From: Taurinivorans muris | Lineage (GTDB): Bacteria; Desulfobacterota; Desulfovibrionia; Desulfovibrionales; Desulfovibrionaceae | DNA length: 64,000 nt | NCBI RefSeq assembly: GCF_025232395.1 | Contig: NZ_CP065938.1 | Span: forward strand, 1,674,001 to 1,738,000 | Direction of reading: 5' to 3' | Shown here: in pieces, positions 1-64,000 of the stretch | How positions within the stretch are numbered: position 1 is the stretch's first letter | How the letters are laid out: each line of letters begins with the position of its first letter | Program-made: the position numbers and the translations under genes | The notes under the pieces: model-generated | The model's input: the letters and a program-made list of their open reading frames with translations, nothing else | Databases searched by the model: none | Told to the model about the DNA's origin: nothing

Positions 1-1
1 G

Positions 2-826
2 CTTTTTTATGGCAATCCCGGACTCGGAAAAACCACGCTCGCCCATATCATCGCTTCGGAACTCGGTGTCAACATTGTTTCCACTTCCGGTCCCGCTCTT
101 ATGCGCGGAGGGGATTTAGCCTCCATTTTGTCCAATTTGCAAGCCAATGATGTTTTTTTTATCGATGAAATACACCGTATGCCCATGCAGGTTGAAGAAG
201 TGCTTTATCCCGCCATGGAGGATTTCAAGCTCGATCTTGTGATAGGGCAGGGACCCGCCGCCAAAACCATTAAGATTGATGTCGAGCCTTTTACTCTGGT
301 GGGGGCGACCACGCGGCTCGGACTTCTGTCCGCACCGCTTCGTGACCGTTTCGGCATTATCAGCCGTTTGGAGTTTTACACGCCTCAGGAGTTGTCGGAA
401 GTCGTTCTGCGTGCGGGAAAAATTCTAGGGGTGAAAATCAATGGGGACGCCGCCATGGAAATCGGCAAACGTTCGCGGGGCACTCCGCGTATCGCCAACA
501 GACTGCTTCGGCGCGTGCGTGATTTCGCCAGCGTTTTCGGAGAGGGCTCCATTGACGAAGAGCAGACCAGACACGCCCTTTCCCGTCTTGATGTGGATGA
601 AATGGGGCTTGATGAAATGGACAGAAAAATTTTGTCCATTCTTATCGAACATTATGACGGCGGACCCGTTGGTCTGAAAACCCTTGCCGTCGCCTGTTCC
701 GAAGAAATGCGGACCATTGAGGAAATTTACGAGCCTTATCTCATCCAATGCGGGCTGATCAAACGAACCCCCCAAGGCAGGGTGGTGACGGCGCGTGCTT
801 ACAAGCATATGGGACATTTGGGATAA
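2..826 (+). CDS. ruvB: Holliday junction branch migration ATPase RuvB (5' end cut by window)
   Basis: RuvB is the hexameric AAA+ motor that, with RuvA, drives branch migration of Holliday junctions and loads RuvC. The reading frame is open from the window edge, so about 60 N-terminal residues are missing. Visible parts are the Walker A loop GNPGLGKTT in the first dozen residues, Walker B FFIDEIHR, sensor 1 LVGATTR, the arginine finger APLRDRFG, and the C-terminal winged-helix domain ending ARAYKHMG. The first visible Met (position 101) is internal and is not the start. Family assignment is secure; ruvA and ruvC, usual upstream partners, would lie outside the window. Confidence 0.97.
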
Positions 827-867
827 TTTTTTTAATACATCATGTACATACGATAAAAGGAACCATT

Positions 868-1605
868 ATGCCGCAAGCTCATTTACAAGTGAAAATACTC
901 GCCCATACTCCCGACCCCCTTTCCGTCATTTATGCCTCTTTTCGGCAATGTTATCATCAAGGCTATGTGGGCGATATGTGGGAACGCCTGCAAAACGGGG
1001 AAATCAGCACGGAAAAGCAAGCGGAATTCGTGCGCAATATCATTACGTCCGGGCACGAAAGCCCCATTGAGCATGTGACGTTCACGTTCGCCCTTTCAGG
1101 GGTTTCGCGCGCTTTGACGCACCAGCTCGTGCGTCACCGCATAGCTTCGTATTCACAGCAAAGCCAGCGTTATGTGGACGCCGGCGGCATGGAGTACATT
1201 TTGCCTCCGAGCATAAAAAGAAACCCTGAAATATTAGCCCGTTACGAGGATTTTATGGAGGAAGTCGGCAAGGCGTACCATGACATAAAAACCATGCTTG
1301 AAGAGGACGGCAGGGGAAGCTTGGCAAAGGAAGACGCCCGCATGGTTTTGCCGCAGGCCGCCGCAAGCAATATCGTCGTGACAATGAACTGCCGTTCCCT
1401 GCTCAATTTTTTCGAACACCGCTGCTGCACGAGGGCGCAATGGGAAATCAGGGATTGCGCCAATAAAATGCTTTTGGAGTGCCGCAAGGTTTTGCCGGAA
1501 ATTTTCAAGAGCGCGGGGGCGAAATGCGAACGGCTCGGCTATTGCCCGGAAGGCGAGAAATTTTGCTGCGGGCGTTATCCCGTCCGGCATTCGGACAAAG
1601 CATGA
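868..1605 (+). CDS. thyX: Flavin-dependent thymidylate synthase ThyX
   Basis: ThyX makes dTMP from dUMP using FAD, NADPH and methylenetetrahydrofolate. The 245-residue protein carries the family signature RHRxxSxxxxSxR as RHRIASYSQQSQR at residues 89-101, and a conserved RxxLxxFxxxR-type substrate region further on (CRSLLNFFEHRCC). The start at 868 is chosen because AAAAGG sits 8-12 bases upstream and translation from it begins at the conserved N-terminus; an in-frame extension back to 748 overlaps the end of ruvB and is not family-like. It follows ruvB by 41 bases, so read-through is possible. A C-terminal Cys-rich tail (CERLGYCPEGEKFCCG) is typical of the deltaproteobacterial branch. Confidence 0.97.
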   Translation: MPQAHLQVKILAHTPDPLSVIYASFRQCYHQGYVGDMWERLQNGEISTEKQAEFVRNIITSGHESPIEHVTFTFALSGVSRALTHQLVRHRIASYSQQSQRYVDAGGMEYILPPSIKRNPEILARYEDFMEEVGKAYHDIKTMLEEDGRGSLAKEDARMVLPQAAASNIVVTMNCRSLLNFFEHRCCTRAQWEIRDCANKMLLECRKVLPEIFKSAGAKCERLGYCPEGEKFCCGRYPVRHSDKA

Positions 1606-1652
1606 CAAAAGGACGAAAGTCCTTTTCGTATCATAATTCATAGAGGAAAACA

Positions 1653-2138
1653 ATGTCATTAACATTCAGGCGCGCACAGCCCGAAGATATGGGCTTGCTT
1701 CTTTCGCTCATCAAAGAACTTGCCAGGTATGAACACCTTGAGCGTGAAGTGACGGCGACGGAAGAAATTTTATCCGAATGGCTTTTTGCCAAAAAGAAAG
1801 CGGAAGTGATTTTTCCCATGCTTGAAAATGAAGCAATCGGGTATGTTTTGTATTTTTATAATTTTTCCACGTTCTTAGGCAAAGCGGGCATCTATGTTGA
1901 AGATTTGTTCATCAGACCGGAATTCCGGCATAAGGGCCACGGCAAAGCGCTTTTGCGGCATATCGCCCGAAAAGCCGAAGCCGAGGGGCTGGGCAGGGTG
2001 GAATGGGCTTGCCTTGATTGGAATGAACCGAGCATAGCGTTTTATTTGTCCTTAGGGGCTGTATCTATGCAAGGTTGGTCGGCGTACCGTTTGACCGGTC
2101 AAAAACTTACGGCGTTTGCCCAAACAAGAGATGAATAA
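1653..2138 (+). CDS. GNAT-family N-acetyltransferase (SSAT-like)
   Basis: A 161-residue acetyltransferase. The acetyl-CoA pyrophosphate-binding motif A is seen as RHKGHG at residues 92-97 after the V-x-D-L-F-I-x-P-E-F-R strand, and the C-terminal WNEPSIAFYLSLGA segment matches the spermidine/spermine or thialysine acetyltransferase subgroup. The substrate is therefore likely a small amine, but that is inference; the family also contains enzymes for amino acids and amino-acid-derived amines. A GAGGAAA ribosome site lies just upstream of the ATG. The gene is directly followed after 2 bases by tsaE, so the two are co-translated in one operon. Confidence 0.85.
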   Translation: MSLTFRRAQPEDMGLLLSLIKELARYEHLEREVTATEEILSEWLFAKKKAEVIFPMLENEAIGYVLYFYNFSTFLGKAGIYVEDLFIRPEFRHKGHGKALLRHIARKAEAEGLGRVEWACLDWNEPSIAFYLSLGAVSMQGWSAYRLTGQKLTAFAQTRDE

Positions 2139-2140
2139 CC

Positions 2141-2713
2141 ATGCGAAATTCTTGTTCACTAACCTTGGCAAACCTTGAAGATACGGAAAAATTCGCGCAA
2201 ATGGCGGCAAAAACCCTGCTTGATTTGAAAGAAAAAGGCAGATTATTGCAGACCGTTTATCTGCTTGGTGAAATGGGAGTCGGCAAAACCGCTTTCACCC
2301 GCGCTTTTGTCGGTTCGCTTCCCAATGCCGAAAATGCCGAAGTCGCAAGCCCGAGCTTTACGCTTTGCCATGAATATCCCACAAATCCGGAAATTTATCA
2401 CGCCGATTTATATCGTCTGCCCGACTGCGCCGATTTGCCGGAAGAACTGCAAAATATCGGCAAAAATGCCGTGCTGCTGCTGGAATGGGCGGAACGTCTG
2501 CACCCCGGAGCAAAAGCCGGAAACCGCTTGGAAATTCTTTTTGCAAAAGAAAATTTAAACCCGGCGCAAAAAAATGCCTCTCAAAATATAGACAATTTTG
2601 TGAATGTGTGCGAATTAAAAAGGCATGTTAATATTGTAGCCCATGGGGATATTGCGTCAGAGTTTCTTCAGCTCCTGACAAAAAAATTACAAAATTGTTT
2701 TTTTATTTCCTGA
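2141..2713 (+). CDS. tsaE: tRNA threonylcarbamoyladenosine biosynthesis ATPase TsaE
   Basis: TsaE is the P-loop ATPase that resets the TsaB-TsaD complex during t6A37 formation on ANN-decoding tRNAs. The Walker A motif GEMGVGKT is at residues 43-50, followed by SPSFTLCHEY and the H-x-D-L-Y-R motif (HADLYRL) characteristic of the family, then a LLLEWAERL segment. At 190 residues it is longer than the usual 150-160, with a C-terminal tail after the family core of no recognisable domain. It is packed between the acetyltransferase gene and lysC; tsaE next to lysC and cimA is an arrangement I recall from other Desulfovibrionaceae. Confidence 0.93.
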   Translation: MRNSCSLTLANLEDTEKFAQMAAKTLLDLKEKGRLLQTVYLLGEMGVGKTAFTRAFVGSLPNAENAEVASPSFTLCHEYPTNPEIYHADLYRLPDCADLPEELQNIGKNAVLLLEWAERLHPGAKAGNRLEILFAKENLNPAQKNASQNIDNFVNVCELKRHVNIVAHGDIASEFLQLLTKKLQNCFFIS

Positions 2714-2799
2714 ACGGGGAAATCATCCGAAACTGTTTTGTAATGTGTTGATTTTATTATTTTATCGCATAAGGTGACTTGTGCGGAATAGGAAAAAGC

Positions 2800-4032
2800 A
2801 TGAAAGTATTGGTTCAAAAATTTGGCGGTTCATCTGTGGCTGACCTTGAGTGCATGAAAAAAGTGCGCGCAAAGGTTTTGGACGCAGTGGCACAGGGGTA
2901 TAAAGTTGTTGTCGTTCTCTCTGCCCGTGCGGGACAAACCAATAAGCTTGTGGAAATGGCATATCAATGGTCCGATGAACCGAATCCGGCGGAATATGAT
3001 GCGCTGCTCGCGACGGGGGAACAGGAGTCCATCGCCCTTTTCAGTATGCTTTTGAATGATGCGGGCGTGAAGGCGCGTTCCATGGTAGGCTATCAAGTGC
3101 CTGTTTTGACGGATAATTCTTATGGCTCCGCGCGTATCATTTCCATAGAAGCCGGACATTTCCTTTCCGAACTGGAACGGTTCGACGTTGTCGTCATGGC
3201 AGGTTTCCAGGGGTATAGCATGGAAAACAGAATCACAACCTTGGGACGGGGCGGCTCCGACACTTCCGCCGTCGCCATTGCGGCAGCCCTCAGCGCTGAA
3301 ATCGGAACCGTCGATTGCCACATTTATACCGATGTGGACGGTGTTTACACCACCGACCCGCGCATGGTGCCGAAAGCGACGAAAATTCCTAAAATTTCCT
3401 ATGACGAAATGCTGGAAATGGCTTCCATGGGGGCGAAGGTTCTGCAAATCCGTTCTGTGGAATTTGCGAAAAAATATAAGGTGCCGGTTTGGGTACGTTC
3501 AACTTTTACCAATGATGAAGGGACGCTTGTAACGCAGGAGGATGAATCTATGATGGAATCAGTTATGGTTTCCGGGGTGGCTTTTGACAAAGACCAAGTA
3601 CGTATAACTATTTTGGGCGTACCGGACCAGCCGGGTGTTTCTGCCGCCTTGTTCGCACCTCTTGCGGACCATGAGATTCTTGTGGATATGATTGTTCAAA
3701 AAGCGAGCCGCGAAGGCATTACCGACATGACATACACGGTATCCCATAAGGATTTGAAACGCGCTTTGGTCTATACGGAAAAAGTTGCCGAAGAAATCGG
3801 CGCCCAAGGCATTGAATACGATGACCAAGTCGCCAAGGTTTCCGTTATCGGCGTCGGTATGCGCAACCACAGCGGGGTTGCTGCAATCGCTTTTTCCGCC
3901 CTTCATAAGGCGAATATCAATATTTTGATGATCAGCACCTCCGAAATTAAGATTTCCTGCCTCATCCATGCGAATGAACTGGAAAAAGCGGTGCGAACCC
4001 TGCATACAACTTTCGGACTTGACGGCGAATGA
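2800..4032 (+). CDS. lysC: Aspartate kinase with tandem ACT domains
   Basis: First step of the aspartate pathway (lysine, threonine, methionine, diaminopimelate): ATP-dependent phosphorylation of L-aspartate. The 410-residue protein starts with the kinase signature VLVQKFGGSSV and contains TTLGRGGSDTSAVA, the YTDVDGVYTTDPR segment and two C-terminal ACT modules (from about residue 265) that bind the feedback amino acid. Start 2800 is preferred over a TTG seven codons upstream because AGGAAA precedes it at proper spacing and homologues begin MKVLVQKFGG. Its stop overlaps the cimA start by four bases (ATGA), so the two are translationally coupled. Confidence 0.97.
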   Translation: MKVLVQKFGGSSVADLECMKKVRAKVLDAVAQGYKVVVVLSARAGQTNKLVEMAYQWSDEPNPAEYDALLATGEQESIALFSMLLNDAGVKARSMVGYQVPVLTDNSYGSARIISIEAGHFLSELERFDVVVMAGFQGYSMENRITTLGRGGSDTSAVAIAAALSAEIGTVDCHIYTDVDGVYTTDPRMVPKATKIPKISYDEMLEMASMGAKVLQIRSVEFAKKYKVPVWVRSTFTNDEGTLVTQEDESMMESVMVSGVAFDKDQVRITILGVPDQPGVSAALFAPLADHEILVDMIVQKASREGITDMTYTVSHKDLKRALVYTEKVAEEIGAQGIEYDDQVAKVSVIGVGMRNHSGVAAIAFSALHKANINILMISTSEIKISCLIHANELEKAVRTLHTTFGLDGE

Positions 4033-5696
4033 TGGATTTCTATATTTACGATACGAGCCTTAGGGACGGCGCGCAAAGCGAAGATGTGCAGCTTAGCATG
4101 CCCGATAAGATTAAAATCGCCCTGCGGCTTGATAATTTCGGTATCCAGTGCATTGAGGGGGGATGGCCGGGGGCCAATCCCGTCGACAATGACTTTTTTG
4201 CGGAAATTAAACAATATTCATTGAAAAATGCGAAGATTTCCGCATTTGGCAGCACACACCATGCAAGTTTCAGGGCTGAGGACGATCCGACAATGAAAGC
4301 CCTTGTCGCTTCAAGAATGCCGATTATGACCATTTTCGGCAAATCAAGCGAGAAACACGCTCTTGACGCCTTGCGGGTCAGCCCAGCGCAAAACCTTGAG
4401 CTTATCCATAATTCCATTGCTTTTTTGACCCGGCATGCCGAAAAAGTCTTTTTTGACGCCGAACACTTTTTTGACGGATTTAAAGCAAATAAGGATTATG
4501 CCTTGGAAGTTTTGAAAAACGCTCACAAGGCGGGGGCGGACACGCTTGTCTTGTGCGATTCCAACGGCGGCACACTGCCCTCCGAAGTTTCGCAAATCGT
4601 GCGGATCTGCAAAAAAGAATTGCCCGAAGCGGCGTTCGGCATTCACGCCCATAACGACTGCGAACTTGCCGTCGCCAATTCTCTCGCCGCCCTGGAGGCG
4701 GGAGCTACGCACATTCAGGGCACGATGAACGGCGTCGGCGAGCGGTGCGGCAATGCCAATCTTTGTTCCATCATTCCCATTATCGAAGTGAAACTGGGTA
4801 AAAAATGTCTGCCCGGCGATATGCTCAGGCAGATTACCGCGACTTCCGCGTATGTGTATGAAGTAATGAATATGAAACCGTTTGCGCGGCAGGCTTTTGT
4901 GGGCAAATCCGCTTTCGCCCATAAGGGCGGTGTCCATGTCAGCGCGATCAATCGTGACGCGAGCCTTTATGAGCATATCAAGCCTGAAGAAGTCGGCAAC
5001 AGTCAGCGCGTGCTTATTACCGAACTTGCGGGACGAAGCAATATCGTAAGTCTTGCGCGGCGTTTCGGTTTTCATTTGGATAAGGACGAGCCTGTTGTCA
5101 AAGGGCTTTTCCATGAGCTTAAGACAAAGGCGAGCCTTGGTTATGATTATGCCGCGGCGGAAGCGAGCATGGAACTTTTGCTTTTGCGTAAACTTGCGCG
5201 GCGCGGGGTGCGTAATTTCTTCACCTTGAAAAGTTTGCGGGTTTTTGAAACAAAAGACGAAGCGGGGCAGCCGTTGGCGGAAGCGACGGTCGCCGTCGAG
5301 GTCGAGGGCGTTGTGGAACATACCGCAGCCACGGGGCAGGGACCGGTCAATGCCATGGATATCGCTTTGCGCAAGGCCTTATCCTCTTTTTATCCCAAAA
5401 TTTCGGAATTGAGTTTACGTGACTTCAAAGTGCGTGTGCTTACTATCGGACAGGAAGAAACAAGTCGGAACCATGATTTGTTCAGCCCTGAAAATGAAAA
5501 AATCCCCGCCCGAAACGGGGGCACGGCAAGTGTCGTCAGGGTGCTGATCGAAAGCGCCGATATGCGGGGCGCATGGGTGACCGTGGGGGTTTCTTACGAT
5601 ATTATCGAAGCCAGCTGGCAGGCTCTTGCCGACAGCGTGACCTATAAACTGTATCGCGATGAATGGCAAAGCCATAACAACACGGATAATGAATAG
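4029..5696 (+). CDS. cimA: (R)-citramalate synthase CimA
   Basis: Condenses pyruvate and acetyl-CoA to citramalate, the threonine-independent entry into isoleucine synthesis. The 555 residues hold an HMGL-like TIM barrel beginning YIYDTSLRDGAQSED, with the metal-binding HAHND motif and the family-typical GTMNGVGERCGNANL, and a C-terminal LeuA-type regulatory domain. Length and the divergent N-terminal motif fit the CimA class rather than LeuA or homocitrate synthase. It overlaps lysC by four bases. Having both CimA here and thrC at 28.6 kb means the cell can make threonine but need not route it to isoleucine. A rho-independent terminator follows at 5735-5766. Confidence 0.95.
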   Translation: MMDFYIYDTSLRDGAQSEDVQLSMPDKIKIALRLDNFGIQCIEGGWPGANPVDNDFFAEIKQYSLKNAKISAFGSTHHASFRAEDDPTMKALVASRMPIMTIFGKSSEKHALDALRVSPAQNLELIHNSIAFLTRHAEKVFFDAEHFFDGFKANKDYALEVLKNAHKAGADTLVLCDSNGGTLPSEVSQIVRICKKELPEAAFGIHAHNDCELAVANSLAALEAGATHIQGTMNGVGERCGNANLCSIIPIIEVKLGKKCLPGDMLRQITATSAYVYEVMNMKPFARQAFVGKSAFAHKGGVHVSAINRDASLYEHIKPEEVGNSQRVLITELAGRSNIVSLARRFGFHLDKDEPVVKGLFHELKTKASLGYDYAAAEASMELLLLRKLARRGVRNFFTLKSLRVFETKDEAGQPLAEATVAVEVEGVVEHTAATGQGPVNAMDIALRKALSSFYPKISELSLRDFKVRVLTIGQEETSRNHDLFSPENEKIPARNGGTASVVRVLIESADMRGAWVTVGVSYDIIEASWQALADSVTYKLYRDEWQSHNNTDNE

Positions 5697-5734
5697 TTTT
5701 TAAAAATAAAGAAAACAGAGATGTTATTCGGGAT

Positions 5735-5766
5735 AAAGCCGTGCCGGTTTACGCAGTGCGGCTTTT
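5735..5766 (+). terminator. Rho-independent terminator after cimA
   Basis: AAAGCCG at 5735-5741 pairs with CGGCTTT, extended by two G-U pairs and one G-C, and is followed by a run of six T. It closes the ruvB-to-cimA run of plus-strand genes. Confidence 0.8.
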
Positions 5767-5885
5767 TTCCTGTTTTTTTGCTCATTTTATAAAGCGTAAA
5801 GTAATACAACTGAGTAAAAGAGAAGAGAATAAAGCAAGCCGGAGTATTTCCGCAGTATATTCATATAAATTTATAACAATAACTT

Positions 5886-5916
5886 AACTGTTTTTTTATG
5901 CGATAAAAAAACAGTT
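5886..5916. terminator. Perfect 14-bp AT-rich hairpin
   Basis: AACTGTTTTTTTAT (5886-5899) is perfectly complementary to ATAAAAAAACAGTT (5903-5916) across a GCG loop and is followed by TTTTT. It may be a back-up terminator or a bidirectional one in the cimA / 6277 convergent gap. Its function is inferred from structure only. Confidence 0.5.
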
Positions 5917-5990
5917 TTTAAAAATCACCTCTGCCGGCGTTAAAAATCGGCTCAAATCTTGCGGTTGTAATTTTAGAGCATTTCCGTTTA

Positions 5991-6210
5991 ACATGGGGAA
6001 TTTTTCATGCAGGGGAAAAACTTTTATCGCTGCTGTCGCTGTCCGTAACGCCCGTAAACCCGATGACGGCTGCCGCAAAGCTCACAAGTTCGCTAACAGC
6101 TAAAGAGAGAAACTCCCCCCTCTGCACCCGTTACAAAATTTTTTATCATGATTTTCTGAATACTTTTAAGATTACACAGCATTATGAATATCATGCGGAA
6201 CTGCTCCAAT
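5991..6210 (+). repeat. Dispersed intergenic repeat, copy A
   Basis: One of three related segments (others at 31900-32112 and 61908-62112). Shared blocks in order are ACATGRGGA-T5, GCAGGGGAAAAACTTTTATC, CTGCTGTC, GTCCGTAA, AAAGCTC, GCTAAAG, an ACTTTTCAT-like block, and TATGAATATCATGC near the end. This copy carries a 26-base insertion between GTCCGTAA and AAAGCTC relative to copy B. It lies between converging genes cimA and the 6277 gene. No convincing reading frame spans it, so it could be a non-autonomous mobile element or a structured RNA. Confidence 0.75.
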
Positions 6211-6276
6211 ATATACGGGAATTGAGACATTTCCTTACTTCTTACTGCCGCATTTCGGTTTGCAAGTAACGGCATG

Positions 6277-6702
6277 TCAATCTGATTTTTTAAATATTTT
6301 ATTGAAATTTGTGGGGCAAAGTTGATATGTGTCAATTAAATCAAGATGTTTGACCATATGTAAGGTTTCTTCTTTATATTTTTTGAAATGGGGTGACGCA
6401 ATATGATTTTCGTATGCTTTTTGATTTCTGTAAATTTCTAATATTCTTATTTGCGTATCATGTTTAATCAGCTGCATGGGGTAAATTGAAATGACGTCTT
6501 TTTCCTTTTCAACGGAAATTTGGGCGACTTCTGCCGCATGGTTTAAATATTCATCTAAATATTCCTGATATACTTCAATTTCTGATATTCTGACAATCAT
6601 TCCGTTGTTATTGTCTTGTATTGGTTCTTTTGCCCAAATTGCAGTTTTTCCCATAGGTATCATTGTTATCAGCATAATGAGCACTTTTATCATGTTACTC
6701 AT
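6277..6702 (-). CDS. Exported ABM-domain protein (putative quinol monooxygenase family)
   Basis: A 141-residue protein. The N-terminus has a short hydrophobic stretch (VLIMLITMIPMGKTAIWA) that looks like a signal peptide, followed by an antibiotic-biosynthesis-monooxygenase (dimeric alpha-beta barrel) fold: MIVRISEIEVYQ, a helix, then IRILEIYRNQKAYENHIASP with the typical H-x-x-S/T-P-H-F-K-K ending. Family members include YgiN-type quinol monooxygenases and LsrG; an oxygenase role would be odd in an anaerobe, so substrate and activity are unknown. AGGAGA sits 8 bases before the ATG. It is downstream of dsrB on the same strand but separated by a strong terminator, so it has its own promoter. 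Confidence 0.75.
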   Translation of the reverse strand: MSNMIKVLIMLITMIPMGKTAIWAKEPIQDNNNGMIVRISEIEVYQEYLDEYLNHAAEVAQISVEKEKDVISIYPMQLIKHDTQIRILEIYRNQKAYENHIASPHFKKYKEETLHMVKHLDLIDTYQLCPTNFNKIFKKSD

Positions 6703-6950
6703 ATTATGTTTCTCCTATAAAAAACGCTAGGTGTAGTATAATCGGCCGGTCGTTACAGTTATAGATATGATAGTGGAAAAAAGTTGCCTGATTTTATCTC
6801 AAAAATATGGGTAAGAACCAACTGACATTTTTATTTTTAACCATTCCACTGAAAAGATTATGCTCAAAGTAAATGACGTTCAATGCGTTAATATGGAACA
6901 AGCAAACTGCCAATCAAACGGAGAAATGCCTTATTTGATATAATGGGCAT
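6703..6950 (-). promoter_or_regulatory. Leader and probable promoter region of the ABM-domain gene
   Basis: About 250 AT-rich bases between the dsrB terminator and the 6277-6702 gene. Read on the minus strand a TATACT-like -10 lies about 30 bases before the ATG, next to a CGGCCG palindrome, but the -35 is weak. No coding frame is convincing here. Confidence 0.35.
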
Positions 6951-6977
6951 AAAAAAAGGGAACTTGCGTTCCCTTTT
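6951..6977 (-). terminator. Rho-independent terminator of the dsrAB operon
   Basis: AAAAGGGAAC (6954-6963) and GTTCCCTTTT (6968-6977) form a perfect 10-bp stem with a 4-base loop; on the minus strand the stem is followed by a run of seven T. It lies 24 bases beyond the dsrB stop. Confidence 0.93.
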
Positions 6978-7000
6978 CATATTTTCACTTCAAAAGACTA

Positions 7001-8437
7001 TTAGTCTTCTTCTTTCTTACCTGAGCCTTTCAAGCCGTACATGGTGGTAGAACCTGAAGACCAGTACATGAGCTTTTCATCAGCGATAAGAGCTGAAAGA
7101 ACGTCTTTGACTTTACGCGGGCTTGCACCTTCGAAAAGTTCAAGGAAGTTGTTGAAGTAGAATTTGGTTTTTGAGCCGCTTTTGCTTTCGAGGAAGTCGA
7201 TAACTTTCTTCTTATCGTCTTCGGTAACGGCAGCGTGAGCGGCAGCAGCGTGAGCGGCAGCGCCTTCATAAGCGTGGAGAGCAGCATCGGTAAATTTGAA
7301 CTGAGTGCTTTGACGCCATGTGTAGTAAGCCGGGTCACGGAAATCGTCGATGAGGTGATGGGTAAATTCCAAGTCGCAAAGTTCGAAGAATTTTTCCCAG
7401 CCGATACGTTCTGCCCATTCGCCGAGGCGTTCGTATTTGCGGGCATGCTGTGCATAAACGTCGATGATATGCTTGATTGTTTTGGTAAGTGTAGGCCAGC
7501 GTGGAGTTTCGTTAGGAATGTAGTGAACCACAACCTTTGAGAACTTAGGCATGCTGATACGGTTGGATACCTTGCCGCCAACCATGATAACGACACCATC
7601 GCCGCCTTGACCGTCAGAAATCGGAAGAGCAGGGCACATGGTGTAGCAGTTGCCGCAGTACATGCAACGTTCGCTCTTGATAGCGATGGAGTTGACTTTT
7701 TGTCCGTTGAAGTCTTCTTTTGAAGGACGGACAGCGGCAACAGGGCAAGCTGCAACAGCGAGAGGAATTTCGCAAAGTTGGTCAACCCATTCATGGTCGA
7801 TCATAGGAGGTTTGCGGTGGATACCTACGATACCGATATCGGAGCAGTGAACAGCGCCGCACATGTTGAGGCAGCAGGCAAGAGAAATACGGACAGGTGC
7901 AGGCAAACGCATGTTTTGGAAGTCGGAGAAAACTTCGTCCATAACAGCTTTAACAGGACCTGAAGCGTCAGTTGCCGGAGTATGGCAGTGAACCCAGCCT
8001 TGGGTGTGAACGATGTTGGTAACACCCGCACCGGTACCGCCGATAGGGAATTTGTAGGAACCTTTATCATATTTACGGGAAGAAAGGTCAGCTTTGAGAG
8101 CTTTTAAGGTTTCTTCGTCAGTAACCATGAATTCAACGTTGTTACGTGTGGTGAAACGAAGGTGTCCGCCACAGTATTTGTCTGCGATTTCGCAGCATTC
8201 ACGAATGTAAACGGTGGAAACGGTACGTGCTGCGCCGCAGCGGACGGTGTAAACTTTGTCGCCGCTTTCCGCAACGTGCATCAATACGCCCGGTTCGAGA
8301 ATTTCGTGATAAAGCCATTTGCCAAAGTTATTTTTAATAACCGGAGGAAAGAAGTTATCATATGGACGTGGTCCAATATCTGAATTACGACCTTCCATTG
8401 GGTTTGCTGGATTATATCCGGAAGAAATGAAAGCCAT
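7001..8437 (-). CDS. dsrB: Dissimilatory sulfite reductase beta subunit fused to DsrD
   Basis: DsrB with DsrA forms the siroheme enzyme (desulfoviridin) that reduces sulfite to sulfide in the cytoplasm. Residues 1-382 are canonical DsrB, with siroheme-[4Fe-4S] cysteines at C151, C188, C189 and C193 ([12 protein letters not shown]) and a ferredoxin insert C231, C258, C261, C264, C268. After an Ala/His-rich linker (about 383-404) residues 405-478 match DsrD, the small winged-helix protein normally encoded separately, ending [16 protein letters not shown]. The frame is continuous, with no sign of sequencing error. The start is supported by GGAGGAGA 7 bases upstream. It lies 18 bases after dsrA. 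DsrD has been reported to stimulate DsrAB activity, so the fusion may tie it stoichiometrically to the enzyme. Confidence 0.97.
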
Positions 8438-8455
8438 ATTTGCTCTCCTCCTAAA

Positions 8456-9775
8456 TTAACGTTGGTGTCTTTTGCGGTATGCAACGATGTCACGGTTCCA
8501 GCCGCCGGGAACTTCTTCTTCTTTGAAGAAGATGTACGGGTTGGAACGAGGAGCGACAACATGCTGTGCAACTGCGGGGATTTCGGTAACTTCGAGAAGT
8601 TTTTGGAATGAAAGACGTTTAATGGTTTCACCTACGCGTTCACGGTTTTTACCTTCTTCCATCCACCAGTCCCAAATCTTTTCGATTACGCCTTTGATTT
8701 CATCAAATGGTTCGTCGGCAGGGATAAACGGAACAAGCAGGGAGCCCATTTGAGCACCGTCAAGAATAGGAGCTTTTGCGCCGAGCAAGATGGATGCGCC
8801 GCGTTCGTCACCGATGTGGAGAGCGCGTGGCATTGTGTTGATACAGTGCATGCAACGTACGCATTCTTTGGTGTCGATGGAAAGTTTGGAGCCGTCCCAT
8901 TTCATGCATTGGCTTGGGCAGCGGTCCACAACTTCGGCTTGAATATCGAATTTGCCCCAATCGCGTCCGGCGTGAGCGCCTGCGTTTGGTTTAAATTCGC
9001 CGCCGACATACGCTTTCACTGCTTCCTGGTCGATTTTGATGTCGTCTTTCCATGTACCGATGACAGAGAAGTCGGAACGGGCGATGGAAGCTACGCAGCC
9101 GTTAGGGCAGGCGTCGAATTTGAATTTGAATTTGTAAGGGAATGCAGGACGGTGCAATTCGTCTTGGTAATCCATTGTCAATTGGTAGCAAGCTAATTGT
9201 GAGTTGTAGCAGGCATATTCGCAACGGGATTGTCCCAAGCAGGATTCAGGGGTACGAAGGTTGGAACCGGAACCGCCAAGGTCGGTAGGATATTTTTCGT
9301 CGTGGGTGAGTTCGTAGAAAATTTCTTCCAATTGTGGGGTTTGGGTACCTAAAAGAACGATATCGCCGGTTGCACCGTGCAGGTTGGTAAGACCGGAGCC
9401 ACGCAAATCCCAAATATCACAGAGGTGTCTCAAGAAATCGGAGTGATAATATTTACCGGCAGGTTGGTTAACACGGATTGTGTGGAAGTGCGCTACGCCT
9501 GGGAATTGTTCAGGTTGGTCGCAGTAACGGCCGATAACGCCGCCGCCGTAACCGAAAACGCCAACGATACCGCCGTGTTTCCAGTGAGTTTCACCGTCGT
9601 TATAGGACAGTTCAAGAATGCCAAGGAGATCTTCAGGTGCATCAACTGGAATTTGATAGTCAAGACCTTTTGGATTCTTAGCACGTTCAGCAGCAGCCTG
9701 TTTAATGTCAGATACGAAACTTGGCCATGGACCTGATTCAAGTTGATCTAACAGAGGGGTTGCATGTTTCGCCAT
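8456..9775 (-). CDS. dsrA: Dissimilatory sulfite reductase alpha subunit
   Basis: The 439-residue catalytic-core subunit paired with DsrB. Cluster cysteines C179 and C185 (SCLGQSRC) and C223 and C227 (CPNGC) are at standard spacing, and a ferredoxin domain carries C305, C308 and C311 (CVRCMHC). The start is set at 9775: the sequence reads GGAGGT-ATG-GCA-ATG, where the first ATG (9781) is one base from the Shine-Dalgarno while the second is seven bases away and gives the family N-terminus MAKHATPLLDQLES. It is the first gene of a two-gene operon with a roughly 200-base leader. No dsrC, dsrMKJOP or apr genes are nearby. Confidence 0.98.
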   Translation of the reverse strand: MAKHATPLLDQLESGPWPSFVSDIKQAAAERAKNPKGLDYQIPVDAPEDLLGILELSYNDGETHWKHGGIVGVFGYGGGVIGRYCDQPEQFPGVAHFHTIRVNQPAGKYYHSDFLRHLCDIWDLRGSGLTNLHGATGDIVLLGTQTPQLEEIFYELTHDEKYPTDLGGSGSNLRTPESCLGQSRCEYACYNSQLACYQLTMDYQDELHRPAFPYKFKFKFDACPNGCVASIARSDFSVIGTWKDDIKIDQEAVKAYVGGEFKPNAGAHAGRDWGKFDIQAEVVDRCPSQCMKWDGSKLSIDTKECVRCMHCINTMPRALHIGDERGASILLGAKAPILDGAQMGSLLVPFIPADEPFDEIKGVIEKIWDWWMEEGKNRERVGETIKRLSFQKLLEVTEIPAVAQHVVAPRSNPYIFFKEEEVPGGWNRDIVAYRKRHQR

Positions 9776-9781
9776 TGCCAT

Positions 9782-9995
9782 ACCTCCAGATGGGTTAATG
9801 AATCTATCGGATAAGTTTCCGATTTAATTTTGTTTTTACGATAAAAACATTTGCAGAAAAGAAAATGTGTTTCTACAATACCTTAACGTACGAATACCAT
9901 ACAGTATTAATAGTTTAATTTCAACCATTTTAAATTAATTTGTTAAAAATTTTTTTAAGATGCATTAAAAGTTTGAATTTTAGGGCGTTAGGGAA
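9782..9995 (-). promoter_or_regulatory. dsrAB promoter and structured leader
   Basis: On the minus strand a sigma70-type pair is visible: TTGAAA (plus 9919-9924) and TATGGT (plus 9896-9901), 17 bases apart. Downstream in the leader are two hairpins: TGTTTTTA/TAAAAACA (9831-9849, 3-base loop) and ATCGGA/TCCGAT (9806-9823), the latter about 25 bases before the ribosome site. The untranslated leader would be about 110 bases. The promoter is a prediction; the hairpins are read directly. Confidence 0.5.
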
Positions 9996-11111
9996 TTATT
10001 GGCGAATAATTTCAATTTCCCTTTGCAGCGTGTCGTCAAAAACAAATTTTTCCAAAGGAAGAAGTTCGGCGTATATGTTTTTGTGCCGGTTTTTTGTGCC
10101 GAAAAAACAGCCTTGATACCGTGCCGGAATGAGGATTTTATGAATCGCATGGGCGGAAGCGGGCAAGGGAGATTTTGAATTTTGTAGCCAGGAAGTTTTC
10201 AAATCGGAAACGGCTTTTTTAATTAAGATATATAACGCAAAGCTCAGAATATCGCTGCCGAGGGCGGGGTGGCGCGGACCTGCGAGAAGATTTTCGTCAA
10301 ACGCCTGCTCCGGGGCGACGGTTAAACGGATAACGGGAATTTTCGCGAGCCATGCTTCATGAAGAGCCGTGCCGAGAGTTTCAATGCACATTTCATTGGT
10401 CCACGGAACATATTCTTTTCTTTGGAAAAGCGCTGCCAAGCCCGTGCCGCCTGGGACAAGGCAGGGATAATAGCGCAGGCAGCGGGGGGTCAGGTCCAAG
10501 GCTTTTCGCACGTCATTTAAAAAGATGTTTTGGTCTTGTGCCGGCAAGCCCGCCATGAGCTGGATACCGAGTTTGAAACCGAGGCCAAGAACCTGCCGGC
10601 AGGCGAAAGCGGCTTGCTTTGCGCAATAGCCCCGTTTGCTTTTTAAAAGGACGGTATCGTCAAAGCTTTGTATGCCAAGCTCGATAAGGTCTATACCCGC
10701 ATTTTTCAATTGTTCCAAACGTTCGGGGGCGAGAGCGTCGGGGCGGGTCGAACAGCGTCCCGAAACCGTGACGGCATGGTTTTGCGCAAGTTTTTTGCAG
10801 GACCTGAAAAAATCCAAACACAAGGCGAAGTCTTGTTCCGGAACGGCTGTGAATGTTCCGCCGTAAAAGGCGATGTCAATCACGTTTTCCTGCGTTTCGT
10901 CCTTTCGGGAAGCTTTTACCTGTTCCAAAAAAATCGGAAAATCTTTTTCAGCCTTTTTTATAGCCGTGAAGACGCTTTGCTCCCCTTTGCCCGTTTGGGT
11001 TTCCTGGGAACAAAAAATGCACTGGAAAGGACAGCCTGCGAAAGGGATGAAAACAGGAAAAATTTTTCCTCTGTTCAGTTTTGCATCAAAGCTTTTTCTG
11101 TAAAAATCCAT
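9996..11111 (-). CDS. Radical SAM protein (Elp3-like domain), function unknown
   Basis: A 371-residue radical SAM enzyme with the cluster motif CPFQCIFC (C-x3-C-x2-C) at about residues 27-34, after an FPVFIPFAG lead-in, then FYGGTFTA and a TRPD-L...E-L-GIQSFDD barrel resembling the Elp3/coproporphyrinogen-oxidase group. The C-terminal 120 residues match nothing I recognise. It is the same strand as dsrA and about 220 bases upstream, but dsrA has its own promoter, so a link to sulfite reduction is not implied. The ATG at 11111 is taken because the SAM domain begins shortly afterwards; no strong ribosome site distinguishes it. Confidence 0.8.
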   Translation of the reverse strand: MDFYRKSFDAKLNRGKIFPVFIPFAGCPFQCIFCSQETQTGKGEQSVFTAIKKAEKDFPIFLEQVKASRKDETQENVIDIAFYGGTFTAVPEQDFALCLDFFRSCKKLAQNHAVTVSGRCSTRPDALAPERLEQLKNAGIDLIELGIQSFDDTVLLKSKRGYCAKQAAFACRQVLGLGFKLGIQLMAGLPAQDQNIFLNDVRKALDLTPRCLRYYPCLVPGGTGLAALFQRKEYVPWTNEMCIETLGTALHEAWLAKIPVIRLTVAPEQAFDENLLAGPRHPALGSDILSFALYILIKKAVSDLKTSWLQNSKSPLPASAHAIHKILIPARYQGCFFGTKNRHKNIYAELLPLEKFVFDDTLQREIEIIRQ

Positions 11112-11194
11112 TTTAAAATTTCTTAAAAAAGAACTGTATTAATATGTTGTTTTGTGGTATGGAATTTTTTAAGCCTATGCCGTATGGAGGAAAT

Positions 11195-11614
11195 ATGCAA
11201 GAAAAAGATTGTTTGTTTTGCCGCATTGTTCGGGGAGAAATTCCAAGTTCCAAGGTTTATGAAGATGAACATGTGTACGCTTTTTTAGACATAGCTCCCA
11301 GTTTTTACGGGCATTGCCTCGTTGTTCCCAAAAATCATTATAAAAATATTTTGGATATCGATATGAAGGAAATCTGTGCCGTTTTCGCCGCTGTTCAAAA
11401 AATCGCTCCTGCGGTGATGAAAGCGACGGGCGCGGAAGGGTTCCATGTTATACAGAACAATAATGAGGCGGCAGGACAAACGGTTTTTCACACCCATTTC
11501 CATATCGTTCCGAGAAAAACGGGGGACGGCATGGTGCTTTGGACTTCCAAGGCTTATGAAAATATGGAAAAAATGCTTGAAATGGCGCAAAAAATTCAAG
11601 CGGAGATTAACTAA
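11195..11614 (+). CDS. HIT-family nucleotide hydrolase
   Basis: A 139-residue histidine-triad protein: N-terminal zinc site CLFCRIVRGEIP, and the catalytic HTHFHIVPR (H-x-H-x-H). These enzymes hydrolyse nucleoside phosphoramidates or dinucleotides such as adenosine-5'-monophosphoramidate. The start at 11195 is set by GGAGG five bases upstream; a longer frame from 11144 has no ribosome site. It has a divergent neighbour (radical SAM at 9996-11111) and is followed by the HU/IHF gene after 95 bases. The specific physiological substrate cannot be read from the sequence. Confidence 0.94.
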   Translation: MQEKDCLFCRIVRGEIPSSKVYEDEHVYAFLDIAPSFYGHCLVVPKNHYKNILDIDMKEICAVFAAVQKIAPAVMKATGAEGFHVIQNNNEAAGQTVFHTHFHIVPRKTGDGMVLWTSKAYENMEKMLEMAQKIQAEIN

Positions 11615-11709
11615 CCCGAACCGGTCATGATTTTTTTGGAAAGTTGTAAAATTTAACTTGCAAAATAAGATTGTTATGCGTATTAAAGAAAAGCAATTCG
11701 GAGGTGCAC

Positions 11710-12006
11710 ATGAATAAAGCTTTAACCAAAGCGGATATTGTCGAATCAATTTATGCTCAAACTGAAAAAAACAGAGCGGAAGTTAAAAATATTGTGGAAA
11801 CTTTGCTTACCCTTATGAAACAGTCCATTAAAAAGGACCATGCTCTTTTGATCAGTGGTTTTGGAAAATTTGAAGCGTATGATAAAAAAGCCCGTAAAGG
11901 CCGTAATCCTCAAACCAACGCTTCCATCACCCTTCCTCCCCGCAAAGTTGTTGTTTTTCGTTTGTCCCGCAAATTCCGTGCGGAGCTCAACGGCGAAGAA
12001 GCATAA
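11710..12006 (+). CDS. HU/IHF-family DNA-binding protein
   Basis: A 98-residue nucleoid-associated protein of the integration host factor alpha type. It begins MNKALTKADIVESIY and contains GFGKFEAYDKKARKGRNPQT with the RNP motif that intercalates DNA at the tip of the beta arm. GGAGGT lies five bases before the ATG at 11710, which fixes the start. Members bend DNA and shape chromosome structure and promoter architecture. Whether it works as homodimer (HU) or with an IHF beta partner elsewhere cannot be told. Ends in a strong terminator, after which the accessory islet begins. Confidence 0.93.
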   Translation: MNKALTKADIVESIYAQTEKNRAEVKNIVETLLTLMKQSIKKDHALLISGFGKFEAYDKKARKGRNPQTNASITLPPRKVVVFRLSRKFRAELNGEEA

Positions 12007-12029
12007 GAATATATGCAGATATTTTGTTG

Positions 12030-12056
12030 AAAGTGCGGCTTGCCCGCACTTTTTTT
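12030..12056 (+). terminator. Rho-independent terminator after the HU/IHF gene
   Basis: AAAGTGCGG (12030-12038) pairs perfectly with CCGCACTTT (12044-12052) around a 5-base loop, followed by a T run to 12056. Confidence 0.92.
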
Positions 12057-12115
12057 GTGCTTTGGCAAAAATTCTGGTTTGGCGGGCAGAGTGAAAAATG
12101 TCCGGATACAAAACT

Positions 12116-12167
12116 GTCCTCCTTCGGTATGGTTCAATGTGTTCGTCAATGATACCCAAAGGAGGAC
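12116..12167 (+). mobile_element. IS200/IS605-type left-end hairpin sequestering tnpA ribosome site
   Basis: GTCCTCCTTCGGTAT (12116-12130) pairs with ATACCCAAAGGAGGAC (12152-12167), one bulge, around a 21-base loop. The right arm contains the Shine-Dalgarno AAGGAGGA of the transposase remnant just downstream. In IS200 such a 5' stem is known to block transposase translation, so this is the regulatory end of a former IS200-family element. Confidence 0.8.
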
Positions 12168-12175
12168 TGTGTCAT

Positions 12176-12340
12176 ATGAATGACAGTCAGAGTTTATTCC
12201 ATACCCGTTGGAATTGCAAATATCATATAGTGGTTGCACCAAAATTTAGAAAACAGACAATTTACATAAAATTAAAGGAAGATACAGGAAAAATTTTTAG
12301 GCTGTCTGACAATGGTTTTTTGTTTTGCTTGTTCTTGTAA
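12176..12340 (+). pseudogene. tnpA: Truncated IS200-family transposase TnpA
   Basis: Begins at ATG 12176 after AAGGAGGACT and reads as the IS200 TnpA N-terminus: SLFHTRWNCKYHIVVAPKFR, then a KLKEDTGKIFR helix. Similarity ends after about 42 residues and the frame closes at 54 residues with an unrelated tail, whereas intact TnpA is about 140-150 residues. The HUH motif and catalytic tyrosine are absent, so the element is dead. The 3' break lies at about 12300, next to the decamer tandem repeat. Confidence 0.85.
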
Positions 12341-12390
12341 TTTTCTGCTCATCTCATGGATTTATTTGGTAATTTTTCTTGACCAGTTTG

Positions 12391-12510
12391 ATAATATTTG
12401 ATAATATTTGATAATATTTGATAATATTTGATAATATTTGATAATATTTGATAATATTTGATAATATTTGATAATATTTGATAATATTTGATAATATTTG
12501 ATAATATTTG
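12391..12510. repeat. Tandem repeat, 12 perfect copies of a 10-bp unit
   Basis: Twelve uninterrupted identical copies of ATAATATTTG fill 12391-12510, preceded by a partial unit (TTTG). The period equals about one DNA helical turn. The last unit touches GAGGACTG, which serves as ribosome site for the Fic gene starting at 12520. Each junction contains GATAAT/ATAATA, close to a -10 element, so the array both spaces and may compose the promoter. The absence of any mismatch suggests recent expansion by slippage. Confidence 0.97.
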
Positions 12511-12519
12511 AGGACTGTC

Positions 12520-13578
12520 ATGGTAAGAGCAAAAGATATAGTTATCACTTCTGATATGTTGAATAAAATTGCCGAGATAGATAGGTTTGCCGGTTCTTGG
12601 TCTGCCGATGAGCTCAAATTGACGCCCGCAGACTTAAAAAGCATGAAACGGGTTGCCACAATCGAGTCTGTCGGCTCTTCCAACAGGATAGAGGGCAATA
12701 AAATGACCGACGCCGAAATTGAAGCATTGTTCAGTCATATCAACAAAAAATCTTTCAGTTCCAGAGATGAGGAAGAAGTCGCAGGGTATTCGGATTTGAT
12801 AAATACCATATTTGAAAATTATGAAGATATACCGTTGACAGAAAATTATATCAAGCAGCTGCATCAGATACTTTTAAAGTATTCTCAAAAAGATGAACGC
12901 CACCGCGGCGAATATAAGACCGATACGAATAGGGTTGCGGCGTATGACGCGTCGGGCAGGGAGATCGGCACGATTTTTGAAACTGCTGCGCCGTTTGATA
13001 CGCCAAGGCTTATGCGGGAATTGATACAGTGGACGAACGATACGCTCGGCGACCGTTTTTTACATCCCCTTATCGTTATCGGGGTATTTATTGTGCATTT
13101 TTTGTCTGTTCATCCTTTTTTGGACGGAAACGGCCGTTTATCCCGTGCATTAACCGTTCTTTTAATGCTGAAAAGCAAATACGGGTATATGCCGTATGCC
13201 TCTATGGAATCCGTTATTGAAGCAAATAAGGACGCATATTACAGGGCGCTTCGCGGGACGCAAAAAACAATATGGAGCGATAAGACGGACTATGAGCCAT
13301 GGCTGTCATTTTTTGTGACTTCCCTGCAGAAACAAAAAAGAGCCTTGGAAAATAAAATTCAAAAACTGCAAAAGGCAAATGTTGATACATTGTCTTCCAC
13401 CGCACGCCAAATTTTAGATTTATTTTCGGGAACAGCGGAATTGACTATGGCTGAACTTGTCCGAAAAACAGGTAAAACTGAAATAACAATCCGAAAATCA
13501 GTACAGAATTTGGTGAAAAAAGGATTTTTGACAAAATTGGGCACAACCAGAGGCGCTTTTTATACCATAAGAAAATAA
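12520..13578 (+). CDS. Fic-domain protein (class II, self-inhibited) with C-terminal winged helix
   Basis: Fic enzymes transfer AMP or similar groups from nucleotides to protein hydroxyls. In this 352-residue protein the N-terminal Fic_N region contains the inhibitory motif S-x-x-x-E as SNRIEG (S54, E58), the catalytic motif is HPFLDGNGRLSR at 198-209, and the C-terminus (about 290-352) is a winged helix with K-T-E-I-T-I-R-K-S recognition helix, suggesting a DNA- or operator-binding role. Start 12520 is chosen from GAGGA 6-10 bases upstream; a TTG at 12508 lies in the tandem repeat. It sits in an accessory islet with an Nmad3 gene, unlike the housekeeping genes around. The target protein is unknown. 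Confidence 0.92.
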   Translation: MVRAKDIVITSDMLNKIAEIDRFAGSWSADELKLTPADLKSMKRVATIESVGSSNRIEGNKMTDAEIEALFSHINKKSFSSRDEEEVAGYSDLINTIFENYEDIPLTENYIKQLHQILLKYSQKDERHRGEYKTDTNRVAAYDASGREIGTIFETAAPFDTPRLMRELIQWTNDTLGDRFLHPLIVIGVFIVHFLSVHPFLDGNGRLSRALTVLLMLKSKYGYMPYASMESVIEANKDAYYRALRGTQKTIWSDKTDYEPWLSFFVTSLQKQKRALENKIQKLQKANVDTLSSTARQILDLFSGTAELTMAELVRKTGKTEITIRKSVQNLVKKGFLTKLGTTRGAFYTIRK

Positions 13579-13727
13579 TGCCCGGCAGCTGATGGATTTT
13601 TTCAGTTTTATCCGTTCCTCACAAATACGCTTTCCTTATGTCTGTTGCTCCATGTGGTTTTTCTCCAATGCAAATAGTATATCTAACTGATACTACTTCT
13701 TATATCTTGGATAATTTGTGCTGTCAG

Positions 13728-13756
13728 TTGTTTTTCGCTGTGCTGTATGCTAAGAT
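13728..13756 (+). promoter_or_regulatory. Probable sigma70 promoter of the Nmad3 gene
   Basis: TTGTTT (13728-13733) and TAAGAT (13751-13756) are separated by 17 bases and lie 26 bases before the ATG at 13782, with TAGGAGG in between as ribosome site. Confidence 0.5.
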
Positions 13757-13781
13757 AGCACTGTGTAGGAGGCATGGCATT

Positions 13782-14585
13782 ATGAAAGTGATATTGAGCA
13801 GAAAAGGCATGGATAGTGCGTCGGGGGGTATGGCAAATCCTATTTTGTCAGATGGTACGCTGTTATCGCTTCCCATTCCGGATAAAACAACAAAAACAAC
13901 ATATAACGATTTGTTTTATAAAGAGCAGAGTCTAAAGGAAATCATCAGTCAGTTATGCCCTAAATTTGATTTTGGCAAAAACCAGACCTGTCATCTTGAC
14001 CCCGACATATATAAAAATATAGAGGACAGAACGGCAAACACTGAATGGAAACCCGCATTTGGACAACATGGCATATCTGCCGCACATCTGGATAAATTAA
14101 GTGTGGGCGTGGGTGATATATTTTTATTCTACGGAATGTTTAAAAAAACAATGGTTCAGCCTGATAAAACGCTGTGTTTTGTCCGTAACGCTCCTATTAT
14201 ACATATTATCTATGGTTATATGAAAATAGGAGAAATATTGAGTGAGGAACAGGAAATAAAAAGCCGTTATTTTTGGCACCCTCATAGTGTAAATTCTGAC
14301 CGTCTGAATAACCGACTGTATCTGCCTGATACATATGGCACATTTCAGTATAACGATTCACTGGTACTTACAAAGAGGGGACAGGATAATCGGCGGCTAT
14401 GGGCTTTGCCTGCATTCTTTGGTGAGGACGGTATCTCTATTTCATGGCAAGGCGCTAACCGCCCAATACGAAAGAACGGATATGCAGAATTAAATTCCGC
14501 TTGCAGAGGACAAGAATTTGTTGTAACCGCTTCTACCCTGAAACAGGAACGGAATCTATGTGACTGGGTGGACAGATTGATATGA
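13782..14585 (+). CDS. Nmad3-family protein (nucleotide modification associated domain 3)
   Basis: A 267-residue protein starting MKVILSRKGMDSASGG and continuing ANPILSDGTLLSLPIPDK, the hallmark N-terminus of the Nmad3 family, which was defined computationally by association with DNA base-hypermodification systems. Mid-region GVGDIFLFYGMF and C-terminal WALPAFFG are also typical. Its biochemical activity is not established. The start at 13782 has TAGGAGG nine bases upstream; earlier in-frame Mets lack this. It lies between the Fic gene and a stretch of decayed sequence. No DNA methylase or hypermodification enzyme is next to it, so it may be an orphan remnant of a larger island. Confidence 0.8.
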   Translation: MKVILSRKGMDSASGGMANPILSDGTLLSLPIPDKTTKTTYNDLFYKEQSLKEIISQLCPKFDFGKNQTCHLDPDIYKNIEDRTANTEWKPAFGQHGISAAHLDKLSVGVGDIFLFYGMFKKTMVQPDKTLCFVRNAPIIHIIYGYMKIGEILSEEQEIKSRYFWHPHSVNSDRLNNRLYLPDTYGTFQYNDSLVLTKRGQDNRRLWALPAFFGEDGISISWQGANRPIRKNGYAELNSACRGQEFVVTASTLKQERNLCDWVDRLI

Positions 14586-14942
14586 AACGGTCAGACATTA
14601 GACATAGACGTTATATTTTGATTTGTCCTAAAGGAAACAGCCGACACCTATCCGCGTATTGGGCGATTTGAAACAGAATGAAATCCTAAAACTGGATAAC
14701 GCAGTAAACTATTGAGCAAAAATATCGGGTAAGGGTGATGTGGGGGATAAACGGAAAAAGGAAATACCGTTTGTAAACAGTAACTCCTAGAGTTTACAAT
14801 ACTTTTTTGACAAGAAATTGTATCAGATGTTAAATCGAAGCAATCATTGTCAGTTTGTCCGCAATAGTCTTATTTTTTACGCAATGTTAGGATTTTACAA
14901 AAAAGTGTTTTTTTTGTATGCTGTTAAAAATGAGGAAAAGTT
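14586..14942. other. Non-coding or decayed stretch between Nmad3 gene and kdsA
   Basis: No intact gene. A 30-codon frame overlaps the Nmad3 stop (ATG in TATGA at 14582) and ends at about 14674. In another frame 14642-14715 reads TPIRVLGDLKQNEILKLDNA and stops, which resembles the C-terminal end of a MazF/PemK-type toxin, but the remainder is missing. The kdsA promoter must lie in the AT-rich last 100 bases; a GAGGAAAAG ribosome site precedes kdsA. Confidence 0.45.
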
Positions 14943-15749
14943 ATGAACACAATATATACGAAATTTCAGCAGGGGCATTTTATTTTTGCAGGTCCCTGCG
15001 CTTTGGAAGAATATTCCATCGCTTTGGAAGTCGCCCAAACAGTAAGGGAAGTCGCGGAAAAACATCATTTGACGGCTGTTTTTAAAAGCTCTTTTGACAA
15101 GGCGAACAGAACGTCCGCAAAGGGCTTTCGCGGGCACGGCATGGCAAAGGGCTTGGAATGGCTTGCAAAAATCAAGGAAGAAACAGGTTTGCCCATCGTT
15201 ACGGACATTCATTTGCCGGAACAGGCGGAACCGGTGGCGGAAGTTGCTGATGTTTTGCAAATTCCCGCTTTTTTGTGCCGTCAAACGGATTTGCTTGAAG
15301 CCGCCGCGAAAACAAAAGCCGTTGTCAATGTGAAAAAAGGGCAGTTTCTTGCGCCGTGGGATATGGAACAAGTAAAAAACAAACTGCAAAGTTTTGGGAA
15401 AAAGGAAATTTTGCTGACAGAACGCGGAGCGAGTTTCGGTTATAATAATTTGGTGGTTGATTTCCGTTCCTTGCCTATCATGCAGAAAATGGGCGTACCG
15501 GTGCTTTTTGACGCGACCCACTCCGTGCAGATTCCCGGAGGGCAAGGCACCTCTTCCGGCGGACAACGGGAGTTTATCGCCGCTCTTGCACGGGCTGCCG
15601 CGGCTGCCGGGGTGAATGGCGTTTTCTTTGAAACGCACCCCGATCCGGACAGAGCCCTTTGCGACGGTCCGAACAGTTTGCCTTTGGCAAAATTTGAACA
15701 GATGATTTCCGAACTGGTGCAGATTTGGAATATTCCAAGCAATTTTTAG
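14943..15749 (+). CDS. kdsA: 3-deoxy-8-phosphooctulonate (KDO8P) synthase
   Basis: Condenses phosphoenolpyruvate with arabinose-5-phosphate to KDO-8-phosphate, the precursor of the LPS inner-core sugar. The 268-residue TIM barrel shows [21 protein letters not shown], the conserved [20 protein letters not shown] and the [19 protein letters not shown] end. A GAGGAAAAG site precedes the ATG. It heads a same-strand cluster with the KDO8P phosphatase and lptC, lptA, lptB, so sugar synthesis and LPS export are co-expressed. Length and motifs match the family throughout. Confidence 0.97.
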
Positions 15750-15757
15750 GAGCGGGT

Positions 15758-16375
15758 ATGCAGGCGGAAAATCGGCAGGCAGATATTGCCGTGGACAGAG
15801 AAACCTTGGAAAAGACATTCAAGCATATAGATATAAGCCGCTTATCCGGAGAAACCGTTGAGCGCGCAAAAAAAGTGAAATTCCTTGTGCTGGACATAGA
15901 CGGGGTTTGCACCAACGGCCAGCTTTACATCAATCCGCGCGGGGAAACCACAAAAACGTTTCATGTGCACGACGGCATAGGCATAAAAACCGCGTTCATG
16001 GCGGGTATCGGCGTCGGCATCATCACGGGTCGGAAAGACACGTGCGTCGAAGCCCGCATGCGTCCCTTAGGGGTGACGGAATTTTTTTGCGGGTATTACA
16101 GCAAACTGGAACCGCTTGCGGAGCTCGCCCGAAACCAGCGGATTTCTTACGAGGAAATGGCGTATTTGGGAGATGATATTATTGACCTCGACCCTCTTTT
16201 GCGGGTGGGGCTTCCCTGCGCTGTCGCCAACGCGCGGGAGGAAGTGAAGAATGTCGCGTCCGTTGTGACGAAAACGAGGGGGGGCGAAGGGGCTGTGCGC
16301 GAGCTTGTGGAAATTCTGCTCGCATGCCAGGAAAAAAGTCCTGCCGCCTTATACTGGATACATCATAATGGCTGA
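15758..16375 (+). CDS. kdsC: KDO8P phosphatase (HAD superfamily, KdsC type)
   Basis: Removes phosphate from KDO-8-phosphate. The HAD motif I is seen as FLVLDIDGVCTNGQLY (D-x-D nucleophile), motif II IITGRK, and motif IV YLGDDIIDL, in the compact C0-type fold typical of KdsC tetramers. At 205 residues it is slightly longer than E. coli KdsC (188), with a 40-residue N-terminal extension. The start at 15758 is set by TAGGAG six bases upstream, eight bases after the kdsA stop; an in-frame ATG at 15725 lies inside kdsA. The last eight bases overlap the lptC start, indicating coupling. Confidence 0.92.
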   Translation: MQAENRQADIAVDRETLEKTFKHIDISRLSGETVERAKKVKFLVLDIDGVCTNGQLYINPRGETTKTFHVHDGIGIKTAFMAGIGVGIITGRKDTCVEARMRPLGVTEFFCGYYSKLEPLAELARNQRISYEEMAYLGDDIIDLDPLLRVGLPCAVANAREEVKNVASVVTKTRGGEGAVRELVEILLACQEKSPAALYWIHHNG

Positions 16376-17192
16376 AACCCTGAAAAAGAAAATCGAAGCT
16401 GAAAAAAAAGAGAAGAAAATTCCTTCCTTTGTCTTTTTGTGTGTTTTTGGCATAGGGCTTTTTGCCGCTTTTCAGTTTTGGAACACTTGGCTTGCCGAAA
16501 GCGAGGAAAGACGTTTGCAGGAAGTTGTGCAATCGCAGGATATCGCAAATCTCATCACCGGTGAGGCATATAATAAAAAAGCCTTTTCGGAAGAATTGGA
16601 AAACTTGAAAAAATCCTATACCAAAAAGCGGAATATTGATGAAGATATGCAGGAATTCATGCGGTATTTTGCGGAAATCCCCGATTTTCACGATGACGAT
16701 GTGGGGCTTGCCATGCAGGGGGTTCATGTTTCCAGCGGTGAAAAGGGCAAAGAGGAGTGGGCTGTTTTTGCAAAATGGGCTATCATGCGTCAGCAAAGTT
16801 CCGTTTTACAAATGGAAAATCCGCTTATGTGGCATAGGGCGGGAACGCAGCCGGCGCTTTTGTCTTCCTCACGGAATGAAAAAAAAGCCGTGTTTTTGGA
16901 ACAGGAAGCCGACAAGGTGGTTATTGAAGCTGAACGCGGAATTATTTACAATGATAACACAAAAGTCATTTTACATGAAAATGTCAGGGCAATGCAGCAG
17001 GACAATATTGTGAAAGGTCCGGTTTTGAATTACGATACGGAAAAACAAATTGCGGTTTTTTCGGAGCAGGCGGATTTTGCAAGCGAGGAATTGACCGGTA
17101 CGGCGGAACTATTAAGCTGGGATATGCAGGAAAATAAAATTTACGGCAAAGGCGGTGTTTATGTGGAATGGATGCCTGCAAACGGAGAATAG
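16368..17192 (+). CDS. lptC: LPS export protein LptC
   Basis: LptC is the bitopic inner-membrane protein that takes LPS from LptB2FG and passes it to LptA. Residues 1-19 are Lys-rich, about 20-38 form one transmembrane helix (FVFLCVFGIGLFAAFQFW), and the rest is periplasmic. The C-terminal half (about 175-270) has the beta-jellyroll pattern of the OstA/LptC family, for example AERGIIYNDNTKVILHENV. At 274 residues it is longer than E. coli LptC (191), owing to a helical insert of about 100 residues after the membrane helix. Its identity rests on this topology and on the neighbours lptA and lptB. The ATG at 16368 overlaps the end of the phosphatase gene. Confidence 0.85.
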   Translation: MAETLKKKIEAEKKEKKIPSFVFLCVFGIGLFAAFQFWNTWLAESEERRLQEVVQSQDIANLITGEAYNKKAFSEELENLKKSYTKKRNIDEDMQEFMRYFAEIPDFHDDDVGLAMQGVHVSSGEKGKEEWAVFAKWAIMRQQSSVLQMENPLMWHRAGTQPALLSSSRNEKKAVFLEQEADKVVIEAERGIIYNDNTKVILHENVRAMQQDNIVKGPVLNYDTEKQIAVFSEQADFASEELTGTAELLSWDMQENKIYGKGGVYVEWMPANGE

Positions 17193-17193
17193 C

Positions 17194-17529
17194 TTGCAAA
17201 AAATTGGTTTGATAAGTATGAAAGCGGCGTCGCTTTTGTTTTGCCTTTTATTTCCCATGCACGTTTTTGCACGGAATATCGGAGAGGACTGCACGTATGA
17301 GGGCATAAGGCTTTTCGGGCGGGTGCAGGTGGTAACGGGTTTTGCGGATATTGACGTCCAGAAAAAAGACGCGCTTGCGGATTTGGATGTGCGGTTTGTC
17401 AACGCTTTTCCGGATGCTTGCGGCGAGTGGCAGCTTGTGGACAGTTTTCCTGATTTCACTGTGCGGTTTGTGGATTCTTTTCCCGACATCACCATAAAAA
17501 AAGTCCATGCTTTTGCGGGAGTCCGATAA
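17194..17529 (+). CDS. Small exported repeat protein, DUF6150-like
   Basis: About 111 residues. An N-terminal signal peptide (KAASLLFCLLFPMHVFA) is followed by short imperfect 11-residue units: V-R-F-V-N-A-F-P-D, W-Q-L-V-D-S-F-P-D, V-R-F-V-D-S-F-P-D, then KKVHAFAG. This strand-turn-strand spacing resembles DUF6150 proteins, whose function is unknown. The start is set at TTG 17194 because GGAG lies six bases upstream; ATG 17218 (eight codons on) has no ribosome site but also yields a signal peptide. It sits between lptC (1 base gap) and lptA, so it is co-transcribed with LPS transport genes. A periplasmic role near LptA is possible but is only inferred. Confidence 0.7.
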   Translation: MQKIGLISMKAASLLFCLLFPMHVFARNIGEDCTYEGIRLFGRVQVVTGFADIDVQKKDALADLDVRFVNAFPDACGEWQLVDSFPDFTVRFVDSFPDITIKKVHAFAGVR

Positions 17530-17544
17530 AAAATAAAACTGAGA

Positions 17545-18138
17545 ATGATGAATGAAATGATGTTGATACCTATGAGAAAACTTGTTTTTGTTTTATTCTG
17601 CTTCGCTTTTGCCGCGTTGCCGGCTTATGCGGTTCCGCAGTTGGCGGAGGGGGATATGCCCGTAAAAATAAATGCCGATGATATGGAATACGATATCAAC
17701 CGCAGCAGGGTGATTTTTACAGGCAATGTGCATGTCGTGCGCGGAGCTTTCGATATGGTCGCGCCGAAGATGACCGTTTATTTGAAAAATTCGGAAGCGA
17801 AACAGGAAGCGGTGCAAATAAAAATTCAGCCGGAAAACATGCCTCTGACCGGTAAGGTGGAGCCAAGCACGAAAACTGTCGATACGCAAAATAAAATCAA
17901 TAAGATCGAAGCGGAAAACGGTGTGAGGTTCAAATTTGAAAATCAGTCGGGGCATTCCGATTCCGCCGTTTATGAAGCTGATAAAGGTCTTTTGACCATG
18001 ATAGGCGATCCCGTGGTGCAGGAAGGAAAAAATTCCATCCGCGGCGAAACGATTTTATATTATTTATATGAACGGAAAAGCGAAGTTGTGGGTTCGCAAA
18101 AAAGACGCGTCGAAGCGATTTTTGATTCCAAACAATAA
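17545..18138 (+). CDS. lptA: LPS transport periplasmic protein LptA
   Basis: LptA polymerises into the periplasmic bridge that carries LPS to LptDE. After a signal peptide (MRKLVFVLFCFAFAALPAYA) the protein shows the OstA/LptA signature: PVKINADDMEYDINRSRVIF, TGNVHVVRGAFDMVAPKMTVY, and a later AVYEADKGLLTMIGDPVVQ repeat. The true start may be ATG 17572, which begins directly at the signal peptide; the start given (17545) adds nine residues. Neither has a strong ribosome site. It is followed by lptB after eight bases. The 197-residue length is normal. Confidence 0.92.
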   Translation: MMNEMMLIPMRKLVFVLFCFAFAALPAYAVPQLAEGDMPVKINADDMEYDINRSRVIFTGNVHVVRGAFDMVAPKMTVYLKNSEAKQEAVQIKIQPENMPLTGKVEPSTKTVDTQNKINKIEAENGVRFKFENQSGHSDSAVYEADKGLLTMIGDPVVQEGKNSIRGETILYYLYERKSEVVGSQKRRVEAIFDSKQ

Positions 18139-18146
18139 GGGTAAGT

Positions 18147-18875
18147 ATGAAAGCGACACTTGCAGGGGAACACTTGGCAAAAACATACGGAGCAAGACAG
18201 GTTGTCCGTGATGTGAATATTGAAATAACGCAGGGGGAAATCGTAGGCTTGCTCGGACCGAACGGCGCAGGCAAAACAACTTCCTTTTACATGCTGACAG
18301 GAATCATAAAAGCCACTCAAGGCAGAATATTGTATAATGGCGAAGACATCACATCGTGGGCTTTGTATAAGCGGGCGAGGGTGGGCATAAGTTATTTGCC
18401 GCAGGAAAGTTCTGTTTTTAAAAGCCTGACCGTCAAAGAAAACATTCAAATTGTCATGGAATATACGAAACTTTCCCAAAAAGCCCGGGAAGAAAAAATT
18501 TATAGCCTGCTTGATGAATTCGGTTTGACCCGTTTGGAAAAATCCCTTGCTTCGTACCTTTCGGGCGGGGAAAGGCGCAGGCTTGAAATTGCCCGCTGTC
18601 TTGTGCATGACCCTTTGTTCGTTTTGCTTGACGAACCGTTTGCGGGTATCGACCCCTTGGCTGTCGGCGATATTCAGGATTTGATCAAGCGCTTGAAAAA
18701 CAGGGGGATCGGCGTTTTGATTTCCGACCATAACGTGCGGGAAACCCTTTCCATTTGCGACAGGGCGTCCATTATGTATGACGGTATCTTACTGCTTTCG
18801 GGCACGCCGGAAGAAATTGTCAATAATGAAAAAGCGCGGGAAATTTATTTAGGGGAAAATTTCTATATGCAGTGA
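18147..18875 (+). CDS. lptB: LPS export ABC transporter ATPase LptB
   Basis: The ATP-hydrolysing subunit of LptB2FG. The 242 residues hold Walker A GPNGAGKTT (37-45), the Q-loop with YLPQESSVF, the ABC signature YLSGGERRRLEIAR, Walker B FVLLDEPFAGIDPLAV and the H-loop SDHNVRETL, all at LptB (YhbG) spacing. It ends the kds-lpt cluster. In many proteobacteria lptB is followed by rpoN and a hibernation factor; here the next gene is unrelated and on the opposite strand. Confidence 0.96.
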   Translation: MKATLAGEHLAKTYGARQVVRDVNIEITQGEIVGLLGPNGAGKTTSFYMLTGIIKATQGRILYNGEDITSWALYKRARVGISYLPQESSVFKSLTVKENIQIVMEYTKLSQKAREEKIYSLLDEFGLTRLEKSLASYLSGGERRRLEIARCLVHDPLFVLLDEPFAGIDPLAVGDIQDLIKRLKNRGIGVLISDHNVRETLSICDRASIMYDGILLLSGTPEEIVNNEKAREIYLGENFYMQ

Positions 18876-19238
18876 GTGGTTTCTTTTTTTAGAGAAAGAC
18901 AGCACGTTTTTTTTTACAAGCTTTTTTTGCGTGTTATTTAATTCTTTATATTGTTTGCTTGTTGTTTTTTAATTTTTCATAAAAAGCTTTGTTATGGGGC
19001 AATGTCCATAATTTTTTAAGGGGAACAAAAAGGGGTACTTTTAACGTGCCCCTTTGTATTCTCCTCAATCTCCTTTTGCTCTCTGCGCAAAAGAAAGCTT
19101 TCGCCCGCTTTGGGCGAAATTCGTTTTCTTGCGCATATTGTCCGTTTCTTGTTAAAATACCCCGTTCTTCTTTTTAGGTATTAGTTTTGCTTTGCCGTTT
19201 ACGCGGATAAGTTTGTCTTCGCTCTTTATTTTTTTCTT
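18876..19238. other. Convergent gap between lptB and radical SAM gene, with hairpins
   Basis: No gene seen. AAAGGGGTAC (19029-19038) pairs with GTGCCCCTTT (19046-19055), a probable terminator. A second structure, TTTCGCCC (19099-19106) with GGGCGAAA (19112-19119), is nested in an outer TGCGCAA...TTGCGCA pair (19084-19135). The second structure resembles one at 23055-23115 in another convergent gap (see repeats). Confidence 0.6.
19084..19140. repeat. Short palindromic repeat, family 2, copy 1
   Basis: Contains AGAAAG-CTTTCGCCCGC-TTT-GGGCGAAA-TTC...TCTTGCGCATAT. A related copy at 23052-23120 has AGAAAG-(ATCACG)-CTTTCGCCCGC-AAA-GGGTGAAA-CAATTC...TCTTGCATAT. Both lie between converging genes. 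With two copies only, this is a tentative family. Confidence 0.5.
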
Positions 19239-20123
19239 TTAAAGATGCCGCAGGTTTTCGCGGTAGTTTCGCAGCTCTTTTTCATCTGCAGCCTTAATGG
19301 CATTTTCCAGTTGTGTTATCATATTGTTTTTGTCCGTTGGGAGATTGCCGTCGATAAAAATGCAGTTTGATGCTCCCATTGTCGCAAAATAGGTTGGAAT
19401 GGTTAAATGTTCAATGAGTGTTTTTAATTCATGGAGTTTTTCAATTTCCGTTTCTTCCGCCCAGTTTCCGCTTTGTATTTCCTGATAGAGTTCGGAAGAC
19501 TGAAAAACAGTAAGCATGGAGGAAACAATGATTTTAGGATGTGTTTGATTGAATATTGCCGCAGTGTTTTCTGCTCCCTGCCTGCTTCGTCCGGCTCCGA
19601 AAAGTCCTGTGAGATAAAAGAAATTATAATCCATGCCAATTTCGTCCAGCTTTTTGCATTCCGCCAAGATTTCTTTTGTTCCGAACCCCTTATGCATGAA
19701 TGACAATGCGCTGTCGTCACCTGCTTCTGCTCCGATGGTAATGCCGTTATATCCTAATTGCCGGAGTTTTTTAAGCTGTTCCGCGCTTTTTGGTGCAATA
19801 TCCGTAATGCGGGCAAAGCAGCCGACAGAAGCCGCGTTCGGAAAATATTTTTTTGCAAGTTCGGCTAAGTTTTTTAATTTATCGAAATCTAAAACAAAGG
19901 GATTCGCTCCTGTAAAAAATACTCTTTTCGCGTTGGGGTAATATGCTGAAAGTTCTTTCATATCTTCTTCAACTTCCGATAACGGGGACATGCGGAATTT
20001 AAAAGGTATGTCTTCGTACAGCGTGCAAAATTTGCATTTATGATGTGTGCAGCCGGCTGTTGCCTGAATGAGTGCGCTGCAAGCCTCATAGGGAGGGCGG
20101 TAAATTGTTCCGGTATAATGCAT
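19239..20123 (-). CDS. Radical SAM protein, function unknown
   Basis: A 294-residue radical SAM enzyme starting MHYTGTIYRPPYEACS. Cluster cysteines are spaced C-x4-C-x2-C (GCTHHKCKFC) rather than the usual C-x3-C-x2-C, as in a family common in gut anaerobes. VFFTGANPF and GITIGAEAGDD are typical barrel motifs. Start 20123 has AAGGAGT eight bases upstream; an extension to 20195 would run through the operator region. It is divergent from an HxlR regulator with a palindrome next to its start, so it is probably the regulator's target. Substrate unknown. Confidence 0.82.
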   Translation of the reverse strand: MHYTGTIYRPPYEACSALIQATAGCTHHKCKFCTLYEDIPFKFRMSPLSEVEEDMKELSAYYPNAKRVFFTGANPFVLDFDKLKNLAELAKKYFPNAASVGCFARITDIAPKSAEQLKKLRQLGYNGITIGAEAGDDSALSFMHKGFGTKEILAECKKLDEIGMDYNFFYLTGLFGAGRSRQGAENTAAIFNQTHPKIIVSSMLTVFQSSELYQEIQSGNWAEETEIEKLHELKTLIEHLTIPTYFATMGASNCIFIDGNLPTDKNNMITQLENAIKAADEKELRNYRENLRHL

Positions 20124-20286
20124 ACGATACTCCTTTTTGAAATAATACGGTATTAGGTTTGGAAGCATATTAAATGACATGCATACGTTACGCAAGTAGG
20201 GTTTTTAAAAATACATAGTATCATTTATTGTACCGTATTGCATTGTTCTTTTTATACGTGTAAAGTCGCTGGCAACGAGGTGAGGT
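20124..20286. promoter_or_regulatory. Divergent promoter region with palindromic operator
   Basis: Between the radical SAM gene and the HxlR gene. TAATAC-G-GTATTA at 20143-20155 is a perfect palindrome 20 bases from the radical SAM start; a half-matching TACCGTATTG lies at 20231-20240 nearer the regulator. The shared core AATACGGTA in opposite orientations suggests an HxlR binding site on each side. Confidence 0.55.
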
Positions 20287-20661
20287 ATGGTCGGCAATAA
20301 ATTCAGAAGCGATGACATGGTCGCCCGCTGTATGCCTATGAGCAATTTGCAGGCGGTATTGGGCGGAAAATGGAAGATATTGATTGTGTGGTATATCGCG
20401 GTTTATAAAACGCAGAGATTTGGTGAATTGATGCGCCGTTTGGAGGGCATTGCCCGTTCAACGCTGACAAAGCAATTGCGTGAGCTGGAAAATGACGGAT
20501 TTATTCATCGTGAAGCATATAGAGAAATTCCGCTGAGAGTTGAATATACGTTAACGGATTTGGGAGAACGTTTTATCCCTGTTTTAAATCAAATGGTGGC
20601 ATGGAGCGAAAAACATCTTTGTTCTTCGGATTGTGCAGGCAAGGTTGATAAGAAACGGTAA
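20287..20661 (+). CDS. HxlR-family transcriptional regulator
   Basis: A 124-residue winged-helix protein of the HxlR/DUF24 family: CMPMSNLQAVLGGKWKILIVW N-terminal segment, RFGELMRRLEGIARSTLTKQ recognition region and LTDLGERFIPVL wing. Members are dimers that often sense electrophiles or redox state through an N-terminal cysteine; a Cys is present at residue 15 in the expected place. GAGGTGAGGT precedes the ATG. It is transcribed away from the radical SAM gene and likely controls it and itself. A bidirectional terminator follows. Confidence 0.92.
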   Translation: MVGNKFRSDDMVARCMPMSNLQAVLGGKWKILIVWYIAVYKTQRFGELMRRLEGIARSTLTKQLRELENDGFIHREAYREIPLRVEYTLTDLGERFIPVLNQMVAWSEKHLCSSDCAGKVDKKR

Positions 20662-20681
20662 AATTTATTGCAATCCGCATA

Positions 20682-20714
20682 AAAAAAGGAATAAGCGCTG
20701 CCTATTCCTTTTTT
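20682..20714. terminator. Bidirectional terminator
   Basis: AAAAAAGGAATA (20682-20693) pairs perfectly with TATTCCTTTTTT (20703-20714) around a 9-base loop, giving T runs on both strands; it serves the HxlR gene (+) and the 20740-21417 gene (-). Confidence 0.92.
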
Positions 20715-20739
20715 GAGTATCATGCCTGCTGCGTTGTTT

Positions 20740-21417
20740 TCATACGGTAAGCTTAAAACCGGTGTTGAGAAGCGCGGCGAGGCTTCCTTCGCCCGTCATC
20801 GCAAGGGCGGAGGATGTTCCGCCCATTCTGTTCATATAGGAAACCAGCCTTGTCGTATCGATGGTGTCGCTGATATTTTGCAGTCCGCTGCTGCGGGCTT
20901 CTTCCAGCTTGTTCAGGGTTTGGATTTGCCCGTAACGTTCAGCTAGCTGCGGATTGTCTTTAAAAAATTGTTCTATTTTGGCTTTATCTTTGTGGTTGGA
21001 AGAAACCTGCAGTTCTCCGTTTTCATCAAGGCTTACGCGAAAATCGGCATCAGGGGCGACGCCAAGTTCGGCAAGTCCCGTTTTCACCGCCAATTGAAAT
21101 TGACCGGTGAGTTCGTTTTTGTGGCTGAGCAGTTTGTTATAGGTGATTTTTCCGTCAATACCGAGTTCCCCTGCCAGTTTTTCCACCATTTCAGCCAAAT
21201 TGTCCGTATCGGAAGTGCCGGAACAGTCTTGTTCTTCCGTTGGGATTTGGCTTTTTATGGCTGCAAGTTTTTCTTCGATATACTGGCTTGAGGAAGAACT
21301 GTTGTCGAGGGTGTCCAAGATCGTGGGATTTTTTGCTTCTTCAAGTTTTTTCCTGAGTTGTTGGACATTGACGCCGTATCCGTTGGAAAGGGGATTGTTG
21401 ATTGCATAGACAGACAT
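20740..21417 (-). CDS. Hypothetical protein, helical, family unknown
   Basis: A 225-residue soluble-looking protein beginning MSVYAINNPLSNGYGVNVQQ, with a low-complexity run of five Ser near residue 38, several predicted helices and no signal peptide, membrane segment or catalytic motif that I recognise. The N-terminus (short, then NPLSNGYG) is reminiscent of flagellar or type-III-exported small proteins, and similar proteins occur in Desulfovibrio, but this is a weak impression. An AAAGGAGCC ribosome site lies just before the ATG. It stands alone between the HxlR terminator and the FadL promoter. Confidence 0.7.
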   Translation of the reverse strand: MSVYAINNPLSNGYGVNVQQLRKKLEEAKNPTILDTLDNSSSSSQYIEEKLAAIKSQIPTEEQDCSGTSDTDNLAEMVEKLAGELGIDGKITYNKLLSHKNELTGQFQLAVKTGLAELGVAPDADFRVSLDENGELQVSSNHKDKAKIEQFFKDNPQLAERYGQIQTLNKLEEARSSGLQNISDTIDTTRLVSYMNRMGGTSSALAMTGEGSLAALLNTGFKLTV

Positions 21418-21540
21418 GATGGCTCCTTTGGAAAAAATTTCCCTTTTATTTCGTTAAAATAGTGTTAAGCAAAATCAGTGCCAAAGAGTTCGGAGAAAAA
21501 GGTTAAATTTTTGATTAACAATATTTTTTCTAAGAACTCA

Positions 21541-21569
21541 TTGACATCTGAATGATATTCATATATTTT
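21541..21569 (+). promoter_or_regulatory. Sigma70 promoter of the FadL-family porin
   Basis: Consensus TTGACA (21541-21546), 17-base spacer, TATTTT (21564-21569), 45 bases before the ATG at 21614; AAGGAGAA ribosome site follows. Confidence 0.75.
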
Positions 21570-21613
21570 TTTTCGGAAAAAAAAGTTGTGTATAAATTTA
21601 AGGAGAATTTATC

Positions 21614-22831
21614 ATGGTTTGTTCCAAGAAAATATCCGCGCTTGCTTTAAGTGCTGCCGTCGCTTTAAGCTGCCCGGATTTCGCAAAAGCAGAAGGTTTT
21701 GCTTTGCAGGACTGGTCTTCCCGCGGCGCCGCCCTGGCAGGCGGTCTTGTGGCCCGCGGAGGTGACGCCGCCGCCGCCGCTTATAACCCCGCCGCCATTA
21801 CGGAGCTTGAAGGCACTCAGATTTTATTGGGCGGCGAACTTATCACCCCTATCAATACGGTAGTCGGCACGAGCGGTCAGACAAGACATTCCGAAGATAA
21901 ACGATATTTCGCTCCTCACGGGTATATCACCCATAAAATCAATGACTCATGGTCTGTCGGTTTCGGTTCTTTTTCCCGTTTCGGTTTGGGCAATAAATAC
22001 GGTCTTGACTTTTTCGTGCCGAATGCCGTTTATGATGTCGAGCTGATTACCTTCGGTGTCAGCCCTGTCGTCGCATGGCGCGTGAATGACAAACTTTCCC
22101 TCGGTTTCGGTTTGGAACTCGCTTACGGCGATGTTGATTTGAACAGAAAAATTGGTTTCGGTCCGATAAACACGAGCATGAGCATGACAGGCGACGCTTT
22201 CGCCCCTGCGTTCAATCTTTCCGCCCATTACCGTTTCAACGAACAATGGAAAGCGGGATTTGTCTACCGTTCCCATTCCGACTTTGACTTTGACGGGGAA
22301 CTTTCAACTCCCATGCTCCCCATCAAGTTCGACGGTGACGCGAAATTGTACACTCCTGACAGCTACACCTTCGCTCTTGCTTATTATCCCGTGCCAGCTC
22401 TCAGTTTCGAGGCTCAGGTGCAATACAACACATGGAGCAGGTTCAGCAACCTGACCATCAATATCCCCGGTTTGGCGGCTGCCGGATTGCCCACTGTCCT
22501 TAATGACATCAAGAAATGGGAAGATACGTGGTTCTTCTCATTGAGCGCAGAATATGCTTATAACGATTGGCTGACTTTGCGTGCGGGCGCTTCTTACGAA
22601 ACTTCTCCCGTGAAAGGAGAATATGCTGATTTTATCGCTCCTGCCCAAGGCCGCTGGAAGTATGGCGCAGGTTTAGGTTTTGCAAAGGATGATTGGACTT
22701 TTGACGTGGGTTATGTGTACCACGATATTTTGGAATTGCGTTACGGACATTCCGCTTATTATAAAACGGCGGATCATATTGAAGACGCACACGCCCATAC
22801 GGTTTCATTCAGTATCGGCTATAAATTCTGA
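21614..22831 (+). CDS. OmpP1/FadL-family outer-membrane channel
   Basis: A 405-residue beta-barrel for hydrophobic substrates such as long-chain fatty acids. A signal peptide (about 26 residues, ending FAKA) precedes the FadL hatch region EGFALQDWSSRGAALAGGLV with the conserved DAAAAAYNPAAI; alternating amphipathic strands follow to a C-terminal SFSIGYKF, with the terminal aromatic residue needed for BAM-mediated insertion. It is a single gene with its own promoter and terminator. Its substrate cannot be told from sequence; an aromatic-hydrocarbon or fatty-acid role are both known in the family. Confidence 0.93.
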   Translation: MVCSKKISALALSAAVALSCPDFAKAEGFALQDWSSRGAALAGGLVARGGDAAAAAYNPAAITELEGTQILLGGELITPINTVVGTSGQTRHSEDKRYFAPHGYITHKINDSWSVGFGSFSRFGLGNKYGLDFFVPNAVYDVELITFGVSPVVAWRVNDKLSLGFGLELAYGDVDLNRKIGFGPINTSMSMTGDAFAPAFNLSAHYRFNEQWKAGFVYRSHSDFDFDGELSTPMLPIKFDGDAKLYTPDSYTFALAYYPVPALSFEAQVQYNTWSRFSNLTINIPGLAAAGLPTVLNDIKKWEDTWFFSLSAEYAYNDWLTLRAGASYETSPVKGEYADFIAPAQGRWKYGAGLGFAKDDWTFDVGYVYHDILELRYGHSAYYKTADHIEDAHAHTVSFSIGYKF

Positions 22832-22852
22832 AAATAAATACATAGCTTGGAA

Positions 22853-22882
22853 AAACACTGCATTTGCAGTGTTTCTCTTTTT
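22853..22882 (+). terminator. Terminator after the FadL gene
   Basis: AACACTGC (22854-22861) and GCAGTGTT (22866-22873) with a 4-base loop, then CTCTTTTTTT. Confidence 0.85.
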
Positions 22883-22918
22883 TTGAGGGGAATTATTTCC
22901 CCCAAACCCCCTAAACGC

Positions 22919-22951
22919 AAAGCAGTTACAGACAATGTCTGTGACTGCTTT
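22919..22951. repeat. 15-bp inverted repeat
   Basis: AAAGCAGTTACAGAC (22919-22933) pairs with GTCTGTGACTGCTTT (22937-22951), one G-U, loop AAT. It is too long for an ordinary terminator and lacks a T run. Confidence 0.7.
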
Positions 22952-23051
22952 GTTGTTCACATAAGAAATGAAAAAAACATTCGCTGTATCAAGGGGGCAA
23001 GTCCCTTATGTTTTTCCTCTTTGTAAAAACGTAACCCCTGTTTCACACTGT

Positions 23052-23120
23052 TTCGGCAGAAAGATCACGCTTTCGCCCGCAAAGGGTGAAACAATTCAAA
23101 TCAAAATCTTGCATATCTGC
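23052..23120. repeat. Short palindromic repeat, family 2, copy 2
   Basis: TTTCGCCC-GCAAA-GGGTGAAA with flanks AGAAAG and TCTTGCATAT shared with 19084-19140. It lies between converging fadL-family and metK genes. Confidence 0.45.
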
Positions 23121-23181
23121 CGGTCGGGTCACATCTTATCAGCTGATTTTATCATAAACAATTTAGAAACATACCCTAAAC

Positions 23182-23248
23182 AAAACCGTTATGAACATTG
23201 TTCATAACGGTTTTGCAACAAGGGGGATCGGGGGAAATTATTTCCCCC
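23182..23248 (-). terminator. Two strong hairpins beyond metK
   Basis: GGGGGAAA (23230-23237) with TTTCCCCC (23241-23248), and AAAACCGTTATGAAC (23182-23196) with GTTCATAACGGTTTT (23200-23214), a perfect 15-bp stem. They follow the metK stop on the minus strand and probably end its transcript. Confidence 0.65.
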
Positions 23249-23269
23249 AAAAATAACATGCTGAAAATC

Positions 23270-24445
23270 TTATACTTTCGCGGCAGTGCGCAAATCGGCG
23301 GTAGCGTCTGTTTTTTCCCATGTAAATTCAGGGAGTTCCCGTCCGAAGTGTCCATAACAGGAAGTTTTTGAATAAATCGGGCGTTTGAGGTCAAGACGCT
23401 TCGTAATATGGTAAGGACGAAGGTCGAAAACTTCACGCACGGCTTTTGTGAGGATTTCGTCAGGAATTTCACCGGTGCCGAGGGAAGAAACGAGTACGGA
23501 AACCGGTTCCGCAACGCCTATGCAATAGGCGATTTGCACTTCACAGCGGGGAGCAAGCCCTGCGGCAACGACGTTCTTCGCCACATAGCGTGCCATATAG
23601 GCGGCTGAACGGTCGACTTTTGAAGGGTCTTTGCCGGAGAAAGCGCCGCCGCCGTGGTTGCCCATGCCGCCGTAAGTGTCGTTGATGATTTTACGGCCGG
23701 TAAGTCCGCAGTCCCCGACAGGTCCGCCGATTACAAAGCGTCCGGTGCGGTTGATGAAAATTTCGCAGTCTTTTTCATCGAAAAATCCTGATTGGCTGAG
23801 TACCGGATAAATGACTTCGCGGCGGACGGCTTCTTCGATGTCCGCTTGTGAAACATTCGGAGAGTGCTGGGTTGAAATGACGACGTTGTTGATGTGGGTC
23901 GGTTTGCCGTTTTCGTATTCAAAGGAAAGCTGTGTTTTTCCGTCGGGACGGAAGAAATCGACAATGCCGTTTTTACGCACACGCGCCAACTGCAAGGACA
24001 GCTGGTGCGCCCAATAGATAGGGGCGGGCATAAGTGTGCTGGTTTCATTGGAAGCGAAGCCGAACATCATGCCTTGGTCGCCTGCGCCCTGGTCTTCCGG
24101 TTTGGTGCGGTTCACGCCTTGCGCGATGTCGACGGATTGTTTGTCGATGGAGGAAAGGACGGCGCAGGTCTGATAGTCGAATCCCATGTCGGAGCTGTTG
24201 TAACCGATATTTTTAATGGTTTCACGCACGACATGGGGAAGGTCCGCATAGCCGGAAGTGGTGATTTCCCCGGCGATAACCGCCATACCTGTTGTTACCA
24301 GCGTTTCGCAGGCAACGTGTGAATCGGGATCTTGTTCAAGAAGCGTGTCTAAGATTGCATCGGAAATTTGGTCGGCAACTTTGTCCGGGTGACCTTCTGT
24401 CACTGATTCGGAAGAAAAAACGTATTTACCTTTTGCGGGAATCAT
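23270..24445 (-). CDS. metK: S-adenosylmethionine synthetase
   Basis: Makes SAM from methionine and ATP, the cofactor for the many radical SAM and methyltransferase enzymes of this cell. The 391-residue protein has [17 protein letters not shown], the [10 protein letters not shown] loop, and the [19 protein letters not shown] phosphate-binding signature, all at expected positions. A GGAG site precedes the ATG. It lies 35 bases downstream of panC, so they probably form an operon; no SAM riboswitch is visible in that gap. Confidence 0.98.
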
Positions 24446-24480
24446 AAGTCTCCTTTGCGAGGCTTTTTTTTTGCGTTCGC

Positions 24481-25329
24481 TTATTTTGTTATTGAAATAT
24501 TATCCAAAAGGCGCGCTTTGCCGAGATATACAGCAACAGCGACAACAGCGCTTCCTTTCAGGGTTTCGACATTTTCCAAATTGTCCTTATCCACCATGCT
24601 GCAGTAATCAATGCGCGCCATGGGGATATTTTCCTTTATATAGCCGGCAAAAAACGCATGAAGGTTTTTTGCGGAATGTTCGCCTTGTTCCGCTTTTTCT
24701 TTCAAAAGCAAAAGCCCTTTGCGGATATGGGGTGCGAGAGCCCGCTCCTCTTCGGTAAGATAAGCGTTGCGGGAGCTCATGGCAAGTCCGTCGCTTTCAC
24801 GCACAAGCGGACAGCCGACAATTTCCACCGGCATATTCAGATCACGCACCATGCGGCGGATAATGGTCAGCTGCTGATAATCCTTTTCACCGAAGCAGGC
24901 GAAATCAGGCTGGATAAGGTTGAAAAGCTTTGTAACCACAGTGCAGACACCGCGGAAATGGGTCGGACGGGTCACGCCGCACAAACCCTTGGCAAGCTCC
25001 GGCACCTCGACCCATGTCGCATGGTCCGGGTGATACATGGCGTTTGCCGGCGGTTCGAACAAAATATCCGTGCCGGCTTTTTCCGTGGCGGCATGGTCAC
25101 GGTCCGGGTCGTTCGGATACGCGTCCAAATCTTCGTTCGGCGCAAATTGCGTCGGGTTGACAAAACGGCTGACAACGACAATATCGGCAAGTTCTTTTGC
25201 TTTCGTTATTAAAGAAATATGTCCCGCATGGAGATAGCCCATAGTTGGCACAAGAGCTATGGTTTTGCCTTGCTTTTTCAGTTCCCTGCAGCGTGCCTTG
25301 ATTTCATTGAGTGTCGCAATAATTTCCAT
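24481..25329 (-). CDS. panC: Pantothenate synthetase
   Basis: Joins pantoate and beta-alanine with ATP to give pantothenate (coenzyme A pathway). The 282-residue enzyme shows the HxGH motif as [39 protein letters not shown] and the KMSKS-like [16 protein letters not shown] 25329 matches homologue N-termini; a GTG three codons upstream is the alternative and neither has a strong ribosome site. panB and panD are not in the window. Downstream gene is metK. Confidence 0.96.
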
Positions 25330-25522
25330 GATGTTCACCGACTATATCAATTTATTGTTATATGGTTATATAGACAGCTCCTTTTATATAGCTAAATTTT
25401 GCTTCTGTCTAGTTTAATTTTTTGAAATCACGCTTTTTCTTGTCAAAAGTTTGAAGAGGTTGTAAAATAAAAAAGTTCCGGACCGGAATATAATTTATGA
25501 GCGCCAGGATGTTGGAGTGAGA

Positions 25523-26233
25523 ATGAATCCTTTATTTCAGGGGAAGATAGATAATTTTTGCGCGGCCTATTCTGTTTTAAACGCTTTTCGGCTTTTATTC
25601 GGCATTTCCGCTTTTCAGGCGAGGGATATGCTCAACGCCACGTTTATCGAACAGGCGAGGCACAGCGATACATGGAAAAAAATTGTCTGTCATGAAACGA
25701 CGTATTACGATCTTGTCGCAGGCATGCTGGAAAACGGAAAAGCGAATTTGGCGTATTCGTATTACTGCCCGTTTCCGGCTAAGGATTTCAATATGTCCCG
25801 CATCCGTTCCTTTTCTCCGGAAGTCGATATCGATACCGTATGGAATTTTTTGCAGAACATCATCGATACGGATCCGTCATCCATAAAACCGGTGACGGCG
25901 GTTTTGCGCTTTTGCCGTTTTATGCCCAATCAGATCGGGCCTATCGTCGACCATTGGTCAACAATCATGCGGGTTACGGATAAGGAAATTTATTTGTATG
26001 ACTGCAGCTTGGAGCCCACAGGCTGGTATGTCTTACATCGCGGTAAGTTTTTTTCCGCTCCTTTCGGGGCGGTTCCCCCCCAAAGGACAGCTTTGGAACA
26101 GCAGTATATGCTGAATCTCGCAAGTGAGGAGTTCGGTGTGATTTGTCCGGAGTCGATTTTTGTCGTGGAGAAAAAAAATTCTCCTTTTGAAACGTTCGCA
26201 AGCGCGTTTAAAAGAAAAATTTTTGATATTTAA
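25523..26233 (+). CDS. Unknown protein with papain-like/C39-type catalytic pattern
   Basis: 236 residues. The N-terminus QGKIDNFCAAYSVLNAFRLL has the look of the nucleophile helix of C39-like cysteine peptidases (Q, then N-F-C-A-A-Y-S), and DHWSTIMRVTDKEIYLYDCS later supplies a histidine followed by an aspartate on the next strand, in the order Cys-His-Asp. No signal peptide or membrane segment. I do not recognise a named family, so peptidase or transglutaminase-like activity is a hypothesis. The start uses ATG 25523 with GGAG five bases upstream. It heads a run of four same-strand genes (to 28096). Confidence 0.6.
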   Translation: MNPLFQGKIDNFCAAYSVLNAFRLLFGISAFQARDMLNATFIEQARHSDTWKKIVCHETTYYDLVAGMLENGKANLAYSYYCPFPAKDFNMSRIRSFSPEVDIDTVWNFLQNIIDTDPSSIKPVTAVLRFCRFMPNQIGPIVDHWSTIMRVTDKEIYLYDCSLEPTGWYVLHRGKFFSAPFGAVPPQRTALEQQYMLNLASEEFGVICPESIFVVEKKNSPFETFASAFKRKIFDI

Positions 26234-26296
26234 TCTTGACCAAATTACGGAGCAACCTTATTTTATGAAGAACTTTAATAATCAAACGGATAGCGT

Positions 26297-27001
26297 ATGT
26301 CACAAATAGAAAGTGTGGAACTTGAAGAAATTTTTTTGGAATACGAGGTGCTTGCGGCGCAAGTCGACAAGCTCTTTCAGGACGTGCAGTCAAAATACCC
26401 GGAAGAAGTCGCCTGCACCAGGACATGCAGCGACTGCTGCCATGCTCTTTTTGATTTGTCCCTTGTGGAAGCCATGGCGGTAAACCGCGCTTTTCATGAG
26501 AAATTCGGGTTCGGGGCGGAACGCTCCAAAATAATGGAAAGGGCTGGTGATGCGGACAGGACGCTGACCCGTTTGAAATACCAGTATTTCAGAAATGCGC
26601 AGTGCGGCATGAGCGATGCGGATATTATGGAAAAAGCCGCCCATGAAAAGGTGCGCTGCCCTCTTTTGGGTGACGACGACCTTTGTATGCTTTATGAACA
26701 CCGCCCTCTGACATGCCGTATTTATGGCGTGCCGACCGCCATTAAAGGCAAGGGGCATGTTTGCGGAAAGTGCCGTTTCGACAAGGGCGGCAAATATCCT
26801 ACCTTGCAGCTTGACAGGATACAGGACAAGCTTGCGGGCTTAAGCCATAAGATAACGAAAGCCATAGGTTCCGGATATAAGGATTTGCATTCTGTTTATG
26901 TGCCTGTTTCCATGGCGTTAATGAATAAGTACGATGAGGAATATCTTGGCGTGAAGCAAGATGGGAAACCCAAGAAGAAACTGAAATCCCCTCTGGAATA
27001 G
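26297..27001 (+). CDS. YkgJ-family Cys-cluster protein (putative zinc/iron-binding)
   Basis: 234 residues with the CxxxCxxCC core (ACTRTCSDCCHALFD, about residues 37-51) and a second cluster CPLLGDDDLCMLYEHRPLTCRIYG, then CGKC, together the YkgJ/UPF0153 metal-binding module. A predicted helical N-terminal extension precedes it. The family is thought to bind zinc or an Fe-S cluster; the function is unknown. It ends nine bases before the next gene, whose ribosome site overlaps the stop, so the two are co-translated. Confidence 0.85.
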   Translation: MSQIESVELEEIFLEYEVLAAQVDKLFQDVQSKYPEEVACTRTCSDCCHALFDLSLVEAMAVNRAFHEKFGFGAERSKIMERAGDADRTLTRLKYQYFRNAQCGMSDADIMEKAAHEKVRCPLLGDDDLCMLYEHRPLTCRIYGVPTAIKGKGHVCGKCRFDKGGKYPTLQLDRIQDKLAGLSHKITKAIGSGYKDLHSVYVPVSMALMNKYDEEYLGVKQDGKPKKKLKSPLE

Positions 27002-27010
27002 GAGGAAAAT

Positions 27011-27430
27011 ATGGCATTGAACATTCCGGCTTCCGTTTACCGTGACAGCACTCCCCCTGATTTGACTCCCGAACAGGAACAGCTGAAGAAAGAATTGTAC
27101 GATAAAATTTCACCGCGCAGAAGAAAATTTATCGATAAAATAGGTTATGAAAATTGGGACCCTTTTCCGAAACCGAACGACCCCATGGAAATACGCCGCG
27201 ACATTTCAAAGCGTACCAGCCAAGACCTTTTCAGGGAATATTTTCAAACCCGCCCGAAAGATGAGGTCCAAAGCAATGCATACCGCCAAGCCGTATTGGA
27301 ATTAGCCCTCGGCATCATCAACAAAGATGAAAAGTTCTTAGGGTATTTCGATTTTGCCGTTTGGTATTACAATCTTCTTGAAAAAGAAGGGTATGTGGAA
27401 GAAAAAAATGCGGAACATTCTTCCAGGTGA
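27011..27430 (+). CDS. Conserved hypothetical protein, small, soluble
   Basis: 139 residues, charged, with no cysteine, no signal peptide and no membrane helix. Segments such as SPRRRKFIDKIGYENWDPF and a C-terminal LGYFDFAVWYYNLLEKEGY suggest a helical domain. I do not recognise a family; the tight packing after the YkgJ-type gene (TAGGAGGAAA ribosome site) suggests a shared process. The conspicuous W-D-P-F-P-K-P-N-D-P-M-E motif could be a partner-binding loop. Likely a lineage-restricted protein. Confidence 0.75.
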   Translation: MALNIPASVYRDSTPPDLTPEQEQLKKELYDKISPRRRKFIDKIGYENWDPFPKPNDPMEIRRDISKRTSQDLFREYFQTRPKDEVQSNAYRQAVLELALGIINKDEKFLGYFDFAVWYYNLLEKEGYVEEKNAEHSSR

Positions 27431-27472
27431 TGAATGCTCCGGGCACATTTCAAATAAGAAACAGAGGAAACC

Positions 27473-28096
27473 ATGAAAGAAAGATATGATTCATTAGATG
27501 AATATATTGCTGATTTGCAGGCGGAAATCGCCCAAAGCGACAATTGCGCCAATCATTTTTATCAACTCGGCATGGCAATGCTTGCGAAGCATGATTATGT
27601 CGAGGCGGAAAGCGCCTTTTTAAATGCCGTGCGTTTATCCCCCCGTCTTGCGGAAGGTTTTGTCCAGCTTGGCGGGCTTTGTTTGCAGCGCGGCGATTAT
27701 GAGGGCTGTTTGCGGTACAATACCGAAGCTTCCAATATCAGGGCTAAATATGCCGTACCGCAGGCGAATATCGGTTTTTGCCATTTGCAGATGGGCGATA
27801 TAAAAAAAGCGAAATCAGCGCTTATAAAAGCTTTGAAATGGGATCCGGAATTTTTGCAGGCGAGAACGACTTTGGCTTCCGCGTATTTTATGGAAGGCAA
27901 TTATGATGCGTGCATTGAAGAAAGCAGCGCAGTCATTAAGGCACAGCCGGTTTTCGGACCTGCCTGGAATAATTTGGCGCTTGCCTATTTTGAAAAAGAA
28001 GAATTTAAAAAAGCCGCCGAGGCTGTGGAACAGGCTCAAAAATGCGGTTATGAAGTTCATCCCGATTTTGTAAGGCAAGTCCGGGAAAAAGCATAA
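27473..28096 (+). CDS. Tetratricopeptide-repeat protein
   Basis: 207 residues of consecutive TPR units: FYQLGMAMLAKHDYVEAESAF, GFVQLGGLCLQRGDYEGCL, PQANIGFCHLQMGDIKKA, ARTTLASAYFMEGNYDACI and WNNLALAYFEKEEFKKAAEAV. About five repeats follow a short acidic N-terminal region. There is no signal peptide, so it is a cytoplasmic scaffold. It ends the four-gene operon that starts at 25523 and is followed by a good terminator. Its partner is probably one of the three upstream proteins (inference). Confidence 0.88.
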   Translation: MKERYDSLDEYIADLQAEIAQSDNCANHFYQLGMAMLAKHDYVEAESAFLNAVRLSPRLAEGFVQLGGLCLQRGDYEGCLRYNTEASNIRAKYAVPQANIGFCHLQMGDIKKAKSALIKALKWDPEFLQARTTLASAYFMEGNYDACIEESSAVIKAQPVFGPAWNNLALAYFEKEEFKKAAEAVEQAQKCGYEVHPDFVRQVREKA

Positions 28097-28118
28097 GAGG
28101 CTGTGATTTTCTTACGAA

Positions 28119-28147
28119 GGGCAAAACTTGAGGGTTTTGCCCTTTTC
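28119..28147 (+). terminator. Terminator after the TPR gene
   Basis: GGGCAAAAC (28119-28127) with GTTTTGCCC (28134-28142), 6-base loop, then TTTTC. Confidence 0.88.
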
Positions 28148-28611
28148 ATATTTCATGCGAGCGGTTTTCGGCGGCGGTCTGAATGTCTTGCCAAAAGGGC
28201 TACTTGCGGATGTGTGGTTTGGCGGACAGCGGCGCGGATATGCTGTTTGACAGGCGCTTTAAGTAGATTGAACGGCGCTTTTAAAAGATTTCAGTTTTCC
28301 GTGGAAACGTATGAAACGTAAAACGTTAGGCTGTCTTATTGCCGGACTGTTATGCCGTGATTGCTTGCAGGGTGGCGATACCGAGGGAAATTCCGTCTAT
28401 GGGAAATCATTTCGCGGGGTTTGGCGGAGCATTTTTTAACAAGGCGGCACCATCGCCTGCGGCAGGCTCAGCCCGGTAAAAACATATTAAAAAACCGCTT
28501 TTGTTATTGACATAAATCATGGTTCTATACTAGCTTAACGGCATTGGGTTTCTGATAGTATTTTGTCCTTTTTGCCGTTTGTTGCAAATATGGTTTTTTT
28601 TGGGAGTGATT
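28148..28611. other. Intergenic stretch before thrC
   Basis: No convincing gene. A TTGACA lies at about 28508 with a TATACT 13 bases later or TACTAG 15 bases later, imperfect spacing for sigma70. GGCGCTTT occurs twice about 20 bases apart. The thrC ribosome site GGGAG is at about 28602. Confidence 0.4.
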
Positions 28612-30042
28612 ATGTCTTCTTTTCCGGTTATCCGCCATGAAATGGAATATGTCTGCACAAAATGCAATGCCCGCCACAGTATTGACGAGCTTTTGTATAC
28701 CTGCCCGTCCTGCGGGGGAGTGCTTTTGCTGAACGATAGGGATTTTGCCGAATATAAAAAAATACCGGGCAAAAAATGGCAGAAACTTTTTGATGAGCGC
28801 CGCGCGAGCGACTGTCAGGCGTTAAAAGGAATTTTCCGTTATTATGAACTCATGGCTCCCGTGCTGGAAGAAGAGGACATTGTTTATCTTGGCGATGGGC
28901 ACAGTCCGGTTATTTTGGCTTCAAAGGAATTGAGGGAAAATTTAGGCATTGATTTCGCTTTCAAGCACGAGGGACAAAATCCCTCCGCTTCTTTTAAAGA
29001 CAGGGGCATGGCGGGCGTATTCAGCTATTTGCGCGCTATGGTGCGTAAACACGGCTGGGACGATATTCTGACCGTCTGCGCTTCAACCGGCGACACTTCC
29101 GCCGCGGCGGCCCTGTACGGAGCGTACGTGGGAAGTCCCATAAAAACAGTGGTTCTTTTGCCGGAAGGGAAAGTGACTCCGCAGCAGCTGTCACAGCCTT
29201 TGGGAAGCGGGGCGACGGTTCTGCAGATTCCGGGGGTTTTTGACGACTGCATGAAAGTTGTGGAGCATTTGGCAAGCCATTACCGTGTCGCGCTTTTAAA
29301 TTCCAAAAACAGCTGGCGTATTTTGGGGCAGGAATCCTATGCTTACGAAGTCGCCCAGGAATACCGCTGGAATATGAAGAATAAAGCCCTCTTCGTGCCT
29401 ATCGGCAACGCAGGCAACATCACGGCGATCATGTCCGGGTTCATCAAAATGAAAAAACTGGATATCATTGACGAACTGCCCCGTATTTTCGGGGTGCAGT
29501 CCCACCATGCCGACCCTGTGTACCAATATTACCACCAAGTGAAAGAAAACCGGGTTTATCACCCCGTGGAGGTGAAGCCCAGCGTCGCCCAAGCCGCGAT
29601 GATCGGAAACCCGGTGTCTTTTCCCCGTGTGCAAAAGCTTGCGGCGGAGTATGAAGCGCTTGGCGGCAATTTCAATGTGGTGCAGGTAAGGGAACAGGAT
29701 ATCATGAATGCGATGATCATTGCCAACAGACACGGGCATATCGCCTGCACGCAGGGCGGGGAATGTCTTGCAGGTTTGTTCCATGCGAAACAGCAGGGAA
29801 AAATCGCCCATGAATTCGCCATTCTTGATGCGACAGCCCATGCATTGAAGTTTTCCGGTTTTCAGGAAATGTATTTTGAAAATACGTTTCCTCCGGAGTT
29901 CGGCGTCGTTCCGAAAGAAAATTTATGCAACAGACCGCATTCCGTTATTTCCGAAGAAAGGAAAAAAAGCCTTTCCGCCGGGGAATACGCGGAAGAAGCC
30001 GCCCGAAACATTGCCGGGTTCATGGGCTTGGCAAAGCGGTAG
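28612..30042 (+). CDS. thrC: Threonine synthase
   Basis: PLP enzyme converting O-phosphohomoserine to threonine. The 476-residue protein begins with a zinc-ribbon-like C-T-K-C...C-P-S-C element (about residues 16-35), then the PLP lysine in SASFKDRG, the SSGDT-like CASTGDTSAAAAL loop and the GNAGNI glycine loop. Start 28612 is chosen for GGGAG six bases upstream and family fit. It follows the EPSP-like large threonine synthase class I with the N-terminal ribbon found in many deltaproteobacteria. It completes the aspartate-family genes in the window (lysC, dapA). Confidence 0.95.
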   Translation: MSSFPVIRHEMEYVCTKCNARHSIDELLYTCPSCGGVLLLNDRDFAEYKKIPGKKWQKLFDERRASDCQALKGIFRYYELMAPVLEEEDIVYLGDGHSPVILASKELRENLGIDFAFKHEGQNPSASFKDRGMAGVFSYLRAMVRKHGWDDILTVCASTGDTSAAAALYGAYVGSPIKTVVLLPEGKVTPQQLSQPLGSGATVLQIPGVFDDCMKVVEHLASHYRVALLNSKNSWRILGQESYAYEVAQEYRWNMKNKALFVPIGNAGNITAIMSGFIKMKKLDIIDELPRIFGVQSHHADPVYQYYHQVKENRVYHPVEVKPSVAQAAMIGNPVSFPRVQKLAAEYEALGGNFNVVQVREQDIMNAMIIANRHGHIACTQGGECLAGLFHAKQQGKIAHEFAILDATAHALKFSGFQEMYFENTFPPEFGVVPKENLCNRPHSVISEERKKSLSAGEYAEEAARNIAGFMGLAKR

Positions 30043-30155
30043 CAATTAATTTAAATATAATTAATGCTTGACAGAGAACAATTTGCAGGCTATTTGATAA
30101 GAACCGCTTTGCGGAAATTTTTAGTTAGTGTAAACTAATTTCGGAGGATACTACT

Positions 30156-30344
30156 ATGGGTTATATGGCTAGCGTAGACGCTGATAAATGTATCGGCTGC
30201 GGCGAATGTATCGATATTTGTCCTGTAAGCCTTTATGAACTTGTTGATGGTAAAAGTGTTGCTAAAAATCCTGAAGAATGCCTTGGCTGCGAATCCTGCA
30301 CGGGCGTTTGCGAACAAGACGCTATTACCATTACTGAAGCATAA
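30156..30344 (+). CDS. Two-[4Fe-4S] ferredoxin
   Basis: 62 residues with two C-x2-C-x2-C-x3-C motifs: CIGCGECIDICP and CLGCESCTGVCE. This is the classical 8-Fe clostridial-type electron carrier. A TCGGAGGA site lies ten bases before the ATG. It has its own transcription unit, ending in a terminator at 30368-30398 before the malic enzyme gene. Likely partners are pyruvate:ferredoxin oxidoreductase and other low-potential enzymes, not encoded here. Confidence 0.96.
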   Translation: MGYMASVDADKCIGCGECIDICPVSLYELVDGKSVAKNPEECLGCESCTGVCEQDAITITEA

Positions 30345-30367
30345 TTGTTTTATGCGGCAATAATTTT

Positions 30368-30398
30368 GTGGCAAGGCGGACGCTTTGCCACTTTTTTT
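30368..30398 (+). terminator. Terminator after the ferredoxin gene
   Basis: GTGGCAAGGC (30368-30377) pairs with GCTTTGCCAC (30382-30391), one G-U, 4-base loop, then seven T. Confidence 0.92.
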
Positions 30399-30415
30399 AT
30401 AAGAAAGGAATGAGT

Positions 30416-31729
30416 ATGGCTCTCTATACCGATAAAGAAGCTCTTGATTACCATAAGTTCCCCCGCAAGGGCAAAGTTGAAGTTCTTCCCACTGTTTTGT
30501 GCGATACGCAGAAAGATTTGTCTGTCGCCTATTCCCCCGGGGTTGCCGTTCCCTGCATGGAAATCCATGAAGACGAGAAAAAAGTCGATGTCTACACAGG
30601 CAGGGCGAACCTTGTCGCCGTTGTTTCCAACGGAACGGCGGTGCTCGGACTTGGCAATATCGGAGCGAAAGCTTCCAAGCCCGTGATGGAAGGCAAGGGG
30701 CTTTTATTTAAAATGTTTGCCGATGTTGATGTGTTCGATATCGAGCTTTCCGAAAAAGACCCTAAAAAAATTTGTCAGATCGTCAAAGCCCTTGAGCCGA
30801 CATTCGGCGGTATCAATCTGGAAGATATCAAAGCGCCCGAATGCTTTTATATTGAAGAACGCTTGAAAAAAGAAATGAATATTCCCGTTTTCCATGATGA
30901 CCAGCACGGTACGGCGGTTATTTCCGGAGCGGGGCTTATCAACGCCTGCGAGCTGACCAAAAGAAAAATATCCTCTTGTAAAATCGTTATTTCCGGAGCC
31001 GGTGCGGCTGCCATCGCCTGCGCCAATTTTTACGTGTCGCTCGGCGTCAAACGTAAAAATATCTTTATGTTCGATTCCAAAGGGCTTATTCACCAAGGCA
31101 GAACGGATTTAAATAAATATAAGAAACGGTATGCGCAAAAAAATCCCTGCACTATGGCGGAAGCCATGCGAGGTGCCGATGTTTTTCTCGGACTTTCCAA
31201 AAAGGGCGTGATTGACGGGGATATGCTCAAAACCATGAATCCGCAGCCTTTGATTTTCGCCTGCGCAAACCCCGATCCCGAAATCACTTATGACGAGGCG
31301 AAAAAGGCGGTGCCGGACTGCATTATCGGCACGGGCAGGAGCGATTACCCCAATCAAATCAATAACGTATCCGGTTTTCCTTTCTTGTTCAGAGGGGCTT
31401 TGGATGTCGGGGCGACAGAAATCAATGAAGCTATGAAAATTGCCGCCGCTTACGCCCTTGCGGGGCTTGCCAAGGAAAAGCATATTCCGGAAGAAGTGAA
31501 AAAAGCCTACGGCGGGCAGGAATTTAAGTTCGGTACGGAGTATATCATTCCAAAACCTTTGGACCCGAGAATTTTGGAATGGGAAACCGTTGCCGTGGCA
31601 AAAGCGGCTATGGAGTCAGGCATTGCCGCCCGTCCCATTGAAGATTTTGCAAAATATAAGAAGGAACTCCGCTCACGGGTTGAAAACTGCCGTAAACGCG
31701 CGAAAGCCGTTTATCCTTTTTATAAGTAA
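30416..31729 (+). CDS. NAD(P)-dependent malic enzyme
   Basis: Decarboxylates malate to pyruvate. The 437-residue short-type enzyme shows the [10 protein letters not shown] start, [19 protein letters not shown], catalytic region [17 protein letters not shown] with the D-D metal ligands, an [16 protein letters not shown] dinucleotide fold, and [21 protein letters not shown]. The start at 30416 is taken since AAGGAA lies six bases upstream; ATG 30410 is too close to it and farther ones lie inside the ferredoxin terminator. Cofactor preference cannot be read. In sulfite-respiring bacteria it may serve in fumarate/malate use or NADPH supply. Confidence 0.95.
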
Positions 31730-31769
31730 CCCTTACAGCTAAGGTACATTATTGCATAAAAGGGCAATT

Positions 31770-31830
31770 TCCTGCTTTGCGCTGTTGGATACCGTCCGAT
31801 CAGCGCAGGCAGGTTTTGCTCTTTTTTGTT
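31770..31830 (+). terminator. Probable terminator after malic enzyme gene
   Basis: CCTGC...GCGCTG at about 31771-31784 pairs with CAGCGC...GCAGG at about 31800-31813 with an internal bulge and large loop, then TTTTGCTCTTTTTT. It is weaker than the others listed. Confidence 0.5.
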
Positions 31831-31899
31831 TTATCTTTTGCTGTTTTGTTGCTGTATGATGATGAAGCGCCAGACGCGTGAAAAAAAAATTGTGTCTTT

Positions 31900-32112
31900 A
31901 CCGCATGTTTTAACATGAGGAGTTTTTTATGCAGGGGAAAAACTTTTATCTCTGCTGTCGCTATCCGTAAAGCTCACAAGTTTGCTGACGGCTAAAGCGG
32001 GAAACTTCTTCCCCTGCCCCCCGTTGCTCTCTGCTGCAAAACTTTTCATACTGATTTTCCGCATGCGTTTAACAGTACATAATAGTATGAATATCATGCT
32101 GAAATGTTTCAG
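31900..32112 (+). repeat. Dispersed intergenic repeat, copy B
   Basis: The most compact of three copies: ACATGAGGAGTTTTTTATGC, AGGGGAAAAACTTTTATCTC, TGCTGTCGC, ATCCGTAAAGCTCACAAG, GCTAAAGCGG, then ACTTTTCATACTG and TAGTATGAATATCATGC. It lies between converging malic enzyme and the 32237 radical SAM gene. Same orientation as copies A and C. No spanning reading frame is convincing. Confidence 0.8.
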
Positions 32113-32236
32113 AACTTGTACAGCGTGTCGGTTGGATTGTTTTTTTCGGCTGCGCCCGTCCTGCCGGTAAAAACGGGCAGGGCTGTCAGTGACGGCATGC
32201 GCCGGAAGAAAATCTTATTGCTGATCAACTTACTGA

Positions 32237-33142
32237 TCAATCTGAAAATACCGTGCAGCCGCTTTTCTTTGCGGATTTTTTAATTTGTTCATGGTAAAAA
32301 TAATTGACAATCACTGGCGGTGCTTCAAAGGGGAGTTTTATATTGTCATTGTTTGTTGCATAATCAAGCCCGATTTTTGCGGCGTATTTTTTTAATTTCA
32401 TGTTCAGCTGTTCCCAATAATTACGGTTTCCTTTATCATAAATTTCCTGATAGAGGGGCAGCAGTTCCGGGTGGCTGTTTTGTATGTATTTCATAATTAC
32501 TGTTTTATAGTCGCCCCGCAGATTGAGATTTTCCAGCCAAATCAGATTGCAGTGTTTTTTTGCGCGCCGTATGATGGCTTTTATATCGGTAAGTTCGGGA
32601 AATATGGGAGAAATGAAGCAGGTTGTGCGGATGCCTGCCTGGTGAAACGTTTCCATTGCCGCAAGCCGCCGTTCAATACTGACCGCATTGTCCATATCAT
32701 TTTTAAAATTTTCGTCCAATGTGTTGACAGACCATGAAATACGGGCTTCGGGGAATGTTTTGAGCAAATCCAAATCCCGCAGGATTAAATCGCTTTTTGT
32801 CGCAATGCTGATTTTTATGCCGCTTCCTTTCAGCTGTTCCAGTAAGGCGCGTGTGCGCTTGTAATGCTTTTCCTGCGGCAGGTATGGGTCGGTAACGGAA
32901 CCGATAAACAATTCTTTGCCTGCATATTTTTGGGGATTGCTGATTTCAGTCCATGTTTTGACATCTAAAAACGTTCCCCATGGTTCGGTGTGACCGGTGA
33001 AGCGCTTCATGAAAGAGGCATAGCAATAGCGGCAGCCATGGGTGCAGCCCGTATAGGGATTGGCGGAATATTCGCATACGGGCAGATTGGATTTGCTGAG
33101 AATGTTTTTTGTTTGGATTTCTCTAATAAGCGGTGTGTTCAT
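32237..33142 (-). CDS. Radical SAM protein, spore-photoproduct-lyase-like family
   Basis: 301 residues of the SPL/Rv2578c-type group: a family N-terminus NPYTGCTHGCRYCYA with the C-x3-C-x2-C cluster (about residues 33-40), TDPYLPQEKHYKRTR and IATKSDLILRDLDLL. Proteins of this family are widespread in anaerobes and their substrate is unknown; true spore photoproduct repair is not expected in a non-sporulating organism. It is downstream of pncC (about 35 bases) on the minus strand and probably ends the selD operon. Confidence 0.85.
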   Translation of the reverse strand: MNTPLIREIQTKNILSKSNLPVCEYSANPYTGCTHGCRYCYASFMKRFTGHTEPWGTFLDVKTWTEISNPQKYAGKELFIGSVTDPYLPQEKHYKRTRALLEQLKGSGIKISIATKSDLILRDLDLLKTFPEARISWSVNTLDENFKNDMDNAVSIERRLAAMETFHQAGIRTTCFISPIFPELTDIKAIIRRAKKHCNLIWLENLNLRGDYKTVIMKYIQNSHPELLPLYQEIYDKGNRNYWEQLNMKLKKYAAKIGLDYATNNDNIKLPFEAPPVIVNYFYHEQIKKSAKKSGCTVFSD

Positions 33143-33177
33143 GAGCGTACTTTCGCAGAAAAAAGGCTCTGCTTTAG

Positions 33178-33903
33178 TCAGTCAATGAGGTTTTCATAGG
33201 CGAAGTAAAGCGCCATGAGCACGGCACTTTGGCGTATGCTTTCCCTGTTGCCTTCAAAAAGAAAATGTCTCGCCCGAGTTTCAAACGCTCCTAAGAGTAC
33301 GGGCTTGCTTTCGTTTTGCAGATAAATATGCTTCATGAGCTGGCAGGATTTGAGCCAATTTTGTTCCATGCCGTTTTCAAGCGCCTGCCCTTTTTTGATT
33401 TTGATTTTTTTGCGTAATACGGAAAAGTCCTTAGGTAAGGACAGCCCGATAAAGACAGTGCCTACCGGTTTTTCGTCATTTCCGCCGTTCGGACCGGCAA
33501 TGCCCGAAACGGACAGCCCGATATGGCTTTTGGCAGCGGAACAGACCCCGCCCGCCATTTGGCAGACAGTTGGAATGCTGACAGCCCCGAAGGTTTTGAG
33601 GACTTTTTTTTCAACGCCCAAAAGAGAATGTTTAAGCTCGTTGCTGTACGTCAAAACTCCGCCCTCAAACCATGCGCTTGCGCCGCTTATTTGCGTGACA
33701 GCGGCTCCGAGCAATCCGCTTGTGCAGGATTCAGCAACTGCCAGACGCATTTTGAATTGAGGCAGAAGAATGCCGAGTTCATGGCTCAGGCAGGCGCTCA
33801 TGCGGTAAAAATCGAAAAGCGCATTTTTGGCGGAATTTTCCGCAAGGCTTGAGCCTAATGTCTTATCTTGGGAAGCGGGCATGCCCGCTATGAAATCGCT
33901 CAT
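33178..33903 (-). CDS. pncC: CinA C-terminal domain protein (nicotinamide-nucleotide amidase)
   Basis: 241 residues of the CinA-C/PncC fold, which deamidates nicotinamide mononucleotide to nicotinate mononucleotide. The characteristic VAESCTSGLLGAAVT, SVSGIAGPNGG and KPVGTVFIGL motifs are present. An N-terminal extension of about 50 residues has no recognisable domain, so the N-terminal MoCF-like half of full CinA is absent. ATG 33903 overlaps the stop of the EamA gene by four bases, so they are translationally coupled. Confidence 0.9.
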   Translation of the reverse strand: MSDFIAGMPASQDKTLGSSLAENSAKNALFDFYRMSACLSHELGILLPQFKMRLAVAESCTSGLLGAAVTQISGASAWFEGGVLTYSNELKHSLLGVEKKVLKTFGAVSIPTVCQMAGGVCSAAKSHIGLSVSGIAGPNGGNDEKPVGTVFIGLSLPKDFSVLRKKIKIKKGQALENGMEQNWLKSCQLMKHIYLQNESKPVLLGAFETRARHFLFEGNRESIRQSAVLMALYFAYENLID

Positions 33904-34808
33904 GGAAGTTCCTTTTTCGCTTTGTATTGGCTAAGAAGCATGCCTCCCAAAATGGCGAGGGAGGCGAAATATTGTGTCGTTGTCAGGCGTTCTTCCAAAA
34001 AAAGCACGCCGATAACAAGGGTGATGACAGGAATCAGGTTGATATAGGCGGCGGCTTCCGTTGCGGAAAGCTTGGAAACGCCGTAATTATAAAAGCCGTA
34101 GCCAAGCAGGCTGACAACAACGCCCAAATAAAAAATGGAAAACAAGGGAAGCCAGTCCGGAATGGAAACATCAAGGGTGACAGGGCTGAATTCAAGAGGC
34201 AGAAAGGTGAGGGGAAGATAAAAAAGAACGCCTCCGAAGCTCATGGCTGCCGTGTAAACCCAGGGACTCATGGCGGCGGAAAGGTTACGGCAAGCGAGCG
34301 TATAGCCCACTCCGCAAAAAACCGCTCCGAGTTCAAGCATATTTCCTAAAAAAGGATTGGGAACAGCCTGGCTTGTTTCCCCGCTGAAAGAAAGCCAAAA
34401 AACGCCTAAAAAGGCGAGAATGAAGCCTGCCCATGCGTGGACGCTTTGTTTTTCCTTAAGGAATATCCAAGCGCAGAAGCCTACGCAAAGGGGCATTATG
34501 GCGAGAACCATGCCCGCTTGGGCGGAAGACGTATACCGCAGGGCGGAAGTTTCAAAAAGAAAATAAAGGCAGGGTTCGCAAAGGACACCGCCCAACAGGA
34601 CGGGGAAATTCTTCCTTGTCATATGGGTGATGAGAGGTTTGAGAAAGGGCAGGCAGATAAGGCTTGAAATAAGCATGCGTCCCGCAATGACTTCGAAAGG
34701 CGTATACGCCGTCAAAGCGAATTTCAGCCCGATGAAGGAACTCGCCCAAGCTGTCATGCCGATAACGAGGGCTAGGTGGGGAATGCATTTTTGTATGTTT
34801 AAATTCAT
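33900..34808 (-). CDS. EamA/DMT-family transporter
   Basis: 302 residues with ten hydrophobic helices in two EamA repeats (for example ALVIGMTAWASSFIGLKFAL and the second-half GFYNYGVSKLSATEAAAYIN). Drug/metabolite transporters of this type export amino acids, nucleosides or other small metabolites. It lies immediately downstream of selD (6 bases) and overlaps pncC. No substrate can be assigned from the sequence or context. Confidence 0.9.
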   Translation of the reverse strand: MNLNIQKCIPHLALVIGMTAWASSFIGLKFALTAYTPFEVIAGRMLISSLICLPFLKPLITHMTRKNFPVLLGGVLCEPCLYFLFETSALRYTSSAQAGMVLAIMPLCVGFCAWIFLKEKQSVHAWAGFILAFLGVFWLSFSGETSQAVPNPFLGNMLELGAVFCGVGYTLACRNLSAAMSPWVYTAAMSFGGVLFYLPLTFLPLEFSPVTLDVSIPDWLPLFSIFYLGVVVSLLGYGFYNYGVSKLSATEAAAYINLIPVITLVIGVLFLEERLTTTQYFASLAILGGMLLSQYKAKKELP

Positions 34809-34814
34809 GGTTCG

Positions 34815-35858
34815 CTACGCCGTTATCTTGATATGTTTGTCTTGCAGCTCTGTGACATAGCCGATTTCAAAGGCTTTATCCCCGTTGTCCTGCAAAGCCC
34901 TGCTTATTCGACATACTTTTTCCTCCGGCACCGCCAGCAAAATGCCTCCTGAGGTTTGCGGGTCGTGGCAGAGCGTGGCGATAAGCTCCGGAACGCGTTC
35001 TTCAATCTGTACGGATTGTTCCGCGTAGCGCTTATTGTCGTAACAGCGTTTGGGTATCAGCCCGTTTCGGGCGTAATCCAAAACATACCGCATGAAAGGA
35101 ATTTTTTCTTGCTGCAAAACAATGCTTTTTCGGGAAGCTTTCGCCATTTCCAAACTATGCCCGATGAGCCCGAAGCCCGTAATATCCGTGCTTGCTTCGA
35201 TTTGAAATTCCTGGATGATGCCCGCAGCGGAGTTATTCAATTTTGTCGTATGGGAAAAAAGCTCTTTTTCGGCGTTTTCCGCATTGTCCCATTTTCCCCG
35301 TATGCCGGTGCTCAATACTCCTGTTCCCAGTGGTTTTGTGAGGATGAGAATATCACCTGCATGCAGGTTTTTATTTTGGCTGAAATGGTTTTTATTGACA
35401 ATGCCCGTGACGGAAAGCCCGAAACGGAGCTCCTTGCTTTCAAGGGTATGCCCGCCGCAGGGAACGGCGCCGGCTTCAAGGGTTTTGTCAAGAGCTCCCT
35501 GCATGATTTCTTCTATGACTTCAAGGGGGGTGTCGCAGGAGGAAAAGGATAAGATGTTCATGACAGTATAGGCTTGCCCGCCCATGGCGTAAATATCGGA
35601 AAGCGCGTTGCAGGCGGCGCTTTGCCCGAACAAACGGGGATTGTTTCCGAGCGGAGCGATGATGTCGATACTTTGCACAAGCGCTTTATCCTCGTTCGGC
35701 AATGCCACGACAAAAGAGTCCTCATTGTGGCTGTGCTCGGAAAGCAGCAATGAAGAATGCTGTTTGGGCAGGAAAGACAAAAGAGCGTCCAGAACCTCCG
35801 GAGCGGTTTTTGCGCTTCAGCCTGCGTCAAGGGCTTTGCTCATCAAAGGATAGTGCAT
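34815..35858 (-). CDS. selD: Selenophosphate synthetase SelD, itself a selenoprotein (in-frame TGA = Sec14)
   Basis: Makes selenophosphate, the selenium donor for selenocysteine and selenouridine. The frame from ATG 35858 reads MHYPLMSKALDAG-U-SAK, where U is a TGA codon at 35817-35819. This aligns with the SelD active site Cys-x-x-Lys (Cys17/Lys20 in E. coli; here Sec14/Lys17), then continues uninterrupted for 333 more residues with SIDIIAPL, ALSDIYAMGG and GGHTLESKELRFGLSVTG. A stem AACC/GGTT with an 8-base loop starts nine bases after the TGA, a candidate bacterial SECIS. Callers that treat TGA as stop will start at a downstream TTG (35780) and lose the catalytic residue. It lies 7 bases after the Sel1-repeat gene. 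Confidence 0.95.
35789..35819 (-). promoter_or_regulatory. Candidate bacterial SECIS of selD
   Basis: Immediately 3' of the TGA codon on the minus strand: after nine bases AACC-(GCTCCGGA)-GGTT can form a short hairpin within the coding region. Bacterial SelB reads such elements directly downstream of UGA. The stem is short, so the structure is tentative. Confidence 0.5.
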
Positions 35859-35865
35859 TGTTTCC

Positions 35866-37383
35866 CTATTTGTTTTGCGTTGATAATTTTTGCTGCAGCT
35901 GAATTAAAATTTCACGGGCTTGCGTGTCGTTTTGTTCAGCCGCCTTTTGCAGCCAGTATTCCGCTTTTTTATAGTTTTGAAATTTCGATTTCAGCAAATA
36001 AAAAACTCCCAGATCGTACTGGGCGTCCACAAGCCCCGTATTTGCCGCGCTTTCATATAAAATATGCGCTTGGTCCAAATTCTTGGGAATGCCCAGACCC
36101 TGCCTGTACATGCCCGCCAGAAGATATTGGGCTGTGGGAAAACCTTGTTCCGCCGCTTTTGTGTACCATGCCGCCGCAATGGTTTCATTTTTAGGGACGA
36201 GAATACCGTTTTCATAAAGCAAACCCACTTGCAGCTGGGCGGGGGCATAGCCTGAATGGGCGGATTTTCGGTATAACTGTACTGCTTGTCCCATATCTTT
36301 GCTGAAGCCTGTTCCTGTTTCGTACATGGTGGCAAGTTCATACATGGAGGGGGCGTGGTCTTTGGCCGCGGCTTCACGAAAAGCGTAAATGGCGTATTTG
36401 AGGGCTTCGTCGCCTTGTCCGAACCTGCCTTTGTAATAGAGCAGACCCAAATGGTATTTTGCGTCAATGTTCCCAAGCTCGGCTGCCTGTTTGTAATAAT
36501 TTGCGGAACGCATGACATTTTGGCGGGGAGAGCCGGCTTCATACATTCTGCCGAGTTCAAGCATGGCTCTTGTATTTTTTTTGCCCGCCAAATCTTCTAA
36601 AAGCTTAAAGGCTTTGTCGATGTTTTTTTGTTCACCGGTATCGTAAAAATAGCTTCGCGCAAGGAGGATTGCCGCGTTTTCATCGCCCTGCCGGGATTTT
36701 TCTTCCAATTCTTCCCGGTTGATTTGCCGTTTGTTTTGTGCGGTTTCGTTTGCAGGATTTGAAAAGCTTGAATTGTCAGTCCGCTTTTTTGGGGAAAGAC
36801 TCCTGCTTTCCTGTTCTTGGGAGCTGAGTTCTTTTTTTGCAGCCACAATCCGCAGTTTTTGCAGGTCGTTGATATTTTGAAAAGGCTGTCCGGATTTTTG
36901 CGGGGCTGATAACAATTTGAAATTATTGGCTTGCGGCAGGTTTTGAATTTTTGCAGGGGTCGCATATTGCTGCGTGCTTTCCAAAATAAGTTTGTTCAGA
37001 TCGTCAAGGGGGATATTGTGCAGCAGCTGCGGATCTTTGACTATTTCATTGATAATGGGCTGGTAAGGGCTGTTGATTTTTCCCGTTATGGGCGCTTCGG
37101 AAGAAAATATCGTGCGCTCGAATGCCGAGGTGGGGGCCTGGCGGATGATGGTTGGCGGTTCCAAACTTTCTTGGTTTTGCAAAATAGCGAGAATATCCGC
37201 GGGAATGGCTGTGTTTTTCGGGTTCTCTTTATAGAGCTTCAAAAATTCCGCACTGACGGCATTGCCCGTATCGAAAGGCTCAAACGGGACAGGCATGGAA
37301 GCGGACCGGCTGGTTTGCGCATGAACATTTGGCACAAGGGTTAAGGAAAGAAAAAATAAATAAGGTAAAAAGTTGTTCCGCAT
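35866..37383 (-). CDS. Exported Sel1-like repeat (SLR) protein
   Basis: 505 residues. A signal peptide (FLPYLFFLSLTLVPNVHA) is followed by about 200 residues of low-complexity Gln/Pro/Ser-rich sequence and then about seven Sel1 repeats, for example ARSYFYDTGEQKNIDKAFKL, YYKQAAELGNIDAKYHLGLL and WYTKAAEQGFPTAQYLLAGM. SLR proteins mediate protein-protein contacts, often in the periplasm. It is the first gene of the minus-strand operon with selD, EamA, pncC and the SPL-like gene; a functional link to selenium metabolism is not evident. Confidence 0.9.
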   Translation of the reverse strand: MRNNFLPYLFFLSLTLVPNVHAQTSRSASMPVPFEPFDTGNAVSAEFLKLYKENPKNTAIPADILAILQNQESLEPPTIIRQAPTSAFERTIFSSEAPITGKINSPYQPIINEIVKDPQLLHNIPLDDLNKLILESTQQYATPAKIQNLPQANNFKLLSAPQKSGQPFQNINDLQKLRIVAAKKELSSQEQESRSLSPKKRTDNSSFSNPANETAQNKRQINREELEEKSRQGDENAAILLARSYFYDTGEQKNIDKAFKLLEDLAGKKNTRAMLELGRMYEAGSPRQNVMRSANYYKQAAELGNIDAKYHLGLLYYKGRFGQGDEALKYAIYAFREAAAKDHAPSMYELATMYETGTGFSKDMGQAVQLYRKSAHSGYAPAQLQVGLLYENGILVPKNETIAAAWYTKAAEQGFPTAQYLLAGMYRQGLGIPKNLDQAHILYESAANTGLVDAQYDLGVFYLLKSKFQNYKKAEYWLQKAAEQNDTQAREILIQLQQKLSTQNK

Positions 37384-37526
37384 AGTTTTTCCGATGGTTC
37401 GATTTGCTTTTTTTTATCTCGGATTTTTGTTTTTTTCAAGTTTTAAATTCGTTAAATTTTATTCTCCAGGTATTGACACAACGGAAAACTTTGTCTTTAA
37501 TGATAAGGCAGGACAGAGGAAATGTT

Positions 37527-38603
37527 ATGGCAATTTTATTTATCAGCACACAAGATTCTATACATGGCCAATCGGAAAATTTGCTCGTTTCGTTGAAAAT
37601 GAGGAATATCGGTTTTTATTTCGCGTGTCTTGAAAATTCGCACAATGCCGGTTTCGCCAGCGCCAATTCTTTTAATTTTAAGGAAATTGCCACAAACGGC
37701 ATCATGCAGTATTTTTCCCTTAAAAAATATGTTGCGGGGAATTTTATCACCCATATTCACGTGTTTGACCATAAGGCGCTGCGTTTGGCTTTATGGCTGA
37801 AAAGACGGTTTCCTGCCGTAAAAATTATCGGTGAATGGCATGAAAGGCTTCTGGGGGAAGAAAATTTCAGCTTGAATAAGGAAAATGCGTATCTGTATGC
37901 TTTGACGCAAAACAAGTTCGAGGTGTTTTTCTGCTCTTCTCCGGAACTGTCCGCTTTTTTGGGCAAAACATATAATATGCAGCATACGGTCGCGTTGCTT
38001 CCTTATCTTTCTTTTTCTGCAAACGCGCAGGAAACTCCTTTGTTTCAAAAAAAAGATCGGGTTTTTACGTATTTTTTCCATTCCTATTGCGAACAGCGCG
38101 CCGATATTGAAATTGTCTTTCAAGCCGTAAAACAGCTCATGCAGGAAAATTCCGGGCAAAAGCCGTATTTTTTCGCCTGCCTTGAAAAAACGGAAGATAT
38201 TGCTCCAAGCCTTGCTTTGGCGCGGGAGCTTGGGGTTTCGGACCGTATGGTGATCGCGGACAAGAGCTTTTTCAATGTTTTCTATCCGCTTGCGGACTGT
38301 GTGCTTTGCGCTTCAACGGCGGGCGAGGGCGATTATGTCATGCTGCATAAGGCTTGGCATGATGAAAAAGCTGTCATCGCTTCCGACCTTTTCGTGCATA
38401 CGAAATTCGTTTTGTCCGATTCCCTTGACTGCGCCTTGCTTTATCCCCGTGACGATGTTTCTTCGCTTTGCAAATGCATGCAAAAGGTTTTGCAGGACTC
38501 CGAGCTGAGGGAGCAGCTTCTCAAGGGCGGAAAACAAAAAATTCTGCAAATCACCGCGAATCTTCTTGTGAACAGGTATCTGCAAAAATTGAACTTGCTC
38601 TAA
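37527..38603 (+). CDS. Glycosyltransferase-like protein (GT-B fold)
   Basis: 358 residues. The C-terminal half has the GT4-like order: FTYFFHSYCEQRADIEIVFQ, a DKSFFNVFYPLADCVLCAST segment (donor-site region), then YVMLHKAWHDEKAVIAS. The N-terminal half carries an acceptor-type Rossmann pattern and GEWHER. No membrane helix. Start 37527 is set by AGAGGAA five bases upstream; longer frames have no site. It is divergent from the Sel1-repeat gene and stands alone, so the glycan it builds is unknown. Confidence in the exact family is moderate. Confidence 0.7.
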   Translation: MAILFISTQDSIHGQSENLLVSLKMRNIGFYFACLENSHNAGFASANSFNFKEIATNGIMQYFSLKKYVAGNFITHIHVFDHKALRLALWLKRRFPAVKIIGEWHERLLGEENFSLNKENAYLYALTQNKFEVFFCSSPELSAFLGKTYNMQHTVALLPYLSFSANAQETPLFQKKDRVFTYFFHSYCEQRADIEIVFQAVKQLMQENSGQKPYFFACLEKTEDIAPSLALARELGVSDRMVIADKSFFNVFYPLADCVLCASTAGEGDYVMLHKAWHDEKAVIASDLFVHTKFVLSDSLDCALLYPRDDVSSLCKCMQKVLQDSELREQLLKGGKQKILQITANLLVNRYLQKLNLL

Positions 38604-38709
38604 TTTGTTGATTTCATAACTAAAATTTTTCAATTTTCGGTTCTTTTCCGAATGTTTTTTCTTTTGAATATTGTGTATATCTTGTTGAAATGACGTATTA
38701 ATTTTCCCT

Positions 38710-38748
38710 TTGCATTAATCGGGAGATTGTGTATACTGACTGCGTCAG
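38710..38748 (+). promoter_or_regulatory. Sigma70 promoter with palindrome, amino-acid transporter
   Basis: TTGCAT (38710-38715), 16-base spacer, TATACT (38732-38737), then CTGAC-TGC-GTCAG (38736-38748), a palindrome overlapping the -10 and start that could be an operator. 50 bases before the next gene's ATG. Confidence 0.6.
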
Positions 38749-38798
38749 TAACATAAGAGAATTTTTAGACATATTTTGACTGGCAATAAGGAGTCGCT

Positions 38799-39545
38799 AT
38801 GAAAAAAATCACAAAAATGTTAAGCGCTTTTGCGCTTGTTCTCGGTTTAAGTTTTTCTGCAAACGCAGTGGAACTTATCGTTGCCCATGACACCAATTTC
38901 AAACCTTTTGAATTTCGTGACGAAAACGGCAATTACACAGGGTTCGATATTGAGCTTTGGCAGGAACTTGCAAAGCGCGCGGAACTTCAATATAAATTTC
39001 AGCCGATGGATTTCAACGGAATTATTCCCGCTTTGCAAACCAAAAATATCGATGCTGCCATTGCGGGCATCACCATCACTCCGGAGCGTGAAGCCGTTGT
39101 TGATTTTACAAAACCGTATTACAATACGGGACTTATGATTGCCGTCCGTACGGAAGACGCTGAAAAAGTGAAAAGCCTTGACGATTTGGCAGGAAAAATT
39201 ATCGCAACCAAAACAGCGACGTCTTCCGCCGAATATCTCCGTACAACCTTCACAAAAGCGAAGGAAGTGAAACTGTTCCCGAATAACGACGGTCTGCTTT
39301 TCGAACTTATGGCCAAAGGCGTTGACGGGGTTTTCTTTGACGAAACGATTTTGCAGGACCTCGCAAAAGCTTCCAACGGCACGGTGAAAGTTGTCGGTCC
39401 TCTTTACCAGGGGCAGTCTTACGGTATCGCGTTTCCCAAAGGCAGCGAACTTGTGGAAAAAATCAATGCCGCTTATGACAGCATGGTGGAAGACGGCACA
39501 TATAAAACTCTTTATATGAAATGGTTTGGTTCCGAACCTAAATAA
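38799..39545 (+). CDS. Amino-acid ABC transporter, periplasmic binding protein
   Basis: 248 residues of the SBP-3/GlnH family: signal peptide [23 protein letters not shown], then [55 protein letters not shown] and the C-terminal [16 protein letters not shown]. Ligands are polar amino acids such as glutamine, though this cannot be fixed from sequence. AAGGAG sits ten bases before the ATG. It is separated from the permease gene by a stem-loop, a common way to keep the binding protein in excess. Confidence 0.94.
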
Positions 39546-39557
39546 TAACTCGCAGTT

Positions 39558-39587
39558 CCAAGCCTGCGGTTTGTTCCGCAGGTTTGG
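39558..39587 (+). terminator. Intercistronic stem-loop between binding protein and permease
   Basis: CCAAGCCTGCGG (39558-39569) pairs with CCGCAGGTTTGG (39576-39587), 12 bp with one G-U, loop TTTGTT, then TTCTTT. The T run is short, so it probably attenuates or stabilises the 5' message rather than ending it fully. Confidence 0.7.
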
Positions 39588-39616
39588 TTCTTTCGTTTAA
39601 TCCATTTAAGGTGATT

Positions 39617-40291
39617 ATGGCGTTTGAATTTCAACCACAAGTAATGATAGATTCTTTTCCTCTTTTGATCGGAGGATTGGAATATACTATTTTAATTACC
39701 GTTGCAGGTTTGGCTTTGGGGCTTTTTTTAGGCATTGTCGCAGGGCTTATCAATTGCGGAACGAACAAGTTTTTGAAATATGTCGCCACCGCTTATATTG
39801 AAACAATACGGGGAACCCCTCTCATTGTGCAGGTCATGTTCCTATATTTCGGGCTTCCTCTTGCGCTGGGGGTCCGTATTCCTCCTGTGACGGCGGGCGT
39901 TATCGCCATCGGGGTGAATGCCGGCGCGTATATTGCGGAAATCGTGCGCGGCGCGATTATTTCCATTCACCACGGGCAGGAAGAAGCCGCCCGTTCAACC
40001 GGCTTGAACAAATTTCAAACCATGCTTTATGTCATCTGGCCGCAGGCTTTCAGACGCATGATTCCGCCGCTCGGCAACCAATTCATCATTTCTTTAAAAG
40101 ATACTTCCTTGCTTGTCGTCATCGGGGTTGCCGAACTGACGCGCCGGGGGCAGGAAATTATTTCAATCAATTTCAAAGCCTTTGAAATTTGGCTTGCCGT
40201 CGCACTTTTGTATTTGTGTTTGACGCTGAGCCTTTCCTATCTTCTCCGTCTGCTGGAAAGACGCATGAATGCCAAAATAATGAAAAACTGA
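39617..40291 (+). CDS. Amino-acid ABC transporter permease (HisM/GlnP family)
   Basis: 224 residues with about five membrane helices and the EAA loop that contacts the ATPase (GQEEAARSTGLNKFQTMLYV). The start at 39617 has AAGGTGA six bases upstream; an in-frame extension to 39584 lies in the stem-loop. The cognate ATPase gene is not next to it; mutL follows after 10 bases. It may use an ATPase encoded elsewhere. Confidence 0.94.
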   Translation: MAFEFQPQVMIDSFPLLIGGLEYTILITVAGLALGLFLGIVAGLINCGTNKFLKYVATAYIETIRGTPLIVQVMFLYFGLPLALGVRIPPVTAGVIAIGVNAGAYIAEIVRGAIISIHHGQEEAARSTGLNKFQTMLYVIWPQAFRRMIPPLGNQFIISLKDTSLLVVIGVAELTRRGQEIISINFKAFEIWLAVALLYLCLTLSLSYLLRLLERRMNAKIMKN

Positions 40292-40301
40292 ACGTGAGAT
40301 T

Positions 40302-42359
40302 ATGACAAGAGCCAAAATCCACCTTTTGCCAACCGAATTACGCAATCAAATCGCTGCGGGCGAAGTTGTGGAAAGACCCGCCAGCGTGGTGAAAGAACTT
40401 GTGGAAAACGCCCTTGATGCGAATGCCACGGAAATTTCCGTCGTCATCGAGGATGGCGGACAAAGTCTTATTTCCGTTCAGGATAACGGTATCGGCATAC
40501 CAAAAGATGAATTGGAACTTGCCGTTACCCGTCACGCGACAAGCAAACTGCAAACTTCCGCCGATTTATCCAATATTTCTTCCTATGGTTTCAGAGGAGA
40601 GGCTCTTCCAAGCATAGCTTCCGTTTCCCGTTTCCGGATTGTTTCAAAAACGCAGGAAGACAGCCTCGCCGGCGAACTTTGCGTCAATTTCGGGGATATC
40701 GGGGAAAACGCTCCCGCAAGCTTGAGGCAGGGCACGCTTATTGAAGTTCGCGATTTGTTTTTCAATATTCCGGCACGCCTTAAATTTCTTAAAAATCCGG
40801 CTACGGAACTCAAGCGTGTCACTGATTTGTTTGTGCGCTTGGCGCTTGGGGCTGACGGTGTAAGCTTCAGCCTTGTTTCCGGTTCAAGGACCGTGCAGGA
40901 ATTTTTCAGGTTTGAAGATAAAAAAGAACGGCTTGCGAAAATTTGGTCCGGTTCGGTTATCGAAAACCTTATTCCGGTCGATTATTCGGCTTATGGCATG
41001 CGGGTTTTCGGTTATATTTCCAATCCTAAGTCTTTGCAGTCCCGTCCCGACAGAGTGCTCTTATACGTCAACGGCAGATCTGTGAATGACAAACTCATGC
41101 TCAAAGCCATCCGTCAGGCGTATGCCGGTAAAATCATCAGCCGTGATTATCCTCAATGTCTGCTGTTTTTGGAGCTTGACCCTAAAGAAGTCGATGTCAA
41201 TGTGCACCCGGCGAAAAGCGAGGTGCGGTTCCGTGACGAAAGAGCCTTGTTCGCCCTTATGGCAAAGGCTGTGGAAAGCGCTTTGGCGAAATGCCCTTAT
41301 TATTTCAGTGTGAAAAATTTGCAGGACGAAGAAAAGCCGGAGCAGACGCAAGCACGGTTCGGCGATTTGTACGCAGAGCAGGCGACACCGAAACCTTTGG
41401 GCTTTTGGGGCGATGCCGATAGGGAAACCCGTCTTGGTTTTGTGAAAGAACAACAGCGAAACGACAGTTCCTACGAAAGCATTGTCACAGAATATTTCAT
41501 AGGCAGCTGCGATAAGCAGGAAGAGCAACTCCGCCGGGCTGAACCTTTGGAACCTTTCTTCGCCCATGATTTTTCAGAGGCAAAGGAGCCGCAGGAGAAA
41601 AAGCATGGAGAAACCGTTTCCGCGTCCCAAAATCCTTACGGATTTCAGGATAATTCCTCTGCTGTGAATTTTGACGAATTGATTTCGCAGGCTCCCTATT
41701 TAACTGTTTCAGGCAGGCACGCTCTTGCGGAACCTGCGGAAAAAATAGCCCCTTTGTCACAAGATGGTTTTGTTGGAAAAAGCGGGGCGGAGCGGAAGGA
41801 TTTGCCTTACGGTTTGGAATATTTGGGACAGGTTGCGGAAACGTATCTGCTTTTGAAGAAAGATGATAAGCGGTTGCTGATTTTGGACCAGCATGCTGTC
41901 CATGAACGTATTTTATACGATGAGATGAAAAAAGGGCGGGTTCAAATTCAGAATTTGCTTTGTCCTTTGGAGCTTCCTTTGCAAAAGTGTGAAGAAAGCC
42001 GTTATGCCGAAGTGAAAGAGACTTTGCAAAAACTGGGTTTTGAATTTGCCGAACAAGAGAAAGAGCAAGGGCTTGTCGTTCAGATATTGGCAATTCCCTT
42101 GCGCTGTGACAGGGGTGCCGCCCTTGGTTTCATCAAAGAAATTTTGGCTGAAAAAATGGATGATTTGGACAGCGTGTGGATACGCCATGCCTGCAAAACG
42201 GCAATAAAAGCCAATACGCCTTTAGACAGGGCTTCCGCCGTGAAACTTGTTTTGCAGTGGCTTGCGACCGATGAACCGGATAATTGCCCTCACGGGCGTC
42301 CCAGTGTGCTCCATTTTGACAGTATGGACCTTGAAAAAATGTTTAAACGCAAGGCATGA
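40302..42359 (+). CDS. mutL: DNA mismatch repair protein MutL (endonuclease type)
   Basis: 685 residues. The N-terminal GHKL ATPase shows VKELVENALDANATE, DNGIGI and YGFRGEALPSIASVS. The C-terminal domain has DQHAVHERILYDE near residue 529, close to the DQHA(x2)E(x4)E metal motif of MutL endonucleases (the second Glu is shifted by one, Asp occupying the exact position), and CPHGRP near 663. This suggests a nicking MutL, as in bacteria lacking MutH. It begins 10 bases after the permease gene. A Gln/Glu-rich linker of about 200 residues separates the domains. Confidence 0.96.
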   Translation: MTRAKIHLLPTELRNQIAAGEVVERPASVVKELVENALDANATEISVVIEDGGQSLISVQDNGIGIPKDELELAVTRHATSKLQTSADLSNISSYGFRGEALPSIASVSRFRIVSKTQEDSLAGELCVNFGDIGENAPASLRQGTLIEVRDLFFNIPARLKFLKNPATELKRVTDLFVRLALGADGVSFSLVSGSRTVQEFFRFEDKKERLAKIWSGSVIENLIPVDYSAYGMRVFGYISNPKSLQSRPDRVLLYVNGRSVNDKLMLKAIRQAYAGKIISRDYPQCLLFLELDPKEVDVNVHPAKSEVRFRDERALFALMAKAVESALAKCPYYFSVKNLQDEEKPEQTQARFGDLYAEQATPKPLGFWGDADRETRLGFVKEQQRNDSSYESIVTEYFIGSCDKQEEQLRRAEPLEPFFAHDFSEAKEPQEKKHGETVSASQNPYGFQDNSSAVNFDELISQAPYLTVSGRHALAEPAEKIAPLSQDGFVGKSGAERKDLPYGLEYLGQVAETYLLLKKDDKRLLILDQHAVHERILYDEMKKGRVQIQNLLCPLELPLQKCEESRYAEVKETLQKLGFEFAEQEKEQGLVVQILAIPLRCDRGAALGFIKEILAEKMDDLDSVWIRHACKTAIKANTPLDRASAVKLVLQWLATDEPDNCPHGRPSVLHFDSMDLEKMFKRKA

Positions 42360-42447
42360 GGGTTTTAGCGAAGAAAAAGCCGCTTCATGCCGTAAAATGT
42401 CGGGTATGGCATTTGCTTTTTGCCGCCAAAGATGATACGCTGTTTTT

Positions 42448-42477
42448 AATATCAATATCAATAATGATATTAATATT
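42448..42477. promoter_or_regulatory. AT-rich 13-bp inverted repeat upstream of DUF1413 gene
   Basis: AATATCAATATCA (42448-42460) pairs with TGATATTAATATT (42465-42477), one mismatch, around ATAA, 24 bases before the ATG at 42501. It could be an operator or part of an AT-rich promoter. Confidence 0.5.
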
Positions 42478-42500
42478 GAATTTTTGACGGAGAATGAACC

Positions 42501-42734
42501 ATGTCAGAATTGGATACGCTTTTATCAAAGGCTGTGGCTGAAACAAAACAACTTGAACAAGGCGAAGTCTTTTATGTGCGGGATTTGTTCAAAGGCTACA
42601 AATGGAACAGAATACCCAGAAAAACCCGTATCATGCTCGGAACCCTTTTTTTGAATTATGTTAAATCAAACAGCTGCGGAATAAAACCTGATGAAAATTC
42701 CACGGCGGGACAGCAGCGTTATATTGTGGGATAA
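42501..42734 (+). CDS. DUF1413 domain protein
   Basis: 77 residues. The DUF1413 motif is clear: QGEVFYVRDLFKGYKWNRIP then R-K-T-R-I-M-L-G-T-L-F-L-N and a final GQQRYIV. The function is unknown. A GGAG site precedes the ATG, and an inverted repeat lies further upstream (42448-42477). It is a single gene between mutL and the MdoB-like gene with a slightly different, more basic composition than its neighbours. Confidence 0.88.
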   Translation: MSELDTLLSKAVAETKQLEQGEVFYVRDLFKGYKWNRIPRKTRIMLGTLFLNYVKSNSCGIKPDENSTAGQQRYIVG

Positions 42735-42840
42735 TTTTTTTGTTCTGATTTTTTTTATGTGAAATTCGGCAGAACGCAAAAAACTATTCCCGCAGGATGT
42801 CCGTTTCATTGATTTGTCCTGACACGGAAACGATACGTTT

Positions 42841-44289
42841 ATGGCAAAGCATAGCACAAAATTGATGTTATTTTTTTCAGGGACAGCCGTTATTTTTTTA
42901 TCAGGCCTTTGCTGTTGGTTCACCCGTACTTTTGGCAAAGTACATATCACGCAGATTTTATGGCATATCGAAAAAGCGGGTACGATAAAAGGCTTTGATG
43001 AAATTGTCATAATCGATTTAATAAAATGGCTGTGCATTTGTTCCGCCCTATGCGTATGCTGGTTTTCCGCCGTTTACGGGAGCGCTGTTTTTTCCCGTTT
43101 ATGCGGAAGAAAAGCCGTAAACCGGACGTCAGCAAAGGCGGACGCTTTTTTATGGGCTTGTGTTTTGCTCGCAGGCCTGTTTTTGGGCTATGACACATTT
43201 AATACGTTTTCGTTGTACGATTTGGTGAAAATGAAAAGTATCCGCTATTCGGAAGAAAATGATTTCATTTTAAACAATTATCAGGTTCCGAAACGTGCGG
43301 ATGTGGTTTTTGAAAAAAAGAATAATCTGGTCATTATCCTTATGGAGTCGTTCGGAACGAAGCTTTGTGTTTCGGAAAAGGAAAAAACGGCTTATATTCC
43401 GAAATTGCAGAGTTTGTATCCCAAGTATCAGCATCACGAAGCCTTGGTAAGCTGCCATGCGACAACGTATACCATAGGGGCGCTGACGGCATGGTTTTTT
43501 GGTGTTCCGTTAAAATTGCCGCTTGGAATAAAGAAGAATACGTATGGGGAAGACAGTTTTCTGCCCAATGCCCGAAGCGTTTTCGACATAATGGCGGAAA
43601 ACGCTTACGCCTGTTATCTGTTCATGGGATCGACCGCGGAATTTGCAGGCACGGATTCTTTGTTCAGGCGCGGAAATTTCACTGTTTACGATAAAAACTA
43701 TTATAGCCAATCAAATAAAATTGATGAAAACAATCGCTCTGTTTGGGGCGTGTATGATTTTTTTCTTTATGACGAACTCTATGAAAAATATTTGGAACTA
43801 AGAGAGAATGAAGAGCCGTTTGTGCTTTTTTTGCAGACAATAGATACGCATTTTCCGGGGTATTGCCCGAAAGATAAGGAAAAATACGGCGATATACGCG
43901 ACAGTTGGGTTCAGGCTGACAGGCTTTTGTATGATTTCATGAAAAAAATGGAACGGTTTTTGGAAACGGACAATGTGAATATTCTGATTTTTGGCGATCA
44001 TTTGCCCATGGGGGAATTTTCCGCCGTTAATGCCCGCGGCACGCTTTTTAATCTTTTTGCGGGCAGAGCCATGCCGGAAATTCCGAAAAGCAAATTGACG
44101 CAGCCGGTAAATCCCATGGATATTGCCCCGACCATTTTGCAGGCGGCAGGGGCGAAATGGAACAATGACCGGTTCGGCTTGGGCGTAAGCATTTTCAGCG
44201 AAGAAGAAAGTTTTTCGCAAAAAGAGGGCAAAGAAAATTTGGACGAAAAACTGCTCTATTATTCAAAATTCTATGACAGTTTTTTCTGA
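42841..44289 (+). CDS. MdoB/OpgB-like membrane phosphoglycerol transferase (sulfatase fold)
   Basis: 482 residues with about three N-terminal membrane helices (to about residue 125), then an alkaline-phosphatase-type domain with NNLVIILMESFGTKLC (the catalytic Thr follows the metal Glu), LFLQTIDTHFPGY and IFGDHLPMG. This architecture belongs to the LtaS/MdoB group that moves phosphoglycerol or phosphoethanolamine onto glycans or lipid A at the cell surface. opgG and opgH are absent, so the acceptor could be LPS or periplasmic glucan. The ribosome site is weak. Confidence 0.82.
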   Translation: MAKHSTKLMLFFSGTAVIFLSGLCCWFTRTFGKVHITQILWHIEKAGTIKGFDEIVIIDLIKWLCICSALCVCWFSAVYGSAVFSRLCGRKAVNRTSAKADAFLWACVLLAGLFLGYDTFNTFSLYDLVKMKSIRYSEENDFILNNYQVPKRADVVFEKKNNLVIILMESFGTKLCVSEKEKTAYIPKLQSLYPKYQHHEALVSCHATTYTIGALTAWFFGVPLKLPLGIKKNTYGEDSFLPNARSVFDIMAENAYACYLFMGSTAEFAGTDSLFRRGNFTVYDKNYYSQSNKIDENNRSVWGVYDFFLYDELYEKYLELRENEEPFVLFLQTIDTHFPGYCPKDKEKYGDIRDSWVQADRLLYDFMKKMERFLETDNVNILIFGDHLPMGEFSAVNARGTLFNLFAGRAMPEIPKSKLTQPVNPMDIAPTILQAAGAKWNNDRFGLGVSIFSEEESFSQKEGKENLDEKLLYYSKFYDSFF

Positions 44290-44734
44290 AAATCTGTTTA
44301 CGCGGCGCACCGTACACGAGTACGCAGTTTGTTGAAATTGGCAGGGGTTGGAAACGTTTTTTCGGGAGCGGATAAGAAAACGGACCACCCCGTTGTTTTT
44401 TTGTTTTTCTCGATCCGGCTTTTATCCGGATTAAATATTTCAATCCTGCTGTTTGCTGTTTTCAGGAGGGGGCTTTAAAAAACGTGCGGCATCCGCATTC
44501 GTTGTTTTGCGCTTTGACGTTAATGTTTATTTACCGCAGGGCAGTTCTGTCCGCTAAGAAACAATAGACAATTTTTTTTGTTTAGCCGTTATCGTGCGGA
44601 AAATGGCGGTCAAGGGCTGAAACTCATTGTAAATGATGATGAAACCGCAAACAGCGTGAGACTGCAAATAAGAAGCCTTGTCTGCATTAAGCCCGTTCAC
44701 CGGTATTGTCCGGTAAACGGGACTTTTTTGGTTT
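44290..44734. other. Convergent gap between MdoB-like gene and FAD/Fe-S oxidoreductase
   Basis: No gene seen. AACGG/CCGTT (44379-44394) then seven T could end the plus-strand gene. ATCCGG-(7)-CCGGAT at 44413-44431 is a palindrome. CCCGTTCACCGG (44692-44703) pairs with CCGGTAAACGGG (44710-44721), one mismatch, then TTTTTT on the plus strand; it lies just past the minus-strand gene's stop. Confidence 0.6.
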
Positions 44735-47700
44735 TTATTTTTGTTTTTCAATAATTCTGAAGCCGGTATCACTATCGATTTTTGCGGCTTCTTTTTTGAA
44801 GTTCTGAAGCCACTGTTCGCCGAAAAGAAGTTCGGAAAGCCATTCCGCGCTGTGCAGGACGGGGTGTTTGGCAAGTTCCGTGTAGCCGTCTTCCTTGATT
44901 TTGATAAGGGTGCGGCTGATACCGATTTTGCAGGACGGACAGCCCACAATGATGGGCACGTCTTCCATATAGTTCGGCAACAGGTTGATAAGGCGGTTTT
45001 TCTTCCTTTCACGCAGGGCATTGTAAATACCGGGGGAAGAATACGCGCCGGTGCCGGATTCTCCGCAGCAGCCCGGACTTAATGTCAGGTTTGAACCGCT
45101 TATTTTTTCAATGGCCCTGGCCGCCATGACGCCCCCTTTGACCGCTTTTATGCCGGACCATTCAGGGTGGCAGGACGCATGGTACAGCACGTCTTTTTTG
45201 GCGTCGACACAAAGGCTGTGTTCCTGTTCGCTGATAAGTTGGATGAAATCTTTTTGTATGAGCAAATTGCCCTGCGCGTCAGTGAGCCCGTACCGCTGCA
45301 AAGAGTCCCTGCAGGAACCGCATGCGGTGACAAGATGACGGACATGCAGTCCTCTCGCTTCCGCCGCACGGATGAGGTTGCTGAGGTATTCTTGGTTTTT
45401 GGCAAGATTTTCCCTGTAATTGCCGTCCGCTCCGGAAGAAAGGAGGGGATAGCCGCAGCAAAGGTGCTGTTCGGGCACAATAACGGGAATATTGGCTTGG
45501 GTGAGCAGGTTGAGGGTGGCAAGTCCGATTTTGCGGTAAAACAGCGAACCGCCGCAGCCAGGAAAATAAAGGACGGCTTCAATGCCGTTTTGGCTTTGCC
45601 GCAATGCTTCATAGCGTTCTTTCGGAACAAAATATCCGCCTTTTTCAAGCCCCAGTTCATTGTACATGCTGTGCAGGCCAAGGTTGGGTCCCTTTCCTGA
45701 GAAGAGCGGGCTTTCAAACCTGTCCCGCCACATTTTAGGCACGAAACCGAGCACGGTATTGCCCACTTTCTGCCCGACGGCTGCGGCTTTCGCCATGGTC
45801 GGGATACGGGATTGGGGATTGGCGGAAAGCCAGTTGAGCACGGAACTTTTAATCGGGTGTCCGCCCATGCCTTCTTCTTTTAAAAACGCGAGCATGGCGA
45901 GGGCGACTTTTGCGGATTCGATTTTTACGGGACACACGGAGGTGCAGCGCCCGCAGCCTGTGCAGTGTTCCACCATGAAACGCAGTTCTTCGAGCAGGCT
46001 GTTTTCAATTCTGCCTTTTGTGGCTTGCGTGTAATAAATGGCCTCGGTAATGGCTCCCAAAATCATATTTTTATTGCGCGGGTGATACTGGTAGGAGCGT
46101 TCGGGGTAAACCATAGGGCATACCTGCTTGCATTTTCCGCAGCGTGTGCAGGCTTGCACCGTGCTTAACAGCTCGATGAAACGTTCCTTGTCGGCAAGTC
46201 CGCTTTCCTTGATATCTTCAATCAAACGGTTGAAAGAGAATGTGAAAGGCCGTACGGGCAATTCCTGCTGGACGAGTTTTCCCGGATTTAAAATTTCCCT
46301 CGGGTCGACACGTTCTTTGAACGCGCGCAGTGTCTTGATTTTACTGCGTTCCAGGAAGCTGATTTTTGTAATGCCTATTCCGTGCTCTCCGGAAACGGCT
46401 CCGCCCATTTTTTTCGCCATTTCCATAACCCTGAGAACCGCTTCTTCCGCATTTTCCATCATGTGCGGGTCGTTGGAGTTGACAGGGATATTCACGTGAC
46501 AGTTGCCGTCGCCCGCGTGCATGTGGCTTGCGATGATGATGCGGCTTTTCCGCATGTACTGGGAAATGGCTTGGATTTTTTCACGAAGACGCGGATAGGC
46601 TTCTCCCATGGAGTCGATGAAAAGGGTCGCCCGCATGGTGAGTTCGTCGTCGCTGATTTCAATTTCACCGTTTTCAATGTCTATGTTTTCTGCGCCCGCA
46701 ATTTTGGAGGCATAGGAAAATTCTTTGTTAAATTCCGTATCCTGCATGGGGAAACCCTGCAGGCGCCCTATTTCCTGCAAGGCATAGCGATAGGCTTTGC
46801 CCGCCATTTCAAGATTTAATAATTCCAAGAAATGGGCGAAATCAGGAATTTTAGGCATAGGAATAACAACGTCCTCGTTCATTTTAAATCCGGAGGTACG
46901 TTTTGCGATTGCGGACAGTTTATGCCTGTCCTCCCAAAAGAGTTCGCTTTCTTTCTTGTCTTTGGCAAGGGCCGCATAAATATATTTGTTGTCGCCGACA
47001 AGGGCGAGGATTTCTTTCACGCTTTCATCGAGAAGCACTTCGTCGTTGCCGTCGACCTGCACGATGATGACGGAAATGGGATCGCCCTCGTTCCTGGGTG
47101 ATTTTCTTTTATATTCAATGGCTTGTACGTATTTGACGTTAAATTCCTCAAGGGCGGAAACACGTACGTAGTCGCCCTCGTTGCGTATTCTGTTCCTTAG
47201 TTCCACGATTTTATTGATAAGTTCCGCGGCAGGCTTCATGCTCCGTCCGAAAAATTCAAGGGCGAGGACACGCGAATATTTAGGCTGGTCATGCAGGGTG
47301 AAAACAGCGTCGATAATCAATCCGTCAACGCCTTCTTTCTGCATGCCGGGCAAGCCGCCAAGCACCTTGTTGGTAACGTCCTTGCCAAGTCCGGGCAGGC
47401 GTATTTCGTCGCCTCTCAATTCAACGACGCTGCGAAGACCGCCTGTGTCGTCATCACGGACTTCAAAGGTTGCGGTTTCCGTTTCCAAAATCTTGTGGCG
47501 GGGGTGGCAGACCCTTTCAATGCGGATGAGTTCGCCCGTGGGGGTGACCATGCGCCAGGAGAGGAGGTTGTCAAGGGTTGTGCCGTATTCGAAACAAAAC
47601 GGACCGCCGGAGTTTTCCGCAATGTTTCCGCCGATGGAAGAAGCTGTTTTCGAGGCTGGGTCAACCGTAAAGAGGAGTTTGTATTCGGCGGCTTTGTCAA

Positions 47701-48346
47701 TGGCGTCCTGGGTGATGACTCCCGCTTCGCAGAGCATGGTTTTATTTTGCACATCGACTTCCGTTTTGGTGAGGCGTGTCATGTTGACAATAACGCTGCG
47801 CTTGCGGGCAGGCACGGTGCCGCCGGTCATGCCGGAACCGCCGCCTCTTGGAATGAGGGCGAATTTCATTTCATTGGCAAGCCGCACCAATTGGATGATA
47901 TGTTCGATATTGTCGGGTTCGACCACTAAAAGAGGCAGTTCCATGCGAAGGTCGGTTGCGTCCGTGCTTGTTTCGACAAGCGCTCCCGGGCGCGTAATCA
48001 CGCATTCCTTCGGCATGAATTCATATAAGCGTTCCACAAGTTCATGGCGGAAACTCACTTCCGCATCGTGGGCGCTCCAAAACATGGTCATGCCTTCACT
48101 TATCGCCGTTGCGTAAACATGGGCGAGGGCATGGGATTCCCGTTCAAAGCGTTCTTCAACGCTTGCCTTTACGGTTTGGGCTGAAATGAAAGGGTTATAG
48201 GCGACAAGGAACAATTCTTCGGCGATTTGGCTTGCAAGTTGCTGCACGGCGGTAGGCCAGCTTTCAAATTCATCGAGATTTATCCGTAAAATGCGGTTTA
48301 CCACGGAAGCTGCGGAGATAGAAATGTGCGGTCCTTTATGAGCCAT
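44735..48346 (-). CDS. FAD-linked oxidase / Fe-S oxidoreductase fusion (YdiJ or D-lactate dehydrogenase type)
   Basis: 1203 residues in three parts: an N-terminal GlcD-like FAD-binding domain (about 135-360, with RGGGSGMTGG), a FAD-oxidase C-terminal lid, then two [4Fe-4S] motifs CTRCGKCKQVCP (near 732) and CTGCGRCTSVCP (near 793), and two CCG-type cysteine domains (GCGGSLFY near 925, CCGYP near 963, CCGESG near 1091). This single-polypeptide form combines GlcD/GlcE and GlcF functions and oxidises a 2-hydroxy acid such as D-lactate or 2-hydroxyglutarate, passing electrons to membrane carriers. The substrate is not fixed. About 130 N-terminal residues precede the FAD domain. It lies downstream of the M23 peptidase gene. 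Confidence 0.88.
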   Translation of the reverse strand: MAHKGPHISISAASVVNRILRINLDEFESWPTAVQQLASQIAEELFLVAYNPFISAQTVKASVEERFERESHALAHVYATAISEGMTMFWSAHDAEVSFRHELVERLYEFMPKECVITRPGALVETSTDATDLRMELPLLVVEPDNIEHIIQLVRLANEMKFALIPRGGGSGMTGGTVPARKRSVIVNMTRLTKTEVDVQNKTMLCEAGVITQDAIDKAAEYKLLFTVDPASKTASSIGGNIAENSGGPFCFEYGTTLDNLLSWRMVTPTGELIRIERVCHPRHKILETETATFEVRDDDTGGLRSVVELRGDEIRLPGLGKDVTNKVLGGLPGMQKEGVDGLIIDAVFTLHDQPKYSRVLALEFFGRSMKPAAELINKIVELRNRIRNEGDYVRVSALEEFNVKYVQAIEYKRKSPRNEGDPISVIIVQVDGNDEVLLDESVKEILALVGDNKYIYAALAKDKKESELFWEDRHKLSAIAKRTSGFKMNEDVVIPMPKIPDFAHFLELLNLEMAGKAYRYALQEIGRLQGFPMQDTEFNKEFSYASKIAGAENIDIENGEIEISDDELTMRATLFIDSMGEAYPRLREKIQAISQYMRKSRIIIASHMHAGDGNCHVNIPVNSNDPHMMENAEEAVLRVMEMAKKMGGAVSGEHGIGITKISFLERSKIKTLRAFKERVDPREILNPGKLVQQELPVRPFTFSFNRLIEDIKESGLADKERFIELLSTVQACTRCGKCKQVCPMVYPERSYQYHPRNKNMILGAITEAIYYTQATKGRIENSLLEELRFMVEHCTGCGRCTSVCPVKIESAKVALAMLAFLKEEGMGGHPIKSSVLNWLSANPQSRIPTMAKAAAVGQKVGNTVLGFVPKMWRDRFESPLFSGKGPNLGLHSMYNELGLEKGGYFVPKERYEALRQSQNGIEAVLYFPGCGGSLFYRKIGLATLNLLTQANIPVIVPEQHLCCGYPLLSSGADGNYRENLAKNQEYLSNLIRAAEARGLHVRHLVTACGSCRDSLQRYGLTDAQGNLLIQKDFIQLISEQEHSLCVDAKKDVLYHASCHPEWSGIKAVKGGVMAARAIEKISGSNLTLSPGCCGESGTGAYSSPGIYNALRERKKNRLINLLPNYMEDVPIIVGCPSCKIGISRTLIKIKEDGYTELAKHPVLHSAEWLSELLFGEQWLQNFKKEAAKIDSDTGFRIIEKQK

Positions 48347-48409
48347 GAAATACTCCTTGTCGTGTATTTGCAGTACATTACAATAACATATTGTTATGCG
48401 GCATGTTTT

Positions 48410-49735
48410 TTAGCGCGCTTTGCTCAGGCGCGTGCTTATGTTGCTGCGTACCCATTTAGGGTCGATCCATTCCTTAGGCTGAACGGCGATTCCTCCCAAA
48501 TATATTCCGAAGTGCACATGATCGCCGACGGCAAGCCCCGTTGTGCCCGTCGTGCCGATGATTTGCCCTTTTTCAACGGTGTCGCCGACAGCGACAAACA
48601 GTTCCGTAAGGTGGGAATAAATGGAATTAAGTCCCATTCCGTGTTCAAGGATGACGAGGTTGCCGTAAATGCCGTTATAGCCGGCGAAAACAACGGTTCC
48701 ATGATTTCCGGCAGGAACATTGTCTTTTGCGACAGAAGCGAAATCATAGCCCAAATGGACCTGCTTATCAATTTCTTTTTCACCGAGGTAATAGGTTCTT
48801 CTGTCGCCGAACTGGGCTTTCACGGCGGAACGGGGCAGAATTTTAAAATCATTTTCCCATTTCGGCTTAGGGCTTGTGTTTTTTGTGCAAACGTCGGAAA
48901 TAAGCTGGTCGTTCTGCTTTCTGATATTGCCGTTTGCCTCTATGTAACGCTCAAGCGTTGTTTCTTTGCCGGGTGCGATTTTTTTTAATTCTTCCTCTTT
49001 CAATGTTAAAAAGGTTTCGGTGATTTTCACCTTGTCCGTAGGATAATTCCTGTTGACGGCATTGACGATTAAACGGCTTTCGGTGATGTTGCCCGCCGTG
49101 TCTTCCGCTATGATCTGCGGAAAATATTCGGAACTTGACAAAAATTCGGGAAAGGCGAAAAGGCAGGCATAGGTGTTTTCTTTTTGTTTGAAAGCGGGGA
49201 AAAAGATGTCGTTCACGAAAATACCCGTTTGGGTCAATTCTTCGGAGGCGGTATAAACAATCAGCGCCGTTCCTCCCCTGTGTATTGTGGGAGGCGTTGT
49301 TTCAACCGCGATGCGGGGGTGTTTGTTGTCCATGACGAGGGGAAGCTCGCGGGTGGTGCTGTTGCCTTTGTTGAAGCCGGCGAAAGACGCGTCATGTGTT
49401 GTGACGATGAGCGTGAACGCTCCCTCCGGAAGTTTCGCGTCTTCCAGCGTAAAGGCGTATTCTGTGGATTTTGGCGAATCCGCATAGTTTTTTTCATAAA
49501 GCTCTAAAGTTTTGCCTCCCCGTCTGACGGAAACCTTTATTTTTCTGATACCGGAAGTGTCGGCGGCGATGACTTTTATTTCTTTGCGCGGACCGATTTT
49601 TTGACCGAGTTCTTTATTGTCGACACTGAAGCTTATGCTCGGACCTTGTAAATCTTTCAGGAAGACATATCCGAAAAGTACAATCAATGTTAGGGAAATC
49701 AAGGCGATAATTGTACTTAGTTTTGATTTAAGCAT
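48410..49735 (-). CDS. M23-family metallopeptidase (LytM/LysM type)
   Basis: 441 residues. One N-terminal membrane helix (IIALISLTLIVLFGYVFL), about 280 residues of beta-rich sequence, then an M23 domain with HLGYDFAS, LVILEHGMGLNSIYSHL and GDHVHFGIYLGG; the H-x3-D and H-x-H zinc ligands are present. So it is probably an active periplasmic peptidoglycan endopeptidase, unlike EnvC-type activators. Its first eight bases overlap the end of the CBS gene (49728), so they are coupled. Confidence 0.92.
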   Translation of the reverse strand: MLKSKLSTIIALISLTLIVLFGYVFLKDLQGPSISFSVDNKELGQKIGPRKEIKVIAADTSGIRKIKVSVRRGGKTLELYEKNYADSPKSTEYAFTLEDAKLPEGAFTLIVTTHDASFAGFNKGNSTTRELPLVMDNKHPRIAVETTPPTIHRGGTALIVYTASEELTQTGIFVNDIFFPAFKQKENTYACLFAFPEFLSSSEYFPQIIAEDTAGNITESRLIVNAVNRNYPTDKVKITETFLTLKEEELKKIAPGKETTLERYIEANGNIRKQNDQLISDVCTKNTSPKPKWENDFKILPRSAVKAQFGDRRTYYLGEKEIDKQVHLGYDFASVAKDNVPAGNHGTVVFAGYNGIYGNLVILEHGMGLNSIYSHLTELFVAVGDTVEKGQIIGTTGTTGLAVGDHVHFGIYLGGIAVQPKEWIDPKWVRSNISTRLSKAR

Positions 49736-50168
49736 GGGTGCTTTCTTCCTCCTCTTTCGGCAATAAGGAAAGTGCTATTTTTATGAAATCGGCTTCGGTG
49801 AGAATACCCACTAAAATATCGCCCACGACAACGGGCAGGCAGCCGTATTTTAATTTCAAGAGTAAATTTCCCGCTTCAGCGATGGAAAGATCGGGCGCTG
49901 CGCAGACAATATCCGTTTGCATGATGTCTTTGACCAGAATGGCTTGGTTGATTTCTGTTTTGGTTTGTTCGTCAATGTCAGCCAACTGCGAAATGGTGTG
50001 ATTGAGCAAATCCCTGTGCGTGACAAGTCCGCAGAAACGTCCGTCGGAATTGACAACAGGTGCATGGCGGATTTGGGCGCCTTCCATGAGTTGTTTCACG
50101 TCGTGCAAAGAGTCCGTAGGCTTAATAGTGTAGACACTATCCGTCATATAATTCTGGACTGATAACAT
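49728..50168 (-). CDS. Tandem CBS-domain protein
   Basis: 146 residues: two CBS motifs (MTDSVYTIKPTDSLHDVKQL... and VKDIMQTDIVCAAPDLSIAE). Stand-alone CBS pairs bind adenine nucleotides (AMP, ATP, SAM) and act as regulatory or energy-sensing modules. It overlaps the M23 peptidase gene by eight bases, so it may regulate that protein or the downstream oxidoreductase; this is inference. Confidence 0.9.
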   Translation of the reverse strand: MLSVQNYMTDSVYTIKPTDSLHDVKQLMEGAQIRHAPVVNSDGRFCGLVTHRDLLNHTISQLADIDEQTKTEINQAILVKDIMQTDIVCAAPDLSIAEAGNLLLKLKYGCLPVVVGDILVGILTEADFIKIALSLLPKEEEESTHA

Positions 50169-50635
50169 AAGCCCCCCTTTGTTATAGGTTATTATCGGTG
50201 CCGGATATTCATTTTAATTTACTCTGTAAAGAGGCACTTCGTCAAGAAAAGCCCCGGAATAATTTTTAAGAAACTGAAACCGCAGGCTGCACAAACCGTA
50301 TGGGAAAGAATGAAAAAAACGGTACTTTTTTGTTTAATTATAAAAGTAAGAGAGGATGATTAATTTGCTGTCTTATTTTTACCAATAATATTTGATCCGT
50401 TATTTTTTTAGTTATTCTGTTTGTTTTTCGTGAGTTAAGAATTTTTTATTGCATATAGAGTGAAATTCTTATGAAAAAAAGAGTTCAGGCATGATCCTTA
50501 AGGGCTGAATAGCCATAACCAATCAGCATAATTTTGATTTTTAAATAATTATTTCAATAAGCTTTGTCAAGTAGACTTGCGTAAGATTTAAAATATGTTC
50601 ATTTGAGCGAGAGCATTTATTTTTGTGAAACTTTC
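50169..50635. other. Intergenic stretch between CBS and U32 genes
   Basis: 467 AT-rich bases that hold the CBS gene's promoter region and the U32 terminator region (both genes are minus strand). CAAGT-AG-ACTTG at about 50567-50578 is a perfect palindrome near the U32 stop. No gene or known RNA was recognised. Confidence 0.4.
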
Positions 50636-51922
50636 CTACGCGCGGATGAAAATGTTTTCCGGCAGAGGGGGAAGTTCGGGGTCCTCGCTGAAGCGGATGT
50701 ATCCTTTGAGTCCCGGATGCAGGGTATCGACCTGCTTTTGGGCGTGGTTATAAAGCGTGTAGCCGGAGCGGTCTATGCGGGGTCTTTCCATGCAGGGCAG
50801 GAGAAGGGAGGCGTTTTTTTCATTGCTCCATGTGCTGCGCACATCGACTTCATAAAAAAGAGGTTTGATTTCTTTGCCGAGCCTTGCCACAATGGGGCGG
50901 GGAACATAGTCTGCCGGCGCTTTTCTGTCTTTGCGTTCCGGAAGGAAGAAGCCGGTGGACAAAGGACGCGGATTTTTGCCGGAGCTGTTAAAAAGTTCGA
51001 GCATGAATTCTTCTTTGCCGATATCCCGCTTCGGTTGAAATTTGGGTTCTATTCCTTGTTTTTGGCAGGCAAGATCAAGGGCTGTCCTGTAAATGTCCGT
51101 GACTTGCGCCACATAGGAGGGGCTTTTTGTTCTGCCTTCGATTTTCAAGGAAGCAGGCTGCATGGTGACAAGTTCGTCCATGAACGGAACAAGGCATAAA
51201 TCGGAGGGAGCGAAAATGGCGCTGAAATCGGAGCCTTGTTCGATGTCCCAGCAGTCTTCGCCCTGACGCTGTCTTTCTTCGACGGTAAGGGAAATTTCAT
51301 TGAACTTTTTGCCGCGGTATTCAAAACGGCAGGGCTGGGTGCATTGCCCCAAATTGGCGGGTCTTTTGTTGATCCATGCGGACATGAGGCAATGACCGGA
51401 AAGGGCGAGGCACATTGCGCCGTGCACGAAAATTTCAAATTCCATGTCCGGAAATTGTCTGATGATGTTTGTCATATCGTCTTTGCCGAGTTCGCGTGCC
51501 AGATTTATCCGCTGCACGCCGGTTTCCTTCCAAAATTCCACGGCGGCGGAGTTGACGGAATGGGCTTGGGTGGAAAGGTGGATTTCAAGGTCCGGACAAT
51601 GTTTTTTGGCAAGCCAAAGCACGCCGGGGTCCGCAATGATAAGCGCGTCAACGCCTGTTTCCGGCAAGGCTTTGAGCATGCCGACAACATCGCCGAGCTG
51701 TCTGTCATACGGCATGGCGTTGAGGCAATAATAAACTTTCGCTTTGACGGCATGGGCTTTTTGCACGCCGAGTCTGAGTTCTTCGAGGCTGAATCCGTCG
51801 CATTTCGCACGCAGGGAAAGTTCGTTGCCGCTTAAATATACGGCGTCGGCACCGTAAAGAAGGGCTGTTTCCAATTGTTCCGGTCCGCCGGCTGGGATTA
51901 AGAGTTCAGGTCTTTTGAGCAT
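50636..51922 (-). CDS. Peptidase U32-family protein (RlhA/TrhP group)
   Basis: 428 residues with the U32 signature EIFVHGAMCLALSGHCLMS and additional cysteines CTQPCRF that suit an Fe-S cluster. Members characterised in E. coli (RlhA, TrhP) act in RNA hydroxylation and UbiU/V in quinone synthesis rather than as peptidases, so an RNA- or quinone-modifying role is likely. The start lies two bases after the stop of the 51925-53451 gene, indicating coupling. Confidence 0.9.
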   Translation of the reverse strand: MLKRPELLIPAGGPEQLETALLYGADAVYLSGNELSLRAKCDGFSLEELRLGVQKAHAVKAKVYYCLNAMPYDRQLGDVVGMLKALPETGVDALIIADPGVLWLAKKHCPDLEIHLSTQAHSVNSAAVEFWKETGVQRINLARELGKDDMTNIIRQFPDMEFEIFVHGAMCLALSGHCLMSAWINKRPANLGQCTQPCRFEYRGKKFNEISLTVEERQRQGEDCWDIEQGSDFSAIFAPSDLCLVPFMDELVTMQPASLKIEGRTKSPSYVAQVTDIYRTALDLACQKQGIEPKFQPKRDIGKEEFMLELFNSSGKNPRPLSTGFFLPERKDRKAPADYVPRPIVARLGKEIKPLFYEVDVRSTWSNEKNASLLLPCMERPRIDRSGYTLYNHAQKQVDTLHPGLKGYIRFSEDPELPPLPENIFIRA

Positions 51923-51924
51923 GT

Positions 51925-53451
51925 TTATTTCTTCTTATAGAGTGTTCTTGTATATTTTGCCATATTGAGCATGTCTTCCAAAAAAGAGCCTTTGCCGCCC
52001 TTGAGCATGATAGTGGGCATGCTTTCGACGGACGGCGTTTCCGCGTCTTCGTTTTTGGCTTGTCCCGCCTGTTTTTTTTCTTGCGTATTGTTTTCTTTCA
52101 GCGTTTGGGCGAGTTTTTCTTTGAGCGAGGGGGGAGTTTCTGCCGCCGCGGCTTTCTGGGTGGTGTTTCGGCCGGGAGTTTGGGCAGGGGGCTGCAAAGG
52201 GTTTTTGCTTGGAGGCGGAGCTGTTTTCAGTGTGTTTCCCGTGCCGTTGATACGCGATAAGTGCTGCTGTTCCAGATAGTTGAGTTTTCTCTCCTGTTCC
52301 TGCTGTTTTCGGTATGCTTCGCCGTCAAGGACAATGTCCCTGATATTGGATTTGAAGATGATTTGCCGCAGTTCCTTTTGCGAGTCCAGATAACCGGCTA
52401 TGCTCGGGGGAAATACTTTCGAACCGTTCATTTGCAGTAAAAATTCCGCAATTTCATTGACCGGGAAAACGGTTTTCGCGCTTTCGATTATCTTATTCAC
52501 GGTATTGTAATTCGTGAGGGCGAAATTGTTTTGCAGTGCTGTGAAAATAGGGTTTTGCCCTTCCGGAAAGTCTTGGGAGAAAAGTTTTGCGCTTTTTGCG
52601 GCGTTGTCCCAGTTTTCTGTTTCGATATAGGCATGAATGGCGCGTTCAAGATAATATCTGCCCGTTTCAGGGTTGCCCAGCTCCTTGTGTATCCCGTACA
52701 AATAGGCAAGGGAATCGGATTTGCGGGGGGAATTTTGGCTGCTTGAGCGTTCAAAACAATGGGTGGCTTGGTTGAAAAGCCTGTCTTTGTATTTTTGTTT
52801 GCCGACGAGGAATATTTCCTCATAATCGGCATCTTCGGCGGGGGTATAGAAGAAGCGGACGAAACTTTTCTCGAAACTGTGCACGCGTTTTTTCCAGTTG
52901 CTTGAAAAAGCGAGTCTTTTTTCTTCGGTCGTTTTTTCAAGAGCGTTCAGTGTGGCATGGTATTTTTGCAGTTCCTGCGTGTACTGGAAAAGCGAATCAT
53001 TCGCCTTTTCAAGAAGTTTTCCGAGACTGAAAGGATGAATAAGGAAAAAAGCCGCTCCGAGGGTACTGAGATTGGCTTGTTCTTTTTTTAAGAAATCGTT
53101 GTCAAAGGCGGTGTTTCCGGGGTAAAAGACAACTCCGACGGGAAAAAGCGCGCCAAGGGGGTGCAAACGTAAAAGGGAAAGCAAAAATGCGGCATTGAAA
53201 TCGCCTAGGTCATAATCGCATAAAATGAGAGCGGAGTAGGAAAGTTTCGTTTCTTTTTTGGTGAGGATATGATAGAGGGCGTCGGCAGGGGAAGAAAAGA
53301 TTTTTATATCCAGAACATCGATGGATTGGGCGTTGGAGTCGTAAAAAGAAGTGTCTTCCTGATTGGTGATGACAATGAATTCCTCGAAAAAAGGCAGGGC
53401 GGCTTCACTTGAATACGCATAAGAAGAAGCGTCCGTATTTGTTTCTGCCAT
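51925..53451 (-). CDS. Receiver-like plus TPR-like protein, unknown
   Basis: 508 residues. N-terminal about 150 residues look like a degenerate CheY-type domain (ALILCDYDLGDFNAAFLLSL: a D-Y-D-L in the phospho-site position, and GALFPVGVVFYP, but the conserved Lys is not evident). Residues about 210-330 have helix-turn-helix TPR-like repeats (NQATHCFERSS, GRYYLERAIHAYIE). The C-terminus is Pro/Gln/Ala-rich (about 400-470), disordered. It is a member of the U32 gene's operon and is divergent from the REC-EAL gene at 53631, suggesting shared control. Function unknown. Confidence 0.6.
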   Translation of the reverse strand: MAETNTDASSYAYSSEAALPFFEEFIVITNQEDTSFYDSNAQSIDVLDIKIFSSPADALYHILTKKETKLSYSALILCDYDLGDFNAAFLLSLLRLHPLGALFPVGVVFYPGNTAFDNDFLKKEQANLSTLGAAFFLIHPFSLGKLLEKANDSLFQYTQELQKYHATLNALEKTTEEKRLAFSSNWKKRVHSFEKSFVRFFYTPAEDADYEEIFLVGKQKYKDRLFNQATHCFERSSSQNSPRKSDSLAYLYGIHKELGNPETGRYYLERAIHAYIETENWDNAAKSAKLFSQDFPEGQNPIFTALQNNFALTNYNTVNKIIESAKTVFPVNEIAEFLLQMNGSKVFPPSIAGYLDSQKELRQIIFKSNIRDIVLDGEAYRKQQEQERKLNYLEQQHLSRINGTGNTLKTAPPPSKNPLQPPAQTPGRNTTQKAAAAETPPSLKEKLAQTLKENNTQEKKQAGQAKNEDAETPSVESMPTIMLKGGKGSFLEDMLNMAKYTRTLYKKK

Positions 53452-53630
53452 TCCATTCTCCTTTTTGTTCCAAGCTTGAAATTATCCGTTTTTTATCGTT
53501 TTGTACAGTAAAAAGTATCGGATAAAAGAAATAAAAATTTTTTGCTGTTTTTAACTGTTCAAAGTGAAAAAAAAATGCTATTTGATAAGTAATTAATATT
53601 AAGTTAGGGGAATATAGAATAAAAAGAAGT

Positions 53631-56600
53631 ATGAAACAACAAAAACAAAAAGTTTTAGTCGTTGATGATCAGCAAATAAACAGAATGCTTTTGTCTAAGA
53701 TATTGGATAGCCGCTATACCGTATTGCAGGCGGAAAACGGGCTGGAAGCATTCAATGTTCTTGAAAGGGAAAGGGAATCCATCCAAGTCATTCTTCTTGA
53801 CCTTGTCATGCCTGTCATGGACGGGTTCACTTTTTTGGAAAAAGTCAAAAATTCCCCCTTTGCCAGTATTCCCATAATCGTTGCTTCCCAGGCAAACGAA
53901 AACGATTCCGAACTGAAAGCTCTTGAAATGGGCGCTGTGGACTTTGTGACGAAGCCTTATTCTCCGAGCATTATTTTGCAGCGTATCATCAATACCATCG
54001 CAATGCGCGAGAACGCTATTTTAAGAAATACCGCGGAACGGGATTTTCTGACCAAATTATATAATAAGGAAACGTTTTATCAAAAAGTTTCCGAGCAGAT
54101 CCACGAAGACGCGGATACGGTCTATTCGCTGATTTATTTCGATATTGAAAGGTTTAAGGTCGTCAATGATTTCTTCAGCGAGCAAAAGGGCGATGAGCTC
54201 CTGGTTTATCTCGCCGATATTGTCCGTTCTTTTTCCGGAGATGTGAACTATTTCGGGGCGAGGCTCAATGCCGACTGTTATTGCGTCTGCATGCCCCATG
54301 ACAAGGTGAATGAACTGCGTTTTGCAAACTTCGCCATGTCGCTTTTGGATAATTTCCCCGTCAGTTTGAAAATCAAAATCAATTTTGGCGTTTTTGTCAT
54401 CAATGACATCAACATTCCGGTAAGCATCATGTGCGACAGGGCGAAGCTCGCTTTGAAAAGCATTGTGGGCAAATATGACACCTTTATCGGGTATTATAAC
54501 GACGCAATGCACAAAGCCCTCATGGAAGAGCAGGAAATCGCCGGCGAAATGAATACGGCGTTGCGGAACAAGGAATTTGTCATTTATATCCAGCCCAAGT
54601 TCGATCTGAATACGTTCGGCGTGATCGGGGCGGAAACGCTTGTGCGCTGGAAACACCCGGAAAAAGGGCTTATTCCGCCTATCAAGTTCATTCCTATCTT
54701 TGAGAAAAACGGTTTCATCACGGAACTTGACATGTATATTTTCGAGGAAGTGTGCAAGACGCTCCGCGGTCTGCTCGATAAAAACGTGCCAATCGTTCCC
54801 GTGAGCGTGAACCTTTCCCGCGCCGATATTTATAAACCCGATCTCTGCGAATTTATTGTGGATGTCATGGCGAGAAACAACCTTGATCACCATCTCATCG
54901 AGTTTGAGATTACGGAAACTTCCTATACGCAGGATTCGGAACAGCTTATCAATATCGTCAACAGACTGCGCGAACTCGGCTTCGCCATTTCGATGGACGA
55001 TTTCGGCACCGGCTATTCTTCCTTGAATATGCTCAGCGAGGTGCCTGTCGATGTTTTGAAAATCGATATGCGTTTCCTAAAAAACTTCAACGACGCGGAT
55101 GTGAAGTCCAAAAACATCATTCATTTTATCGTTTATATGGCTAAATGGCTTAATCTGCCCGTTATCGCCGAAGGGGTCGAAACCTTGGAGCAGGTCGAAT
55201 ACCTGCGCAGCGTCGGCTGTTACAACGGGCAGGGGTATTTCTTCGCAAAGCCGTTCCCCATTGAGGAATATGAAGAGCGCGTGAGCAATGTCACGTTTGC
55301 GGCTCCCGCTGTTTCTTATAACATCGAGGATATTATTCCTGTCAACGATTTATGGAATGTGAACTCCCGTTTCAGCCGGCTTTTCAATTCTTTCGCCTGT
55401 CCGCTGACATTGATGGAGCTGAAAGGCGATAATTTGGAATTAATCCGTGCCAACAAATGTTTTTACAATGAAATTCTGCCTTGCACACAGGCATTTTCCA
55501 ATGCGTCATGCCATGCTTTGGAGTTCATCATACCTGAAGACAGGCAAAAAGTTTTGGAAGAACTGCAGCAAATCGACGAGAACAATCCATGGCAAAAATG
55601 TGTCATCCGTATAAAATCACCGGATACCGGCAATGTTTTTTGGCACTGCGCGCGGTTCAGTTATCTGCAAAAAACCAATGACAGCAAGCTTTTTGTTCTG
55701 CATATCAGCAATATCACCGATTACAAGAACAAGGAGCTGCTTTACGGATTGCAGGAAGAAAGGATAAACGCCGTTTTCGAGTATACGAAATCAGCCGTTA
55801 TTGATGTGAACATATCGGACAAGCAGTTCCGTTTAAATAAGGTGTGCGCCGGACTTCTGAATATGGACGAGCGTGTTTCCCATTATGCGGAGCTTGTGGA
55901 AAACTATGCTTTTCCTTTTGAGCAGAAAGACGAAGTGCTCGCCCTTTTCGAGGCTGTTTTCGAGGGCAGGAGACAGGAAAAGCCTCTTCTTGTTTCTTTT
56001 ATCCGCAAAGAAACAGCCCGTGTCTGGTATGAGCTTAAATACAAACTGCTTCCTATGGACGGCGATCCTCAGCTGGCTGTCGTTTACCTTGAAAATGTGA
56101 CGCATAAGATCATACGCAAAGAAATTTTCGAACACGAAATGGAATTTAGGGATTCCGTCATCGGGAAAAATTTAAATTATATCGAATTTGAGCTGACGAA
56201 AAAAATCGTTTTGCGCAATTCTGCGAATTTCTTGGCGAATATCGGCTATACAAAAGACCATTCCGTGGATGAGTTTTTCGCCAAAGTCGGAAACACGCTT
56301 ATCCATCCCGAAGATAAATTGAAATTTTTGCAGGTTATGAATGCGGATTCTTTCAATGATTTGCTTTTGACGGAAAATAAGAAGTTCTGTTTTGAATGCC
56401 GTTATTTGAATTTGGGTGATTTCAAATGGATACGGGTGAATCTGGATATTGTCGCTTCTCCCGACAATTCCGAAATCACGGCTTTTTGTTATCTTGAAGA
56501 GCTCGGGGAAGAATATGCCGTTGCGAACATCGAAGGCATGCGCTCCAGACGGGACACGATGACAGGATTTCATTCCGAAGAACTTTTCGCAAAGGTTATA

Positions 56601-57023
56601 ACCAATTATTTTGAACAGTATAATTCCGGGCTTGGCGCTTTGTTTTATATCAATTTGTCGGAAAAATATTCCGGTTCGAATTGTCCGAAACGTTCTTCCA
56701 ATTATTCTATTGTTTCCATGTCCAATATTTTGCGCCAATCGTTCAGGAGCAATGATCTTATTGCGAAAATCGGAGAATATTCCTTTGCGGTTCTTTTGCA
56801 GACCGTTCCGGGCGAGGATATTGTTCTGCAAAGGGCGCAGGAATTGTGCGACGGCATGAATGCGTATAATGAAAAAGATTTTTCCGATAAGATTATCGGA
56901 AATGTCGGCTGTATCATGCTTCAGGGACAAAATTCATACCAGCTTGCTATGGAAAATGTGAAGACCGCTTGCCAACTGGCCAGGCAGCAAGGAGTTAATA
57001 CTTCATATTTGTTGAAAGAGTAG
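53631..57023 (+). CDS. Response-regulator c-di-GMP phosphodiesterase (REC-GGDEF-EAL-PAS-GGDEF)
   Basis: 1130 residues. REC at 1-120 with D12/D13, phospho-acceptor D57 (LLDLVMP) and K108. A GGDEF-like domain at about 139-300 is degenerate (GARLNADCY replaces RxGGDEF). EAL at about 303-550 is intact: GAETLVRW (ExL), NLSRAD, EFEITET, SMDDFGTGYSS, EGVETLEQ and FAKP, so it should hydrolyse c-di-GMP to pGpG. A PAS-like middle follows, and a second degenerate GGDEF (KIGEYSFAV) ends the protein. Both GGDEF domains are probably GTP-binding or structural only. The HPt gene nine bases downstream is the likely phosphorelay partner of the REC domain. Confidence 0.93.
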   Translation: MKQQKQKVLVVDDQQINRMLLSKILDSRYTVLQAENGLEAFNVLERERESIQVILLDLVMPVMDGFTFLEKVKNSPFASIPIIVASQANENDSELKALEMGAVDFVTKPYSPSIILQRIINTIAMRENAILRNTAERDFLTKLYNKETFYQKVSEQIHEDADTVYSLIYFDIERFKVVNDFFSEQKGDELLVYLADIVRSFSGDVNYFGARLNADCYCVCMPHDKVNELRFANFAMSLLDNFPVSLKIKINFGVFVINDINIPVSIMCDRAKLALKSIVGKYDTFIGYYNDAMHKALMEEQEIAGEMNTALRNKEFVIYIQPKFDLNTFGVIGAETLVRWKHPEKGLIPPIKFIPIFEKNGFITELDMYIFEEVCKTLRGLLDKNVPIVPVSVNLSRADIYKPDLCEFIVDVMARNNLDHHLIEFEITETSYTQDSEQLINIVNRLRELGFAISMDDFGTGYSSLNMLSEVPVDVLKIDMRFLKNFNDADVKSKNIIHFIVYMAKWLNLPVIAEGVETLEQVEYLRSVGCYNGQGYFFAKPFPIEEYEERVSNVTFAAPAVSYNIEDIIPVNDLWNVNSRFSRLFNSFACPLTLMELKGDNLELIRANKCFYNEILPCTQAFSNASCHALEFIIPEDRQKVLEELQQIDENNPWQKCVIRIKSPDTGNVFWHCARFSYLQKTNDSKLFVLHISNITDYKNKELLYGLQEERINAVFEYTKSAVIDVNISDKQFRLNKVCAGLLNMDERVSHYAELVENYAFPFEQKDEVLALFEAVFEGRRQEKPLLVSFIRKETARVWYELKYKLLPMDGDPQLAVVYLENVTHKIIRKEIFEHEMEFRDSVIGKNLNYIEFELTKKIVLRNSANFLANIGYTKDHSVDEFFAKVGNTLIHPEDKLKFLQVMNADSFNDLLLTENKKFCFECRYLNLGDFKWIRVNLDIVASPDNSEITAFCYLEELGEEYAVANIEGMRSRRDTMTGFHSEELFAKVITNYFEQYNSGLGALFYINLSEKYSGSNCPKRSSNYSIVSMSNILRQSFRSNDLIAKIGEYSFAVLLQTVPGEDIVLQRAQELCDGMNAYNEKDFSDKIIGNVGCIMLQGQNSYQLAMENVKTACQLARQQGVNTSYLLKE

Positions 57024-57032
57024 GATATTGAT

Positions 57033-57371
57033 ATGATTAATAAGTTACGTGATTGGGGCTGTGATGTTGAAGAGGCTTTGGAACGTTTCGTTAATGATCA
57101 AGAATTGTATTGCACCTGTTTTTCCATGTTCCTTGCCGATGACTCTTTTAATGCCTTGAAACAAAGTGTTGAATGCGGAAATTGCAAAGCTTCCTTTGAA
57201 GCCTGCCATACGCTCAAGGGCGTGGCGGGAAATTTGGGCGCAGGTCCGCTATATGCCGAAATTTGTGTTTTGACGGAAAAGCTCAGGTCCGGCAATCTGG
57301 ATGACGCGATGCATCACGTGGAAAATATTTTCAAATACCGTGATGAGGCATTGAATTTGATAGCGGGATAA
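57033..57371 (+). CDS. Histidine phosphotransfer (HPt) protein
   Basis: 112 residues, all helical, with the HPt motif ACHTLKGVAGNLGA; phosphorylatable His59. Such stand-alone proteins relay phosphate between hybrid kinases and REC domains. Position directly after the REC-EAL gene and three bases before the DHH gene makes it an operon member. A hybrid kinase with its own REC (62716-64000) could be an upstream donor (inference). Confidence 0.93.
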   Translation: MINKLRDWGCDVEEALERFVNDQELYCTCFSMFLADDSFNALKQSVECGNCKASFEACHTLKGVAGNLGAGPLYAEICVLTEKLRSGNLDDAMHHVENIFKYRDEALNLIAG

Positions 57372-57374
57372 ACC

Positions 57375-58367
57375 ATGAAGATTTGTGCGGATGCGAAAAA
57401 TATTTTGGAAATTCTTAAGCGGCATACGGATATTGTTGTGACCATGCATGCGAACCCTGACGGGGACGCTGTCGGCTCCGCTCTCGGTTTGGCATGGTTT
57501 TTGCGGGAAAGCCTGCGGAAAAATGTCTGCATTTATAATGAAAGCGATTTTCCGAACTGGCTTTCCTTTTTGCCCGTGCCTTGCGCTTACGTTACGGATT
57601 TTCGGGAAATTCCTTTTTCCGCTCCGCTTGTTGTCATGCTTGATGCCGGTGAAACGCAGCGTTTCGGTGAAAAGTTTCCGCCGTATCTGGAAGGAAAAAA
57701 AAGCGTCTGTATCGACCACCATTTAGGTGATACGAGGATTGCGACGGAATACAACTGGATAGATCCGTCAATGGCGGCGACAGGGCAGATGGTTGCGCAA
57801 ATTGTTTACGCCGAGAATGAAAAGACTTTCGAAGAAGCGGCAAAAGCCCTTTATGTCGCTTTAAGCTGCGATACGGGCAATTTCACTTTCGGCAACACAA
57901 GTTCGGAATGTATCCAATGCCTTGCGCGATTGGTGGAAACACCGCTCGCTCTTTCTCCGATCAGGGAGGCGATGGATAACACATGGACAGTGCGGAAACT
58001 GCATTTTTGGGGCAAGCTTTTCAGCATGGTGCGGTTCGCTTTTGATGAACAGCTCGCTTTTATTGCGGTTCCGCAGGAAATGTATGCAGAATACGGCGTG
58101 TCAAAAGAAGATTTGGAAGGGTTTGTCGAGCAGATGCGCAAAGTCAGAACTGTGCGTATCGCTCTTTTAATGCGTGAAGAAATGAAAAACGATTCCCCTT
58201 TTATTAAAATAAGCATGCGTTCAACAGGCGATGACGATGTCCGCGGAATTTTGACGCGGTTTAATGGCGGAGGGCATAAAAATGCCGCCGGCGCGGGTGT
58301 TTTTGGAACACCGGAACAGGTTTATGCCATGCTTTATCCCCATATCGGGAATGTCTTGCAAAAATAA
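57375..58367 (+). CDS. DHH/DHHA1-family phosphoesterase (NrnA-like)
   Basis: 330 residues: motif I HANPDGDAVGS (about 25-35), DHH at about 113-115 (VCIDHH), and C-terminal DHHA1 RFNGGGHKNAAGAG near 298. This is the NrnA/bacterial nanoRNase or pAp phosphatase type. In bacteria without Orn, such enzymes degrade short oligonucleotides including pGpG, the product of EAL domains, which matches its operon position behind the phosphodiesterase. The ATG lies four bases after the HPt stop. Confidence 0.9.
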   Translation: MKICADAKNILEILKRHTDIVVTMHANPDGDAVGSALGLAWFLRESLRKNVCIYNESDFPNWLSFLPVPCAYVTDFREIPFSAPLVVMLDAGETQRFGEKFPPYLEGKKSVCIDHHLGDTRIATEYNWIDPSMAATGQMVAQIVYAENEKTFEEAAKALYVALSCDTGNFTFGNTSSECIQCLARLVETPLALSPIREAMDNTWTVRKLHFWGKLFSMVRFAFDEQLAFIAVPQEMYAEYGVSKEDLEGFVEQMRKVRTVRIALLMREEMKNDSPFIKISMRSTGDDDVRGILTRFNGGGHKNAAGAGVFGTPEQVYAMLYPHIGNVLQK

Positions 58368-58376
58368 GGAGTTTTT

Positions 58377-59252
58377 ATGCTGAAAGGTGCAATTTCCGCT
58401 TTGGTTCTGCCGTTCAAAAACGGACATATTGACGAAGAAGCGTATCGTGAGTTTATTGAATGGCAAATCGAGCAAGGCATTGACGGGCTTGTTCCCTGCG
58501 GGACAACCGGGGAATCGGCGACGCTCAGCCATGAGGAACATGAAAAAGCGATTAGGATTTGCATTGAACAAGCGAAAAAGCGTGTTCCGGTTATTGCAGG
58601 CTGCGGCTCGAATAATACTGCCGAGGCTGTTCGCCTGACACAGTTTGCAAAATCCGCCGGAGCGGACGCCGCCCTTTTGATCAGCCCTTATTACAACAAG
58701 CCCACCCAAGAGGGAATATTCCTGCATTATCAGGCTGTGAGCAGGGAAGTTTCTTTTCCGTTTTTGGTTTACAATGTTCCGGGGCGTACAGGCTCCAACG
58801 TGACGGCTGAAACCATGGCGCGCATGTATCATCAGATTCCGGATATGATAGGGGTCAAGGAAGCTACGGGAAACTTGGTGCAGATTTCAAATATGCTTGA
58901 AAAAACAGATGAAAATTTTATTCTTTTATCCGGAGATGATTCCACGGTGCTTGCGACGCTCGCTCTTGGCGGAAAAGGCACAATTTCCGTCACTTCAAAC
59001 GTCATGCCGAAAAAAGTGCATGAACTTTGCGAGGCATGGGAAAAAGGAAACGCGAACGAGGCAAAACGCCTGCATTATTATCTGGAACCGCTGAACAGGG
59101 CTATGTTTGTTGAAACAAACCCCATTCCGGTTAAAACCGCCCTTTTCCTTATGGGCAAAATGAGCGCGGAATTTCGTTTGCCTTTGTGCGATATGCGGGA
59201 AGCGACGCTGGCGGTTCTGAAAAAGATCATGCAGGATATGAAATTGATTTAG
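58377..59252 (+). CDS. dapA: 4-hydroxy-tetrahydrodipicolinate synthase
   Basis: Condenses pyruvate and aspartate semialdehyde, the branch to diaminopimelate and lysine. 291 residues with GTTGESATLSHEEHE, YNVPGRTGSN (Tyr of the proton relay) and the Schiff-base lysine GVKEATGN at residue 161, matching the E. coli numbering. Beginning nine bases after the DHH gene, it shares that operon. A strong terminator follows. Confidence 0.97.
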   Translation: MLKGAISALVLPFKNGHIDEEAYREFIEWQIEQGIDGLVPCGTTGESATLSHEEHEKAIRICIEQAKKRVPVIAGCGSNNTAEAVRLTQFAKSAGADAALLISPYYNKPTQEGIFLHYQAVSREVSFPFLVYNVPGRTGSNVTAETMARMYHQIPDMIGVKEATGNLVQISNMLEKTDENFILLSGDDSTVLATLALGGKGTISVTSNVMPKKVHELCEAWEKGNANEAKRLHYYLEPLNRAMFVETNPIPVKTALFLMGKMSAEFRLPLCDMREATLAVLKKIMQDMKLI

Positions 59253-59259
59253 AGAGTTT

Positions 59260-59287
59260 CCCCCGAATTTTTCGGGGGATTTTTTTG
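59260..59287 (+). terminator. Terminator after dapA
   Basis: CCCCCGAA (59260-59267) pairs with TTCGGGGG (59271-59278), 3-base loop, then seven T. Confidence 0.93.
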
Positions 59288-59302
59288 TGCTGAAGCGGAC
59301 AA

Positions 59303-59334
59303 TAAAAAAAGCCCCTGCAAAAGCAAGGGCTTTT
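59303..59334 (-). terminator. Terminator after lpd
   Basis: AAAAGCCC (59307-59314) pairs with GGGCTTTT (59327-59334) with an inner TGC/GCA; the minus-strand transcript ends in a T run. Confidence 0.9.
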
Positions 59335-59355
59335 CCATTTATGGGAATGTGTCGA

Positions 59356-60777
59356 TTATAACATTCTGTGTGCGGCTTCAAACACGCCTTCCGCAAGGGT
59401 TGGGTGGGAGTGAATGGTGTGGGCGATATCCGCAACTGTTGCGCCCATTTGCATTGCCATGGTGACTTCCGCGATAATATCGGAAGAGTGGGCGCCTGCA
59501 AGGTGGGCACCGAGAACTTTATTGGTTTTGCAGTCGACAATAAGTTTGAATGCGCCGGCAAGCTGACCCATTGCTTGGGCTTTGCCAAGTTCGCGGAATT
59601 GGAAGATTTCGACTTTGTAGTCGGTACCTTCGACAAGACCTTGTTTCTTGAGTTGGAGTTCGGAAGCACCGACAGTGCCGATTTCAGGGGTGACAAATAC
59701 GGCGGAAGGAACAACGCTGTAATCTTGTGCAACTTTCTTGTCACCGAGGATATTCTGAACAACTGTCAAACCTTCGGCAACAGCCATGTGTGCAAGCATG
59801 ATTTTGGCAGGTCCCAAAATATCACCAATAGCCCAGATATGAGGAATACTGGTTTCAAGGTATTCGTTTGCTACGATATAGCCGCGGTTGAGTTCCATAC
59901 CGATTTCTTCAAGTCCGAGACCTTTGCTGTTTGCAGAACGGCCAACAGCGGAAATAACAACGTCAGCTTCCGCAAATGCCGGTTCGCCCGGAGTTGCCGG
60001 CGGACAGAAAGGAGAGTCCACAACTTTTGCTTTAACTTTGCCGTCAACGATTTCAACGGATTCAACAACACGTCTGACTTCGGTTTTGATACCGGCTTTT
60101 TTCATTTCACGGGTAAGAATTTTGCTCATTTCTTCGTCAAGGCTCGGAACGGGAAGAACTCTGTCGGCGCCTTCGATGATGGTTACTTTTGAACCAAAAG
60201 TATTGAAGACCATCGCAAGTTCGGAACCGATAACGCCGCCGCCTACAATGATAATGCTTTTAGGCACATATTGGAGAAGGAGGGCATCATCGGAAGAAAG
60301 AATGTATTTGTGGTCGACAGGAAGGCTGGGAAGGTTGAGCGGGGAAGAGCCGGTTGCGATAATGATGTCATCGCTTTCCACTTTTTCAACGGAGCCGTCG
60401 GCTTTGGTGACTTCAACAAGGTTTGCGCTGATAACTTTGGCGGTTCCCATGATAAGGTTGACTTTAAGCTGTGCGGCTGTTTTTTCCAGACCGCCGCGAA
60501 GAACGGAAGAAACCTTTTCTTTGCGGGCGATTACTGCCGGCATGTCGACAGTCGCTTCACCGGCAACATTGATGCCGTATTCTTTAGCTTGGTGAATGGT
60601 TTCATACGCTTCGGCAGAAGACTTCAAAGTTTTTGTGGGAATGCAGCCGCAGTTGAGGCATGTGCCGCCAAGCCATTTCGCTTCGATAAGGGTAACGCTC
60701 GCACCTTTTTTTGCAGCGTCGAATGCAGCGGTATATCCTCCGGGACCCGCACCGATGACAGTGATACGTTTACTCAT
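59356..60777 (-). CDS. lpd: Dihydrolipoyl dehydrogenase
   Basis: Re-oxidises lipoyl groups of the glycine cleavage H protein or 2-oxo acid dehydrogenases, giving NADH. The 473-residue flavoprotein has the FAD-binding GAGPGGYTAAFDA, the redox disulfide GGTCLNCGCIPTK (about 36-48), the NAD-binding GGGVIGSELA and the C-terminal AHTIHSHPTLAE with catalytic His-Glu. gcvH lies nearby at 62.2 kb, so glycine cleavage is one probable use. Confidence 0.97.
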   Translation of the reverse strand: MSKRITVIGAGPGGYTAAFDAAKKGASVTLIEAKWLGGTCLNCGCIPTKTLKSSAEAYETIHQAKEYGINVAGEATVDMPAVIARKEKVSSVLRGGLEKTAAQLKVNLIMGTAKVISANLVEVTKADGSVEKVESDDIIIATGSSPLNLPSLPVDHKYILSSDDALLLQYVPKSIIIVGGGVIGSELAMVFNTFGSKVTIIEGADRVLPVPSLDEEMSKILTREMKKAGIKTEVRRVVESVEIVDGKVKAKVVDSPFCPPATPGEPAFAEADVVISAVGRSANSKGLGLEEIGMELNRGYIVANEYLETSIPHIWAIGDILGPAKIMLAHMAVAEGLTVVQNILGDKKVAQDYSVVPSAVFVTPEIGTVGASELQLKKQGLVEGTDYKVEIFQFRELGKAQAMGQLAGAFKLIVDCKTNKVLGAHLAGAHSSDIIAEVTMAMQMGATVADIAHTIHSHPTLAEGVFEAAHRML

Positions 60778-61141
60778 AACAACCTCTTCATATTATTATA
60801 AAATTTGCTAAACTAAATGTTTGCAGAATTTTTATGGCACAGACATATCCGTTGTCCGCTCCGTGATAGTATTCACAAATACAAATTAAAGCAAGTTCTT
60901 TTCCTAAGATTTTTTTGGCTTTTTTTGGAATAATGCATGCATCAGTCCTTCTAAAGCATGCATTATCTTCATCTAACTATGCTAAAATAAAAAACTAAAT
61001 TTAATAAAGGGATTGGGCATAAAAAATTGAAAATTTTGTTATTTTTGTCACAAAATGCTTGACAAAATTTTTCCGCACGGCTAGAAAGATTTCATTGCTT
61101 TGCTGAAACAGAGTAAATATCATTATTTAGGAGAATTTAAA
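60778..61141. promoter_or_regulatory. Divergent regulatory region, lpd / OsmC-family gene
   Basis: ATAATGCATGC (60930-60940) and GCATGCATTAT (60956-60966) form a perfect 11-bp inverted repeat with a 15-base spacer. For the plus-strand gene a good sigma70 pair is seen: TTGACA (61059-61064), 17 bases, TAGAAA (61082-61087). An AGGAG ribosome site follows. Confidence 0.65.
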
Positions 61142-61549
61142 ATGGCACTTTTTAAATCAGAATATCTTGGCGATTTGCAAGTAACCTGCACAAATACCGT
61201 AAGCGGCGCTTCCATTACCACCGATGCTTTCCTCGGTTATCAAAATAAGGGTGATTTGCTGAACCCTATCGACCTTTGCGTTGCGTCTTTGTGCTGCTGC
61301 TCCCTTTCAATGGTTGGCACGTATGCAGATAACCATGAAATTGATATTGACGGAGCATATTCTGAATGTGATTATGAAGTTGCTGTTAATCCTAAGCGCA
61401 TTACCAAAATCACCCTTACTTTCGTAATGCCTAAGGATAAAGAATATTCTGACAAAGAAAAAATGATGCTTGAAAAAGTTGCTGTTTCCTGCGGCGTACA
61501 CCATAGCTTAAGCCATGATATTGAACAAGTTTTCCATTTTAGCTGGTAA
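61142..61549 (+). CDS. OsmC-family protein
   Basis: 135 residues with the OsmC fold: NPIDLCVASLCCCSLSMVGT (C46 and a C51-C53 cluster) and CGVHHSLSHDIE (C115). Classical OsmC/Ohr peroxidases use two cysteines to reduce organic hydroperoxides; the extra cysteines here are unusual, so peroxidase function is probable but not certain. The start at 61142 has AGGAGAAT seven bases upstream and a consensus promoter further up. Divergent from lpd, which could supply reducing power. Confidence 0.88.
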   Translation: MALFKSEYLGDLQVTCTNTVSGASITTDAFLGYQNKGDLLNPIDLCVASLCCCSLSMVGTYADNHEIDIDGAYSECDYEVAVNPKRITKITLTFVMPKDKEYSDKEKMMLEKVAVSCGVHHSLSHDIEQVFHFSW

Positions 61550-61592
61550 TAACCGTTATTTTGGAAATAATTGACTTCCATAAATACGAGCA

Positions 61593-61625
61593 AGGCATAT
61601 CCTTACGGGTATGCCTCTTTTTTTG
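61593..61625 (+). terminator. Terminator after the OsmC-family gene
   Basis: AGGCATATCC (61593-61602) pairs with GGGTATGCCT (61607-61616), one G-U, loop TTAC, then CTTTTTTTT. Confidence 0.92.
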
Positions 61626-61907
61626 GTCTTGTTTCGGAGAGCGGCAGAGTTTTTTATTTTGAATGGGGAGATGAAAGAGGACCGTTTCTTTAGCGTATTT
61701 TTTCTGATTGCTGAGAAAAATTATAACCGTTTTTTTTTTCTATATTCTTTTCAAACGTCTTGTTTTCATAGGGAGGGGCTTGTCTGTTTTGCGACACCGG
61801 AATATTTCTTTCGGTACACTGAAAATTTTTGAGGAAAGCTTTTTGGGGATGTTTTGGGGCGGAGCGTGTTTGACAGCCATGAATTTAAACGGGAGTATTT
61901 TCATTAT

Positions 61908-62112
61908 ACCATGAGGAATTTTTTAGGCAGGGGAAAACTTTTATCTCTGCTGTCTTCATCCATAGGTCTTTCGCTGTCCGTAAAGCTCGTAGACTTGCTG
62001 ACTGCTAAAGCGGTTCTTCCCCGTGCCTCGTTATAGAACTTTTCATAATAATGTTCAGCATACCTTAACATTATACAGCAATATGAATATCATGCTAACA
62101 TGCTTCAGACAT
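61908..62112 (+). repeat. Dispersed intergenic repeat, copy C
   Basis: Shares the block order of copies A and B: ACCATGAGGAATTTTTTAGG, CAGGGGAAAACTTTTATCTC, TGCTGTC, TCCGTAAAGCTC, GCTAAAGCGG, ACTTTTCATAATAA, ATATGAATATCATGC. It carries a 22-base insertion after TGCTGTC. It lies between converging OsmC-family and gcvH genes. Confidence 0.78.
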
Positions 62113-62124
62113 GTTAAAAAGAAA

Positions 62125-62175
62125 ACCCTGCGTGTCCGATTTTTGCAAACAGGACGTGCACAGGGCTGTATTTTT
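62125..62175. terminator. Imperfect stem-loop beyond gcvH
   Basis: CCCTGCGTGTCC with GGACGTGCACAGGG flanking an A/T-rich loop, with T/A runs on both sides; a weak terminator in the gap with copy C. Confidence 0.5.
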
Positions 62176-62187
62176 TTGCAAGCTTGC

Positions 62188-62586
62188 TTATTTATTCAAG
62201 AAAGCGCGGTATGCGTCAGCGGTTAAAAGACCGTCGATATCGGCTTCGTTTTCAACTTTTAAGCGGACAATCCAAGCTTTTGTGTAGCAGTCTTCGTTCA
62301 AGGTTGCAGGAGCGTCTTCCAATGCGGTATTTGCGGCGATAACTTCGGCTTTTACAGGGGTGAAAAGTTTGTTTACGCTTTTAATGGATTCAACTTCACC
62401 GTAAGGAACGCCGGCATCGAATGTGTCGCCTGCGGAAGGAAGTTCAATGTAAACCACTTCGCCTAATTGGTCTTGAGCGAAGTCGCTGATACCGCAGAGA
62501 TAGCTGTCACCGTCTTTTTTGATCCAAATGTGTTCATCGGTATAACGACGGTCGTCAGGCAATACGATTTTGTCTAAAGTTTTCAT
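62188..62586 (-). CDS. gcvH: Glycine cleavage system H protein
   Basis: The lipoyl carrier that shuttles the aminomethyl group among GcvP, GcvT and Lpd. 132 residues with YTDEHIWI, GISDFAQDQLGEVVYIELP and the lipoylation site VESIKSVNKL (Lys69). RBS AGGAG lies ten bases before the ATG. A TAGACA/TAATGT promoter pair (minus strand, plus 62665-62693) lies about 80 bases upstream. Other gcv genes are absent from the window, so it is a solo gene, which some bacteria also use as a lipoyl-synthesis relay. Confidence 0.95.
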   Translation of the reverse strand: MKTLDKIVLPDDRRYTDEHIWIKKDGDSYLCGISDFAQDQLGEVVYIELPSAGDTFDAGVPYGEVESIKSVNKLFTPVKAEVIAANTALEDAPATLNEDCYTKAWIVRLKVENEADIDGLLTADAYRAFLNK

Positions 62587-62664
62587 AGCGGGAAACTCCT
62601 CTTATAATTTTTTTGGGGTATTTATATGAAAAATAGCAATAAATACCATAAAATTCACAAGAAA

Positions 62665-62693
62665 ACATTAGCACAGTAAAAAAACTTTGTCTA
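62665..62693 (-). promoter_or_regulatory. Predicted sigma70 promoter of gcvH
   Basis: TAGACA (plus 62688-62693) and TAATGT (plus 62665-62670) separated by 17 bases on the minus strand, about 80 bases before the ATG at 62586. Confidence 0.55.
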
Positions 62694-62715
62694 GCAAATG
62701 TCACTTCTTTTATGT

Positions 62716-64000
62716 TTATTTTATGATTGCAAGTTTTTTTAGTGTGTTACTGATATTTTCAATGCTGATAGGCTTTGCTATGTGGGCGTTCATGCCCGCA
62801 TCCAAACTCTTTTGTACGTCTTCATGGAAAGCGTTTGCCGTCATGGCGATTATCGGAATTGTTTTCGCCTGCGCGTGATTTGAATGGCGTATGGCTTTTG
62901 TGGCTTGGTAGCCGTTTAAAACAGGCATTTGAACATCCATGAAAATAAAATCGATTTCATTTTTCTTGCTTTTCAGGAATTTATTCACGGCGATTTCACC
63001 GTTTTCGGCGGTAATGACCGTTGCTCCCATTTTTTCAAGGAATTTGGTGGCGACAAGGCTATTAATGGGGTGGTCTTCAACAAGCAGGATTGTTTTTTTG
63101 CTTAAATCGATAGTATGGAAGTTGATTGCCGCATGTCCTTCCGGTATTGTCTGCTGTTCCGCAATGGCATATTCCAAATGCAGGGTGAATGTTGTGCCTT
63201 TGCCTTTTTCGCTTTCGGCGCTGATTGTGCCGCCCTGCATTTCCACCAAGGCTTTCACGATGGCAAGTCCGAGCCCGGAACCTTCGATATGCTTGATTGT
63301 GTCGTTTTCTTCCCTTTGGAACGCTTCGAAAATTTTCGGCATTTGCTCTTTGGAAATACCGATTCCCGTATCTTGGATTTGGATTTTGAAATGGGCGGTT
63401 TTGGGATTGTTGGTTGCTTCCTGGAACACTTTGAAAATGATGGACCCGTGCATCGGGGTGAATTTTACGGCATTGCCGAGCAGATTGGTGAGTATGCGTT
63501 TAAAGTTGCTTATATCGCCGATAATGGCGTCGTTTTTAATGGAACTGAATTCAAATTTAAATTCCTGCTCTTTTTGCATGACAATACCTTTGAAGGTATT
63601 TGCAATTTCCTTACAGGCTTTTGAAAGAACAAAGGGTTCGTTGTTGAGGTTCGCTTTTCCGCTTTCCATGCGGTTGACATCAAGAATATCATTGATAATC
63701 GCAAGCAGGTTTTCGGAACTTGACTTGATGACGTCCAGACTTTCCTTGATTTGTTCCTTATTGTCAATGTCTTCAAGAGCGATATTCGCCATGCCGATGA
63801 TTGCGTTCATGGGAGTTCTGATGTCATGGCTCATGGAAGCCAGAAACTGGCTTTTCGCTTTTATGGCGTCATTTGCCATTTGCAGCGATTTGTGGAGCAT
63901 GGAGTCTTTTTCCTGTTCGACTTTGAAATTGTCCGTGATATCGATGCTTCTTTCGCAAAAGGTATGGGAATTTTCATCAAGCATGAAAAAGTGAGCCCGA
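62716..64000 (-). CDS. Hybrid sensor histidine kinase/response regulator (N-terminus beyond window)
   Basis: The frame is open to the window edge, so the sensor part is missing; what is seen (about 428 residues) is the end of a PAS-like region (CERSIDITD), HisKA with FLASMSHDIRTPMNAI (H box), an HATPase domain with N (NLLGNAVKFTP), DTGIGIS and GSGLGLAIVK, and a C-terminal REC with LLVEDHP, FIFMDVQMP (phospho-Asp) and IIAMTA. A Met at 63984 is internal. This kinase could feed the HPt at 57.0 kb (inference from proximity only). Confidence 0.93.
   Translation of the reverse strand, partial: RAHFFMLDENSHTFCERSIDITDNFKVEQEKDSMLHKSLQMANDAIKAKSQFLASMSHDIRTPMNAIIGMANIALEDIDNKEQIKESLDVIKSSSENLLAIINDILDVNRMESGKANLNNEPFVLSKACKEIANTFKGIVMQKEQEFKFEFSSIKNDAIIGDISNFKRILTNLLGNAVKFTPMHGSIIFKVFQEATNNPKTAHFKIQIQDTGIGISKEQMPKIFEAFQREENDTIKHIEGSGLGLAIVKALVEMQGGTISAESEKGKGTTFTLHLEYAIAEQQTIPEGHAAINFHTIDLSKKTILLVEDHPINSLVATKFLEKMGATVITAENGEIAVNKFLKSKKNEIDFIFMDVQMPVLNGYQATKAIRHSNHAQAKTIPIIAMTANAFHEDVQKSLDAGMNAHIAKPISIENISNTLKKLAIIK

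Follow-up and report, generated by a model that had tools for sequence, protein, structure and literature searches.

The selD gene of Taurinivorans muris very probably (at roughly 97%) encodes an authentic selenocysteine-containing selenophosphate synthetase, in which an in-frame UGA is decoded as residue 14. The gene lies on the minus strand of the 64,000-nucleotide stretch of DNA that was analysed, henceforth referred to as the window, and its features are collected in Table 1. The evidence comprises the reading frame and its match to the TIGR00476 family, the presence of tRNA-Sec, SelB and SelA in the genome, the occurrence of a single SelD, and the conservation of both the UGA codon and the hairpin that follows it.

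Table 1 Features of the selD locus (window positions)
Feature	Position	Strand	Basis
Upstream gene, 505 aa, weak TPR/repeat family matches, ends 7 bases before selD start	35866..37383	-	ORF list and profile scan
AGGGA, likely selD ribosome-binding site, overlaps stop codon of upstream gene	35863..35867	-	sequence read, inference
selD, selenide, water dikinase (selenophosphate synthetase), 347 aa with predicted Sec14	34815..35858	-	translation with TGA as U and TIGR00476
UGA predicted to be read as selenocysteine, residue 14, context G-U-S-A-K (AGUSAK)	35817..35819	-	2yye alignment and conservation in the order
Putative bacterial SECIS hairpin, 8 pairs, one bulged base, loop GGU at 35794-35796	35785..35804	-	fold and comparison
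EamA-type transporter (downstream), 302 aa, no curated cut-off reached	33900..34808	-	ORF list and profile scan

Read directly from the sequence, the selD frame starts at ATG 35858 and terminates at 34815-34817, and among its 347 codons the TGA at codon 14 is the sole interruption. The start, the TGA, the end of the frame and the G-U-S-A-K context had all been described in the first-pass annotation, and each was found as described. Translation with TGA as U gave a protein whose match to TIGR00476 scored 289.5 bits (cut-off 125) and covered positions 3-310 of the 311 in the profile, placing it in that family. The C/U-x-x-K motif of the N-terminal loop is present as U14-S-A-K17; we take the Cys or Sec and the Lys of this SelD loop to be catalytic. 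When aligned with the solved SelD 2yye (E 2.9e-50), the TGA codon falls on the Cys of GCAAK, in agreement with the earlier assignment of this codon to the SelD Cys-x-x-Lys site. The two proteins belong to the same family and share the same place in G-C/U-A/S-A-K, but 2yye carries Cys instead of Sec and so involves no recoding. A mechanical list of TGA read-through frames in the window contained many others; by eye, only the one at 35817 was protein-like on both sides.

Under translation table 11, the ORF list opened selD at TTG 35780 and yielded 321 aa, the truncation that had been foreseen for automated gene calling. A gene start annotated at this TTG would lose the catalytic residue. Codons upstream of the TGA were compared among five sequences of the genus, giving 54 identical, 41 synonymous and 35 non-synonymous outcomes in 130 comparisons that were not normalised; by this comparison, the codons 5' of the TGA are kept as protein within the genus.

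Conservation of the codon was assessed in the order, meaning here the genomes graded as same genus, family or order, which from their names were taken as Desulfovibrionales. A SelD match was present in 88 of 99 such genomes, own included. Two of these matches were unreadable at the codon, one being a C-terminal piece only (G018) and the other lying at a contig end (G077, L197). One further SelD was in two pieces (G002), of which the N-terminal piece (L198) was used and the C-terminal piece (L105) was set aside, as were fortuitous hits to the short motif at other places in seven loci. Among the 86 readable genes, 85 carry TGA (own included) and one carries TGC (G012, L121). Alignment to SelD relatives, which had been proposed as a check, is therefore in keeping with a conserved TGA in this group. 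A wider contig scan, in which the best 80 of 253 relatives form a sample biased towards the query, returned 42 TGA, 30 TGT/TGC and 8 that were not aligned there. An in-frame UGA is thus found where homologues have Cys, with both flanks conserved, which is a criterion for bacterial selenoproteins.

Closer relatives share the codon. SelD of sister genomes within the same genus (L102, L103, L104 and L198) has TGA at the same position as T. muris, with protein identities of 74% for L102, 70% for L103 and 55% for L104. SelD from a separate record, 'Desulfovibrio sp. isolate UBA8003' (L021), is 98% identical and contains the same TGA; the mouse-gut MAG UBA8003 has been assigned to Taurinivorans muris (PMC10507020). 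The sole readable relative in the order without TGA (L121) has TGC at the codon in an uninterrupted frame, and a hairpin with loop CGU still folds at its SECIS position. SECIS-like structures after Cys codons have been described as signs of former selenoproteins (PMC1794560), and the L121 hairpin is likely the remnant of a Sec-to-Cys change.

The genome searched was a single contig of 2,172,708 bases. The first-pass annotation had predicted selA, selB and selC outside the window and had held that a genome devoid of selB or selC would contradict its claim; all three were found elsewhere on the contig above their cut-offs. The tRNA-Sec scored 81.3 bits (gathering 47) and was given the anticodon tca by ARAGORN, SelB scored 395.7 bits (cut-off 242.25) and SelA scored 583.8 bits (cut-off 267.9). 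By these matches, the genome has a complete selenocysteine system consisting of tRNA-Sec, SelA and SelB. No second SelD exceeded the TIGR00476 cut-off in the whole genome, where two weaker matches fell below it. Assignment to the orphan SelD class, defined by a SelD unaccompanied by other known components of selenium use (PMC5029168), was rejected, given that SelA, SelB and tRNA-Sec are present in the same genome.

These data bear on three other explanations of the UGA. That the codon is a true stop, with a functional protein beginning at TTG 35780 and lacking the nucleophile, accords with the 321-aa ORF of table 11 and is nonetheless very improbable: across the order the coding sequence on the 5' side of the UGA and around it is maintained at the protein level, G-U/C-x-x-K included, the TGC-bearing relative reads straight through the same position, and a full selenocysteine system is at hand. 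Read-through with an amino acid other than selenocysteine, as proposed for the UGA-containing SPS1 genes of Hymenoptera (PMC4561486), is extremely improbable, since the sole SelD above the cut-off would have to supply SelA, SelB and tRNA-Sec, all of which are present. An assembly error at the TGA appears unlikely, and the broader proposal of a sequencing error hiding TGC or TGT, or of a decaying pseudogene, which has the presence of the stop codon and nothing more in its favor, is practically negligible, as TGA also stands in the near-identical separate record and in 84 of 85 further genomes of the order in which the codon was readable, and the remainder of the frame is intact.

The hairpin downstream of the UGA was judged as a candidate SECIS element against published bSECIS constraints (PMC13188914). 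The best-supported stem begins 12 bases after the TGA and places its apical GGU loop 20 nt after the UGA. A hairpin nine bases after the TGA had been noted in the first pass; the hairpin is there, while the distance was only roughly right. Folding of the 63 nt running from the UGA gave -15.0 kcal/mol; the isolated 20-nt hairpin reached -7.4 kcal/mol, narrowly missing the published value of -7.5. Compared to shuffled sequences, the single-sequence fold gave z of -0.25 to -0.63, with 46 to 78 of 200 shuffles folding equally well. Of the 2128 TGA trinucleotides that the window contains, 520 passed a script applying loose bSECIS-like rules, 222 of them having a GG/GU loop, so that a pass carries little weight by itself. 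The single-sequence fold was accordingly rejected as proof of a SECIS, its z being near zero and many window TGAs passing the loose rules. The fold suggested earlier as a check thus came out divided: the hairpin fits the published rules, and within this single sequence it does not exceed chance. An Rfam scan of the SECIS region returned no model, the one listing being a chance match on the other strand (E 9.8).

Comparison across relatives was more informative than the single fold. All 85 TGA-bearing genes of the order, own included, passed the bSECIS-like script. In the 83 distinct TGA sequences, 91.6% of the cells of the 8-pair stem were paired versus 89.3% on average (sd 0.28) over 1000 synonymous-codon shuffles, in which codons were swapped among sequences sharing the amino acid, and 0 of 1000 reached the observed value; this control does not keep relatedness, so that the effect sizes and the '0 of 1000' are overstated. 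By the same control, cells changed on both sides of the stem numbered 45, a value attained in none of the 1000 shuffles (mean 34.7), and the stem had 12 extra pair types versus a shuffle mean of 9.2 (reached by 1 of 1000). Sliding the stem partners by 1 to 3 positions lowered pairing to 22.7-54.2%. Mean folding energy was -17.2 kcal/mol versus -16.0 kcal/mol for shuffled sequences, the lowest of 100 shuffles being -16.6. Stem pairing is, by these comparisons, kept across relatives beyond the synonymous-codon control. Across relatives, the consensus stem frequently has a non-standard pair at its outermost position, and in T. muris the two outer consensus pairs are out of register and form only through the bulge.

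In the mechanism that we propose, ribosomes would start at ATG 35858 and reach the UGA at codon 14, where SelB and Sec-tRNA(Sec), bound to the downstream hairpin, would insert selenocysteine in place of the stop. Sec14 would then form, together with Lys17, the selenium-handling center of the N-terminal loop, and SelD would convert selenide and ATP to selenophosphate, used by SelA to load tRNA(Sec). Both the insertion and the catalysis are inferred from the SelD family. SelD would consequently require its own product for its own synthesis, and full-length SelD should therefore rise and fall with selenium supply; this dependence and response are deduced from the scheme itself.

Selenium clients were sought elsewhere in the genome with a few of the selenoprotein families, of which more than 110 have been described. 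The genome gave no match to TIGR01553 (formate dehydrogenase alpha subunit), TIGR03167 (selenouridine synthase SelU, YbbB) or PF01521 (HesB-like). One match to the molybdopterin family PF00384 was found, an uninterrupted 680-aa ORF adjoining ORFs that resemble, by eye, a multihaem cytochrome and an iron-sulfur protein; we take this ORF to be QrcB. Two hydrogenase matches (PF00374) contained no internal stop. The full-length one ends in DPCMACSVH with Cys at what is presumably the Sec position of [NiFeSe] enzymes, and Cys likewise occurs at the end of the weak match (31.6 bits). Neither the seven PF02754 (CCG) matches nor the five PF02635 (DsrE) matches had a stop inside. Every ORF at the 13 client loci checked further ends in TAA or TAG; in 6 of the 13 the frame opens after a TGA that is preceded by 1 to 20 open codons, and these TGAs were taken for ordinary 5' boundaries.

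Since no formate dehydrogenase, Sec hydrogenase, HesB-like protein or selenouridine synthase was found, SelD could be the only selenoprotein of this reduced genome or nearly so, in a selenocysteine system that chiefly serves itself and has little or no outside product. We regard this as doubtful, and a selenoprotein client that went undetected is the likelier case. The taurine-respiring mouse-gut bacterium T. muris keeps the genes of selenium metabolism, and a small question is raised by the finding that common clients (formate dehydrogenase, Sec hydrogenase) and the selenouridine route did not appear in a partial search. As a separate observation, T. muris is reported to draw electrons from formate, after a long lag and at low yield (PMC10507020), yet the TIGR01553 search gave no formate dehydrogenase alpha subunit.

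Among bacterial selenoproteins, FdhA and SelD are described as the most widespread, and for Desulfovibrio vulgaris and D. desulfuricans SelD was listed as a selenoprotein in 2006 (PMC1794560). The SelD of these related bacteria belongs to the same family and is listed as a selenoprotein, as predicted for T. muris. In the same source the two Desulfovibrio species list further selenoproteins, including three FdhA, FrhA, HesB-like and others, whereas in T. muris FdhA and HesB-like were not found by the searches above and the full-length hydrogenase has Cys. By the codon comparison within the order, a Sec-containing SelD is ordinary for the Desulfovibrionales group. None of the open-access papers searched contained both 'Taurinivorans' and 'selenocysteine', and the main text of the T. 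muris paper (PMC10507020) has no word beginning with 'selen'. The selenocysteine-containing SelD of T. muris is thus probably undescribed in these open-access papers, although proteins of this kind are well known.

The genes flanking selD were followed in 11 loci. Both neighbors are present in L021, L102/L023 and L103/L022, where L102 and L023 are apparently the same gene, as are L103 and L022. The downstream EamA-type gene alone accompanies selD in L104, the upstream gene being absent, and neither neighbor is found in L106, L107, L109, L112 and L115, which come from other genera. Beyond the transporter, a radical SAM 'mobile pair protein B' is encoded on the minus strand at window positions 32237-33142 (TIGR04470, 451.7 bits, cut-off 410), and the ORF list shows no likely partner A next to it. 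A CinA/PncC-type protein is encoded in the same gene run as selD, at 33178-33903 on the minus strand (TIGR00199, 138.9 bits, cut-off 68.9), its match spanning only residues 46-158 of 241.
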